64,000 nucleotides of DNA from Syncephalastrum monosporum B8922 (Eukaryota > Mucoromycota > Mucoromycetes > Mucorales > Syncephalastraceae), in contig JNEN01001014.1 of assembly GCA_000697355.1 (NCBI GenBank), positions 186,001 through 250,000 of the forward strand. Reading direction: 5' to 3'. The notes beneath the pieces were generated by a model that saw nothing but the letters and a program-made list of their open reading frames with translations, had not been told where the DNA came from and ran no database searches. Shown here in pieces: positions 1 to 64,000 of the stretch; the first letter of the stretch is position 1, and each line of letters opens with the position of its first letter. Made by a program: the position numbers and the translations under genes.

Positions 1-318
1 AGAACTGAAGAGGCCACTGCCAATCATCGAGCCAATGACAAGACCGAGACCATTGAGGAACGAGACCTTTTTCTGCAGTTCGGGTGCTCGTGTCTGCGTC
101 TGCGTGAGTGGGATCATCGGTATGGATTCAAAGGAGAAGACGGAAGTGGCTGACGCATTGGCATGGTGGGTGGGCAAGAGTGTTTGGTTGTCGCGATCGG
201 ACAACAAAGACGCTGTGTCGTCATCCAAGTGATGGGCATCATCCTCACTCAGCCGGCTCGAAAAGGAATCGCGGCGATCGTCATTATAATTGTGTTCTTG
301 TTGGCTGTTTTCTACCAT
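1..318 (-). CDS. Amino-acid permease (APC/LAT type), N-terminal fragment
   Basis: The window edge cuts this gene; 106 codons are visible from an ATG at 318-316. A hydrophilic N-terminus of about 80 residues, rich in Asp, Ser and His, leads into the first membrane helix. That helix carries GLGLVIGSMIGSGLFSS, the unwound TM1 substrate-binding signature (GSxIGSGxF) of APC-superfamily amino-acid transporters, close to the L-type/MUP1 methionine permease group. The expected role is proton-coupled amino-acid uptake at the plasma membrane. The reading frame is open to base 1. Substrate specificity cannot be judged from this fragment. Confidence 0.8.
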   Translation of the reverse strand, partial: MVENSQQEHNYNDDRRDSFSSRLSEDDAHHLDDDTASLLSDRDNQTLLPTHHANASATSVFSFESIPMIPLTQTQTRAPELQKKVSFLNGLGLVIGSMIGSGLFSS

Positions 319-750
319 GATGAGGCCCTCATCGGACGTGGTTTATATGTATAGAATGGGAAAGGTAAAGGGGAAGGCAAGGGAAAAAGGATAAAGGGTC
401 TCTCTTCTCGGAGCTCTGAATTTTTGACAGTGGTGGGCAAAGGACAGAAAGAAACTGTGTATTAAATCCGATTGCCTAATTTGTGATGGATGAAGCGCCT
501 CGCGCAGGCATTCTACAGTATATGTTTAAGGCCACAGGTACCATGGTTTCTATATGAGAGGAGTATGTATTTGTTTTAAGAATTAACCTGCTTTCAGGCA
601 GCTCTGACGACAGGATCGAAATTATAGAATGGAAACGTGCCTTAATATGTATTCAGTGATTTACAACAACCTCGACTTTGTATATGTACAATCGATTATG
701 AGGGGTAATGACCAAATATGCACTATCTAACTTCTAGATCAAATACTGGA
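319..750. other. Intergenic, no gene seen
   Basis: This 430-base interval separates the 5' end of the permease from the 3' end of the MFS gene, so it should hold the permease promoter. The part next to the permease start is rich in AG and GGAAA. I see no ORF or RNA gene. Confidence 0.5.
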
Positions 751-2670
751 TCAGACGTTTGAACCAGCGGACTCCTTTTTATCCGTGACAGCATGTATGG
801 TCGCTGATGGCGATGGCGGCACGCACGGTATTGACGACGGGCGTACGATCAGCTGGTCTGATTTACCAGTGAAGAGGAACACCAAGGGCAAGCCTACAAC
901 ATAGAGCCCAGCAAGGACGATGCAGAGCCAGAAGAATCCGAGTGCGCCGTAGATATAGCCCGCGATCAAGGGCCCAATGGACATGCCGACGCCGTACGCA
1001 ATATTGTAGAGCCCATAGCACATAGCCATACCGTCCTTGCTGCCTGCATCGTTTCTTTGATGGACGACACCTGCGATTTCAGGATAGACCGCGGTTTGAC
1101 AGCTAGCGAGGAGGCAACCGCAAACAAAAAAGACGATGAGGATGGCCCAGTAAGTAACGCGGTGATCCGGTATCCCTAGACAAACGGTGGCCGGGATTAA
1201 AAGGAAAGCAGCACAAAGCGCCACAATCTTAGTCCCGTATTTGTCGCAGAGAAAGCCGGAAAACGCGCTCGAGAGAATGTAGGGGATGATAAAGGCAATC
1301 TGGGAGACTCCTATCGCCGTTTCATCAAAGTTCCACTGGCTGGCAAGCCGAAGAGGTGTGGCTGACTGCGGGGAGGGGATATTATATGTGAGGTTATATG
1401 TAGCCAAAGAGCATGTATCTTACCTCGGATGAGCTCATGGCAATGGCGACCGTCAGTGTGAGATAAAGCGCGGTCCAAAGGCGGGCACTTTTAAAAAGCA
1501 CCATTGTGCTGACTTTTGAAGAGGGTGCTATGTCCGCAGGATCTTCCTCGGCCGTTTTCTCTTTGTCCTCCTGTTGTCCGAACCACTCTGCGGGTGCCTG
1601 GCGCCGCTCGACAATGACAAAGATCATACACATGTTAATAGAGCAGACAATGACAGCCATAATGAAGGGCGCCTGAGGGCTCAGTTTAGAATACATGGCT
1701 ACCATATAGAATAAGCATGTTTGGTCTCGGGACGATCGACGAGTATCCAATTTTACCTCCTGCATGAATATTTGGTTAGCAACCATAAATGCTCATAGAG
1801 CCTGATGTAGACTCATAGGAGACGCGTACCTCCTGTCAGTAGCCCGGTAACCATACCAAGCGGATACAGACTCGTGAGCTTCCCCATTTGTAGTCCTATG
1901 ATCGTTCGTGCCTATGAGTACATCTGGTGGACCAACGGGAGTTATGTTCTCATCACGCACCCAGCTGATCTTCAGGCCAATTGTCGGCAATGAGACATAG
2001 GGCCATGGTCCACACACTGGAGTTGGAGATACCCTGCAGGAATCGGGCTACGAGAAGCATCCAGTAAGCAGACGCAGTCATAAATATAACGTTTGCGGCT
2101 ATGGCAATTAGGACTCCAAATAACATGGGACCGCGTCGCTGTAATACTCTATCGCCGAGCCAGCCAAAGAAAGGGGAACCAACTTTATACGCGTAAAACA
2201 AGTAAGTTCGATGTGTGTTCATTGGTGATATTTACAGAGATCACGAGAAATCAGAGGGTCGACTCAAGTGGTCGGTATGCACCTTCTTTCTAGGAGAGGT
2301 CTGGGGCGCATGATATTGAGGCTTACCCAGAACACCAACAGCATAAAAAGCAATCATGACTCCAGTTGCTTGTGAAAGCGCGGAGTGATTGGGGTCGGTT
2401 GTGGAATCGTTGGTAAGTGCAGCATCGGTTCCCTGATTGATGCGGTTGATCATGAAGGGCGCAAGTGGAAAAAGAGTCGAATGCACAAGCGTCTATCACA
2501 TGAGCATCTCCCTTGTTAGATGAAGATACTCGCCTATCCAGTGCCGAAAATTGAGAAAAACATACGCTTGTAAACAGGCTGACGGCGGCTGTGAGAAAGA
2601 TATACAAGTTGTGTGAGCGAAGGCCGAGAAGTTTGGGTGGTGGTTGTGTTTTTTGTGGTTTGTATTGCAT
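751..2670 (-). CDS. MFS transporter, DHA1/SLC18-like
   Basis: Six exons join in frame: 2670-2566, 2492-2327, 2182-1961, 1895-1830, 1698-1424 and 1365-751, giving 482 residues. This is a 12-helix major facilitator. The loop after TM2 has the MFS motif A (GSPFFGWLGDRVLQRRG), and a central acidic loop follows TM6. The C-terminal half resembles vesicular-amine/SLC18B1-like drug:H+ antiporters (GLYNIAYGVGMSIGPLIAGY). The ATG at 2670 gives a short cytoplasmic tail. An in-frame ATG at 2784 would add a hydrophobic stretch and is less likely. The likely role is proton-driven export of small amines or drugs across the plasma or vacuolar membrane. The substrate is unknown. Confidence 0.85.
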
Positions 2671-4174
2671 AATGCGTATTGGAAGCAAAGTCAGTTGAAT
2701 TACGAGTGGAAGCAACAAGAGAAGGAGATTGTTCTCAATGTAAATTTTATAGATCGTGCCTGTGGCAAAAAGTACGACTGTCATTTAGGGGGTGTCTAGG
2801 GGAGGAATAGTGCCTTGTATAGTTCACACTCCATGAGATATTTTTATTCTGCGTTTTGAGGGGTAAGCAAGCATACTTTGTTACATGCTTTCTTTCCCTT
2901 CATTTCTGAAGATGTATAAAGCACGTTCGCTGAGCTTCTCGTTCATTCAATGCGCTTCTTGCCTTATCTCATCCAATTTGACCTCAATGCAACATTGGAT
3001 CAGAGCCTATCGCATCCTTTCCAGTTGCGAGGTTCACATGCTAGCATGAAAACGAATCATAATAACACGGTTAGCTACTCTCCGAACTCTTATTAAAATT
3101 CGCCTTTGTGTCTTTTACTTCTCCTCAATGATGTCATCGATCCTCCTACACTCATAACTCGAATTCGATGTCACGGCTGTTGATCTCAGGCCAGCTGCAA
3201 ACAGTATCAATATATATTATAATGCGGTTGGCGGAAGGCAACAATTGCTGAGCCGTGTTTGATTGGCTGCGACGTCGACTTCAGTTTCTTGCAGCTCAAC
3301 TGTTATTCTAGAGACACGACTCCTTTTTTGGCGCTACATCCAGTGCGTGTATACCCTAATGAAAGGGAATTTGAAGGTTTGAAGCGAACGACGCAATTTC
3401 AGCTGGTGGATGCTTACTGAAGTGAGTTGAGATAATCCTACATTACTCAATGCGCGAGCACCGCATTGAAATGTAGCACGTGTGTCACCAGCAAAGTGTA
3501 GCACTTTCATGCACTCCTTGTCATAATAATCTGTTGATTAAAAGTTGAGCATTTTGAAGGGATACGTACTTTGAGTTGTGATGGCCTTTAATTAAATGAC
3601 CGGCAGCGTGAAGTGCCATAAGGCATAAAGTATGTATGGTGTTGGTACATTGATATAAATCATCGACAACTGCCTCTGTCCTTAGATAAGTCGGAAAGTA
3701 TATAGAGAGATCTACGACTTTGAGTATACGATGACATTATCAATTGACAGCGAGGCACATGAACAATGGAAGGTCTTCTCCCTGTATGGAGACGCGCCAA
3801 GTAGCAGAATAAAATCCCAGCGCATGTACCAGATGGACGTTATTGCAGTGAGCTGTCTACGACAGAACGAAGAATAGAGGCATATCGATCTATTTTTGAG
3901 CGATAGTTGCTCTCCAAACAAACCAACAAAAGCATTAGAAATATTTTGGTACGGCGAGAAGAAAACCGTATGCGTCAGCTTTTTATGGCTGTACGTTATG
4001 CACTATGTTACTCGAGACGGTGTTGTGTCATTTAGACCTTTCTTTTGTACATACACTTGGTACTTTGTTATGTATTATGCGCTTGCTGGCTGCTTTTGCA
4101 GTTGCATTTTTGATCCCTATTTTGCCTTTGATATCTCCGCATGAGCTCCACGTCTTCTTCCCGTTCAACCGTAT
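2671..4174. other. Intergenic 1.5 kb, no convincing gene
   Basis: AT-rich spacer between the divergently transcribed MFS gene (minus) and the exonuclease gene (plus), presumably holding both promoters. The short ORFs here (for example 3712-3921 and 3896-4144) have no intron structure or domain signal and were not called. Confidence 0.5.
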
Positions 4175-5142
4175 ATGGCAGAGGAAAAACCGACCGCTGT
4201 CGAGATCCTCCAGAACCAGTTGGCTGATCTACGGCTCGACACGGCTGGTTCCAAGCAAGAGCTGAAGAAACGCCTCAGAAAAGCTCAAAAACAGAAAGAT
4301 CAACCTGATGAGCCAGAGCAAAGACCGTAAGTCAATAGAAATAGTCACGTCTCTCTCCTGACAGTCTAATCTTGCAATCACCGTCCAGGCGACAACCGTT
4401 TGACTACTACATGTTCTTTGACGTTGAGGCAACGTGCATTGAAGGGGGTGGATTCGATTACCCGAACGAGATCATTGAATTTCCTGTCGTGCTTGTGGAC
4501 GGCCGCACATTTGCCATTGTAAGCCAACCGGCCAACTGAAGAAACTCGACGCGCTAATGTCTGCTAGGTGGATGAATTTCGATCGTATGTGCGACCCGAG
4601 GTGAACACAGTGTTGTCCAAGTTTTGCATCGACTTGACGGGCATCCAGCAAGCGACGGTGGACAAGAGTCCTGTGTTTGTCGATGTCCTGAACGCGTTCC
4701 AAGAATTTATGCTCAAACACGATTTATACCAAACAAAGAGCGCTTGCTTTGTGACCGGTAGGGATGTACTCTATGCGCACTCTTATTCTGACGCTCTCTT
4801 TCTGTTTCTCGCTCGTCTGTAGATGGCCCTTTTGATATCCGTGACTTCATCACCAAACAATGCGACATTAGCAACCTCGCCTATCGTCCTGAATACTTTT
4901 CCCGGCCCTGGATCAACCTGCGCAAGCTCTTCCGACAGTTCTACGGCGCGGGCAAGGTCAATATGGAAGGCATGCTTGACTACCTCCACATGTCCTTTGA
5001 AGGCCGCCAGCACTCGGGTCTGGACGACGCGCGCAACCTCGCTCGTATTGCGCGTCGCATGTTTGACGACGGCTGCGTCTTTCGGACCAACATCCAATAC
5101 CAACAGCAAAAGAAAACACGATGGCGTCGACGCCGTAAATGA
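4175..5142 (+). CDS. ERI1-like 3'-5' exoribonuclease (SAP + DEDDh)
   Basis: Four exons (4175-4326, 4389-4518, 4568-4757, 4823-5142) give 263 residues. Residues 10-45 form a SAP-like helix pair (ILQNQLADLRLDTAGSKQEL). The exonuclease domain follows with ExoI FFDVEATC (Asp/Glu metal ligands), ExoII within FVTDGPFDI and ExoIII HSGLDDARN (His and Asp of DEDDh). The C-terminus is a basic KKTRWRRRRK tail. ERI1 family enzymes trim 3' ends of small RNAs, histone mRNA stem-loops and 5.8S rRNA, and in fungi act as negative regulators of RNAi. The order SAP then DEDDh matches ERI1 rather than the shorter ERI2/ERI3 forms. The start is the first ATG that gives an intact SAP region. Confidence 0.88.
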
Positions 5143-5173
5143 AATCGGGAGGATGCAAAAGTGAGCGTTCTTA

Positions 5174-5230
5174 TTGTAGTAGCAATAGTGATTGTAGTCG
5201 TAGTCGTAGTTGTAGTCGTGGTGATGATGG
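5174..5230. repeat. GTAGTC-type microsatellite
   Basis: A short, imperfect hexamer/trinucleotide run (gtagtc, gtagtt, gtggtg) lies in the 142-base spacer between the convergent 3' ends of the exonuclease and dehalogenase genes. Confidence 0.7.
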
Positions 5231-5284
5231 TTGGTTGTATGGGGCAATCCCTTGGACGTTCTCTTCTCTCCCCCCTGGTGCGCT

Positions 5285-6205
5285 CTATCGGCTGTCCGTA
5301 TTCTCGCGCACCTTGCCTTCCCCTGTCTGTGGAAAGCAAGGTCGGGATTTGATGACCTCTTGGTGGGATTCGATGGCCACCATGGCTTGCATGGCGTCGA
5401 GGAGGTCGGTGCGGACCGCGTCGGGGCTGCGTGCGTACAGATCGGAGGGGAATAGCATTTCGTCGTTGGATAAAAAGATGGTGCGGTACGAGAGGTTTTT
5501 CGCCCCGGCAATGTCCCATGCGTGCGTCGAAACGAAATAAAAATTCTGCAACACATACCAGACGGTGGTCAGGATGCCTCCCTACTTTCTCATTCTCCAT
5601 TCTGCTTACCTCAATGCGACGGGTGCGCCGTACGTTCAGCCGCATGAGCTCGGAATACACTTTAGGATGCGGCCGTGATATCCGGAGCTCGTCGCATCCG
5701 TATATGTTGGCCTGGTCTTGATTGGGTAAGCAAAAATACTCTAGTAAACCGTGATGGGCGAGTAACTCGCGCGCGTCGTCGTAGCTGCCGCTCGTCAGGA
5801 TCCATAGGTCCCATCCCGCTCTATACAAAGATTGTATCGTTTCAACCGCATTTGGCCGCGGGTGTAGCTCTTGAAAGCTGGCCATGATGTCATGGGTGGC
5901 CGCGGTTGTCGGCATGGGAAATCCCTCAAGGGCGCACGTGCGGGGCAGTGTCATCTCCAAGACGTGTTCCAGCGTGCGGTACTCACCCGCGTGCGAGGTC
6001 GCGATGTAATCGCGCGTGGCGGCCGTCATCCATGCTCGCAGGAAGCGGCGTGCCTGCCGCTGACCGGTGTCGTTTTCTATTATGCGGGACAAGGCAGCCA
6101 GCACCGTGGCCAACGAGAAGAGAGTGCCTTTCACAACGTGAGTCAAAGCGGTCCGACACAAGAGACGACATCCATACCGAGCAGATCAAAGGCGACGGCT
6201 GGCAT
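5285..6205 (-). CDS. Haloacid dehalogenase-like (type II HAD) hydrolase
   Basis: Three exons (6205-6178, 6127-5610, 5545-5285) give 268 residues. The first exon encodes only MPAVAFDLLG; splicing restores HAD motif I, FDLLGTLFS (nucleophilic Asp at residue 7). A helical cap follows, then motif II (LWILTSGS), motif III Lys in SRPHPKVYSEL, and motif IV FYFVSTHAWDIAGAKNLSY. That last motif is the S/A-x-H-x-WD-x-x-GA signature of 2-haloacid dehalogenases. The likely activity is hydrolytic dehalogenation or a related phosphatase reaction. The physiological substrate is unknown. It converges with the ERI1-like gene. Confidence 0.85.
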
Positions 6206-6317
6206 GCTAGCATCAAAAGATAGAAAATGGAAGTGAAAAAGGAGAAAAGGGTTTTAATGTGTTGTATTTACGAAAGAGGTGTGATGAAAAAAAGAAAAAA
6301 GAACCGGAATTTTAAAA

Positions 6318-7594
6318 TTATACTGCATTGAGCATGCTGTAGACATCTTCGGCAATCAGCCGATGGGTCAGGGTCGTCGGATGCCAATCATCCCACCACA
6401 GGTATCTATAACGGGAAAAAAAGGCCGCGTTGTGTGTCAGAAATTGACACAGAACAGGGATGGTTCCACTTACTGGCCCTGTACGGATTGGCAACGGCTT
6501 TGATCGGTTTTACAGGCGTGGACAGTATCCACAATGCCATATTGGCCAGGCGAACTGAGCAACTTTTGGAAAAGTTGATAGGAATCGTAATAGATGGCGC
6601 TCCCCCGGCTCTGTGCCAATGTTTTGGTCACAGCTACGAGCTGTGTGTTGTAGTTTGAAATCATAGTGGTGAGTCTATCTCGGTCGGCAGAGGATGCGTT
6701 TGCAAACAAGGGTAAGTGGTCGATGGGTGCCAATCCCATAATGAGAAATTGGTTTGCGCCGGATACGCTGGCTAAACTTTCCTGAGAAAATGTCAAAAAT
6801 TAGAAGCAATATCCGCTTTATCGAAGACCACGGTAATGGATATACATACCAAATCCTTGCGTATCCCGTCCACGACGCGTTGCACCTTTTGGTTCTTGGC
6901 ATTGGTGTCGGTACTGGCGTCGACAAAAATGTCATGAATATCATTGGTACCTATCAACGAAGTATGAGCCGCGAGAAAAACACAGCGGCTGAAGTGAACT
7001 ACCTATCCATAGCGCATACAGTGTTGAGGTCGGATCCAAGGGAGAGTGCTGCTGATATGCTTGGACCTGCTGGCCTACGTCGGGCGCAGAGCGCGGTACG
7101 ATCGCCTATAGCATTTAGGATGAGGATTCTTAAATCCTTGATAATATTCAGTCGAGCTTACGTTGTCTACCGTGGCCCCAGAGTATGCATAATCATACAG
7201 ATCGACACCCATGAGTTTGGCAACGTATTCGGCCCAGGTGGGACCATTGGTCATTCGGCCATACTAGTTATCATCATACATGCTTGTTGAATATTGCCTA
7301 GAAGGTCGGGTATGCAGTACATACATAGTTTGCAGAACCGTACGCCGCAGCATCTAAAGGTTTGTCACTGCGCTTGTGTTGAGCCCAACCTGTTTCGGTC
7401 ATTTCCAGGCGTGCTTACCCGTTTTCTGTCCAAGAGTCACCGAAAAAGACGATCGACTTGACCGGCTCTTGATAGCATGGACTGCCGAGGGTGCCGCTGG
7501 GGTATACTTCAGGGTCACTTGTACACAGCACAATGGTGCCTTGAACAGATGCCAGTTCAAAAAGGCCAATCAACAAAAACAAAGTTGTCCGCAT
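6318..7594 (-). CDS. Secreted GDSL/SGNH esterase
   Basis: This multi-exon gene starts at the ATG at 7594. The N-terminus MRTTLFLLIGLFELASVQG is a clear signal peptide. Block I, IVFFGDSWTENG, holds the catalytic Ser of GDSL/SGNH hydrolases. Further blocks are AYGSANYGRMTNGPTWAEYV and YDYAYSGATVDN (the Gly of block II). A C-terminal WWDDWHPTT carries the catalytic Asp and His (DxxH). These place it with CE16-like acetylesterases and GDSL lipases that act on cell-wall polysaccharide acetyl groups or lipids outside the cell. It has about six exons with short introns; I did not resolve every internal boundary. The stop codon is at 6318-6320. Confidence 0.8.
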
Positions 7595-8569
7595 CGAGTG
7601 CGTGAATGGGTGAGTGAGTGAGTGAGTGAGAGATCAAAAGGGGGAAAAAGCTAGATCATTTTATTTATACTCTATAGCTAAGAAGAGATACGGCATGATG
7701 ACGGGTTTTGACAGGAAGAGGAATAAAAAGAGAAGATACAGCTGATACTGTAAACATTGAAGGAAAATAAAGAACACAAGCCGAGGCAAAAGGAGTCCAT
7801 GGCTTGGTTTTGGGTGCAGTTCGTTTTGTAATCCACAGCGAAACCGACGATCATTTATTGACGACTTGCCCGTCCAAAATACCTACTTCTCTGGACACTT
7901 TATGCCATAGTATTTCATTCTATAAAGAGAGACTAGCGGAGGAAGCAAAGAGGAGTCTTGTCCTGTTTTTGCATACAGTTTTGAGAAGAATACCCTGTAT
8001 GTCGACTAGCATTTTATATGGTATTTAGTATATTCACCTGCGCGTTTGCGCATGTCTAGAACACAGTTCGTTACAGAGAGTAATGCTTCCTGAGTGAGTG
8101 ACACCCATTGATTTGCGTATACTTCAGGTCATATGTCCTCTATGATTCGTACTTTATACATATGTGGTTTCATTGTGTGAATACACGTATGACTATTTGA
8201 GAAGCTGTCATGAAACACAGTGAACGTTGCCGTGTACCTGTCTGCACAAGATTCAATGTTTGCATAGTGAATATATAAACAAACACGAGAGAATAAATCC
8301 ATAATAGTTTGGGCAGTAGCTGATGATACATCCGACCAAAAGTCGAGCTCCCTTGCCTGGATTGTCCACCCCAGAAAGTGGGAGAGAGACCATGCTTGAA
8401 TATGGAGAGAGAGAGACAGAGATACAAGATGCCATGGAGGAGGAAAGCTGGAGGTGTTTGAGATTGTGGCTTGTGAATAAATTTTAGGGCATAAGGACAA
8501 GAGGGCTTAACAAAAAAAGTAGGCATTCTTTATCCGACCCTCATTCTCTCTCCAAGAGTTTTGACAACC
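7595..8569. other. Intergenic 1 kb
   Basis: Holds the esterase promoter and the SURF6-like promoter (divergent). A GAGT tetranucleotide run occupies about 7606-7630. Minus-strand ORFs at 8129-8526 overlap one another in several frames, lack splice structure and match no family I know. Confidence 0.5.
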
Positions 8570-9928
8570 ATGGTCCAACTTGATCTGCTCGACACGCTTC
8601 CGGTAGGCATCAACCAGAGAGACGAGCTATCCAGATCTGACCAGGATTTGGATCTGTAAACTATAGGAGCGCATGGAAGAACATGCCAAGCTGTTTGATG
8701 GCCTGTTGCAATTGATACCCGCGCGCCACTACATTACCGAGAAACCCGAGGTGGAGGAGGGCAAGAACCCCTACATGCAGAACAAGCGGAAAAACGCCCC
8801 CAAGCAGGCCATCAAGGATGCCACCAAAAAAGCAAAGAAGGCGAAGGTGCGTTTCCAGTGCACTGATTCGAAACAAAAAAACACAATGGCTCACGATTCT
8901 CCACTAGCTTGACCCTGAGAACGACACGTCCGTGGCAGCCAAGCAGAAGGAGTTGAAAGAGAAGCTCGACGCTGAAAAGGAGCAGGAAGTTGAAGAAGTA
9001 GAACAAGAGGAGGACAGCGACGACGATGATGAGGGCGAGGCACAAGGTGCTACGATGAATGGCGGTGATTTCCGCGGCCTGGATAACAAGAAGTTGGAAG
9101 AGACAGGTAACCCAGGATATGACCAACGCACGAGCCAGACACGTACTGATAGTTTAATTAGCCAAACCCATGGTACGAAGTGACATTGAGGACCTGCACA
9201 AGCGCCTGCAGCAGCGCATTGCCGACATGCGTACGAAGCGCGACCCTCACGCAGGTACTTCCAAGGCACGGAGTCGCGAAGAGATCCTGGCCGAGCGCCA
9301 TCGCAAGCGTGAAGAGAAGAAGAAGGCCTTGAAAGCCAAGAAAGAAAAGGGCAAGCAAGCGGCCGCCGAAGAGATCGTGATGGCCAAGCCGAACCCCAAG
9401 GCTGCGGCGGATGCGCGCTCGGCGGACGCCATCAAGATGGACGGCGACGTGTTCTTTGGCAAGCTGAATGCGGGCGAGCAAAAGAAGAAGAAGGGCCCAA
9501 CCGACTTGAAGACGCAGCTGAAGATGGCCGAGGCCAAGAAGGAGAAGATGGAGAAGCTCAAGGCCGAGGATGCCGAGGCGCACAAGAAGGCACAAGAAGA
9601 GGAGGACTGGAAGAAGGCGCTGTCGCTGGCATCGGGTGAAAAGATCAAGGACGATCCCAAGCTGCTGAAGAAGTCGCTGAAGCGCACCGAGCACCAAAAG
9701 AAGAAGAGTGCGCAAGAGTGGGCTGCGCGCAAGGAGAAGGTCAAGAAGGACGAACAGGCCAAGATCAAGAAGCGCGAGGAGAACATCAAGAACCGCAAAG
9801 AGAAGGGTGGCAACAAAAAGAAGAAGGCGCGCCACGGCTTTGAAGGTGCTGCGTTTGGCTACGGCGGCAAGGTCAGCAAGAACAACAACAGTAAAGGCAA
9901 GAACGCCGGCAACAAGAACAAGAAATAA
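8570..9928 (+). CDS. SURF6/RRP14-family nucleolar ribosome-biogenesis protein
   Basis: Four exons (8570-8602, 8667-8846, 8908-9106, 9162-9928) give 392 residues. The N-terminal block (MVQLDLLDTLPERMEEHAKL, about 1-60) is the RRP14 N-terminal region. An acidic linker follows (EEDSDDDDEGEA). The C-terminal half is the Lys/Glu-rich SURF6 domain: DLHKRLQQRIADMRTKRD, then RSREEILAERHRKREEKK and a long charged coiled coil, ending GFEGAAFGYGGK and a basic tail. SURF6/Rrp14 acts in the nucleolus in pre-rRNA processing and 60S/40S assembly. The exon 1-2 join is needed to give the family's conserved N-terminus, which fixes the start. Confidence 0.9.
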
Positions 9929-10381
9929 TCTCGATAACCCTACCCATATGTTTACGCTTTATTTTTCGACATCCTACACCAAAACGCTTACCATCATCAT
10001 CACCCACCCACCTACTCTCCACACAAGCACACACATCCCATTATCACCTCCGCCTACCCCACACGACCCCTTTTACTTTGGCATGTTGCATCGTTCTTTT
10101 ATTTTCCTTTTCTCTATTTCTCAATGTACAAATCATAACATTTCTTTTTTGTCGTTTTTTGTTTTTTTTTTGTTCTTTGTCTTTCCTGCTTGTGCTCCTG
10201 CTTGTGCCCAAGATGGTAAGATGATGATGATAAATGGGGAAGCCAGGAATGCGCAAACAAAGTTCAAGCGTGATTAATTACACGGCCTGTCCTGACGTGC
10301 ATGAACACACGGATATATATACCCCCGTCAATCAAGGCGTGCCGTTGCCTGATTATACTCAAACTTCTTACATCTCTTACC
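9929..10381. other. Intergenic, 3' UTR and promoter
   Basis: C/T-rich spacer with T-tracts near 10140-10180. A TATATATACCC stretch at about 10313-10323 lies 60 bases before the next ATG and could be a TATA box for the secreted-protein gene. Confidence 0.4.
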
Positions 10382-11341
10382 ATGGTTTCGGTTTACTGGC
10401 TTGTTTCCTTGGGCGCTGCCGTTGCTTTTGCGCATACGAACGACAATCAAAACGCGACCACGGCCACAACAAAAGAGCGTCCTGGTAAGTTTATCTTTAT
10501 TATAAAGTGTAGCGAAATAGCACAGGGCGCCCTGACAACTTCTTATGTGCACGCCTCTGCCACTGTAGCCGACTTACCCAACGTAACATGGAGCATCCTT
10601 GACTTGGAGGAGGCTACCCGGCAAAACGTGTGTGACCGGCAGGTCGCGTTCTGTGCAGTAAGTTCCTGTCTCCTTCATTGTCGTTGTCGTTGCTGCTGTT
10701 GCTTTGTTTATATATATGCTAATCTAATCCATACCACTTTTTAGAACAACTGTGGGGGCCCTGATTTGGCGCCAAAAAAGTAAGGAAAGCGTATAGCCAT
10801 GGATGCTTGTTTATTGTTTACACACTGTTTTCAACTAGCTTCTGCAACTCGACAACGATGGCGTGGAATTGCGGGTGCAAGGTATAGACAGAGCTTTTTC
10901 ATTTCTTTATATACAAGAGGTGGAGAGGGGGTTTTCCTCTCACTTGCGCCAAGAAGGAACCGATGTCTGACATGTCATGGTTGTATGTAGCACAAGACGG
11001 CCGATTTCCAGGAGTACCTCTGGCCAGTGGTGGAGGCCGAGTGCAGCGGCAAGGCACAGGCGTGCCAGGGCATGTGTAATGCCGGTGCCAAGGACCGTTC
11101 GAGCTGTGCCGATGCATGCACGCGCTACTACGAGTGTGCCACCGAGTTGGCACCTCCCAGCTTCCTGCAGACCGAATCGATCACGGACACCCCGTCCTAC
11201 GTCCAAAGAAACACGACGCATGGCAACGCAACGACGCACGAGGCCACCAACACAAAGACCAGCCAAGCCTGGAGGCACGACGTGGCATGGGGCATGTCCT
11301 TGGCTCTGATAGGCGTAGGCAGTGCCAATATGCTACTATAA
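10382..11341 (+). CDS. Secreted Cys-rich, GPI-type protein (DUF7707-like)
   Basis: Five exons (10382-10484, 10569-10657, 10745-10779, 10839-10881, 10991-11341) give 206 residues. The first 17 residues form a signal peptide. The middle has about 12 cysteines in the pattern CDRQVAFC, NNC, FCNST, WNCGCK, CSGKAQACQGMC, CADACTRYYEC. This fits the fungal DUF7707 ectodomain, which is found on small cell-surface proteins of unknown function. A Thr/Asn-rich stalk precedes a hydrophobic C-terminus (WGMSLALIGVGSANMLL) that looks like a GPI-attachment signal. The predicted location is the plasma membrane outer face or cell wall. No biochemical role is known. Two exons are only 35 and 43 nt, but frame and splice sites agree throughout. 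Confidence 0.75.
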
Positions 11342-11518
11342 TAGTCCGTAGTTTTACTGTAATGTCATCACCAATGCGTGTCTGTATATGTGTTTTGTGT
11401 GTGTGTGTGTGTGTGCCAAGATTCTTGAAAAGAACATAAACATCACGCATCTCCTTTTCCAGTTTTTCTCCTTTCTCCTTTCTTTCATTTTTCATTTTTA
11501 CTTTCACCCCCTTTCCTC

Positions 11519-13359
11519 ATGTCGAACTACGACAATCCCAAGGCGTATTACAATGACGCCGGTAATTGCGAGAGTGAGAGAGTGTGTGTTGTATTGTATT
11601 GGCTAAGTGACGCTTTATGCAGAGTACACGCCCGGCCCGCTTGGCAACGGCGGCAGTTCGGGTGCGGGTGGAAGCAGTAGCCAGAGCGGCCGAATGGACC
11701 GAAAACCAGTGCATAAACCCGACGAGCCTGACTCGCCTGCTGGGCCCCCTCCGCCGTATTCTCCACCCCCGCCCACAAGTTCAGCACGCACCTCGAGCGA
11801 ACATGGCTACGGCGCGCTGGAGTCTCAGGCGGGCCTCTTGGATCCAAACCATTCCAACCGCCTCTACCCTTCGCCCTCGCCTTCCTCCTCCTCGCCTTAT
11901 CAACACCAGCACCAGCAGCACCAGCAGCAACAACAGCAACAACAGCAGCAGCCCTTGCTTTCCTCGCCTGCGCCTTCCCCCACGTCCTCGACCCAACGCC
12001 CGTCTCAGAAACAGCAGTGGAGCAACCCGCGTAAGTGAGCCTCTCTGGGGCCACATGCCACCACAGAAACACAGAAACTAAAGTGAACTTCCTGGGCTAG
12101 ACCTGCCGCGCGACTGGGACCAGAATAGATCGCGCCACCCTCAACAATCACAGCCGAGGCGGCGTCGCCCTGTGAGCGAAGATGACGACGACGACGATGA
12201 TGATCTTGAGGGAGGCGGGCGCGGACCAGGCTGTTGCCGCAAGTGGTGCAAATACGTGTTTGTCGCCATTCTGATCTGGATCGTGGCACTGAAATACAGC
12301 GACACAATCAAAGTGTCGCCCATCCACGGCGGCTCATGCGACGGTGCGGTGGAGTGGGACGGCCTGCCGTCACAGGTATCCGTCGAGAAGAATGCGTGGC
12401 TGACGGTGGAGGGCCGAATTGCGTCGGGCCAGGTCAACGTGCACTATGGTGGCGACGAGGGTGCGATGGCCGCCAAGGTCTACGTCGCGCCCGCTTCGCT
12501 CAAGGACGACGTGGTATCGTATCATCTCCAGGAGGGTGACGATACCCATCTGACGATCAAGGCGGACGATCGCGACGGCGTCTGTGTCAAGGTCGACGTC
12601 GATATCTGGCTGCCCGACAAAGCCGAGCGTCTCGAGGTACGCACGACCAACATGGCCGTGCGCGTCCTGGACGCGCTGCAAAAGATGGCCACGACCCAGA
12701 TCTCGACGACAAACGCGCCCATCGAGCTCGCAGCGTGGGAGGGCGACAAGCTCGTGCTGCTCACCTCGAACGGCGAGGTCGCGCTGACGTCGGACGTGGT
12801 GGCGGACACGGCCGTCTACGTGCAGAGCAGCAGCGCCGCAATTCGGGTGCACCACGTCACGGCCAAGCACCGCATTGACCTGCACACGTCGAACGGCGCA
12901 GTGCTTGCGGGCGACGGCCAGACCCTGCAGGCGGACGACATGATTTCCATCCAGACCTCGAACGGCGAGCTCGACCTGGGCGTGCTGCGCAGCGACGCGG
13001 CCGAGCTGCGGTCGAGCAACAACCGGATCGCGGTGAGCGCCGCGTCCATCGAGCGCACGCTCAAGGTGGACACGACGAATGCGCCGATCGCGGTGCGCGT
13101 CCTGGACGTCAAGGATGTGCAGGTTGCCCTGACCACCTCGAATGCGGAGATCACGGCGCATATGCCCAACGCGTTCGAGGGTCGCTTTTTGCTCCAAACT
13201 TCGCGTCACAACACCGTGCTCGTGGAGGACATGAAAGGCGACAACATTGAGTACGACGAGAACAAGGCGTACTATAAGCAGGGGCGCCGCTTCAGTGGGA
13301 AGGGCACGTTGTCGACGCGGACGACGAATGCAGACACCAGTGTGGTTTTTGATGCGTAA
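11519..13359 (+). CDS. Single-pass membrane protein with DUF4097-like beta-repeat ectodomain
   Basis: Three exons (11519-11561, 11623-12030, 12101-13359) give 569 residues. The N-terminal 180 residues are low-complexity cytoplasmic sequence: Pro-rich (PPPPYSPPPP), a Gln/His run of about 19, then an acidic DDDDDDDD patch. A CCRKWCK motif, possibly palmitoylated, directly precedes one TM helix (YVFVAILIWIVALKY, about residue 200). The remaining 360 residues are a repeated beta pattern (TTNAPIEL, TSNGEVAL, TSNGAVLA, TSNGELDL, TTNAPIAV, TSNAEITA), typical of the DUF4097 right-handed beta-helix/adhesin-like fold. Orientation is probably type II. Function is unknown; a cell-surface or vacuolar-lumen role is possible. 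Confidence 0.75.
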
Positions 13360-13769
13360 AATGTAATAAATGGAGCAGATTTGTATGCATTACGAGACAA
13401 TTCGATTTGATACGTTTACTATATGGTACGATAAAGTATGGGGAGGGGGAGCAAGGGAAGGCCTAATTTAGGATAGCAAGAAAAAGAAAAATAAGGTGGA
13501 AAAAGGGACAAAAAATAGTACAACAGAGAGAAAGAGAGAGAGAGGGAGAGGAGAGAAAGAATATATACGGATGTGAAAGAGTAAAAGAAGAGGATAAAAT
13601 ATAAGCTCGATCAAAAAGTGACAGAAAAGCGCAATGAAGAAATAAAGTATAACTGTGCATGTGCGTGAGTGTGTAAGTTGGGGATTTGTGTGTGTGTGTG
13701 CGAGTAGTGCCATGTAGTTGTAATAGTTGTGAATGCTATAGAAAAATAAAAAAAGGAAAAGACGGTTGC
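13360..13769. other. Convergent 3' spacer with purine-rich tract
   Basis: 410 bases between two convergent genes. A GAGA-rich microsatellite lies at about 13524-13556 and a GT run at 13685-13700. No gene seen. Confidence 0.5.
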
Positions 13770-15380
13770 TTATTCCGTGTCGCTAGGAACAAGCTGGTCT
13801 ACCTCGTCGTCGTCTTCGTCGTCGTCGAAAACAGGCGGTGGCGGCGGCGCGCCTCCGGCAGAGAGCTGCGCCAAGGGGGGCAGCGTCGGAGCATTATTAT
13901 GAGGGCCGCCCGTAGGATGGACGGTCAAAGGTGGAGAGGTAAGCAGAGGTTGACCTTGTTGTTGTTGTTGCTGTTGCTGTTGCTGTTCAGATTGGGCTGG
14001 CAATGACGGTGAAGTGGAGGAGGATGGCAGTGTGGCATCGGCTGGATAGGGTTCGTCGGTATCCATCATGTCAGACGACGCATCCTGACTGGCCGCATCG
14101 CCACTTGCGCTGCCGTCCGCAAGTTGGGAGCGCGGCGCACGGCGGTTGGCGTTGCCCATCTGTTCCAGATTGCCCCGCTTCTTTTCCGCCGCAGCCATGA
14201 CGCCCTTGGCCGCCCTGGGTTCCATTTCCTCAAAGTTCTGCCATACATAATGCGAGAGGTGCTCGGTGCCAGGCAAGTCCTGAATCAGTTTCGCGATGGT
14301 CGGGTGCTTGAAGCCATAGTAGTCTGGGCCCGACGCCGAGTTGGAGTGCTCGCGGTTGCGGATCTCGTTGGAGCGGCGCACAACGACTGTCCAGGCGCCC
14401 GTGGCCGAATTGGCGACAATAGGCTGGTCGGGCATATCCGCGGCGGTGACTTCGAAGCGCGGGCCGTCGGTGCCTTCAAGGATGGTGGAGGTCACGATAG
14501 TGTTGGTGGTGGGGTCGATCATGCTCGGATAGGTTCTGCGGACGGTGTAGCCGACAGGGAAAATGTAACGTTCGTTGTGGAACGTGTCGCGGTCATAGAC
14601 AATGCGGCCCAGGGACAGGACCGTCAAGACGCCGATCTGCTGGGGTAACTTTGGCTGGCCGTGTTCGTCGCGTTCGATGGGCTGCACGCGGCGTGTCTTG
14701 ACCGCGATACGCGACATTTTGGAGCGTTTGGGCGGCGCAGACGCCACCATGGGAGAAGCAGGCTGAGTAGGGCGAGGCGAACGTGCTTTGTGGAGTGCGG
14801 TTCGTGAGGTTTTGGATGACGTTACTTTCAAAGAGGTTGAGTCTTAAAAAATTGCAAGAGTGTGAGTCGGCGTGGTGTGTGAAGAGAGGGGGGGTTTGGG
14901 CGGGGCGGGAGCGCCGAATCCCCAATTCCCAATTCCCAATTTCTTTTTTCTTTACATACCTCCGTTGTTGTCGTCGCTCTCCGTTTCTGACAAATCGGTG
15001 GGTACGTCACTGCTGCTGCTCTCGTCGGATGATGGGCCCATGTTCTCCATGCGCGCAATATTGTCCAGCAAAATGCTATTGGCAAGAGTTGATATATGTC
15101 ACTTTTTTTTTTCCCTCTTCTTCCTTTTGTTCACTTACTTGCGCTCAAATGTCAGGGTCTTTATCTTTTTTTTCGCCCGCATGTAATCCTGCGACATGGC
15201 TTCATTAACCTATAAAGGGTATGAGAACAAAAGAATGACAGCATCTAAACGAGTATTTGCCTTCATAATGTCTCGCAGCTTATGCTTGAGTTTCTTGTAC
15301 TTCTCTTCAGAGAAGCCCTCGGAGGGTGGGGATGATGGAGGCGGCCGTGCTTTTTTCGAAGGAGAAGTGGCCTGCTGCAT
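13770..15380 (-). CDS. FYRN/FYRC-domain nuclear protein (TBRG1-like)
   Basis: Multi-exon gene starting at the ATG at 15380 (MQQATSPSKKARPPPSSPPS). The small 5' exons encode a coiled coil (KYKKLKHKLRDIMK, then a basic RAKKKIKTLTFER block) and a Ser/acidic linker. The last exon holds FYRN (GVLTVLSLGRIVYDRDTFHN, then YIFPVGYTVRRTYPSMIDP) followed by FYRC (GPRFEVTAADMPDQPIVANS to YYGFKHPTIAKLIQDLPG). A glutamine run of ten and an acidic C-terminus end the protein. Coiled coil plus FYRN-FYRC without SET or PHD domains is the layout of TBRG1-type proteins, which in fungi are associated with INO80-like chromatin complexes. The exact ortholog is uncertain. Confidence 0.8.
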
Positions 15381-17091
15381 ATCTCAAGTAAGAAAGGACA
15401 GAGAGACAGGTGGAGAGAGAAAGAGAGAGAGAGAAAGGAGATTTAAGCAAAGAAAGAGAAAGAGAGGGAAAAGCAAAAAGGAAATAGGAGGAAAAAGAAG
15501 AGGAAGAGAGGAAGAGGACGAGGAAGAAGAAGTGGAGCAAGAAAAACACGCCTGGCTCCGCGGCAAGAAGGGAAAGCAAGAGAAAGTGGAAGAGAGAAAG
15601 ATTTTCGCCGGCGCCTTTTTTTTTTTTTTTTGTCCAGATATGAATGATATGAAAAGGTGTATATTGCGTGAGTGTGTGTGTGAGTGTGTCGTGTGGTGTG
15701 TGTGATTTTTTTTTCTTTGGGGATTTGTTGTTTTTGGGAGACGAGGCCGGTCCAAGAGCAACGGAAAGGGAAGGGGTTGCCCTTTTCCTTTTCGCTCGGC
15801 CCACGAATAACCCGTTCCTCCTCTGCCCAGAAAGTGCCACCCAGTCTCTGGCACACAAGAGCGCGTTTGCCTCTGGAAAAGGAAATCGTTTAATACTCCG
15901 CTTGAAAAATATAAACACGCAGCGTGTTTTAAAACTGCTATTCTGTTCTCTCTCTCTCTCTGTCTCTTTCCCAGGGCGGGAAGAGCAAGATGAGCGAGAT
16001 GCGCACCTTGCTTAACTCCATTGTGCTCATGTTTGAGTGAACTCTAATGGAAGAAGAGTCCATCGATGGACTTTTGCTACTGCGGTGCGAGATATATTTC
16101 TGTGTCAGTCCAAAGGACCTTGCGAGAGCGTAAGCAGTTTGCCCGCCAAAAGGTAGTATTGCTGACATATATTACCCCACATGAATGACTGTATCCTAGT
16201 CGGGCTGGTGGACTCGATCGTCATTGGACTGAAAGAAAAAAACGATGCAGGAACGAAATCCGATTAAATAAAATTTAAGGCTCTCACTGCACCTGAAGAG
16301 AGAGAGCACATCACGTACACAGAATACATGCAAAGGCTATTTAGACCATCACAACAAGCGGCAAAGAAAAAGCAGTCTCCTCCGTTGTCCTGTGCAATGG
16401 AGACTTTGATTTTTGCTTGTGCATTTCGATTGAACTACCCACCACCCCCTGCTTGCCATGCAGTCTGTCGACGGCAAAGGCTTTAGATGAAAACGCGATC
16501 GATGCAACCGGCCTGGTCTCGTTCTACGTTCCCCATTCGATTATTCTAGATCAAATGACACAATTCCTCTTTGTTCTTTTTTTTCTTTTGTTGTTTGTTA
16601 TTTAGTGTTTGTATTTTACGCATGTGTGATTGCCTCTTATGATAGGCGCCCCGATGATGATTCGTGAGCCTATCAACGAGCCGGTATCATGACATGACTG
16701 TGTAAGAGCGAGGTGATGTGTGTGTGAGCGTGATAGTGTCCTCGATTTGCCTGCACCAACCGGTTTCAGATCGAGAGACCCTCGGGCGTGGCGGAGGCGA
16801 AAAAATGTCTGCCTAGGACTACTCGCATGGAGAGATCGATCGAATAAGTCGACGATGATGTATAAATAAGAAAAAGTTATCCTTTTATTCTCTTTTCCTT
16901 CTCATTATATTTGCCCTTCCTCTCATTACCTGGATGCGGGTTCCGCATTCACATTACCCTCAACGACGCCAATGTAAGATAGCTGAAAATATCCTTGGTT
17001 ATCATAGCATCATGCTCACAAAAGTACATGGTGCATATTTCTAGGCCGTCTCCTTTTACTTCATAATAACGCAAGGAAGAACAAGACAATT
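15381..17091. other. Intergenic 1.7 kb, low complexity
   Basis: About 15400-15600 is almost pure purine (GAGA/GAAG) on the plus strand, followed by a T16 tract near 15617 and GTGTG repeats near 15670-15700. Long ORFs here on both strands arise from the low complexity. I see no supported gene between 15900 and 17090, although an upstream exon of the LON-domain gene cannot be excluded. Confidence 0.5.
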
Positions 17092-17889
17092 TTGACGGTG
17101 ACTCGCCATACAGAAAAAGTACCTCTCTATCACTATCGAAAGTGCAGAGGGCCACCATTACCGGCCGGGCAAATTAGTGCAGTCCAGTTGCCGCTTCTCA
17201 CGTTTCCGTCCTCGGTCGCATTTCCCGGTGTGCCATGCGCATTTATCCTCATTGAGCCACATTACCAGCGAATGATGGCCACGCTGACCCAGCAAACCGA
17301 ACGCTTTGCGGGTGTGTGTCTAGCCCGGCGCGATACACACTTTGACACGCATGGTACGCTGCTGCGTCTGACGCATATGGAGCTTCTCTCGGATGGGCGC
17401 TACCTCGTGCATGCCATAGGCATTGGCAGGTTTCGTGTCCTCCAGTGGCGGATGTGCTCAGATGGATATCCTATTGCTGAATCGCTCGCATGCATAGCCG
17501 ATCGCCTTGAAGAAAAAAATTCACCCCGACGACTGCCGCAGCTCCCAATACCATCCGTGGAGAGCAGAAAGCCAGAAATGAGCGCATGGAAGCCCGCGTG
17601 GCATGGAAAGACGGCTAGTAGCCCGTCCTGTTGGGCGTCGCCAGTGCATCTCAGGGGCCTCTCCCAGCCTCCACCCCCCGTTGAGCAGCTCTTGCGTGTC
17701 CTGGACACAATGCTGGATCACGTTTCTCTCGAGCCGGCCGAGGTCCAACTAATATGGCAAATAGCCAATCTTTTACCAGCCACACCGCTTGACAAGGCGT
17801 GTCTTCTGCCCACTCAGGCGGCCGCTGAGCGGATCCACATGATGCTGGCCTGGTTTCCCTCCCGATCGCCCTTCCCCAACACCACTTGA
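17092..17889 (+). CDS. LON substrate-binding (PUA-like) domain protein
   Basis: An intronless 265-residue ORF. The LON N-terminal domain begins at about residue 33 with the signature LPLLTFPSSVAFPGVPCAFI, then EPHYQRMMATLTQQTERFAG, and the second half GTLLRLTHMELLSDGRYLVH and GIGRFRVLQW. Helices of the domain's C-terminal bundle are visible near the end (LLRVLDTMLDHVSLEPAEVQ, LPATPLDKACLLPTQAAAER). No AAA+ or protease domain follows, so it belongs with stand-alone LON or LONRF-type ubiquitin-ligase substrate adaptors. No RING finger was found upstream, and the N-terminus may be incomplete. The Fanzor element begins only 73 bases after the stop codon. Confidence 0.75.
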   Translation: MTVTRHTEKVPLYHYRKCRGPPLPAGQISAVQLPLLTFPSSVAFPGVPCAFILIEPHYQRMMATLTQQTERFAGVCLARRDTHFDTHGTLLRLTHMELLSDGRYLVHAIGIGRFRVLQWRMCSDGYPIAESLACIADRLEEKNSPRRLPQLPIPSVESRKPEMSAWKPAWHGKTASSPSCWASPVHLRGLSQPPPPVEQLLRVLDTMLDHVSLEPAEVQLIWQIANLLPATPLDKACLLPTQAAAERIHMMLAWFPSRSPFPNTT

Positions 17890-17962
17890 GAAATATGCTC
17901 CGTTTCCTGATACTTTTGATATATACCTCAACACGTAACTGCACTAATTAGGTTCAACCCGT

Positions 17963-18335
17963 GAGAAATTTATTTCTTTTACTGCTGTATTGCAAGCATG
18001 TCCACCGGAACCAAAACTGGTGCAGGGACTAAACAACTAATGACTATCGTAATACAGTGAAGGTTTCATGGGACATGTGAGTAGATTGTTCCGCAGATGA
18101 TTGAGATCAAATCAATGTTATCATACATACCAAGTGTTTATATGTAAAAAAAAGAACATCAATTTCAAAGGCACCGATGCTTCAGAACGAATGGCCCGAA
18201 CAGCAAGCAACTGTGAAAATATACATAAGCACGTATACATAAGAGCCTGCAGTCCAAAGAAGTGTGTAACTTGCCTCCAAAGGAGAGTAGACTGCGGGGC
18301 AATTGCGGTCAGCGAAGCAAAGGGACGAGAAGGAG
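17963..18335 (+). repeat. Left terminal inverted repeat (373 bp)
   Basis: The left arm starts GAGAAATTTATTTC and ends near AGCGAAGCAAAGGG. An incidental ORF across it (from 18101) also appears in the right arm. It is a by-product of the repeat, not a gene. Confidence 0.9.
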
Positions 18336-19762
18336 GAGAAGGGGAGGGACTAAAGCATGTGTTCATGTCTCATATTCGTTGTATAGGCACAAATCTGTTT
18401 CACTTACAGGCAGAGGAAGAAGCGGGAAAAAAAACCTCTGTGAGCGGGGAGCAAGCGAGAGGAGGAAGAGGCGCGAACGGAAAAGACAGGAGGACAAGCG
18501 AGGAAGAAGATTGCAAGCTAAGTATACATCATAAAAAAGTTATTTATGTCCAAGACTCGATGGGACGGCTTACTATCATACACATCGATGCAGTTGGAGG
18601 CGTGCGGCCGGTGGAAGAGGGACTTTAGGGACGCGGTGGTCTATGGTGGCGCTTATTAGTTTATACTTGTAACCATAATCCTTTCGTATGTGCTTGCCAG
18701 CAGGAAGACTTGACCAGAGTAAAGAAGAAGAAAAGTTAGATGTGGGAGAAAACAAGAGACCTTCTATGAGACAGACTCACTGATGAACTTCTGTGCGATT
18801 ACATAAATCGCGTCTGCCAATGGAAAAAAGAACGCGGAAGACAAGACCCCGATGAAGATTGACGCCAGGTACTTAATTCGCGTTTCAGAGGATCCATTGG
18901 CCTACTTTGCCATCACGGGGTTCACGGTTATTAATGAGAACGAAGGACCGCCTGAAAGGGTGCTAATGCCATATGTGTTTCACGGAAATGGTGTCAAAAG
19001 CAAAAATTCGTCTGCGTTCTCTATATCTTGATAGACGAAATCCGCAAATTCAGGCTGGAAATGTTAAGCGTTGATAATCCCTGATGGTCCTTCCGTTAGC
19101 GCAAATGGCCCAATATTTTTCTGACCTCATTACTGTCGCGAAAATCTACAGGCGACGATAGCCGTCTTTTTGCTGATGATGCTAATTTCCTTCTCAAATA
19201 GAACCGCACGTGCTTCTTATTCTGCGTCTCATGGAGTCTTCTGTCCAGCCAGTGCCATTCTTGTAATGCGAACGGTAAGATAAACTTGTCCGAAGACTTG
19301 ATCCACTGGGTTTATAAACTATAATAATTTAAAATAGTCGATATAATGCCACCATATTTCCGAAGTGATCCTTGCATCTTTGTATACATCAGCAGTTATC
19401 TTCATGCTGTTGAGTATACGTAATCGATTTTTTTCATTCATTCATTGATAATAAATATATTACAGTCAGATTTACAAAATCGCAGCTGCCGAAGGCTGTC
19501 TTATGAATGCAGACTAGTTAAAGGAAACGATCACTTCAAACAGAAAACCGACGGCAAGAATGGTCGTACCCGTGGCCAGCGGATAGTAATTCCAGGTCGC
19601 ATCGTACTGTTTCTCGTGGAGGGTCAGCCAAACACGTTTCTGCATCTTGGGCCACTGCATATACTGCTCGCCCGACTTAAAAGATATTGGGAAACATTCA
19701 GATGTTTACAATGATTATATTCATCGCCCATGGGCTTCAGTACTTGACAAAATGACTTGACA
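18336..19762. other. Internal left part of the element, no gene recognised
   Basis: 1.4 kb between the left arm and the Fanzor stop codon. It starts with a purine-rich tract (18336-18520). The remainder is AT-rich with only short ORFs. It could contain the 3' UTR of the nuclease and, by analogy with TnpB elements, a guide (omega) RNA reading toward the left end. I cannot identify such an RNA by eye. Confidence 0.45.
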
Positions 19763-22700
19763 TCAACGTCGAAAAGGAGCCACTGGCCTACCCAGGGGGT
19801 CACGGGCCATCGTCACCCCTATTAAAGCAATATTGTACGCCGCCGCGACGTCCCGGTTTCGGGTGGGGGTCTTGCGGCCCGGGCATCTAACATTATAGCA
19901 TGTCATTGCACCGTTCGACGCCACCAGCTTGCCGTTACGGCGATACACTTGGGGCCGGACCAGCTCATGACAGAAACAGCAAGATTTGCTACTGTTATAC
20001 TCCGGGACGGTCACCAGTATACTCTTCTCGGGTGCGTTGAGGTTCTGTTTAAGCTTGAGCTGGCCTCCACGAAGGTGACCCTTGACGGGGGAATTCAAAG
20101 GGCTCCACGACCCGAAAAAGAAGATGGCTTCGTCCGTTTTGCCTAGGAAGCGCCTGAATAGAGAAGCGAGTCGTTGTTCGAAAAGGGCACCCAAGACTTC
20201 GCGACTTTTGGCTTCCTTTTGGCGTCGGCGTTGTTCCTTAGCGGGATCTGCATGGGGGCGTCTTTCCCGCCGAAGCTGATGTTTCCGTGCACCAGTGGCT
20301 ACGTGTTTTTGCCCCGCTTTGTAGTGGCATGTGCGAAAATGAGTGACAGGTGGCGTGTCGGTGGACAGGCAAGACTCCAACGAGCGCTCGGTAACGGTGG
20401 CGGTGGTCACCAAGCCGGGGTCGATGCCCGCAATGCCGACGGTTTTCTCGCCCTTGGTGCATTGCTCGATCAAGTCCCGAATTCGCAGCTAAAGTGAAAG
20501 TTGAGATATGTCTGCTACAATAATGATTCTTTCGTTTACCATATCTGCATCCTCAAATGCTGCTTCTGGCTTGGGATTGTTGAGAGCACGCAGCTGCGAA
20601 CGCTTGTCGGCAAGGTCTTTCAGAAGCTTTGTAATATCATCATGCAGGTCATTCGCCGTTGTCCGTGCAGCTCGGAGCTTGACGACGTAGAGCTCCGGGT
20701 CCGGTGTTCGCTGCTTCTCTTTCAAGCGATATTCATATGCAAGTTCAGAGCGCTGCAGACAAGCGGTTTTGAAAAGACGCTTCGCCTCGACGAGTTGTGC
20801 TCTGACTGCACCAATCTCGTCTGATATATGCTGGGCTTGGTTTTCAACGTCGGCTGACTCTTCTTCTGGCCTCTCTTCGGCAGACGGCGGGACTGCCTTT
20901 CTCTTTCTCGGCCTGGACGCTTCCTCTGCGATTGGGGCTCTTTTTTGCCCGGTCACCTCGGTTGTTATCCTCTTACTGCCGAGGATTCTTATACTCCACT
21001 TGTTGACAAAAGTGAAGCGAAATTCTTGCTCCAGGCCGCGGTCCTTGAGCACTCGGTCTATATAAGGAACATCGAAAAATGCCGCAAACACGTCGCGACG
21101 GCGGTGAAGAGCGACATGGGTACTGGTAAAAAAGCCACCGTTAGGGTCGGGCATGTCGTGAGTATCCCGCATGAGCTCATATAATGCTTTTCCGTCAATG
21201 TGGATCGCGCGAGGTTGCGAAGTGTTTGGCTCAATGTACGTGGTTTGCAATTTTTGTTTGGTTGAGGCGAATGGTACGAGAGCTTGTGCGATTGTTGCTA
21301 TCGGAAGCATGTTGAAGATAGTAGGTGCCGGCTTTTCGTCGCCATTGGCTGTACGCGGCATATAGGGGCGCAACTGGTTCAAGATCCTGGCGAGAGTCCG
21401 GCATTCCAAGCTGGTTGGCTTCGTGGGCTTGTGCGCAGCTTTTCGAACTGCCTCAGGCGTTATCCGTCCGGAACCTGCCTTTAAAAGCTGCATACCGATG
21501 CCGCTCAGAATTCTGATTCTTTTGTTGCTGCTTTCGCCGTTCGGAAAGTCCTCACCCTCGTCTTCCACGTCTTCCTCCGCTTCGACGCTTTGTTCCGTAA
21601 TCACCTCGGCGCCCTCGACCTCGGCGCCTTCCTCCTCGGCACCTTCCTCCTCGGCACCTTCCTCCTCGGCAGTCTCCACTGAGTGGGCCGCGAGACTTTG
21701 CAGCTTCGTCTCGAGTCGATTCATAATATTATCGATTGGCTTTTTGTGCACAAACGCCATCAGCAGTTCATGGCATGCAGACTTTAGTGTAGTACGGCGG
21801 TTGCGGTGTATTTGACGAGGTCGCTGCTGCGCCTTGACGGCCCGGGCTTCGACCTTTCTTTTGGCAGCAGCAGCATAGTTAATATGCCGTCGAACGCGTC
21901 CTTGACAGAGATTAAGGCGCAAAGCTGCTATAAGTAGGGCGCGCAGATCCTTCACATGTCTCTTCCACGTCCACAACTTTGAGCACGCTTGGTGGACCTC
22001 ATTAACTGCAGCCATAAGACACCCTACATGTTTGACTTCTTCGCTGATACCGTGGCCCAGTTCGCGTAAAATCTCACCGCGGATGGACTCAAATATGGGG
22101 CTTTCTTTCATGCTTCTCGTGGGCGCACCAACGCAACCTGATGATTTATTTTTCAATATTTTGATCTTCCAGAGCTTAGATCAAATAGTCCATTGACTTA
22201 CCGGATAAAATATTGGAGAAATGCACCTGTGAGTAGATATTTGCACCTGCTAGACCAATATCCGGTGGCGCGACGCGCAAGACGGTGTCGGCTTGTCCAA
22301 AATCGAACTCGGGCGCCAAGTCTTGCAGATCGAGGAGCATTGGCCGCTCACGGTAAACTGAACTCGTGACACGGCCTTCTGCGATAATCTTTGTCAGGTG
22401 TTGTATACACAAACAGAGCTTGTTCATCAGACGGTGAACGCGCTGCTGCTCGTTGGACATGATGTCGTTAATAACGCTGCTGTCCAGCAGTCTCTCATCT
22501 TTGCGAACGATCGAGTTCAGAGACAGTGTCACCGTTCGCAGGCTATCAAATGTATGAACATATGTCATTTAGGCATGCACAGGCGTTCAAGCTTACTTTA
22601 ATGTCTCTTCTTCTTCAGGCTGCTCGCCCACTGAGCCAGGTTCGGAGTCAGATCCAGAGCTGCAAAGACCAAGTATTTTATGTGAGATGGTATAGTTCTG

Positions 22701-23670
22701 CTTTCTTTTTCACAAATTTCATACTCACTCGTCTGAATCATCAGGCCCCACCTCGTAGGCTTCCTGACTGTTGAATTATGAGGTGAGAGGATGTTTTTCA
22801 AGACATTTTCCCATACTTTATCCATTTTTCGGTGAGAAACGATGCGAGCATGGCGTCATATTTCTGTTTGCCGGTCATAGTCTGCTGACCAGTCTCATCC
22901 TCCCAGCGCAGGTCCTTGTAGCGAACTGAAAGCCACCCTGGATTCTTGGGTTTGGTCGCCATCTGACGCTCAAAATTGTCGCGGACAGCGGACAGGACTC
23001 TCGGTAAGGTCTTCTTCTTGAGTTCATCGTCGATAAGTTTATCTGCTGCCATATCAAACGTTTTCTTTTTCGACCGATGCAGCACTCGAGCGGTAAATTG
23101 CTTGTTAATGTACTTTTCGAGCTCCTGTTCAATGGCCTTTTTCATCTCTGCCGGCGTAATGTCCACTTGCAATTTCGCTTGCTTGACTGGCTTGCGCTGG
23201 CCAGGCTGACGCATTTTTGCTGCAGGAGGCGGGGGTAATGCTGGGGAAGGAGAAGGACGATGTGGCGGCGTTGGAGGTATGTAATCCGGGTTGACCTTCA
23301 GGTTATACCACATACAGGTGCCCGAAACCGTATCAACATGGCACAGATAGGCGAGCACCTTCTTGGCAGGCTTAGGTGGTTCAATCATCTGCGCTTTTTT
23401 TCTAGAGGAAAAAATGTAAAGCCGAATCGAGTACAGTATAGCAAACTCGATTAGCACATCGATTGACCGTAGACGCTTGACTTCATCATCGCCAACGCGG
23501 AGATGGGTTATACTAAGACCACCGTAGAGATAGCGCTCGAGTTGGTCTGTCGCAGATTCGTAATCGATCTTGAGCCCACTACGTCCTAGGAATTTGGTCG
23601 TTTTCTTGAGCGAGCCTTTCGCGACCGGTTTCTCATTCGCCTTGATATAGGCCATGTGCACTAGCTCCAT
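19763..23670 (-). CDS. Fanzor (eukaryotic TnpB-like RNA-guided nuclease), apparently intact
   Basis: Six exons join in phase: 23670-22817, 22767-22729, 22659-22597, 22542-22202, 22137-20540 and 20488-19763, giving 1206 residues and a stop codon. The C-terminal exon holds the TnpB/Fanzor core: RuvC-I AGIDPGLVTT (Asp988), RuvC-II VTVPEYNSSK (Glu1128) running into the zinc ribbon SCCFCHE (Cys1135-1138) paired with CYNVRC (Cys1162/1167), and RuvC-III NRDVAAAYNI (Asp1178). All catalytic and zinc-binding residues are present. Upstream lie a Pro-rich linker in exon 1, short acidic exons, and a repeated EEEGAEEEGAE tract (about residues 600-620) in exon 5, which otherwise forms helical sequence like the recognition domain. 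At about 1200 residues it is long compared with TnpB (about 400). Fanzors use an RNA guide from the element end to cut DNA; that activity is inferred from the family. Confidence 0.85.
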
Positions 23671-26430
23671 ATCCTCTCGCGGATGGTCGTGATGTCCCCC
23701 TCGCGAATTGTCGTAATGTCTCGAGGTGGCACCATGGCATTGTTAATTACAGTCACCTTTGGAGACGTGTTCAAATCATATTGTGCAACCATGATGGGTT
23801 CAGCAAAAAGGATAAAAAAAAGATGAAGGAAGAGGGGGACCTGAACGTACGAAATCAGTTTTCTGATATGTTCCACATCATGAAAGTCACGAATAAATGA
23901 TATACGTAATTATCCACAACGGTTGATGATGATCACTTCCTAGGAAATCCGTACTCCACGCATCATCATAGACTTTTCTTTATTCTTTCACAGGCTCCAG
24001 GAAAGCGATATAGGTTTCATTATAAAATCTCGTTTTCCAATGGCTTAATACACAAAATAGAAAAGACGGGAATCTGCGCTTGATCAACAATTCAAGACAA
24101 AACTATCAGCTAGTAACACTGCTCTCAAACTATGAAAATTTAAAAATAAGAAGGATTCAAATGTGAAACTGCTATGTGAAAAATGATGAACGTGAGGAAA
24201 AGGTGAAGGTCAGTCGTGACCTGGAAAAAAAGTAAACACAGCATAAATCAAGTAAAGAAATGTCGTGTAACGCTTTATGCTAGACAAGCAGATCGGTTTG
24301 ACATTTACATTTTACTGGTGAAGCATAATGAGCTGCAGATTCAACCCTTTCCATCTATAGATGGTTATATAACAGCTGGGAAAAAATAGGATATATGGCT
24401 ATGTTAGATTGAACAGTCTTCTCACATTTCTTCGGTAAAAGACGCCTGATATGTTCCGGGCTTGATGGAAAAAAAGTAGCTGACGACATGAAATATGCAG
24501 GAAGATATAAACATCGCTGCGAAGCTTGTTCCGTAAAAGGCGTAAAATCGAGATTATACCGACGGGTCATGTAGGACAGGCGCAATCCCAAAACAACGAA
24601 AATAAACCACACGTTCTCGAATCGCACCTTTGGAGATATGATGATCGCTTTCATGTCTAGAGTAAGCTCTGTTTTACACTGGAATCCAACGCATTTGGAC
24701 CTTACCAACAGTGTTTCTTTTAGGTGTCTTGATAATGGCCCCTCCAGCCTATAAAAATGATATTGAGTGGGCTATGTGTACTATACCTGTAGGCTCTTTT
24801 CGAGAGGTACCCGAGCCGAGTCCGAGAAAATAAGCTTCCGTACACATGTATCTACTGCAAGGCTGCTCATTTTCGTTTTTCTTCTCAATCTTCTTTTCCG
24901 CCTCGATAAAGTCTGCTGCAAGGCTGCTCCCTCCTTTGATTCGCGAAATCGTACTACATACATCTATGTCGTAATACAAACAAGTATATTTGTGAAAGAC
25001 CTATCCTTATCCTCGTTTATTACTCTAGTAAAGTACGGGAATTGAATAAAAGGATACAATCTAACGGTCACTATCTGACCTATCTGGAAAAGCAAACCTC
25101 ATTACGCGTCGGTATATTCCTGTGAGGATTTTTAATGAAACACCTGACCCTGGTATGAAAGCAGAACTTTACCAATCGCAAACATAGCTATATCACTGCA
25201 AGGCTGCTCAACTTTTTTTTTGTGCCTGACTCAGCAACCGAAGCAATCTGAATCTGGCGTAATATGTATGTGTATTCTTAGGCGCAGTATGCATGCATGA
25301 ATAATATTAGGCGGAGCACATTTTACATTCCACTTTGACCGCTGTAACGTTGCGCAGGCGAGCAACATGCAGATTTCTCTTTTTTTTTCTTGGGGGGGGG
25401 GGTACAAGGGGCGCAATATAGGTCATAACTGACAACACTTTCTGTTCCGATGACCCAATATAGATTCAATATTCTTATATCTATCGGTCGTCGTACTGCT
25501 GTTTGTCAGGACTTCACATAGCATATATCTTATATAAAGCTATACTACTACTTGCTCATCATACGTTGGTATCGAATGCAAGTCCTAGTAAAAATAACAT
25601 ATATGGCGAGTCTGGTCTAATTAAGACATAGAAATAATACCTTTTACACCAGCAGCTTCGGATGTTCCTTTTGTCGTCCTATATTTGTGTGATAAAGAAA
25701 TTATATGAGAGCATTAAAAGCGAAGAATATGTATAGAGTGCTGCTCAGGAGGAGAAAAGAGTGACTTATTTTTACACAAAGCCATCGGCACCTTGTCAAT
25801 ACTGACATCTCACCCATCTTGCCGAATATTTCGAATGTTTGACAGGTGTTGCAGCACATTTACTAGTTTATCCTTCCGATGTTAACAAGAAACAAGGCTA
25901 GTTCCGATTGTTGTATCATTTCAGGTACCTGTTTTCTCGTCTTTACTCTTATTGGTACGCGTAAATTTGATTGTATGCATCAAAAGATCGCCGACGACGA
26001 GGATCATTGACGCATCAATTCGTATATAAAGGTGCGGTATCACTCACATGTGAATCATTCTTTCCTTCCTATTCATCATCCTCAAGACCAGATACTAGCA
26101 AGTATATCAATATCCAAGGCTGCTCGAAATATAAACTAACATGGGTAGCGCGGGTCTTCCTGTAGTCAACCTCAAGATCCGTTACCACCAATTGTCCATC
26201 CGCTGCATCAGGGCGTGACATCGGCGGCATGAAAGTAATTCTAGTCGACAAGAAAAGCTATACAAATCACTGACTGTCATGTAAACTACAGCTTGCTATA
26301 TCGCTGTTTCGTCCCTACTTGGCCTGCTCCATCGTTCTTGTCTCTTTCTGAGCTTTTTTTTTTTCCTGCCAGTGAGTGAACAGCCGCCACTATGAAAATC
26401 AGTGATTAACATAATTTTATCGTAGCTTCA
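23671..26430. other. Internal right part of the element, 2.8 kb without a recognised gene
   Basis: AT-rich sequence upstream of the nuclease start. It has scattered short minus-strand ORFs (24355-24708, 26069-26251) that are not clearly coding, a G10 run at 25395, and four copies of a 14-base motif (separate entry). It probably contains the nuclease promoter. The ORF at 24355-24708 is the best candidate for a second small gene, but I recognise no domain. Confidence 0.45.
24855..26125 (+). repeat. Four dispersed copies of CTGCAAGGCTGCTC
   Basis: Exact or near-exact copies occur at 24855-24868, 24916-24929, 25196-25209 and (CCAAGGCTGCTC) 26114-26125, all in the same orientation in the right third of the element. 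I did not find them in the left third. Repeated short words inside the TIRs are a common form of transposase or host-factor binding site. Function here is not shown. Confidence 0.65.
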
Positions 26431-26803
26431 CTCCTTCTCTTCCCTTTGCTTCGCTGACCGCAATTGCCCCGCAGTCTACTCTCCTTTGGAGGCAAGTTAC
26501 ACACTTCTTTGGACTGCAGGCTCTTATGTATACGTGCTTATGTATATTTTCACAGTTGCTTGCTGTTCGGGCCATTCGTTCTGAAGCATCGGTGCCTTTG
26601 AAATTGATGTTCTTTTTTTTACATATAAACACTTGGTATGTATGATAACATTGATTTGATCTCAATCATCTGCGGAACAATCTACTCACATGTCCCATGA
26701 AACCTTCACTGTATTACGATAGTCATTAGTTGTTTAGTCCCTGCACCAGTTTTGGTTCCGGTGGACATGCTTGCAATACAGCAGTAAAAGAAATAAATTT
26801 CTC
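26431..26803 (-). repeat. Right terminal inverted repeat (373 bp)
   Basis: Reverse complement of 17963-18335. Outside the match the next bases differ (GC here versus GT on the left), which sets the element boundary to within one or two bases. Confidence 0.9.
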
Positions 26804-27683
26804 GCATATCACAGCCATCTGAACACCACTCATTTTCAATTATAAGCAGAAGCAATGCTGATGCGTCTTATTTCACGTTGTTCAGATCCTTCCCGTGTCA
26901 TTTGTTAGAGGAAAAGGATTAAATGGAAGGAGAAGGAGCCATGTTCCTGCAGTATGAATGCGGAACGCAGTCGATGCAGAAACGTGTACCGTATCTGGAA
27001 ATCTATATTTCGTCACTGCAAAGCATTGTCCACAGACTGTCATCACGAAGAAGAAGAGACAAATATCGATTAAAGCAATCTATTGTATTTCTGCTTCAAA
27101 ACATACAAGTTTCAACGAAGGGTAGTAGGGGCCCTGCTTCTTAGTTTAAACATTTCTCGGTGCTGAGCCTATGCGTGAGTCTATCTTGCTGTATGTACAG
27201 TATTGCAGACAGTGATGCACGAAATGATTCGTCAAGAGAGTATTACTAGTATTACTCAAGCAGTACAATGGAGCAGTTATTCATGCATGTGAGATACTGG
27301 GACGCTATAAAAGACTCGCATGCACTTGCCTTCGTGTCCATCACGGCCTGTATAGAGTGTGCGTGGAGTGTCCACCTGAACGCATACGAGTTTTATGTGG
27401 CCTACGCCTTGGAATCATTTTACTAGGCAGACATTATGCTATTACTATATACTTGAGGGGAGCCGGGCTGATATGGGAGTGTGTGTGTGTGCCGACGACA
27501 ATTCAAATGGAAAGAGTTTCGATTTCTGAACGCTGGCTACCTGTATGCGGGTGGCCAAAAATTGGGAGGTTGGAATTGGTCACAAATTCGCGTAGCTGCT
27601 GCTTCATAGAAAACTTTCTCTTCCCCACACATACACCCCCATTTTCTTCGCATACAAGACTTCATTGCCTTCTCGGTCCCATA
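26804..27683. other. Intergenic 880 bases, TAF12 promoter side
   Basis: Spacer from the element end to the TAF12 start. A GTGTGTGTGTG run is at 27480-27490. An ORF that extends the TAF12 frame upstream to 27357 has no family similarity and is taken as 5' UTR. Confidence 0.5.
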
Positions 27684-28089
27684 ATGTCCAACAATGGCAA
27701 TGTCAATACGAATCAAGGCGGGGCACCGATGCAACCTGTCCCGAATCTTCTTCAGCAGTACCAGGCCGGCATTGAAATGATGGGACGTCAACTGATTGCG
27801 TATCGACAAGCCTTGGAACGCAACGATCTACCCGAAGCAGACAAGGAACGCATCCGCCGAGAAGAGTCGCAGCTGCAGAATCGCCTAACGACCTACCAAA
27901 ACATGATTCAAAATGTCGCTCCTCAATTTGCAGCACAGAACGTGCAACAACAACGCTTGCTCGCCCAGCAGCTGAACAATCCAGACGCGGCTGCGTACCT
28001 TCGTATGTGAAAGGTGGATAGTGTAAAGAAACCCACGGACTGATGAAGGCTTAGGTAATCAGACGGCCATGATGGCAAACCAGGCCCAA

Positions 28090-28124
<35 letters not shown>

Positions 28125-28776
28125 GCAACAGCAGCAACAAGCACCACAACCACAGCAAGCTCAACAACTTCCACAAGCTCAGCAACCTCAGCCTCAACAG
28201 CAGGCACCACAGCAACCGCAATCGCAGCAACAGACACCTCAGCAACAACAGCAACAGCAACAGCAACAACAAAGACCTCCGGGCATGAAGCCGGTGTATC
28301 CGTTTCAAGCCCCACCACAGCCTGGCCTGATGCGCGCGCCTTCCGCGACGGGCGATCCTGACGGCGTGCCACGCATTCTGACGAAACGCAAGATTCAGGA
28401 CCTCGTCAGCCAGATCGATCCACAGGAACGTCTGGATCCGGAGGTGGAAGACGTGAGTCCCAAATGAAATAGATTGGAAATATTGCGATAGGCGGCGGCT
28501 GACGATATTTCCCCCCTTTCTCAGATTCTGCTTGAGATTGCAGACGAGTTTATCGAATCGACGACGGCGTTCGCGTGCAGATTAGCCAAGCATCGCAAGT
28601 CGGACACGCTCGAAGTCAAAGACTTACAGCTGCACTTGGAGCGCAATTGGAATATTCGTATACCCGGGTTTGCCGCCGATGACATTCGGACCCTTCGCAA
28701 ACCTGTCATCCCCGCAAGCCATCAGAACAAGGTGCAGGCTGTCAATGCAGCCAAGGCCTCTGGCAAGAAGGATTAG
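27684..28776 (+). CDS. TAF12: TFIID/SAGA subunit TAF12 (histone fold)
   Basis: Three exons (27684-28002, 28055-28452, 28525-28776) give 322 residues. The N-terminal region is helical (YQAGIEMMGRQLIAYRQALE). A Gln-rich tract of about 60 residues follows, encoded by mixed CAA/CAG codons. The C-terminal histone fold starts RILTKRKIQDLVSQIDPQER, continues EDILLEIADEFIESTTAFAC and ends KDLQLHLERNWNIRIPGF. TAF12 pairs with TAF4 in TFIID and with Ada1 in SAGA. An intron splits the histone fold between helix 1 and helix 2. The Gln tract is typical of fungal orthologs. The start is the first ATG after the 5' UTR C/T tract. Confidence 0.93.
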
Positions 28777-29017
28777 TGCCATGTCACACTTGTAAATAGG
28801 TAGAAGGAGTCAGAAGAAACAAACAGTAGTATATGAAATACTCTTTCATGCGCTCATGTCTTTTCTTTTCTTCGTACGCAAAAGTATATCCGCGGAAAAA
28901 GAGGAAAGGAGAGCATTATTATTAATGCAAGAAAAAAAATAATACGTTATTGAATGCGCGTGTCTTTTTCATTTATTGACTATAATCGGTACTGCATGCC
29001 CAGAGCAGGGATGGGTA

Positions 29018-30991
29018 TTAAATAGCAGCCGCGACGGCGGCAGCAAGAGCGACGACGAGGCTGCCGAGCGAAACAGCAGAGGGGTGGTATACAGCCGCAG
29101 AAGAGGCGAAGTTTTGGCTTTCGGCTGGGCCGGTGAGGGCGAGTCCGCCGGTCGTACCGTTGCGCTCGGCTGCCGTGGAATCTGGAAAAGCGGCAGCGGC
29201 CGGGCGGTGCTCGGTGACGAGACCGGAGCCATCCATGTCACGGCCGCCGGTGTAAGGACCGAGGGCAGGCACAATATCGTCCGTGTCGTCCATGTTCAGC
29301 TGCTCGCACACGGCCGCCGAACGGCGGCGGACCCAGTCGGCGATGCTCACGCTGGCGTCGCTGTTGCCAACGGCGCCTTTGGCATGGATAGTGTCCGCAA
29401 GCGAGGCCGTATAAAAGTCGTCGTACGTCCAGGGCATCTTTCGACCAGGCGAGCGGCCCGGGAGACCGCGGTCCCACGCCAAATCCCTTGCGAGCATCTG
29501 CTGCCACGTCTTGAGGCGGGGCTCAATCACGGACGGCTTGAAGAATCGCTTGACGAGCGTCTTGAGAATGCGCTCAAAGGCCGGGGTGTCGACCCGGAGA
29601 AGGGCCTCGACGAGAGGGCGCTCGGCGCCGGATGGAGCAAAGTTCTGGTAGGGCACGGTCGCGAGCTCGGCATCTTCGACGCCGTTGCCGAGGGTCTCGT
29701 CAAAATCGTAGGTAATAAGAGTCCACTGACGGGTGCCAAGGTCCTGGTTGAGGTAAAAGTTCGAACCCTGGTACCACACACCCTCCCAGGAGCCGACCAA
29801 AAAGTTGACGGCGAGGTGGATCATGGTGTGCTCGATATGGATGAGCTCGGCGAGCTTTTCCTTGGTGTCAGCCTCAGCGAGTGCGCGGGTGAACTCGATC
29901 AGGGGCAAGGTCTTATTCTTCTCGTCGAGGTACTGTTTGTCTTTGCCCTTGTCCTTGAGCTCGTACAGGTCCTCCGAGTAGAGCTCGGCGTCATCGCCCA
30001 GATATGCCAGATTGGCGACGTGCGTATCGTCGAGAGCGTTGCCCTTGTACGTCGGCCCGGTGTGCGGGTAAGTCCAGTCGCCGCCATTCAAGACGTCCTC
30101 AATAAAATGGGTCGAGGCATCGTCCGTCATCAGAAATAGACCGATCGGCTCCTCATTGACGTACAGGCGCACCCAGCTGCCGCTGAGGGTCGCCACACCG
30201 GCCGCGCTCAGGCAATCCAGGACGAGCTTCTCACGCATGAAGGACGGGTCGGTCGGCTCGGCACGGAGCTTGAGCATCGAGCGACCAAAGAGCAGCTGCT
30301 TGGGCGCGTCATCGCCCTTGACAAACTTGTTCAGGTCAATTTTGAACGACTGGCGGTCGTACTCCTTGGTGGACTGGCCACTGTTGATGATACCGGCGTC
30401 ATGGATGGTGTGGATCTCCGAATTGCTGATATAGGTCATCTCGTACACGTGGGCATCGTTGTACTTGTGCTGGGGGTGGACAAGGATCCTGTCGAGCTTC
30501 TCAGTGTCGACGCGCAAGAGCAACGTAGCGACTTCGTTGGACTTGTTCATGTTGGTAAAAAGCGCTGAAGAAGGACATCAATTTCTAATCATCATTCAGG
30601 AGTGTAATTCAGACGGCTTACGAGGGTAGACGGGATTGAACGCTTGGGGCAGCTCGGGCATGCTGTAGACATTCGGGAAACGGTCAAAGAACTCATTACC
30701 AGTTGTGGCCTGGCCCGCCGCAAGTGAGCGCTCGACCGACTCAGAGCGCACTGTCTCGCCTGAGTCAGCGTCGGTGATGACATAGTTGTAGATCTGGCTA
30801 AAAGGTGCGGTGCCGACATACAGGTTCGGATGTTCTTCACTCTCCTGGAGTGCATACGCTTGTCCGGCAATCGACACACCTACACCTTGGCCTTCCGATC
30901 TATTGGGAAAGGCGACAACGGCATACTGCACATTAGCAGCCCATGAAACCATTGCTGTGCATAGTAGTAGTATTAGAGAGATTAGTCTCAT
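29018..30991 (-). CDS. CotH-family cell-surface protein with GPI-type anchor
   Basis: Two exons (30991-30622, 30564-29018) give 638 residues. The signal peptide is MRLISLILLLCTAMVSWA. Residues 20-120 form the N-terminal beta domain seen in mucoralean CotH proteins. The CotH kinase-like core follows: HPQHKYNDAHVYEMTYISNS, then KQLLFGRSMLKLRAEPTDPS, SWVRLYVNEEPIGLFLMTDD, and the metal-binding-like WTLITYDFDETLGNG. A Ser/Thr/Ala-rich stalk leads to a hydrophobic C-terminus (SLGSLVVALAAAVAAAI) fitting a GPI signal. CotH proteins are atypical secretory-pathway kinases. In pathogenic Mucorales some members act as host-cell invasins, but this family is also widespread in harmless species. Which subgroup this one belongs to is not resolved. 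Confidence 0.88.
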
Positions 30992-32107
30992 ACTATTAAA
31001 GAAAAAAGCAGAAGAGAAAAGGAGCGGGGAGGGGCTCAGAAGTACTGAGGGTATATAAAAAAGAGTGTAAGTGAGAGAAAAGAGAAAGAGAGAATAAAGA
31101 GAATGTAAAAAACATGGTACACTATTTAGAATGAAAACAAGTCATAAAAGGGTTGCATACACATTCGGGGGACATGTGAGCGTGAGCTCGCGTGGATGCA
31201 GAGCATAAAGCGCTTGTTCACGCTCAAGTCACTTGGGGATTTTGCCTGGATGGCGAGAGTGAGAGTGTGCGCGAGTGCACACACCCCTTGCTTACTTTCC
31301 AAGTCCTTTAATTGCGGTCAAAATCTCTTTGTCTATCCTCCTGGTGCAAGAAAACGCCAAGGAGACAGAACCAGGAAAAGAGGACGATCCCCGTAAAATA
31401 AGAACTTTTCTGATTCAGCGATCCATTTCCATAGATGAATTGCATAAAAATACGCATGACAGTAAGCTTTCTACAAGGAAGCTCGCTCTCAATAATGTAA
31501 CGTATGCCGTGCTGATAATGATAGTCTTTTTTAAATGGATAAATGAGCGACAAAAGGTTAATGTCAATACATTCTCGGGACGAAGGATACCATATGTTTT
31601 TTTAATGTCCAAGATCAAGCACGGCACAAATTGAGTTAGTTGACAGAATTTTACATGACGGAACGACGGGCATGTATGCTCCTTTTCGGCGGTATTGAAT
31701 ATGCATATATGTATATATATGTAAGTGATAGTAACGGGACAACGCACGTTTGACACTTTATTATATTATTTTTTAACCAAGAGATATTCACAAAAACGTA
31801 CATTTAGAGCGCGTCCAGGGTCGACAAAAAGAAAGAGAGAGAAAAAGGTTCGTAAGGAGGGGCGTGTGGGGAGAAGGCGTACCGGCTCAGCACGGGTTAT
31901 AGCGAATAGCAAGTGAAAAAAATGATAGGGAGTGCGAAGCTGGGGGAATGGAGGATGAGTTGCGATTAAAAAGGGAAAAGGGTCAGGGGGGAATATGTGG
32001 GCGAGCGACAGAGAAAGGCAAGGAGGAGGGAGTAAATAGAGAGAGAGAGAGAGTATACGTTGGGATCTTTTTGTTAAATTATGCCTACTCTATATATATA
32101 CTGTACT
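30992..32107. other. Intergenic 1.1 kb, CotH promoter
   Basis: A TATATA core at 31051-31058 lies about 60 bases upstream of the CotH ATG and may serve as its TATA element. The rest is purine-rich (31830-32050), with TATATA words near 31706-31721 and 32090-32100. No gene seen. Confidence 0.45.
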
Positions 32108-34754
32108 TTACTGCTGCTTCTGTTGGAGCGTGGCTCTGTAGAAGCTAGCATACATGTTGACGCGGTCAATGGAGTGGCCCGGCTCGCGGATGGCGAGGGC
32201 CTCGACGGTAAAGCCATGCTTTTCAAAGAGGCGGTTGTACCAGGGATATTTACCCGCGCTGCGGTAATATACCTGTCCTCCAATTTTGAGGGATCTTGCC
32301 ATTTGTGTGATCTCCTGATCCAACTCGCCGTCGTTATGGGGGTCAAACCAGTCCATGTGATCCATGACAACAAGCTTGGTGAGATAAGCGTCCTCGAAGC
32401 TCTCGAGAGTGCTGAGGATGGAATCCGTGTGGAGTCGGAAGCAGTCGAGGTTCTTCTTGAGAGCAGAAAAGCCATCGCGGGTGAGATAACTCGGGCACGA
32501 AGAGGGAGTGTAATGGCGCATCAGGCAGAGGTAGTAAAAGTATTCGTCGGTCTTAAACAGCGAGCGTGATGGGATAGGGTTGAACGTGTTTTCCATGTAC
32601 TCAGCCGTCGTGCCGTCCTTGAGGAACATGTTGATCTGGTTCATGGGAACTAACAGATAATGTGTATTAGCAAGGCTGAAACGTAACCTGCGCTATTCAC
32701 TTACCACCGAGAGCGTTCCACATAACGACTGGATTATCCATGATACGGCGGACAATAGGGGTAAACAGGAGCGGCTGAATGCGCTCGCGCCAAATTTTCT
32801 CTTGCTCCGCAATGGTATTGGCGTGACACAGAGCGTGTATGTCGGACGATATGCCGTTGAGCTTGATCCACCATTCGACAATGCTAAGGGCCAGGCCTGA
32901 GTAACCCGTCTTGTAAAACGTGTGCTTGAAACGGTCATGATTCTTGTCCCAGTACTGGAAGGCGTATGAGCTGAGGTGCGGCGAAATCTTGTCGTGCAGC
33001 AGCGACTTGAAGTTGGGGTGCTTGCCGTCGCCAAACATGGCCCAAAAGTCCTTGTACGCCAGTGTGGCAATGCCTGCCAGCTTGAGTTCCATCAAGTGAT
33101 TCTAATTCGTTTTTGCGTGTGAATACCCAATAGGTTACACCATTTTCTATCCTTTGTAGGCTTACCTGGCATGGGTTCATGTCCACACAATGGATACGTT
33201 TCGGGCAGTTTTGTATGGCGTACTCGAGAGCATTGTCACCGGCAGACGTGATGACCATCATGACGTCTTCCGAATTGAGGTTAAGGTGCTCAAGGTCGAC
33301 GCGCGGGTCTTCCCAGGTAAAAGAATAGATGTAGGACCGGAACTGGGTATGCTGCGCGAGTGACGGGTCATAGTCGAGGCGCCAAGGACGAGCCACGATC
33401 GAGGAGGTAGATGAAGCAGACGAGGAGCTTGAGGCGGATCTGACAGACGAGGCCGAGCTAAAGTTATCCACGTTGGGCGAGCCTAGCCAAATATAGTAGG
33501 GGATCTGGATCAAGTAAGGCACGATAAAGTGGTTGCGCAGGTTGAGACTTCGGATCGTGTTGAAGCGGTATTCGAGGTAATCGCGACGGCCAGGCGCCAG
33601 ATGGATGTGGTCGAGGTCAAACCAGTTTTGCCAAAAGTTGCGCGTGAGCCAGTTGCAGTGGCGATTCAAATCGCCGGGTGCGCTCGACTTGCCCGACACG
33701 TAAAAGTCGGTCACGCCCATAAAGCCGTCTGGGGCGAGAAGAGAAAGGACGCGGTCTACTACGGCATGGTACTGGGGCATCATGGACACTATAAATCAAA
33801 TATGGGGTATGAGTTGCCTGTTCCAGCGCAACACGAATTTCAGGAGTATGGACGGATACTTGCATGAATAAGACATGGTCACCAGGCTGACGCGGCCCTC
33901 GACGGATGTGCGGAAAGTGACGGCGTCCTGGCATAGGACCTCGACGTTCTTCCAGCCGCGACGGTGGAAGCGTTCTGTCGCGATTTTGCAAAGCGAGGGT
34001 GTCAGATCGACGAGGATGACCTTCTCAAAGTTCTTGATGGGATACACCTCGTTCATTTTCTCAATGTTCCATCCTGTCAGCAAAAAATCAATGAGCATGT
34101 CTTCACCCCTCAACACATACGCCTAGCATCTTTTGTTTGCATACCTGTGCCACCGCCCAAGTCGATCCACACCGGCTTGGCGATTTTTTGTTCCTTCAGT
34201 TGGGCGGCACACAGCTTGAGCATGGTCGATCGTCCACGCAAGAGTCTGGTCCGAGAGGCATCGTAGACTATGCATGGGAAAAAGTTTGTAAATACGGTGT
34301 CACTTATGGCGCATTCCTATTTTTTTTTGTTTTGATGCGTGTGCATGGATGAAGCGCACCAGCGCATGTCAGGGGGGAAGGAATCAAGAAATAAAGTTTA
34401 AGAAGATAAAAAGCAAAAGTGCTAAAAGGAAAAAAAAAATAACAGCAGTAGAGATTAAAAATGATACTTACTGCTTGCCTGGCCCTGATAAAAAGCCTCT
34501 AGGCGTCCTTGAAGGTCTTTATGCTGTCCAAGGGGCATGAGAAAACACGAGTACATGAAGAGGAACGGGGTCTTGATGGCATCCCAAGCAACGGCAGCAG
34601 TGACGAGGATCGAGGCCATCAGACTCCAGATCATGGCATGCCCACGGTCCTGCGCGTACAGTGGCGCGAGCACAGACGACTGCAGTGCGGCGTGTGTCAT
34701 ACAAAAGGATAGCGGGATAGCCGCGTAACGTAGATACTGACCACGTTTCTGCAT
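32108..34754 (-). CDS. BTA1: Betaine lipid (DGTS) synthase, BtaB-BtaA fusion
   Basis: Multi-exon gene from the ATG at 34754 to the stop codon at 32108. The N-terminus has membrane-associating helices (YAAIPLSFCMTHAAL, then IWSLMASILVTAAVAWDAI). The first domain is a SAM methyltransferase (BtaB-like): motif I VWIDLGGGTGWNI (split by an intron), then KVILVDLTPSLC, and DGFMGVTDFYVSGK. The second domain is BtaA/DUF3419: SYIYSFTWEDPRVDLEHLNL, MMVITSAGDNALEYAIQ, RIHCVDMNPCQ, and a C-terminal KLVVMDHMDWFDP. BtaA transfers the 3-amino-3-carboxypropyl group of SAM to diacylglycerol and BtaB trimethylates it, giving DGTS, a phosphate-free membrane lipid in the ER. A Ser-rich linker (about 20 Ser/Ala) joins the halves. 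Confidence 0.92.
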
Positions 34755-35536
34755 GGTCTTAAGAAGAAAGATGTGAAGAGGAGAAGATATGAGAGAGAGA
34801 GCAAGAGAGAGAGAGAGAGAAGGAGGGGGGGAAAAGAAAGAAAAAATTGGAAAGGATGCTATGTGACAAGGGCCGTATTCTTATAATCGGTCCGGGGTAC
34901 CCCTTAACGCGCAGAGAGGTTTGAGTGCCTAAATCGAGCAACGACGCTTTTTGTCGAGGATGTCCATCCGGGACGCGCCAAAGGTGTGCATGATCGACTG
35001 TTGTCGTTTTCTTTGCGAGTAGATAACAGAGGTAGCGAATCGTGTGCGTGTATTATGCTGATGTTCTGTCTTGTCATAGCACGTGTTTAATGCATGGACA
35101 ATAACGGCGGCTGTCATTCGATGAAATAAAAATCCAAGCAGCCCAGCTCCTCCACCCCACCCATATGATTCGATGAATCTCACCCTATACTACATTACAT
35201 AGCTTATATATGTTTAGTTTCACTTGATCTTGATTTGTGACGTTTGTGAAAAAAAAAAAGATGTATGACGATCATGCTTCTGCCTATCTTGCGCGCACAC
35301 ATGGTGTTTCTACACAAAGGAGGTGGAAAGAGGGGGGCCATTCATGGGTGATGCTGATGCACTATTAAACGTTTCGGCATAGATGAAGTGATATTGTGAT
35401 ATTCTGTTTTATATGCAGGTTTTCAATGAGAAAGGGAGTGAGCCCTGGTGCCAGGAACGAGGGATATGTTTGAGAGGGTGCATATATGAACAAAACCGAT
35501 AAAGGTGTGCGAGGGCCGGAATGAGCGCTGTGAGTT
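34755..35536. other. Intergenic 780 bases
   Basis: Contains a GAGAGA run just upstream of BTA1 (34790-34830), probably in its 5' UTR, and otherwise AT-rich sequence. An ORF at 34929-35183 (minus) is not supported. Confidence 0.45.
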
Positions 35537-37606
35537 TTACTGAGGCGGGGTGGCGAGGTGACTCGCGGGTGACTTTGTGCTGTCTTGGGACGACGAGGGC
35601 GAGTCCCTGGTGCTTCTGTCTTTCTGGTCTTCCTCTGACTCTTCCACGCTTTCCATCACTTCGTCCGTCAGACCACGCAGACGACGCCATCGCACGAAAT
35701 CGTCAAAGGTAGCCACGCGACCATGTGTCTCGCGTTGCAGTCGCTTGAATTCATTGAGCGAGGGCTGGAATCGGCGCTTGTGATTCGAGAACCAGTACGT
35801 AATGTTGCGCGGCTTGAGCCCGGTCTTCTCCTGGATTTCTTGCCGCTCTTCTTTGGTGAGCTTGTCACGCACGCTATAGCTCTTGTAGAAAATGGACTTG
35901 AGGTAGTGCGTCGTCTCAGCGTCGTACGAAGTCGCGGTGCGGCGGGAGCGGTTCGGGCGAACCATGCTTGACGAACAAGACATAGGAAAGGAAGAGGTGT
36001 GGAGTGTTGTCAAGGCAGACGAGCGATGCTTGCTCCTTGTGAGTTTGTTGTCAGTCGTTTGAACGGGTCTTTGACGATGAAGCGAGCGCTTGCAGACATA
36101 GTACTCGTCCTCCTCGTCATCGTTCTCGTTGTACTCGTACTCGTCGTCGTCATCGTCTTCTCCGACGGACGAGAGCTCCTCCTCGATGTTCTCTTGCTCT
36201 TCGTCGTCTTGCATCCCTTCCTCGATGTACATGTTGGCCCCTCCGGTGTATCGATGCTGTTGCGAGTCGAGCGCCTGCCGGGGACTTGCCGGGCACGAGT
36301 AATAAAGAGGAGGGACCAGGCGCCGATAGTTGGACTCCGGAAGTGCCATGGGTGTGGCAGGGACGGACCGGCACCCTTTGATGGCATGGGACTGGCTCTG
36401 TTGCTGCTCTTCTTCTTGCTGCTGCTGCTGTTGATCAAAGTACGTCAGACTTCCATTCACGTCCGTGGTAGGCATCATGTAAAGTTGAGGTGTGCTGATG
36501 GCGGTGTGGGGCGGCGTCCATTCTTGTTGAAAGGATTCATACATACGCTGCGAAGCAAGCTGTGCGTTGTCCATATTTTGAGGCTGACACCAGCAGACGG
36601 CAGGATCCTCCGAGTGATAGAGCAAGGGCTGTTCCAGGGCCTCCATAAATGTCATGCTGCTATCAACTGGCGTCGCAGGCGGGACAGCAATCAGCGCCGT
36701 CATCTCGTAATCCATCGGCGTAACACCGTTCGCATCCAGCGGCGGCATGAACGTGCTATCTGAAAGATGATGGGGTGTGGCGTTAGAAAAAGTAAACGTC
36801 GTCGGCAAAGGAGTGGGACAGGCCGCTTGCTGAACCGCGTCATAACACGAGGGCAGCCATGGAAAAGTCTCGATGACCATGCGGCGAAAAGCGCGGGTGA
36901 TCTTGTACACGGTGACGGCGCTTCCGATGCCACGCATCAAACGATTGTATTCCAGAGTCAAAAGTATGCCATGGACGATCTCGATACGGCGTTTGAGGGT
37001 GCCGAAAGCCGCTTGCATGTAATTGGATTGGCCATCGACCTCGTCCACCACGTGGGGATAGAAGGCGGCGGCGTACATACATGAATCAATGTACTGTTGC
37101 AACACGAGTATCTGGTTTTCGAGGGAGTCAATGACGACTTGGCGCTGCTGTGGATGACATGCCAACGAGAGACCTTGACGGAAGCGGATCCAGATGGACA
37201 AAAACGTGATAAACATGGGATGCATGGCAAAGTAGGGTAAATCCGGGAAGTGCTGGATGAGCTCATGGAGTGGGACCTTGGAGTTGGTTGTCGCCTTTGT
37301 CATGATGCCGTGCACGTTTTCTTCATCGTTTTCGTGCTCATGACCGCTTTCGTTTCGTCCTTGTATCTCAACATGATTATCCAAGTCATCATGTGCATCA
37401 GCCTTCATGAAGGTGCCTGGAGGTACAGTGAGGGACTCGCGTGGTTGCTCAGGATGGAGAGTCCAGGTTCTGAGAAGCAAACTAAGCGGTCCAGCTGAAT
37501 GCGCGACCAACGCGTTCGAATGGTAATCTGCGCAGGGTGTCATGGGAAGCGGGTTTGGCCGGGTGTCTTCTTGCTTAAGCAGGGGGTTGTTGGATTCGAT
37601 GATCAT
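35537..37606 (-). CDS. Homeodomain transcription factor
   Basis: Intronless, 689 residues. The homeodomain is near the C-terminus (about 530-590): helix 1 with YDAETTHYLKSIFYKSYSVR, helix 2 KLTKEERQEIQEKTGLK, and recognition helix NITYWFSNHKRRF. Trp48, Phe49, Asn51 and Arg53-equivalent positions read W-F-S-N-H-K, so Asn51 is kept but Arg53 is Lys-shifted. A second conserved-looking segment follows (FKRLQRETHGRVATFDDFVR). The N-terminal half is helical (residues 110-290), then come a Gln run and a strongly acidic stretch (DDDDDEYEYNENDDEEDEYY). The role is nuclear DNA binding with an activation-type acidic region. Targets are unknown. Three-residue loop insertion is absent, so it is not TALE class. 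Confidence 0.85.
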   Translation of the reverse strand: MIIESNNPLLKQEDTRPNPLPMTPCADYHSNALVAHSAGPLSLLLRTWTLHPEQPRESLTVPPGTFMKADAHDDLDNHVEIQGRNESGHEHENDEENVHGIMTKATTNSKVPLHELIQHFPDLPYFAMHPMFITFLSIWIRFRQGLSLACHPQQRQVVIDSLENQILVLQQYIDSCMYAAAFYPHVVDEVDGQSNYMQAAFGTLKRRIEIVHGILLTLEYNRLMRGIGSAVTVYKITRAFRRMVIETFPWLPSCYDAVQQAACPTPLPTTFTFSNATPHHLSDSTFMPPLDANGVTPMDYEMTALIAVPPATPVDSSMTFMEALEQPLLYHSEDPAVCWCQPQNMDNAQLASQRMYESFQQEWTPPHTAISTPQLYMMPTTDVNGSLTYFDQQQQQQEEEQQQSQSHAIKGCRSVPATPMALPESNYRRLVPPLYYSCPASPRQALDSQQHRYTGGANMYIEEGMQDDEEQENIEEELSSVGEDDDDDEYEYNENDDEEDEYYVCKRSLHRQRPVQTTDNKLTRSKHRSSALTTLHTSSFPMSCSSSMVRPNRSRRTATSYDAETTHYLKSIFYKSYSVRDKLTKEERQEIQEKTGLKPRNITYWFSNHKRRFQPSLNEFKRLQRETHGRVATFDDFVRWRRLRGLTDEVMESVEESEEDQKDRSTRDSPSSSQDSTKSPASHLATPPQ

Positions 37607-38827
37607 TGTGCGAACTCGTTACGCTGTAAAAGGGAATGGGCGAGACAAAGGTAATCAGCGAAAGATGTTCAACAAAGGAAAAGACGCACAAAAGGTTTGT
37701 TTTGTTGGGGTATGCAAGAGATGAAAAAAAAAAGGCTGGATCAGAGTATAAGTATCATAGCGTGTGTGTGTGCAGTGTAAGTGAAAACGAGAGTAACATG
37801 CAATAAGGTATAGAAGCTGGGACCGGTAACTGGGATCATCCCTTGGGCCCGGTATATATAAAGAAAAGGTAGACAGCGAAAGTAAAAAAAAAATCATGTT
37901 GCTTACTGGTTTTGATAACCAAGATCGCTAGGGCCTTGTTCTCGACGGATCTTTGCGTATGGCACGCGCTCGCGCATCGCTTTTATCCTTTTGGATACTG
38001 GGGGTTTCCTTTTAGAGGGAACAAAAGTGATATTGTAGAAGTATAATATGCGGCTGGGACATTCATGAGTTGAACACGCCTGCATGACTGACCTTTGTTG
38101 TGGGCGATAAAGATTGGCAAGAGGAGATGCCTGAAGCGCATCCTAAAGCAGGGTCGGTTCCGATTTTGGAAACTAGCTTGATAATATACTTTCTCGCTTG
38201 TTTATATATTTCACTTAAGGCTCAACGCCTACAAGCATCACCTCTCTACGTATTGTGCTTTACAAAGACGAAGAAATTTTAAAGGACAACGTCATTCTCA
38301 TCCAAATTCAGCGGTTTATGGCTTCGAAGCACATTTAAACAAAGCTATCTTTGTACCTCTACCTGAAAACTCCCCGTAAACGGAACCCATAGCCATTGGT
38401 CCGTTTCCCAGTGGATATGTGCTACTTGACAGGTCGAGGCAACAACAACAAACAGAGACTTAATTAGCGAATAACACATTTGTAGTTTAAACCCGTAGAT
38501 ACACCGATACCGATACCGGTTCATCCCAAAAGTAGTCGGTGCTGTTTCCATCATCATTTAACACTTATAAGTGTATCAGACGCAGTGCTGATTTTACTAA
38601 TTCCACAGACCTGCATCGAAAGACAAAGACTTAGCTGCAATTGAGGTAGTCCGCCAAGCTGAGCGACCAATGTCAGAGGCTGGCAGGGTCACACACAAAG
38701 AAACAAAAAAAAGCGTCCGCGAATTAGGCAACTGTCTTGCATCCCCACTACTATACGAGCGAAGAAAAAAAAAGGAACGAACCATAGCGATAAATCATTG
38801 AGAGTAAGCACAGGAACGATTTATTAT
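37607..38827. other. Intergenic 1.2 kb
   Basis: The region upstream of the homeodomain gene has a GTGTGTGTGTG run (37763-37773), a TATATATAAAG at 37854-37864 and T/C tracts. A possible exon-like minus ORF at 38345-38557 ends in a beta-strand-like sequence (WETDQWLWVPFTGSFQVEV) but has no partner exons I can join. Confidence 0.4.
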
Positions 38828-39929
38828 TTACAGGCAATGGCGTCTGACCAGCAGCGCCTGGACCATATCATCCGATACGAAGCGGTTGTCCGCGAGCTCG
38901 AGATGGCGCACACGCGGGCGATCAATGGAGCGAGAGCGGGCTGTGAGGAAGCCTTGGAGGACGGTGTCTGTGATTTGGGTATTGACAATGCGCAAGGTAT
39001 GGAGAGAGAGATTGGGCAGTTCTGCCAGACCTCCAAAGATGGGGTCGGCGATATCTGTACCGACCAGCTCCAGCGTCTCCAACCGCTTGAGAGGCGCAAT
39101 CATGTCCGCAATAGGGCCGTCCATGAAGCGACACTGCTCGATACGGAGGGTCCGGATAGACTTGTGGCGGGCTTGAAGGAAAAGCTTGACATCCATAAAC
39201 TGGAGGGCGTCCAAGCGAGCAAAGCGGACGTGCTCTATCTCCATAGGCAACGTATGTAGCGCATTGGCAGTGAGTGGTGTGGAACAAATGTCAATAGTCC
39301 GCAGACCACGCAGCGAGGAAAAGTCGCACTCGAGCATAAACGGGAACGACTCGAGCCCGCCGATTTGGAGAGTCTGAAGCTTCTGGCAGTGCTGAGCCAT
39401 GAGTGCAATTGTATCCGCCTTCACCGAGGTGGGATGACCCAAAGCCACTGTCCTGAGATTGCTGCAGTGGCGAATGAGTCGAGTGACTCGATTGTCGACG
39501 CCGTACCGGTTGACACTCGTAAGATCAATGGAGCGAATGTACGACCCATAGGGCAGAGTGCCCTTGGCACCTGTCGCGATCGTGTTGACGAAGCCCACAA
39601 ACTTGAGGTAATCCGATATACGGTAGTTTCTTATAGTATATACATGTGAGACTATGTCTATGGAGCCCGTTTATGTCTTCTACTATCTGGTATTATTCTT
39701 ACCGATACAAAACACTGCATACAAAGTGGGCCCAAGCTTTATTGACCCGCATAGCAACAAAGGCAAATTTATTATTGCCAGAGTCACCGATGGCCATTTC
39801 GCAGATGACCTGCTGCAAGTCCAGCGAAAGTCGCATCATACTGAGTAATTGAGAAGCCAGGGTAAAGTGGTCCAACTGAATGTGAGAGAGGAAAAAAGTG
39901 CAGAAGGTTGCATTTTTATAGAGTGACAC
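38828..39929 (-). CDS. F-box/LRR-type protein
   Basis: Two exons (39929-39703, 39629-38828) give 342 residues from the outermost ATG. In-frame ATGs at 39839 and 39836 are equally plausible starts and sit right before an F-box-like helix set (LDLQQVICEMAIGDS, FAFVAMRVNKAWAHFVCSVL). The rest is leucine-rich repeats: IRSIDLTSVNRYGVDNRVTR, LIRHCSNLRTVALGH, HCQKLQTLQIGGL, LRGLRTIDIC, KSIRTLRIEQC, LKRLETLELVGTDI, LHTLRIVNTQI. Such proteins are substrate receptors of SCF ubiquitin ligases. Mucorales have many fast-evolving members, so no specific partner can be named. Confidence 0.75.
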
Positions 39930-42449
39930 AAACTTCTGTCGCCATGAAAATCTTGGATTCAGGTTGTCCAGTGATTTTGGCAGATGACATAATTGCAGCT
40001 TGGGTTCCTGGATTACACAGCTATTTTTCGTCCTTACTCAAACTGGTCATGGAAAGAGGTACCAGTCTAATCGGCTTTTTTCGTATTATGTTAGCCAAAG
40101 TGGACAGATACGGTACAACTGTAGAGGCAACTTTTGGTCGACTCGTCCAATAGATTGACTGTAGTTTCAAGTAGAAACAGTTACCAAATTTGGTATTATG
40201 ACGAAATAGAAGTGTATAGATAATCAAAACTTTTTTTTTGTCCTGTCTCAATCAATTCTATTTTTCTTGAGCGCACTTAAAACTTAACGTGTACAGTGCT
40301 TAACGTGTACAGTGGAAGATACTAGATGAGGGCCTGCTCATACAAAAGAATAAATTTACTTCGCTCCCACTTATATCTTACCCATGTCTTGGCTTGATAC
40401 AACATTTGCCGGTCCGGTCCTTGCCTCTCGACCGAGCTGAAGCGCAGCCAAAATTCGCCGGTCCCTGTTTTTTATATTTACGGGAAAAGGATGGCCCTAA
40501 ATCACGCTCTTTTATTCTGTGCCTAGTAAAAGCCGATAGCCGCGGTTTTTCTTTGCGACTATTTGAAACAAAAGAAAAAAATAAGGTACGCTTCCTATTT
40601 GCTGACAACTGTCACAAAATCCCCTACGGGACACAGTTAAACCCGACAGGAGCGGCAATGCAGATCATGATCGCATACTGCATATACAGTATATAGACAG
40701 ATTAGCATCAACCCATAAAAAATTATCCATGTGTATTTAGTGTGTGCGTACCCTTAATATTTGATACGAAAGCGCAGTTGTTCAGCCATGGCACTATACT
40801 TGCAAGTATTAACTAGAAGATGAGCTTTAACTGATTATGAGAGTGTACATGCGACCAGCACGAAACTGTATACTTATCGAGCTTATCAAATACGTAGAAA
40901 TAATTTTTAGTATGGATATTTGCTGTCAAAATGGCTCTGTCGGTCCACCACATTACGGAAATATAATGTTGGATCGGACAGTAATGCTACAATAGCCTAT
41001 GAATAGAAATCAGATTATAAAATACTACACGCCTGAAGGCATTGTTATCAACAGAAGTTATACAATGCTTACCACTCAGAATATGACGTATTTTCTTACC
41101 ATTACAATGCTTTTTGCATTGTATATTCTACTGGGCGTAACTATCAAACGCCGAGTCGGCTTCCATATGTGCGCTCTTTTCTCATGTTTGTCGAGATTAT
41201 CCCGCTTGTAAGTTTATTCTCGAGTTAACCCCATAAATGATGAATAACGTGCAGTTTCATAGGTGTTGCTAAAAAGCTGCTGCAACTTATAATGTATCAG
41301 CGCAAGTGAGTCACCATACTTAGGATTAAGGTGTCAAGTTTAAATCAATTGCGTATATACTACATCACTGCGCGAAAATTGATGGTGCATTAGTCTAATA
41401 CGCGGCTCGTATAATACTTTTCCATTAGCTGCGTACATTTCTTACCTTTTTCGCTTCCACTTTTTATTCCTTTTTCTTTACAGACGTCAACGAACAGCCT
41501 GAGAAGCACAAGAAGGACGCTTGTATCAGATATGTAAGGAACTTGAGTCTCCAGCTGAGTGCTTGATCGATCCTCAAGGACATATGATCACTCTGACTCT
41601 GGACATGAACAGCCTACTTGTTGAGTCCATGAACATCATGGGCGCATGTAACAAATTCTTATACAGCACATACTCATTCTTGAAGACAGATGCGCAAGGT
41701 ATAGTCTCGGACTGGACCGCTGGATCAACTTCTGGGCGGCGAGCCATCTTTTAGCAAGAAGCTGGGGGAAACAAGTGCCAGTATGCGGTCCGCGACTACA
41801 TTTGCCAATGAGGACACCTTGCTGGAGGTAAGACTATTACTCAATATTTTACACATGGCCTGACACTGACGTAGCATCTTAATGTAACAACTAGAAGCTG
41901 CGTCAATGCCACCGAGCGCATTGATTTCAGCACCCTCAAGCCTTAGTTTGCAAACTCGATTGGCTCGTGAAGAAAGACCAACCAAGGCCCGCCGTCACCG
42001 CTATTGAAAGGTACCTATTCAACACAAGCAAGTATCAATAAATTCATACGTCATGCGTACAATCCAGGACATATGAAATAGTCTCTTTTTTTTTTCCTTG
42101 AAAAAAATAAAATTACAAAAGGATGCATTACTAGCCAATGTGATGATAGAAGAGGCAAAATGATCATGTACGCTCTGGCAGGTTTCTTTCAGATATGGTC
42201 TAGAACATGTTGGTGACCTTTTTTTCGTGATGGATGATTGGCTGAAATGTCGTTTCTCGATAATCATGTGTATGTTTGATAGTGATGGAATTAAAGGATG
42301 AGGGGCGAGTAAGCACGGAATCAAGAGCTTATTCTATCCCGGACTAAGACCTACAAAAAATGAATTTTCAGTGCTTATTAAAGGATTATTTTCCGGGATA
42401 ATTACGATACTCGTCCCTTAAATCCGAGATAGCTTTTTGCGCAATGCAT
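39930..42449. other. Unresolved 2.5-kb stretch with one coding-like fragment
   Basis: AT-rich. An open stretch at 41491-41755 (plus) encodes LYQICKELESPAECL and a helical continuation to FLKTDAQ, with a splice-like acceptor (TTTACAG) just before it. It cannot be extended into a full gene and may be the remnant of a transposon or host gene. An ORF at 40394-40696 is not recognisable. Confidence 0.35.
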
Positions 42450-43474
42450 GTTGAAATTCAGAACAATTTCTTCCGCCCGTTAGACATACGAGACCCAATC
42501 AACACGCCACGGAATACTAAGTCATTCTTACTTGTCGTGACAGCTCTTGTGACATGACTACAGTGCCTTTTATTAGCTCTAAAACAATGCTCACAAAATA
42601 ACTCACAGACTGATCCGAGGTAGTAGAGTAATATGCGCCTTAAGCTATAAGCATCGAGGATGCGTAGATACAGAGCTTACCTAATGAAAGTAATATGGTG
42701 CAAAAATAGTTCGTGTCATCGATCTATCTATGACGCATGTTTGTTCCACTGCGCACACCCCGTTTGCATATACTCCAGCTAGCCATATTCATTGCATCGC
42801 CCATATAATAAATCTTCGCATAACAAAAAAGGCTTACGCGACGAGGGCAGAGAGGCCACTGAGTGAAGGTATTGTACGTCTTCATCTACAATAACGCTGA
42901 AAAAGGACGCGTCACATCACTGTCAACAGTCTGATTTGTCTTTTGCCAATACTGTATATGAGTAAAGCAAGCACATACCCTAAAATACTGACCGCGGGTG
43001 GCATTGTCGGCCCAATCGCCGTATATGGTCAAAAGTTTAGATGGTTCTTGATAGTAACGTAAGGTATGGGACCGCGCCGAAACTTTAAAAAAACTGCTTG
43101 ACGCGGTATATTGTACACCGCTCATGCATACGCAATAATGAGCTTTGCGTTTAAGTTAAATGTTGGACGTATTATGCAAGTTCAATATATCTGGAGCACA
43201 GCATAGACAGGCTTTGTGACCTACAAACTGATGCTTTTTTATAAATTGGATGTCGGGAAACGCATCCTACTTGATGGCTACTGCGTATGGTACGTGTATA
43301 TGTCAATATACGTAGGAGTCCTGAAAATGCGCTATGTGGCTCCGTTTTATGCCTGTCTATTTCAGGTCGTAAGAAGTAAATACTTTTCCATGTCAGGATG
43401 TAGCTCTCGGTCTAAGGCTAATGCATATATAGTTACACAACATGGGCGCTGGTGGTACAATCCGCCGCGATGGA

Positions 43475-43482
43475 TATATAAG
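43475..43482 (+). promoter_or_regulatory. TATA box of the thioredoxin-fold gene
   Basis: TATATAAG lies 56-63 bases upstream of the ATG at 43538. The word GGATATATAA(G/A)GA is conserved at the same place in the other arm (near 58117-58128, minus strand), although surrounding sequence has diverged. Confidence 0.6.
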
Positions 43483-43537
43483 GAACTTCAGGTTTTGTCT
43501 TCCATCTACGCCATCCATCCAAACCTACTTTAATATT

Positions 43538-43898
43538 ATGGTTCATCAAATCACAAACCAAGAGGAATTTTTCGCACTTGTGAACGATGACCAGCTCACT
43601 GCCATTATTGCATGCCCTCCCGGAGAAAGCGAAATACTGCCATATGACTATTTGAGTGACAAGTTCCCTTTTATCAAGTTCGTCGAGATCGATTTTGATA
43701 CGCAGCAGCAGGTAACCGTTTAAATCTACGGCCGTAGAATGGGCTTCATGTTAACTAGTTCCTATATAGGATCCAATTGCAGGTTTTCCCCTTACACCAG
43801 GATATGTAACATTTACAAAAGATGGCGGCCCAATCGCTCCCCTTGTTCCTGCCGCACTTCACAGTATTGAGGGAGAGGCGACGCAACTTGCTGATTAG
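43538..43898 (+). CDS. Thioredoxin-fold protein without CxxC
   Basis: Two exons (43538-43711, 43770-43898) give 100 residues. The order of elements is that of a thioredoxin: MVHQITNQEEFFALVNDDQL (beta1-alpha1), TAIIACP (beta2), an altered active-site loop, LPYDYLSDKFPFIKFVEIDF (alpha2-beta3), then GFPLTPGYVTFTKDGG with the cis-Pro loop and beta4-beta5. The place of WCGPC reads PPGESE, so disulfide redox chemistry is not possible. A C-terminal helix is short or missing. The intron position is identical in the second copy. Function is unknown; it may act as a binding module. Confidence 0.65.
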
Positions 43899-44289
43899 CG
43901 AAAATAGGGTGTGCGTATACCATTAAGGTAGTAAAGAACTCGGTACAGAAACGCTGTAGTTTCCATACCTCCAATACCATGACTCGGTGACAGCAGTATT
44001 TCTCGGATAGCACCGAAATTAAAGCATTACATCTTTATCTTGTGTACACACTTGTGATTAGTTTCTCTTATACACTCAGGGCTACAGAAGGCACGGTGCT
44101 ATTTGTCTGACATCAGAGACATAGCCTCACATTGTGCATGGAGTCATCTGTGCGTTTGTATACTCTTTTCGCCTAAATCACCTATTTTTCAATGCTAGAT
44201 AACGCAAGTGAAAACCACGCAATTATGCCCACACTCATTTGCGCAAACCTATGACAAGCAGGAAACACGCAAAATACATGGCAGCAAAA

Positions 44290-45095
44290 ACGATTCGCGT
44301 CACGGGATGCTACAGAGTAATGGGCAGCTACTCGAACCCTAGGAATTCGGGGAGCAGAACCAACATATGAAACTATAACTCGCTGAGAGAAGCAAAATAG
44401 CCCCAGAAAAGTCTATCGCCCTCGTAAAACTTTGTCATACCACAATATGCCCAGCTAGCGCGGATCGTGTGCAGGAAGATGGCGATGAACCGACGCCTGG
44501 CTTCTCACTCCAGCAGGATCCTTCAGCTGTTATCTCAGGACCTAATGCAATACAGTCACAACCCCTCGACTGTTGAACTTGCCATAATTCCGGCCCCGAA
44601 ACGTCCCATCACAAACCAGGGACTTTCGCAAAAATGACAGTAAAGGCAGGCCAGAAATAAAAAACAAAGAAAAAAAAGAAAGACAGGCCGACATCTTCCC
44701 TATTTATCTCACCAGAAATGCTAATATGAGATATGACTCTTTACAACAAAAGAAGCAGCAGATACGAGCTACTATGACATATGTGGACATGCCATCATCA
44801 TTGGAAAATAGCCATGAGATGTACGAACGCGTTAAAGGTGCTTTAAGTTAACCAGAATCTATTCAAATGACGCTCAATAGCGGCCATCGTTTAAGTTGGA
44901 CGTCTGCATTAATTTTGGTATGTGTAAGGCGGCAGTAGCGTTGGCATGCCCATATATGCGTAGGATCGTGGATTAATACAACAGCCGGAGAAGTATCCCT
45001 GGATTTGACGCGGGTGCAGTCCAACAAGAAGCGCCCATGAATGACCGACCGAATGTGAGCACAACCAAGAAGAAAGTGGGAGTCCGCCTCAAGTA
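44290..45095. other. Insertion (or deletion in the partner) within the left arm
   Basis: The sequence on either side aligns with adjacent bases near 57290 of the right arm, so about 800 bases are unique to the left arm. No terminal repeats, ORF or transposase motif is evident in it. Confidence 0.5.
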
Positions 45096-45350
45096 GTGCA
45101 CGGAAAATGCAGTCGGGTGAGGGGTGTGTTCTGGTCTTATCATGCAGATCTACGCACCTTGGGAGTTGTGTGGGAACGTGGGATTCGAGAATGAGTGCCA
45201 TAAGTGAGGGAAGCGGTTGGATATGCTGTAATAATGACACAACCGTGGAGGCCATGCCTAAACGACCGACGTACAATATGTGGAGCATGCTGCTAATTCG
45301 CCTTTCCAATAGTAATAATGATAATACTAATTACTGGGTTGCTTCTGGCA

Positions 45351-46043
45351 CTAAACTTGATGAGCGATGCAACAAAGGGTCAATTCTCTGGTGGAAATGT
45401 AGGTCAGCGTAGATATCATTGTCAATAGCAGTGATACAAAGCTATCGAAGTGCCCTAACCGTGTGGCTATGACCGACGGAAAGTTTGAGAGACATACAGC
45501 GCGTTGGTAGATCTCACGTAATACAGAAGTCTCAAGCTTGCTAGGAAGATAGAGAGTACGCACCTCAGCAGTGCTGTAACTAGCCGCGAGCTTTGGATAA
45601 AGGTCGATTAAGTTGTTGGTTTTTTTATGGTGCAGTACCATCCGCATTACTACTTTGCTGATCTTTGCACATCTCAAAATAAGCATCTCTGATATATCTA
45701 CCGACGAGGCTGTTGCGGTGTAACCTCTGGTGCCAATGCCTTCATTCAAGAATATCTTCCATAATGGCGTACTGCGTGTCTCGTTCTCCTGTTTCAGTTG
45801 TGACACTGAGTGCTGGAACAACAGGAGAATGGTTGATAAACAACACTGCCCACATTCTTTCAGATTCTCTTTTTGGGATTGACAACATTCTTTCCTATTC
45901 CATTCGTGTGATTGACCACTTTGGGATGAATAATAACTTAGCAACAGGAAAATATCACCGTTCTCAGTACATCCGTGCGTATCGAATTGGATACACTTGA
46001 CCTTAATTTTTAAGCTTTCCGTTAGGAGCCTGGAGATACACAT
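45351..46043 (-). CDS. Unidentified ORF of the inverted duplication, left copy
   Basis: 230 codons open. The central part (STPLWKIFLNEGIGTRGYTA, then SSVDISEMLILRCAKISKV, LHHKKTNNLIDLYPKLAASY, TAEVRTLYLPSKLETSVLRE) recurs with about 80% identity in the right-arm copy at 56545-56910. Conservation of an open frame in two diverged copies suggests it was coding. The ATG start is uncertain. I recognise no domain; mixed helix with KLET/REIYQ-like repeats is all that can be said. Confidence 0.45.
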   Translation of the reverse strand: MCISRLLTESLKIKVKCIQFDTHGCTENGDIFLLLSYYSSQSGQSHEWNRKECCQSQKENLKECGQCCLSTILLLFQHSVSQLKQENETRSTPLWKIFLNEGIGTRGYTATASSVDISEMLILRCAKISKVVMRMVLHHKKTNNLIDLYPKLAASYSTAEVRTLYLPSKLETSVLREIYQRAVCLSNFPSVIATRLGHFDSFVSLLLTMISTLTYISTRELTLCCIAHQV

Positions 46044-48194
46044 TAAGTCTTTTTCAGTAGCACTAGAGTGATATACTGTTTCTATACACTGAGATTACAC
46101 ATGATGTATGGTGTGAGGTTTTATTGATTTTGGGTCAGCTAGTTGTTGTCAATCATGCATGCGGAGTTGTACGTCATTTCACTCATGCTACCACCGAAGC
46201 GCTCCGAATAGTCCATTAATTTCCAAGCGAATGGTATCTGCGATCCGCAGGCAAATCAACAAGTGAGACAACGGTGCATTCGCAATATTCCAGGCGGGCT
46301 TCAATCTTGAGACGTACAATTGTTGCTGGTCTAAGGCGTATTTACTTGGTTGGCATGGAAAATCAAAGTTTCTCCAACAATCTCAACAAGGCTTCTAATG
46401 GTTATAACTATGCAGCGACTGCCAAATTCATGAGCGATTTAAATCGATGACACGCAAACGTAGTCCGATCATGATACGAAGCACTGTTCTTCTTCATCCG
46501 CTGCTCCACCCCATGAAACTGGTTTCAGTATAGCAGTTTCTCATTACGAGCGCGTTAGAAGCTCCATGGCAGCCTTGAGAGTCACACAATACATGACAGG
46601 ATGCTTGGCCGGAAGTGCACCGCTTGACAGCATCCCTTTCGTAACATCCGTCGAGAATGCCGTGCAAATCGGATTCGTACCTTTCTACAATAGTCTCGAC
46701 TTGCGTATCTGGAGTGATGAGGAAATACGGAAAGAACTCTACTGCCTCATGTTGTATCGTTTTCGCAGACTCCAAATGGATGCTTTATTCATGCACACAT
46801 GTAACTGAGTACTTCGTAGAATTGAAGGCAACGAAGAAAGAATGCAAAAGGAGACGAATCCTCGGAAATTGATCTTTAGATGCTACACGAACTGATGCAT
46901 AAAATTGGACGAATCGCTCGTCGACTGCTTGGTTTTTTTTTTTTTTTTCGTTTCCTGTTGCTTTCATTCCTTCATCCTTCTCCTTTGGGTCATTCCTTTT
47001 TAATACACGCTTCTTCTTTCAACCCAATTTGCCCGCGCAACTGCTGTTAATACTTCTTTTGAATGGTCGACAAAGGATACAATATAAAAGACTAACTCGC
47101 ATATCGGGGAGTTGCACATTTGTATTATGATTGTCTCAATAAATAGAAAGAAAGCAGGGGGAGCTACTAACAAGGGACAGTACGACGAGAGCGATGACGA
47201 AGATCCTCTCAATAAAAGGGTGAAGACTGCTCAGTCTCAGGGGAGTATCTCAGAATTTCGCCTTCTTTTTTGAGAATTCATTCATTCTTTTTTTCTTTTT
47301 TTTTGTCTTTTCGCCATCACTCACTACTTTCCGTCTTTTCAACCATTCCTTCCCTAAACATAACTCACCCCCAAGAATAGTCTTAAGTAGCCCAATTTCC
47401 CTTTTCTTCATATACGGTGTCCTGCGCATTGATATACTTTCCAACAACTCAAGTTCACATCCTGTTGTCTCCGTTGGAACAGTCTTCTCCATCGACAAAT
47501 ACAAGCCGCTATCTTAATTCTCAGGAGACGTATCAGCGCGTCTATCAAAGCGAGTTCCCGCGTCTCCGAATTGCCGCGTGGGGCTGCTAAATGGGGCCGC
47601 ACAAAAGGCAAAATCGAAGGGGAGCGTAAGATAAAGATGCCCAAAAACCGGCTTGCCCCCCTGCGTACCCTAGAGCACAAGGCGCGAACCATCAGCCTGT
47701 TGAGTGCCCTGGGGCTGGAGACTGCTGCTGTCAATGGCAGTCAAAATGTTGAAAGCAATCTGTTGGGAAAGCCGGCCGTGCCTCAGTCCCTTGAATTGAA
47801 ATAGAAATGTGGCCTGATCACAGGAGGATAAAGGTAAGTCCAAAGAAGATCAAAGTTGATGACAATTTCTCCCCCCAATGCGTGACCATGCCAAATGACT
47901 TGGATCTCATTTTGCGTAATAGTTTCATGAGAAAATCACTTGCAAAAAACACAAGGAGTGGAGAAAAGTGAAAGCTACAGAATCTTCGTGCAAACAAGTT
48001 CGTGATAAAGAAACTCTGGCGCCTACGACCCAAAAAGGTACCACAGCAACCTCTCCAGCTCACAGCCTCTTCCACATCGAGTCTACGGTAGATGTCATGT
48101 AAGTCATTCGTCGGTTTGCTGTCGAATGTCTGGTGCTGACCTATTTCTTTCTTTTTCTTTGTTACCTTATAACGTTATCACCATGGCCTGTTAG
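46044..48194. other. 2.1-kb stretch with possible 5' exons
   Basis: Contains T-tracts (46931-46948, 47285-47303) and an open stretch on plus (about 47521-47803; basic, RGAAKWGRTKGKIEGERKIK) that could be an upstream exon of the gene starting at 48195 or of a transposon protein. Another exon-like frame ends at a donor near 48098. None could be joined with confidence. The minus ORF at 46494-46775 is unsupported. Confidence 0.35.
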
Positions 48195-49635
48195 CCAAGA
48201 CACCTATGGTGTGCGATTCGAAGTTCGGATGAAGCTGCCTATGATGCTTGGATGTCATGGCACGATATTCGATATTATCAGGTAAAGAGCGATATCTAGA
48301 TTACTTTGTAAGTTTTAAATTTGGTCCTGACTATATGTATTAGGGGTTATGCCTTCGACGCCATCCAGAATGTTTCCTGGATTCGGCGGGAGTCCTCGCT
48401 TCTTGGTTGCTGAAGCAGTCTGAAGCCGCCTTGTTTGCCAGCGACTACTCTCGGCGCTTGGGTCTGGTAAGAATGGAGAGGAAGACCTGCTCCTTGTTTG
48501 CCGCTCTTGCCGTTGTGGTGTCCGGATGGTTCTCCCGACCTAATGACAACCACAAAGGTTGGAACGACGTCTATCAAGACCAATACCATAGTCGGTACCT
48601 TGGATCGAACTTGCTGTTTTCTCGTCGGTTCGGGGCCAGCGAGGCTCACACTTTTACAGTTTGACAAGATCTATAGTGACACTGTGTCGTCACAGATCTT
48701 TGACAAAGAATGGGCCGAGGTGCTCAAAGGTCAGTCCAGAAGAGAAGCCGACTATCTGCGTAGTGACTTGCAAGTCGCTATTGCTCCGGTGGTGGGTGAG
48801 TCAAGGTAAGTGCATTATATAAGTATATCGAGAATTGTAACTCTGACATGATTCTTTTTTGTCCTTTAGTCTGGCTGACCATGCCGTATACCAAGCAGCC
48901 CTTGAGCTCGGTGAAGGTGTGTTGTCTCCGGAAGCAGCCGAAATCCTACGCACATATGCGACCGTTGGTGCATGTGAGCACTTTGCAGAAGCTTTCTTTA
49001 AGGCATATGTTAAGGAAAGCTCTATGCTATTAAAGAAAGCTGCGAGAAGATTTATTGGTCCGCATACGACTGACTTCGAGTTGGCACACCTTGCCTCGGA
49101 AGAGATCTTACAACGAAGACTGCCTGTAAGTGTCGAAAGCATTATATTTAGAATCTATACCAAGTGACATTATATATATATTTAGGACTCGTTGTTGCAA
49201 GCCGACACACCCAGACGATGCAACACGCTCAGTGCATATGTACTAGACTTTGTTTTCCCTACACCTGAACAAGTCAACAATGCCGGGTCAGTAACAAGTT
49301 TGATTCGGCAACGCGGCATATCAAATCTTGCGGTTTCCCGGGTAGCATACTTGCTACTGGTGCAAGCGATGTTAAATTTGGGCCGACCTAGTGAAGCAGC
49401 AAGACTAGTGCAAGCTATATCAGATAATGGTGACATGTACATCAAGATGACCTTCCGGGTAGACAAGGAGAAAGCGGTTATCACGCGCAATGGCATCTTT
49501 TGCGCCGCATTATTACCTGCTGCACAAGCTTTCGACTCGCGAGCAAGATCCACCGCCTGCAGTGATATTCTCCCAGACCTTCCTCTTCGCGTGCATACAT
49601 CTAGTGAATGGATCGCGCCCTTTGTCACGACCTAG
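48195..49635 (+). CDS. Unidentified multi-exon protein, 5' end unresolved
   Basis: Five exons join in phase with canonical GT-AG introns: 48195-48281, 48344-48466, 48558-48805, 48870-49125 and 49186-49635. They give 387 residues and a stop codon. The protein is largely helical (SLADHAVYQAALELGEGVLS, AEILRTYATVGACEHFAEAF, LIRQRGISNLAVSRVAYLLL, LGRPSEAARLVQAISDNG). The last block resembles a helical repeat. I recognise no family. The intact frame across four introns argues for a real, perhaps still expressed, gene. Its position beside the decayed Fanzor and inside the inverted duplication leaves open whether it is a host gene or transposon cargo. Confidence 0.55.
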
Positions 49636-49641
49636 AACGAA

Positions 49642-51577
49642 CACATTCTCGTTCGAGAAGTACAAGAACGTCTTTGCTGCTTACCATCAACAAATCAACA
49701 ATGACGAACAGTGCATGGTGGCACCGGAGCGGCGTCGACTACCCCACGCGCGCTCGAGGTCATTGTTGGCTCGAGAGATGGGGACTTCTTTTGTCAACTC
49801 GCTGACGGAGCGCTTCCAGTCCCGTGCCCTCAAGTATTTTCAGTACGGTCTCCTGGAGAGCGACGAGCACCCGGATCCGCAAGCAGCCAAGAGCCTCGCC
49901 AAGTACGCATATACGCGCTTCGCAGACGGTGAAGTTGCCCCAAATTGGCCAGCCGCTGTGGAGCAAACGGAAGCTTTGCAAGGCATCGTCAACGACATTG
50001 TCGACCGTGCAGTAAGGCTCTTGGTTGGACGACCAGCATCTCCCCGATCACTTCGCCAAGGTACGCAAGATCATCGTGACCCCCGATCTCGCTTTACCTG
50101 GTTCCGTCTCAAGTCGAAAAGATTAACCGCACCATTCGCCATTTTTTCCGACCACGCCGGTTCGCCCGCGTGCACTTTGCCTTACGAAAGGCCACGGTCG
50201 TATCAGCGCTTCCCACACTGGTAGCAATAACGATGCCAACGCGTGCGGCCCTCAGGGAACTCAACCTGCTGCAATATGAGCAGCGCGGAGTACTACTCGA
50301 TTGCTCGGTTCAAGAAGACAACTGCACGTGTAGTATAGAAGTAACAAGCAACATTCGCGCTTCGCCCTCCGTCTACACGCTCCATCATGAGCTACGTCAT
50401 GGTCTCGTGAATTCTCCGTGGTATATGGACATCTCATTGGCGCCACGTCTTTGACGAGGCTCCGTTTCAGCCAGACACCATTATCCGAGCCATTCGCCTG
50501 GCGTGCAGTCGCGCTCGTCAAATTTCATTTGAGCCTGCAACCCATTACCCGTACCTTGCACTATATATAAGTGCGCACGGGACTAACAGACTCTCCAACT
50601 CTGACTCCCTGGTTACCGTATGGACATAATCCTTTTCAGACACATTGTACTCAGACGTGTGCAGCAAATAAAAATGGACAGCCGTTCCCCACACACACCG
50701 AAAAAAAAAAAAAAAGAAATGTACACTCAAAACTTTGTCAGCTTGATCTTCTCGTTAACGGACTCCGCAACTGACCAGCCCAATTTGCTCGTCTACGCGC
50801 CTTCTATGGCCAGTTCATGCCACAACGTTGGCTTCGGTATTACAAAGGCAGACAGACGCTGAGGTGATCAAGGTTTTCAAAGAACGGCGGCAAGAAAAAT
50901 CAGAGGCTAGAAAGATACTGAACACAGGGACCGACCACCAAGGCGTCGTAGACGAGGAGCAGCAGCAGGACCAGTAGCAGGACCAGGAGGATCTCAAGGA
51001 AAGGTACGTACTTGTATTTCCTTGCATCTTGACTATGAAATGCGATTCGTTATAATCTTACACAGTAATGACGCAAGTACCTCCTCTGCGGCAGCGCTTT
51101 TCATATATTACATTTCCATGATATAAGGCAGCGTGTGTTCCCTCTGAACCTTTTCACATAGGCCTGCAAACAAAAAGAAACTCCCGAAATGGCGTTAAAA
51201 GCTCTTCAGCCCATCTGCTCCTGGCCAAGTCCCGTTTGTGGCGCTCGGAAGTGTTATCTTTGATCATCACGATCGGCATGTAGTATTCTGGCCTATCTGG
51301 TCGTCTTTTAAAGAAGCTGAAGGAAGTAGAGCGGTGCGCTCTGCTGGTCGCTGTTTCCGTCGACGAGTACTGTACCTCACAAGTCCGGTCACGGTGCAAT
51401 GACCGATGCCGAAAGTTCGACCCCAAATCTTTGATTATACGCTGCACAGCCTTCTCGCTTCACGGTCTTCTCGCTTGGCAACTGTGCGGGCAGCCCGATA
51501 TTAACGCCAGTCGAAACATTCGGCGCATCGCGTTCAACGAGGCCTTGAGTCGCGGTCAACCTCCGATTTTTGACTAA
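49642..51577 (+). pseudogene. Decayed Fanzor of a second lineage
   Basis: The 3' end (51316-51577) reads LLKKLKEVERCALLVAV, then SVDEYCTSQVRSRCNDRC, a disturbed finger region, and DINASRNIRRIAFNEALSRG. This matches the Fanzor/TnpB RuvC-II Glu with TSQ, the zinc-ribbon, and RuvC-III (D-I-N-A-S-R-N-I). The first ribbon Cys reads Arg, and the usual NRD before NASRN is QPD. Upstream fragments in different frames, such as FVNSLTERFQSRALKYFQYG (49790-49850) and RAFYGQFMPQRWLRYYKGRQ (50790-50850), fit an N-terminal and central Fanzor region but need several frame changes. No RuvC-I DPG was found. It is called a pseudogene. The residues differ clearly from the intact copy at 19.8-23.7 kb. Confidence 0.6.
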
Positions 51578-51858
51578 ACCACCTCCATGATTACGACCAC
51601 GGCCAACTCCACCGCTACCGCAGCAACATTTAAAAATATTAGCATAACAAAAATGTGTCGAGGTTTCCTTGGTAAGTTCATGACATTTCTCCACCGTAAA
51701 AGAACGTATCTAATCGAAATTTTCAAACTCCATTCGTCTTGTTCGTTTCAGCGGTTTGGGCACAAGAGCGAAAAAGCGCGCAATCCTGAGTGCGGTTATT
51801 CAAAGTATTTAAGGCATCTGCTCTTTCTTTTCTTCCTTGACAGAAAAAAAACAACGCC

Positions 51859-52379
51859 ATGGTGGGTCCCAACTTTTACTGGAAAGCAGGCAGCGTCCTC
51901 GGTAAGCGTGAAGCAAGTCATTAGCCACGCACTTTTCTGAATGGCGTTCCATTAGGAATGACGGCTCTGGGATTAGGTGCGTTTGGTGCGCACGGCCTCG
52001 CGAAGCACGTCGGCAACGACGCGACCAAAATTCGGGTATGTATGACAAAAAAGAATGGAGAAGAGGAAAAGAAAAGCCGTCAGCAAGGCTATGAATAGTT
52101 ATGTGAGACATCCTGACATAAAAACAACAACAATAGAACTGGACGCTTGCATCCGAGTTCCAATTGATGCATGGCGTGGCCCTCCTCGTGCTTTCCTCGG
52201 TTGGCCAAGTGCGCAAGGTGCATCCGTTCGCGTCGCCCTTGATTCTGGGTGGCACGATCGCTTTTAGTGGTACGATTTATCTTTTGACGCTCAATCGCGA
52301 CACGTTTCGGCCTCTGGGGCCCGTGACACCTTTGGGTGGTATTGCCATGATGGCAGGTTGGGCTTGTTTGCTTTTGTGA
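51859..52379 (+). CDS. TMEM256/DUF423 small membrane protein
   Basis: Three exons (51859-51901, 51956-52035, 52137-52379) give 121 residues. The family hallmark GAFGAHGL follows the first helix (KAGSVLGMTALGLG). Three more membrane segments follow: FQLMHGVALLVLSSV, PLILGGTIAFSGTIYLL and PVTPLGGIAMMAGWACLLL, with the conserved LGxITPLGG-type turn. DUF423/TMEM256 (bacterial YgdD) proteins are four-helix inner or mitochondrial membrane proteins of unknown function. Length and motif order match the family throughout. It starts 281 bases after the Fanzor remnant. Confidence 0.9.
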
Positions 52380-52545
52380 CCGAATAAACATTCTGGAACA
52401 CCTGACCGCCCACTATCCACTTAAAAAAGAGTGATATACAGATGTCTATGCATCTCTCTCTCTCTTTTTTTCTCGCTTTTCCTTTTTCGCTCCTTTTCTC
52501 TTTCCTTGCTTTTTCTCTTTTCTTTTTATTGTTCTCCCGAAGAAT

Positions 52546-52968
52546 ATGATGACTGCTCAGAAATCCTCAAGCAAACGTCGACGAACATGGTATCCGTCCT
52601 GGATGAAGGTACCACTCAATGATGTCCAGAGCCAGTCCTCGTCTTTGTGTGCGATGCGTTCCGTCCGATCCAACCAGTCGGATATCGCTTCCACCACCGC
52701 CTCCATCCTCAGTAAACCTTATGCGAGCAGCAAAGCACCCACGGTCGACCAGAAAGCGGAAGACAGGCGACAAAAGAACGATGACCAGGAAGATAACTCA
52801 CCCAAGGGTCCTCCCCATCTTCAGATAACATCTTCTGCTTCAACACATTCTTCTTCTTCGTCATCATCACCTTCCTCGTCCTCGTCTGCTCCGCCTTCTC
52901 GACGCCGACAGAGCTCGGTTTCTCGATCACGTCTTCGCACCTTCTTCCTCCGATTTCGATCCAACTAA
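52546..52968 (+). CDS. Hypothetical Ser-rich basic protein
   Basis: 140 residues, single exon, preceded by a strong C/T tract (52445-52530) like those upstream of other genes in this window. The protein is Ser/Arg/Lys-rich with an acidic middle and a poly-Ser run, ending SRLRTFFLRFRSN. No domain. It ends 15 bases before the convergent ICT1 gene. It may be a low-complexity ORF rather than a gene. Confidence 0.4.
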   Translation: MMTAQKSSSKRRRTWYPSWMKVPLNDVQSQSSSLCAMRSVRSNQSDIASTTASILSKPYASSKAPTVDQKAEDRRQKNDDQEDNSPKGPPHLQITSSASTHSSSSSSSPSSSSSAPPSRRRQSSVSRSRLRTFFLRFRSN

Positions 52969-52983
52969 TGCGTTCTGATCCAA

Positions 52984-53724
52984 TCAATAATCGTCACCTT
53001 TGGAGCGCCGGGATTGTTTCTTTTGGGATTGGCGCTTTTTCTTGTCCTTTCGTCTCGCATCCTCCTTTTCGCGCCTTTGTTGTAGCAAAAAAATAATAAC
53101 CATATAAAATAATCGTATGAATATGAATATCATCTCCTTTTTTTTCATTCTCTTCTTTCTTTTCTTACAGTGCATTCACGCGCTGCTGGGTGGCTGCATC
53201 GGGTTCACGTGGCACAGCGACAGCGGCCTTGATGGTCTCCACCAGTTTTGCATAACATTCATCCATGTTCTTTTGCTGAGAACGCGTGCGATCCGAAGTG
53301 ACTTGGAGGTCACCAGCCTTGTTGACTTGAATCTTTTGGCGGGCATACTCCGGTAGCCATGACGACTGGCGAACCCGCATCAGACGCATGTCGACCTTGG
53401 TGTTGACTAGCGTATATATAAATATGCATACATGGATATATATGTACATATATATGTATATTCACACGTCATTTTGACACTCCCACCACTTTTTTCATTT
53501 AAGGTTAAAGACTTGCCTTTGTTGACATTTTGGCCTCCGGGCCCACTACTGCGACTAAACTGGATCCGTAGCTGATCGTTCGGAATTTTGGACTTGTCGA
53601 AATGAGCCAACCATTCCGAAGCCTGCGCGTAAGTCCACGCCCGTGCAGTGGCATAACCCCGTCGTAGCGTGTATAACATGAGGGGGGGTATTATTTGCAG
53701 AAGGGTAGGGGTAAAAAAGGGCAA
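52984..53724 (-). CDS. Mitochondrial peptidyl-tRNA hydrolase ICT1/MRPL58-like
   Basis: Three exons (53724-53517, 53406-53169, 53074-52984) give 178 residues. The N-terminus is basic and hydrophobic, fitting a mitochondrial presequence (LYTLRRGYATARAW). The class-I release-factor domain follows: IQFSRSSGPGGQNVNKVNTK with the catalytic GGQ, then RSQQKNMDECYAKLVETIKA. The C-terminus is a Lys/Arg-rich tail (RRKDKKKRQSQKKQSRR) needed for mRNA-channel sensing. It rescues stalled mitoribosomes by codon-independent peptidyl-tRNA hydrolysis. The first intron (53516-53407) uses a GC donor (AAAG|GCAAGT); with it the reading frame is continuous, and without it there is no in-frame join. Confidence 0.9.
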
Positions 53725-53821
53725 GAAAAGGAAGAAGAAGAGGAAGAGAATATGTACAAAAGGACGAAAAAGGGTAAAAATAAAAAAGTATGTATGAGAA
53801 GGGGGAACTCAGCAGGAATAA

Positions 53822-54405
53822 CTAATTTTGTGAGGGGTGAGTGGCAGGGAAGAAGAGCTCTGGGCGGTGTGGCTCCATGGCCAGCACTCGCTTCGTACGC
53901 GGGTGGACGACGATATCGAAAAGCTTGCCTATGAGCAGAAACTCCAGTCGCACCAGCAGGTCTGGTTCTTCCTCAACTCGCTCATAAACGAAGATAAACG
54001 CGTGAATTCGGTATCAACTTAAATTTGATTTGTCTAGCATATACATATATGTATGTATATTACCTCTAGCAATTCCTCGATCGAGCAGCCCAGCAGAGGT
54101 AGCAGAACGCTCTCGTAGATCTCAAGGCTGTCCAGCTGGTCCCCTTGCCGGATCAACACCTTCAGCTGAATGTTGGCCGTGCAGGTCGGGTTCAGCACGT
54201 CGCACTGTGGACAGTAATAGGCTTCTTTGCCTTTGTATGGGTCACTCGCGGCAAGAACCACTTTTCCCCGGCAGGTGGTGCACAGTCGGAACAGCATTTC
54301 TGAGGTCTCGGCTTCTACAATCTCGCAATCGTAGAGAGCAGGTAATTCGCGTTGGGATGTCTCCATCATCGAATAAAAAAGTTCAGCTGAGCTGTCTGGA
54401 GCCAA
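53822..54405 (-). CDS. Zinc-ribbon, OB-fold-like protein
   Basis: Two exons (54405-54064, 53980-53822) give 166 residues. Residues 40-75 have a four-Cys ribbon: LCTTCRGKVVLAA, then YYCPQCDVLNP. It is set in beta-rich sequence (TANIQLKVLIRQGDQLDSLE) and followed by LLPLLGCSIEELLERVEEEP and a second beta part. This arrangement recalls the C-terminal zinc-containing OB fold of replication protein A and the DDIAS/MEIOB-type domains, which bind single-stranded DNA. That is inferred from pattern only. A second in-frame Met (residue 13) may be the true start. The exon 2 acceptor was chosen because it keeps phase. Confidence 0.55.
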
Positions 54406-54682
54406 ATGATTTTATTGTAAAGGCGTCCGCATAAAAAGTAAGCACTGTAGATCGCTCCTGCACAGCCGAGCAAGCAACGCCAAACACGATCTGTGGCCGT
54501 CGCATTTTGAGCTGGCTTATTTATGGTATACTGTATGCAACGCAACCTTATCGCTTATATGTGCGATGGTGTATCTCAGACCGGGAGCCCATTGCCCACC
54601 TTAACCTCACTGGCGATACATACTATACTCATTTATTTACTGCGGGAGAGGGTGATATACATACATATACTGATATAAAACT

Positions 54683-55570
54683 TTACAGAAGAGCAGCCTT
54701 ATTGGCTTCGATGTACTCCTCATACGTCTCTGGCTCGCGACCAAGCAAGATGGAGAGACCGAGGCTGGGGATGGTGTAAAGAGACGTGAACGTAGCCAAG
54801 TCATACGCCATCGCATGGGGCATGTGTGCCTTGTTGCGCAAAGCCTCATACTTGTCTTTGGGCGAGACTTGCTGGTACTTGATCTCACGTCCAAGTGCTT
54901 TGCTGAGAATCCGCGCGCGCTCTGTGGGGGTCACCAATTGACTCGTCATCTCGTACACCGCATCGCCGTGCTTTTCGACCGGGTCTTGCGCAACAATTGC
55001 TGCCAACGCGCCAATATCATTTGGGCTGATCAGTTCGCTAGTCTCGTCGGCCGCCAGAGTATCAAAGAACGTATTCATATGCTTGATCGTCTCGCCTTCG
55101 AAAACGAGCGTGTTGGACATGAAACCCGAAGGGCGCAGGGCCACAAACGCGCCGCGGTTCGGAATAGCCAGGATACGCTCCTCTGCATCGCGGTGCGCGC
55201 GGCCGATTGCACCTATGCGCCAGGGGTAGCTCACCGACTGAGAGGAAATGTCCACTACTTGCTTGACGCCCGCCGCGTATGCCGCTTCCGCATATGCGTG
55301 CTTGATACGTCCCAAACCGACCAGATCAGCAGCCAAGAGCACCAGTCGCGTGTGTCCGGCGATTGACTCGCGGAAAGAGGTCAAGTCGTTGTAATCGCCT
55401 TGGACGATCGTCAGCTGGGAGAACGAGGGCGACGCCTTAAACAGGCCTTGGGCCTTCTCAGGCGACCGTGTCAAGATAGTGACTTGCACCTTGTTCTTCA
55501 GAAGATCGTGCACCACCTTTGCACCCACGTTACCGGTAGCTCCAACAACATATACGCGTTCAGTAGACAT
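54683..55570 (-). CDS. NmrA-like NAD(P)-binding reductase
   Basis: Single exon, 295 residues. The Rossmann signature VYVVGATGNVGAKVVHDLLK opens the protein (GxxGxxG). TRSPEKAQGL marks the NADP-type second strand, then GDYNDLTSFRESIAG, VLLAADLVGLGRIKHA, and ISPNDIGALAAIVAQDP. It lacks the YxxxK of classical SDRs, as expected for NmrA/azoreductase-like atypical SDRs, which act as redox sensors or quinone/azo reductases in the cytosol. Length matches the family. A TATA-like element, TATATAAA (minus strand, 55618-55600 region reads ATATAAAAAGG), lies about 40 bases upstream. Confidence 0.88.
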   Translation of the reverse strand: MSTERVYVVGATGNVGAKVVHDLLKNKVQVTILTRSPEKAQGLFKASPSFSQLTIVQGDYNDLTSFRESIAGHTRLVLLAADLVGLGRIKHAYAEAAYAAGVKQVVDISSQSVSYPWRIGAIGRAHRDAEERILAIPNRGAFVALRPSGFMSNTLVFEGETIKHMNTFFDTLAADETSELISPNDIGALAAIVAQDPVEKHGDAVYEMTSQLVTPTERARILSKALGREIKYQQVSPKDKYEALRNKAHMPHAMAYDLATFTSLYTIPSLGLSILLGREPETYEEYIEANKAALL

Positions 55571-56374
55571 CTTTAATAGTTGATAGCTTGCAAGTGGACA
55601 GATCTGCCTTTTTATATCGATACCTGAGCCGGCATCGGCCTGAATTTACCCGTCGCCGTTGCCATTGCCTCCGTAACCGTAAATTCAGCCCAGCTGACGT
55701 TCCCACATTCTGATTGGCTGGCTGGACGGCAGGACGCAGGGAATATGTCTCATTGCCGCCTGAATCAAATAGGGTGATTACCTGTACATCCTGGTTTGGT
55801 ATAACTGGTTCATAGTCATGTGTCAGTCTCTTTTTCATGAGGCCGCTCCCTGGAACAAGAGTCATATCATATATTCATATATGCTAATATCGGACGAGTA
55901 CCAATCCGTTGCGCAAGACATGGAATCATCTTGCTTTGCGTATCTTCTATCCGGTATTCTGTATGCAGACGCAATCATATGGTAGCTATGGCTGCTAAAA
56001 GCGATAAGTGCAGTCTGTGAGTCCGGCCGGTGCAAAAGGAATACAAACGCAAGCCATTGTTTAAAAACATGCAGACGTTTTTCTAGCGCTTATATACACT
56101 GTCAATTTATTCTCACATACTCATGCATGCACTGGACTTATGCATAGGCAGTTTTTTTGATTTGCTGCACAGTACACTTTTCCCCGAAAGCAGACTCGTC
56201 CAATGGCGACATAAAATTCGGGTTGCACGAAGAATTAAATTCGCCCTGATGGGAAATCCAAATTCGCCTGATGGCAAATACTACAGTAATTTACTACACT
56301 TGCGCATGATTTGAAGTCATCCAGTATTTGGAGTCATCCAGCATTTTCCCGGAGTGAAACAGTATTTAGCTTCA
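55571..56374. other. Intergenic 800 bases up to the right arm
   Basis: Promoter of the NmrA-like gene, then AT-rich sequence leading into the inverted-duplication arm. ORF 55560-55865 (minus) has no supported features. Confidence 0.45.
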
Positions 56375-56544
56375 TACGGTGTAAGGAGAAAGGTGATCTT
56401 TTCCTACTGCTGAGTTGCTATCATGCCAAAGTGGTCAATCACACGAATAGAATCAGAAAGGATGTTGTCAATCCAAAAAAAGAATCTGACAGAATGTGGG
56501 CAGTGTTCATTCGTTAACCATTCTCCTGTTGTTTTCAGCACTTA

Positions 56545-56910
56545 GTGTCACGACTGAAAGAGGAGCACAAGCTACGCAGTACGCCATTATGGAAGATATT
56601 CTTGAATGAAGTCATTGGCACCAGAGGTTACACCGCAACAGCCTCGTCGGTAGATATATCAGAGATGCTTATTTTGGGAAATGCAAGAATCAGCAAAGTA
56701 ACAATGCGGACGGTACTGCACCATAAAAAAACCAACAACTTAATCGACTGTTTTCCACAACTCGTGGCTGGTCACAACACTGCTGAAGTGCGTACTCTCT
56801 GTCTTTCTATGAAGCTTGAGGCTTCTGTAATACGTGAGATCTACCAATGCGCTAACTATGTCTCTTTAACCTGCGTCGGTCATAGCCACACGGCTAGAGC
56901 ACTTCGGTAA
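56545..56910 (+). CDS. Unidentified ORF of the inverted duplication, right copy
   Basis: 121 codons; counterpart of 45351-46043. The region from STPLWKIFLNEVIGTRGYTA to SMKLEASVIREIYQC aligns without gaps to the left copy. It starts later because an upstream stop codon interrupts the frame found in the left copy, and it ends earlier after a frame change (CVGHSHTARALR). One of the two copies is therefore probably broken at both ends. Confidence 0.4.
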   Translation: MSRLKEEHKLRSTPLWKIFLNEVIGTRGYTATASSVDISEMLILGNARISKVTMRTVLHHKKTNNLIDCFPQLVAGHNTAEVRTLCLSMKLEASVIREIYQCANYVSLTCVGHSHTARALR

Positions 56911-57685
56911 CTTTGTATCACTTCTATTGGCAATGATGTCTGCCCTGAGCCTACCATTCCACCAGAGAATTAGTCCTTTGTAGCATCGCTCATCAAATCT
57001 GGTGCCAAAAGTAACCCAGTAATCATTATTATTATCATTATTATTGTTATTATTGGAAAGGCGAAATAGCAGCATGCTCCACGTAAGTCGGTCGTTTAGG
57101 CATGACCTCTGCGGTTGTGTCATAATTACAGCATATCCAACCGCTTCCCTCACTTAGGGCGCTTTCTCTCGAATGCCACATTCCCGCACCACGCTTATAC
57201 CATTTAATGGCGTGCTCCTCACCAGAAACCCCCAAGGGACATGATAGAAGACCAGAACATTCCCCTCACCCCATTGCATTCCCGTCAAGCGTATCGTTTC
57301 TCTTGATATGCAGTTTTGTGTGCTTCCTGCTTGTCTTAGTTTTGCGCAAATATGTTTATAGGCATAATTGCATGTTTTTTACCTGCGTTATCTAGCTTTG
57401 CAAAAATAGGTGATTTAGGCGAAGAGTACACACACAGATGACTACATGAACAATGCGAGGCTATGTTTCTGATGTCAGACAAATAGCACCGTGCCTTCTG
57501 TAGCCCTGAGTGTATAAGAGAAAACTAATCACAAGTGTGTACACAAGATAAAGATGTAACGCTTTAATTTCGGTGCTTATCCGAGAGATATTACTGATGG
57601 TGTTGGAGGTATGGAAACTACCATAATATCCCTGTACAGACATCGCTTATGCCCTAATGATATACGCGCTTGGCAGTTTTGCTAA

Positions 57686-58048
57686 TCAGCAAAGTTGTGA
57701 AGCGTGCATATGAACAGTTTGAGGCTCGGCAGGAACAGGAGGACCGGCTGGCATACGACCTTTTATGAATGTGACGTGTCCTGGTAGAGCGGGAAAATCT
57801 TTAATCGCATCCTGTAGTAGAAGCTATTTAGCATGAAGCCCATTGTAACGGTCGTGGATTTGAAGGCTTACCTGGTGCTGTTCAATGTCGACTTCGGCGA
57901 ACTTGACAGAGGGCAACATCGCGCTCAATTCCTCGTATGGGAGTAATATGTTCTGGCCGGAAAAGCCTGCAGCAAGGGCAACGACTCCGGCTTCGCTGTC
58001 GCCCAGAAGTTGGAGAAATTCCTCTTCGTTTGTGACTTGATAAACCAT
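57686..58048 (-). CDS. Thioredoxin-fold protein without CxxC, second copy
   Basis: Two exons (58048-57872, 57811-57686) give 100 residues, the same length as the copy at 43538-43898 and with the intron at the same position. MVYQVTNEEEFLQLLGDSEA, VALAAGFSGQN, LLPYEELSAMLPSVKFAEVD and FPALPGHVTFIKGRM follow thioredoxin order, including the cis-Pro and final Gly. The active-site position reads AGFSGQN, with no cysteine. Protein identity to the other copy is only about half, lower than the flanking noncoding match, which suggests relaxed or diversifying selection. Upstream the TATA-type element is conserved. Confidence 0.65.
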
Positions 58049-59055
58049 ACTATCGAAGGTAGATGTAATGAAATGGAGTGGATGGAAGATCAGTGGGCCG
58101 GTCAATACCTGAAGCTCTTTATATATCCATGTGCCATCAGCGCCCATGCTGTGTAACTATACATATGCATTAGCCTTATACCGAGAGTTTACAATCCTGA
58201 CATAAAAAATTGAAAACCGTGGTACCTCATATTTACTGCTCCACAAGCTGAAACAGTTATCGCATACAATGGAGACGCATAGCACATTTTGAGACCCCTA
58301 CGTATACCGGCGCAAAGTTCATTACTGTGTATGCATGAGCGGTAAACAATACCGCGCTAAGCAATTTTTTAAAAGTTTCGGCGCGGTCCCATAATTTCCG
58401 TTACTATCAAGAACCAATCTAAGCTTTTGACCATATACGGCGATTGGGCCGACAATGCCACCTGCGGTCAGTATTTTAGGGTATGTGCTTGCTTTACTTA
58501 TATCCAGTGGTAAAAGACAAATCAGACTACTGACAGTGGTGCAACGCATCCTGTCTCTACATAGGGTCAGCTTTATTAGCGGTGAAGACGTACAATAACC
58601 TCATTCAGTGACCTCTCTGCCCTCGTCGCGTAAGTCATTTTCTGTTATGCGAAGACTTGAGTTATCGGCGATGCAATAAATATGGCTAGCTGCAGTATGT
58701 ACAAGCGCGGCGTGCTCTCTATGCAGTGTAACGCGCATACGTCATAAATAGGTTGACCATACGAACTGATTTTGTACTATATTACCTTCACTAGGTAAGA
58801 TCTATATCTACGCATGTCATATACAAAATTCTACCTCGATGCTCATTGCTTAAGACGCATATTAATCTACTACTTTATATTAGTATGTGGATTGATTTGT
58901 GAGCACTGTTTCGGAACTACGAAAAGACCACTGTATTCGTATCGCAAGGGCTGTCACGACGAGTAAGGATGGCTTAGAATTCCGTGCCGTGTTGATTGGC
59001 TCTCGTATGCCTGATGGGCGGAAGACATTGTTCTAAATTTCAGCGTGTAGCAATA

Positions 59056-59548
59056 CAGTATATCTTTGGTAGAGCAATGTATAGATCAGGCTTTACGGTT
59101 TCATATCATGCTGGAATAAAAAATTCGTATTCAATCGCCGGTGTATGATATGATTCCATAAGACAACCATCTTCGCGATCGCTTTGCTGCGGTCATTGAT
59201 AACCCTTCAAACTGCGTCTTTTGCGGCTGAGCGCCTTCACCTGCAATTACGGGTCAACCAGCCTGCACCTGTTCTTCGAGTCTTTCCTGTCCCAGTCGAA
59301 AGCTAGCTGGGGCTACGGCCCCAAAACCCCCCTTTGCTGGGGATTTCGTACCCAGTCGCCGATAGGAACATTGAGTGAAAATCATGTTGCAAGGCTTTCC
59401 TTTATGTGTATGCAGACATACATACCGTATACAGTATGCAGATACCGAATACATGCAGCCTGTATGTCATTAAGGGGATGACGTGTATAATAGTATATGT
59501 AGAGAACAATATCAGAAAGACACGTCACAGCTAATTTCCGTAGGAAAC
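59056..59548. other. Spacer, no gene
   Basis: AT-rich, with a CCCCAAAACCCCCC segment at 59320-59334 and GTATAC-rich sequence near 59420-59460. No ORF with support. Confidence 0.4.
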
Positions 59549-59593
59549 GGCGCCGCCTAGGAAAGGGTGCCGCCTAAGAAATGGTGCCGCCTA
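59549..59593 (+). repeat. Three 11-base units GGYGCCGCCTA at 17-base spacing
   Basis: Copies at 59549-59559, 59566-59576 and 59583-59593 (GGCGCCGCCTA, then two GGTGCCGCCTA), each followed by a 6-base variable spacer. They stand out in an AT-rich context. Confidence 0.75.
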
Positions 59594-59883
59594 TTTAGTT
59601 CAGCTGCCTTTGGCGAGCGAGACAGAATGAGACACAATGCAGATATAAAAGGAGGCAGCACCAATTGGTGATGCTAAAATGCCGGAAAATTTAGTGAAGT
59701 TGTTCACGCTATTTTAATCAGTTCAAGCTCTTATTTGAGAAATGTTTGAGTGCGGCTGCAGCTGCAACACAGCTTGGATTTCACGTTAGTACTGCACTGC
59801 ACAAAAACGGATTAAACAGTACGAGAAGAAACCTGACAGTATCTTTGAAAGAAGAAAGAAAGGCGATCGTCAATATATTCTCC

Positions 59884-60675
59884 CTAAGAAACACAATGCA
59901 AACAAAGGTCGAGGTGGCGACGCCGGGTTTTCTCGGATGCACTGAGCAGGAAGGACTTGCGAGGACGCACCCCCGCATCCAACTCCATCCGTGTCACGCT
60001 CAAGTCATCAGTCATGTGGGACAGACTCGGATGGCGGAGCGCGAAAAGGACGGTGGAAACGTTGGCGGGTGATTGGAGGATGACACCAACCGTCTCTTTC
60101 ACGAAAACGGTTGTCGCACTCAATGGCCTTGGACATATAGGCGCCGTGTCGCGTTCCGGCTTGTCGCGGGTTGCGAGTTCGTCCTTGACTCGCTCTGAGA
60201 GGCTGTTGCGGAAGATCTCCCATAAGACCGCCGTTTTGAGTTCGGTCCGGAACGCCAGACGACGAAAAGTAGCGGCGTGCTCAGCAGCCAGCAACGATCC
60301 TTGACGCAAGGAGTTGGTCCTCGACACGACAGACCTGAATGGCGTCACCAAAAGCGAGCTGGAACTCGGTCAGGAACGCAGGGAAGAGCCCGTAATGGGG
60401 TCAAGGTTGTCGGTATCGAGGCCTTGCAGAAACGGTTCCACCCAATCGAAAATCGGGCCACGCATGAACGAACACATGAAGCACGCCTTGGAGAGCTCGG
60501 TGGGAAAAGCGACTGGGGTCCATAGCATGGCGACCTTTACATGCGTGGCAAACTGCGACGCCTTACCAGCATGGCCGATGAACGTAGGACTGTCGTTGAT
60601 GTGGGTCGAGCGGCGGCGGCTTACGTCGGTGGCAGCGCTCAGAGACTGAGTGACGTCTGCATGTCGCACTCGCAT
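59884..60675 (-). pseudogene. Ty3/gypsy gag remnant
   Basis: Two overlapping frames together read as a retrotransposon gag. The first (60675-60370) has MLWTPVAFPTELSKACFMCS and GPIFDWVEPFLQGLD. The second (60351-59884) has LLAAEHAATFRRLAFRTEL and VLWEIFRNSLSERVKDELAT, the conserved gag helix with F-x-x-L-x-x-x-x-K. The end (RRHLDLCLHC) looks like the start of a CCHC zinc knuckle that is then broken. A frame change between the two parts and the missing knuckle show it is inactive. Confidence 0.65.
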
Positions 60676-60729
60676 TACATTGGAAGAGGAATCATTCTTC
60701 TAGTTTTTGGTCTTGTTCGCTTTCCCGTA

Positions 60730-60985
60730 TTATCACTGGTGCTGGAACGACTACGCAAGGCGCAATTATGCGCAAACTTGAAAAAGCGCAAATTTGACAA
60801 GCGTGAAGTCGAATTCGTTGGTTTTCGTGTCAGTGCCGAAGGAATTTTGCCGTCCGCGTCAAAAGTCCAAGCGATACAACAGTGGCCCCAGCCAAAAACG
60901 TACAGAAAGTACGCCAGCTCACCGGCCTCGGTTCCCACTACCGGCGATTTATACGCGACTTCTCCACATTTTATGACGGGGTCGG
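60730..60985 (+). pseudogene. Ty3/gypsy reverse transcriptase fragment
   Basis: LVLERLRKAQLCANLKKRKF, then EVEFVGFRVSAEGILPSASK and AIQQWPQPK, match the connection after the YxDD motif of gypsy RT. A +1 frame piece continues KVRQLTGLGSHYRRFIRDFS, and WWTEEG near 61035 resembles the start of RNase H. Palm motifs including YxDD are absent because the sequence breaks at about 60730, where it meets the oppositely oriented gag. At least one frameshift lies near 60903. Confidence 0.7.
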
Positions 60986-61139
60986 TCCCGTCGTCAGTCT
61001 CAGACAAAGCGAGAGAAGGCGACCGAGCCAGTGGTGGACGGAAGAGGGAGCATGGCGTTCGTCAGAGGTGGACGACGAGGAGCGGGTTGGCCTTGACGTG
61101 GCAAGAGTGGTCAGGGGTAGGTAGCAAGTAACACAGGGT

Positions 61140-62003
61140 GATCCAATTTCTTTGTTTATTTCCTTACCTTTGTCATCTTTGTTAGCTTTGATATACTTTC
61201 TCTCTTGGCCCCAATCCTCGTTTCGGCGTCTCTTCAGTCTTGTCCTTTCGATCTTAGGTTCGCAGCACCTAACACCACGCTCACGCGGACCTGAGTTCTG
61301 ACCTGCTTGTATAGGACCTATCCGTCTTGGTGTCCACCACAAAAAGTTGTCAAAACGCTCAGTTATTTTGATACAATTCTCGCATCCTGCGATCCTTTGC
61401 ACGAGGTTGAGGGTAAAAAGATGGACAAGCTCATGCTTTGCAAACCTGGACCTTGGGTGTCACTTACATATCAGAATGATGGACTTCTGGGTCCTGGAAG
61501 AGTCCTACTCCAGAAGTACACAATCAAGCAGACCCCAAAAATGATCTGTCTGATGGCGATACGTTTTTTCGGCGACTTCCGGCGCCAAGCTCTTACCGAC
61601 GGCAACGACTATCATCGACTCCCGGTTGCCAACCTTTTAATCTTGGCTCGACGCTATCCAGCAGCAGCATCGGACGGTGAATCTATCGTTCACCCAGGAT
61701 AAGCGAGAACTGATCCAAGAGCAAAGCCGCCCCTGTTGGTCCATGGACATGCAGTGCTTGAGATTGTCGACTGCGTAATTTCGCGAGCGGAATTTCAGCA
61801 TACGCGACAGTATTTTGGCAGATGGACGTGCTGGGACTTGCACGCAAACGATGTTGGCCCGCCAAGAACAGCAAGTCGAGGAAGGCTTCGCCGAGTATGA
61901 CCGTGGTGACTTGGCGCTTGAGTTGTTTCCCTTCATAGATCTGTTTCCATGGTACTAGATCCTTGACACCATCGGTGCGGCTGTCCATCAACTCTCGCTC
62001 TAT
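61140..62003. other. Unresolved transposon-like DNA
   Basis: Fragmentary ORFs on both strands (61307-61702 plus, 61683-61991 minus) with no recognisable domain. The setting between retroelement remnants suggests decayed mobile DNA. Confidence 0.35.
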
Positions 62004-62711
62004 ATGACCGCCGTGCGGCCGCTTGTGATTGCCACGTCAATCGCCACGTCGGTCGCTTTTGCCAGTTTTGTACACGCACGAGGGCTTAAGGAAGACCGGA
62101 CGCCGTTCCTCGATTACGTTGGCGTTCCTCAACTCGCATATCATTTGAGTCCCGAGTGTTCCGGCAGCGACAATCCCCAACCAGCAGACTTTGACCTCGC
62201 TGTCACCGTCGTTCCGCATATCCATCCAGGCTACGAGCGATACGGCTGGCGCAGCCAACTGCTCAACAAGATCATAGAGCTTACATGGCTGATCACGACG
62301 TTGGTGGCAGAGATCGCTGTCGCACAGACCGTTCCTCGGCGCGTCCATGGTCGACGATTGGAGAGCCGTGACCGTGCGGTTGTGATGCAACATACCTGGG
62401 CTCGTGTCGACCCGGAGTCGCAGCAGCTGGACGAACGCTCGCACGATGCGCTGCAGGACCTTGGCGACTTGAAGACCGAGTTCAAGATTGAGCGGCGCCT
62501 TGCTCACGACAGCCGCCCGGCTCCTGACGCCCCGCTCACCAACGCGACGCGTCGAGCACTCATCGCTGCCGGTGAAGCCAAAATGCGGCGTTACGAACGC
62601 ACTGCGGGACCGCCGCGATCGGAAGAAAGAGTCGCGCAAGTGACGCGTCTCTGGAGGTCGAGCTTCCCAGCACTCCACATGCACATCGATAGAACCCAGG
62701 AGCAAGTCTAG
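62004..62711 (+). CDS. Unidentified ORF in transposon-rich DNA
   Basis: 235 codons, GC-richer than the DNA to its left. Arg/Ala-rich with helical C-terminus (LTNATRRALIAAGEAKMRRY). The opposite strand is also open over nearly the same span (62037-62792), so coding strand is uncertain. No family recognised. Confidence 0.3.
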   Translation: MTAVRPLVIATSIATSVAFASFVHARGLKEDRTPFLDYVGVPQLAYHLSPECSGSDNPQPADFDLAVTVVPHIHPGYERYGWRSQLLNKIIELTWLITTLVAEIAVAQTVPRRVHGRRLESRDRAVVMQHTWARVDPESQQLDERSHDALQDLGDLKTEFKIERRLAHDSRPAPDAPLTNATRRALIAAGEAKMRRYERTAGPPRSEERVAQVTRLWRSSFPALHMHIDRTQEQV

Positions 62712-62762
62712 CACGAGTGGGCGGTCACTTGACTGCAAGGCACCAGCAACCTTGCAGCAGCC

Positions 62763-63295
62763 ATGAGGAACCTTGGTGCGCAGGCGCACCACCCTCTCTT
62801 CAACGCATTACGGCAGTATTGTCCACCCGGTGTGGATTCGCAAGACGAGAGCTGGCTCGAAGACGACGACCATCTGAACCGAGTCAAGGCCTTGTGGGGT
62901 GAGGACATGAGGCAGTATCTCGACCCCCAGTTCTACGGGCCGTCAACAGCAACGAGAACGTGCCATCCGGCGCTTGGGGGGTGGGAACATCGACCCGGAG
63001 CTCTACACGCCGCGAGCTGTACTGGAAGGTATGCGCATCCACCGCCCCAAGACGTCTCCAGCTCTTGTCCATTGGCAGGACGGCGATCAGGTGCGCCTCC
63101 TGCATTATCACTTTCCGCGCGCCGCCATCCAAGGTGAAAACTATGAAGAGAGACTGATGCACCTTCGGTTCCTACAAGGCGGTCTTGGGGTCGACCGTTC
63201 GAATAGTGAAGCTCGTACACAACGGCACACGGGTGATTGCCACCCTGGGCCAACTTCAAGCAACGAGCGACGCGGAGCATCCTCTTAAGGTACGT
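62763..63295 (+). pseudogene. Unidentified transposon-type ORF with a frameshift
   Basis: Two frames abut: 62763-62940 (AHHPLFNALRQYCPPGVDSQ, then EDDDHLNRVKALWGEDMRQY) continues in another frame from about 62945 (ERAIRRLGGGNIDPELYTP, then LVHWQDGDQVRLLHYHFPRA) to a third near 63170 ending before a GTACGT donor at 63292. Likely one decayed gene. Family unknown. Confidence 0.35.
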
Positions 63296-64000
63296 CGTCC
63301 AATTTCTTGAGAGATATGATCGGACTGATATTTTTGTTGTTGTTGCATTGTAGTAAAGCAGCAAGAAAAAAGTCAGACGTAACTCTCCGTCACTTTCGTA
63401 CTCAAACAGAGGCTGTGGCATGCCTCAGTTCTTTTGCCGTGTCAAATCGGAGGGCTCTATAGTCCACTCACGTAGTGCTCCTTGATGAACGGACGGTCGG
63501 TGGTGGCGGCGCAAGCAGACGGCCGTGCTGTGGCGAACAATGCTCAACGAATACTAGTATGAGTATCTGCAGCTTCGATACCGCTGTTCGCAATTGCTGG
63601 CACCCATTGAGCCATACGGACGGGAAATCACAATTGATGCGCATCACGAACAACGAAGTCGTTATGGATACATGAACGTCCGTTAGTTGAACACTCCGGA
63701 TGGCGAAAAACTTACCATTGAGACGCGAGTGGTTACTCCTCTGATTACCTCAAGTATTCGCTTGGACACTGTGTCAGTGAGCATTGGGCCAGCCACCACA
63801 CACTCTGTCCTGTCTTCAGCAACCAGAGGTTATCATGTGTTGTTCTAGCGTAGCGTCGGGCTCACTTATCACACGCGAGGTCTGCTACTGTCCTTCACCC
63901 ACCCATACGCCGCCTTTCTGCTACTCTGTTCGCTCCCGAAAAAATGTTGTAGTAGATTAGCTGTCAAAAAAGGTTTTATTGTTCGTGATTAAAACGAAGA
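63296..64000. other. No gene seen to window end
   Basis: Mixed sequence with a GTTGTTGTTGTTG run near 63338. The ORFs at 63468-63675 on both strands are short and unsupported. The window stops here. Confidence 0.4.

Follow-up and report, generated by a model that had tools for sequence, protein, structure and literature searches.

What moves a DNA element whose only recognisable gene encodes a Fanzor nuclease? The question is raised by positions 17963-26803 of a stretch of the Syncephalastrum monosporum B8922 genome that was analysed over its whole length of 64,000 nucleotides (the window). From the letters alone, an original prediction had taken this interval for a young element with long terminal inverted repeats (TIRs), either mobilised in trans or driven by an unfamiliar enzyme hidden in its noncoding DNA. 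We favour reading it as a non-autonomous DNA transposon that is probably of the MULE/MuDR type and bears a Fanzor1-type RNA-guided nuclease, and put the probability of this reading at roughly two in three (0.68).

Results

The arms are the ends of a transposon family

The element is bounded by an inverted pair of arms of 373 nt each, at 17963-18335 on the plus strand and 26431-26803 on the minus strand. Identity between them is 372/373 rather than complete, with the sole mismatch at arm position 364, so the near-identical 373-base arms originally claimed are borne out at exact coordinates. Beyond arm position 373 the inverted identity ends abruptly and the two sides are unrelated; a longer, diverged TIR continuing past this point was considered and rejected, the similarity there lying within the range of shuffled sequences. 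A search with the terminal 82 bases of the arm (termed T; terminus GAGAAATTTATTTC...) matched eight places, all of which were scored: the two window arms and the loci C19, C68, C92, C154, C104 and C161. The flanks of the six termini outside the window differ from one another when compared by eye, and because different flanks adjoin the same terminus we regard the arms as genuine ends, terminal in other copies as well as in the window. Long inverted repeats at the true termini, one of the features by which MULE/MuDR membership is judged, are therefore present. The arm is 96% identical to the window arm at C19, 93% at C68, and 74% and 55% at the right and left ends of C161, respectively. At a further locus, C128, the inner part of T is found and the terminus is absent. 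The right window arm is read as the native element end, since its continuation into inner sequence is also found inside the C68 (91%) and C161 (70%) copies. Folding of the terminal 200 nt revealed no excess RNA structure that would favour a guide RNA there (z of -0.73 to 0.33 against shuffles preserving single-base composition only), and Rfam returned no match at E 1.

The most informative relative is a 5.2 kb complete copy at C161:54059-59270, which has both inverted ends, the left one being a ninth T terminus found by alignment, and encloses a broken Fanzor relic, for which an approximate codon alignment, with 527 of 1207 codons in gaps, shows 16 stops. We take it to be an old copy. Directly adjoining its ends are 9-bp flanking repeats, GAGCACCCA and GAGCACCAA, identical at 8/9 positions; with the boundary set by trying flank offsets of 0-4, 0.22% (0.0022) of 20,000 random flank pairs aligned as well. 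A 9-bp target duplication at C161 is thus probable, known from this one copy and with one mismatch. In the flank search the T terminus follows, among the lines inspected, at the C161 site only; the others were set aside as chance, namely three at C104, two at C122 and two at C161, of which one lay off the copy and the other was a shifted alignment of the C161 site. At the single-ended copies C19, C68, C92, C154 and C104 no partner end was found within the 20-30 kb around each. These five single-ended loci had suggested LINE- or Penelope-like one-ended copies, a reading dropped as the main one because C161 has both ends together with the 9-bp repeat.

The left end is composite and the arms were probably homogenised later

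On its inner side the left arm runs, through GA-rich sequence (GAGAAGGAG), into part of a dispersed repeat, R (18330-18925, plus strand). This piece matches at least 40 other places, including C19, in a search that scored 40 of 199 candidates, and three further matches lie in C68 and C92; full-length R, as seen in L038-L047, measures about 1.1 kb. The junction between arm and R is common to C19. The left end of the window copy is chimeric with R. A likeness of R to the inner right arm, first seen by eye, proved on testing to be at chance level and was rejected. Elsewhere in the element, 24440-24877 shows dispersed similarity and is probably another repeat, 24586-24877 recurring at seven other places (74-75%) and 24440-24584 at three of these (71-75%).

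The original prediction also held the element to be young and recently active. No target-site duplication surrounds the window copy (flanks TCAACCCGT and GCATATCAC, P 0.80). Its body diverges from C68 by 3-22%, measured in steps of 250 bases, and from C19 by 10-14%, and its arms differ from those of C19 and C68 by about 4-7%. Because both body and arms differ clearly from the nearest copies, the identity of the two arms postdates the split between copies; on this comparison the arms were homogenised after the window copy separated from C19 and C68. The near-identical arms therefore point to later homogenisation, and the claim of a young, recently active element is not supported.

The same data bear on whether the window copy is a single unit of transposition at all. 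It could tentatively be seen as a chimera of two family copies, a C19-like left part and a C68-like right part joined by recombination, with the arms homogenised later. The missing target duplication is consistent with this, as are the microhomology at the arm-R junction and the division of the alignments, C19 covering the left 1.6 kb of the element and, inverted, the right arm, while a short R piece and the right 5.9 kb are covered by C68. Yet C19 and C68 are truncated copies, either of which could have lost its other half, and the two window arms resemble each other (99.7%) more than either resembles C19 or C68. We consider this possible, and less probable than the reading we favour. As a separate observation, the host gene beside the C19 copy contains a 917-aa frame that is 99% identical to a database protein; its match to a Syncephalastrum racemosum protein is 91% over 69% of the length, with other Mucorales next, which places the host in the Mucorales as well.

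The Fanzor gene is intact and appears to have been under selection

The nuclease gene occupies 19763-23670 on the minus strand, and the originally claimed frame through six exons is confirmed by a GT-AG gene model that is open throughout and encodes 1206 aa. Exons 1 to 4 lie at 22817-23670, 22729-22767, 22597-22659 and 22202-22542; exon 5 (20540-22137) includes a Glu-rich repeat at about 21604-21678, and exon 6 (19763-20488) carries the RuvC-I DPG, the shifted Glu, a C4 zinc finger and the RuvC-III RD. In the protein these correspond to D988-P-G, to E1128, which lies 140 residues after D988 and six residues before CxxC, and to an RD containing D1178. The sequence matches the overall Fanzor motif given in PMC3627910, D-x(125-275)-[TS][TS]xx-C4 zinc finger-x(5-50)-RD, where the spacing within the zinc finger was our choice. 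It also has the DPG in RuvC1 and a Glu placed six residues ahead of the zinc finger, the two features that the motif description in PMC10711439 presents as the Fanzor fingerprint, provided that zinc-finger spacing is relaxed; it is this spacing that causes the protein to fail the strict search expression of that paper.

Profile searches point the same way at sub-threshold scores. The C-terminal part matches PF07282 (TnpB/Cas12f zinc-binding) at E 7.8e-5 and 23.2 bits, under the cut-off of 26.3, and the NCBIfam model guided_TnpB (NF040570) is matched at E 0.0015 and 17.8 bits, far under its cut-off of 100; the NCBIfam TnpB models are intended for bacterial and archaeal genomes, so that a profile match is supporting, not defining, for a Fanzor1. 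The best hit of a PDB profile search was Cas12f (E 0.05), and searching PDB with the window protein returned two matches at chance level (E 1.3 and E 1.5), both to proteins other than Fanzors, from a database copy that may lack the PpFz1 chains. An AlphaFold2 model of exon 6 had a mean pLDDT of 42, too poor for a fold search. The Fanzor assignment is accordingly based on motifs more than on profiles.

Searches of public protein databases, which include Mucorales proteins, returned no relatives at E 0.001 (8000 candidates) or E 10 (3355 candidates), both limited by the word filter and database size. Within the genome, exon 6 was matched at 10 places: the window, two overlapping matches at C161, a fragment at C125 (37% identity, two stops) and six others, at 29-36% identity, that seem to represent another, separate Fanzor-like family. 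The window protein is also matched in part at C3 (41%, the longer of the hits having nine stops), C141, C73 and C185, and these protein-match searches of the genome found no second intact copy of the window Fanzor family.

The frame that is intact in the window has three stops and several frameshifting indels in C68. Comparison of the two gave a dN/dS of 0.40 at a dS of 0.144, using 782 of 828 codons (43 gapped, three with stops). Since this value is an average across one intact and one broken lineage, the intact Fanzor lineage has probably been under selection for much of the time since its split from C68.

No transposase is recognisable inside the element

We searched Pfam at E 1 with 23 ORFs of at least 60 aa that lie within or extend into 18336-19762, 23671-26430 or the right arm, leaving out those opposite Fanzor exons. 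No ORF matched a profile of a transposase, recombinase, Rep protein or helicase. What weak hits there were all scored under cut-off, the best being F-box-like (E 0.0027) and FAM198 (E 0.0047). Two parts of the original prediction thus stand: no DDE, tyrosine recombinase or Rep/helicase motif is found in these ORFs, and Fanzor is the only recognisable gene of this long-TIR element.

In the assembly as a whole, one MULE transposase exceeds the Pfam cut-off, at C197, and a second match, at C141, falls under it. The C197 gene lies near the contig edge, with no T end within the 6.4 kb up to the contig end, and is adjoined by an OTU-like frame (E 0.033, under cut-off). None of the T ends matched genome-wide sits on C197 or C141, and no transposase gene was seen inside a T end in the assembly. 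The partner transposase may be missing from the assembly, may have been lost from the strain, or may bear unlike ends. The C92 copy has a broken rve integrase just inside its T end. An integrase-based element was rejected, as two relatives of this piece, at C67 and C179, continue, by their translations, as chromodomain Ty3/Gypsy-type polyproteins, with no T ends in the 1.8-2 kb examined; we read the C92 piece as a captured or nested fragment.

These results leave some room for a Fanzor-carrying non-autonomous TIR transposon of a superfamily other than MULE, whether hAT, P, Merlin or an unnamed one with duplications of about 8-9 bp. Target-site duplications in hAT, P and Merlin elements are about 8-9 bp long, those of MULEs 8-11 bp, and here a single duplication is known and no transposase with T-type ends was found. 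Against this, the combination of 9-bp duplications, TIRs, a Fanzor1, no transposase and a Mucorales host fits the MuDR-type cases as published in PMC3627910, and we judge another superfamily unlikely.

The upstream side of the Fanzor gene (23671-26430), which appears noncoding, was one place where an unfamiliar enzyme might have been hidden. Relative to C68, 25449-26803 is 91-95% identical and 23949-25448 only 78-89%; in 23671-26430 many indels have lengths not divisible by three, and substitutions are spread evenly over the three codon positions, a weak test given that the exons are only mildly skewed in the same comparison and that C68 is a broken copy. We read 23671-26430 as noncoding, and a hidden enzyme there as unlikely. 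An autonomous element, moved by an unrecognised recombinase in this region or by Fanzor itself as the transposase, could draw on the well-kept 25449-26803, but is highly improbable in view of the 23 ORFs lacking any transposase-like family match and of changes that are not codon-patterned in that weak test; moreover, we know of no TnpB or Fanzor that transposes on its own. Mobilisation in trans, the other option originally offered, is supported as probable.

Discussion

For the non-autonomous, probably MULE/MuDR-type transposon that we favour, known families suggest how it would move: a MULE-type transposase encoded elsewhere would bind the conserved terminal 30-50 bases and mobilise the element in trans by cut-and-paste. 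By analogy, the Fanzor guide RNA would be read out of the element end on the 3' side of the gene, here the left arm, and the nuclease would cut the emptied donor site, or sites without the element, whereupon repair from the sister would copy the element back. The arm is the place to look for this guide RNA, because the TIR and target duplication of the SfAV Fanzor1 transposon, from an insect virus, are predicted to be part of its guide RNA (PMC10711439). The left end may have been rebuilt in an ancestor shared with C19, when an arm copy was joined to the R piece, and gene conversion or gap repair would later have evened out the differences between the two arms.

As a long shot, the nuclease itself could be involved in this last step. 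Since one 373-base arm serves as both ends, a guide RNA might be readable outward from either, and Fanzor cutting of an emptied or half-emptied site might drive repair of one arm onto the other. If so, the nuclease would maintain and homogenise the termini on which a transposase acting in trans depends, and this would account for arms so nearly identical on a copy that is otherwise old and lacks a duplication.

Elements of this kind have been described. Bao and Jurka reported in 2013 the elements ROr-4, PBl-3 and MCi-4, of Rhizopus, Phycomyces and Mucor, as having MuDR-like TIRs, 9-bp duplications and a Fanzor1, and no transposase (PMC3627910). The proposal of an undescribed kind of element is therefore not upheld, and the window element is, by its features, a further example of the Fanzor-bearing, transposase-less kind of 2013. 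Literature searches for Fanzor with Syncephalastrum or with MULE transposons gave no description of the window family, and one combining Fanzor, Mutator and Mucor led to the 2013 paper only. As the kind was already published, the discovery is modest in that respect. The contribution is a further Fanzor element whose ends are defined, whose gene is intact and which has several dead relatives. A selected-looking Fanzor gene resides here in an element without a recognisable transposase, a natural setting in which to test whether Fanzor promotes the persistence of elements of this sort.

As far as those three elements are described in PMC3627910, they share with ours the Fanzor1-type gene, the TIRs, the lack of a MuDR transposase and the Mucorales host; they also have 9-bp duplications, which are probable here at C161. 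The window copy differs in its 373-nt arms, its missing duplication and its chimeric left end, and the likeness is one of description, not of TIR sequence. The MCi-2 Fanzor family of Mucor circinelloides likewise has one conserved side and one that varies between copies, but is described with 11-12 bp duplications and without recognisable TIRs (PMC3627910). The SfAV transposon resembles the window element as a TIR element with a Fanzor1 (PMC10711439), whereas its TIRs are 13 bp and its duplications 4 bp long (PMC3627910) and its host is a virus; furthermore, its guide RNA has been sequenced (PMC10711439), while the window element is known here from DNA. The nuclease, finally, has a Mucorales counterpart in PpFz1 of Parasitella parasitica, likewise a Fanzor1 (PMC11423790).

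Dispersed repeats and related genes elsewhere in the genome

Similarity search of the genome identified the stretch joined to the left arm of the Fanzor element (18330-18925) as a piece of a dispersed repeat, R, which has full-length copies of approximately 1.1 kb elsewhere (L038-L047) and at least 40 matching places besides the window piece (40 of 199 candidates scored in the genome search). R starts at one end with TAACTAGCCTACGAAATTTCG, a palindromic stretch included, and its opposite side contains GGTTCAATTCCCGGG, a tRNA-like box in reverse-strand orientation. On contig C92 (L020:6500-10000), a broken Ty3/Gypsy-like integrase and a copy of R are directly followed by a single T-type end (a terminus of the 373-base arm); the integrase is probably a captured or nested fragment. 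Inside the window element, 24440-24877 shows 71-75% similarity to up to seven other genomic places.

A MULE transposase gene is located close to a contig edge (C197:46925-50205, L048) and is adjoined by an OTU-like frame (PF02338, E 0.033, under the cut-off).

Similarity to exon 6 of the window Fanzor gene (19763..20488, minus strand) revealed an apparent second Fanzor-like family at several places in the same genome (L029-L032, L034 and L035, corresponding to C167, C91, C79, C78, C122:155809 and C185), with 29-36% identity to that exon. The C167 member has an open frame of 599 amino acids, featuring GTDYG where the window Fanzor has DPG.
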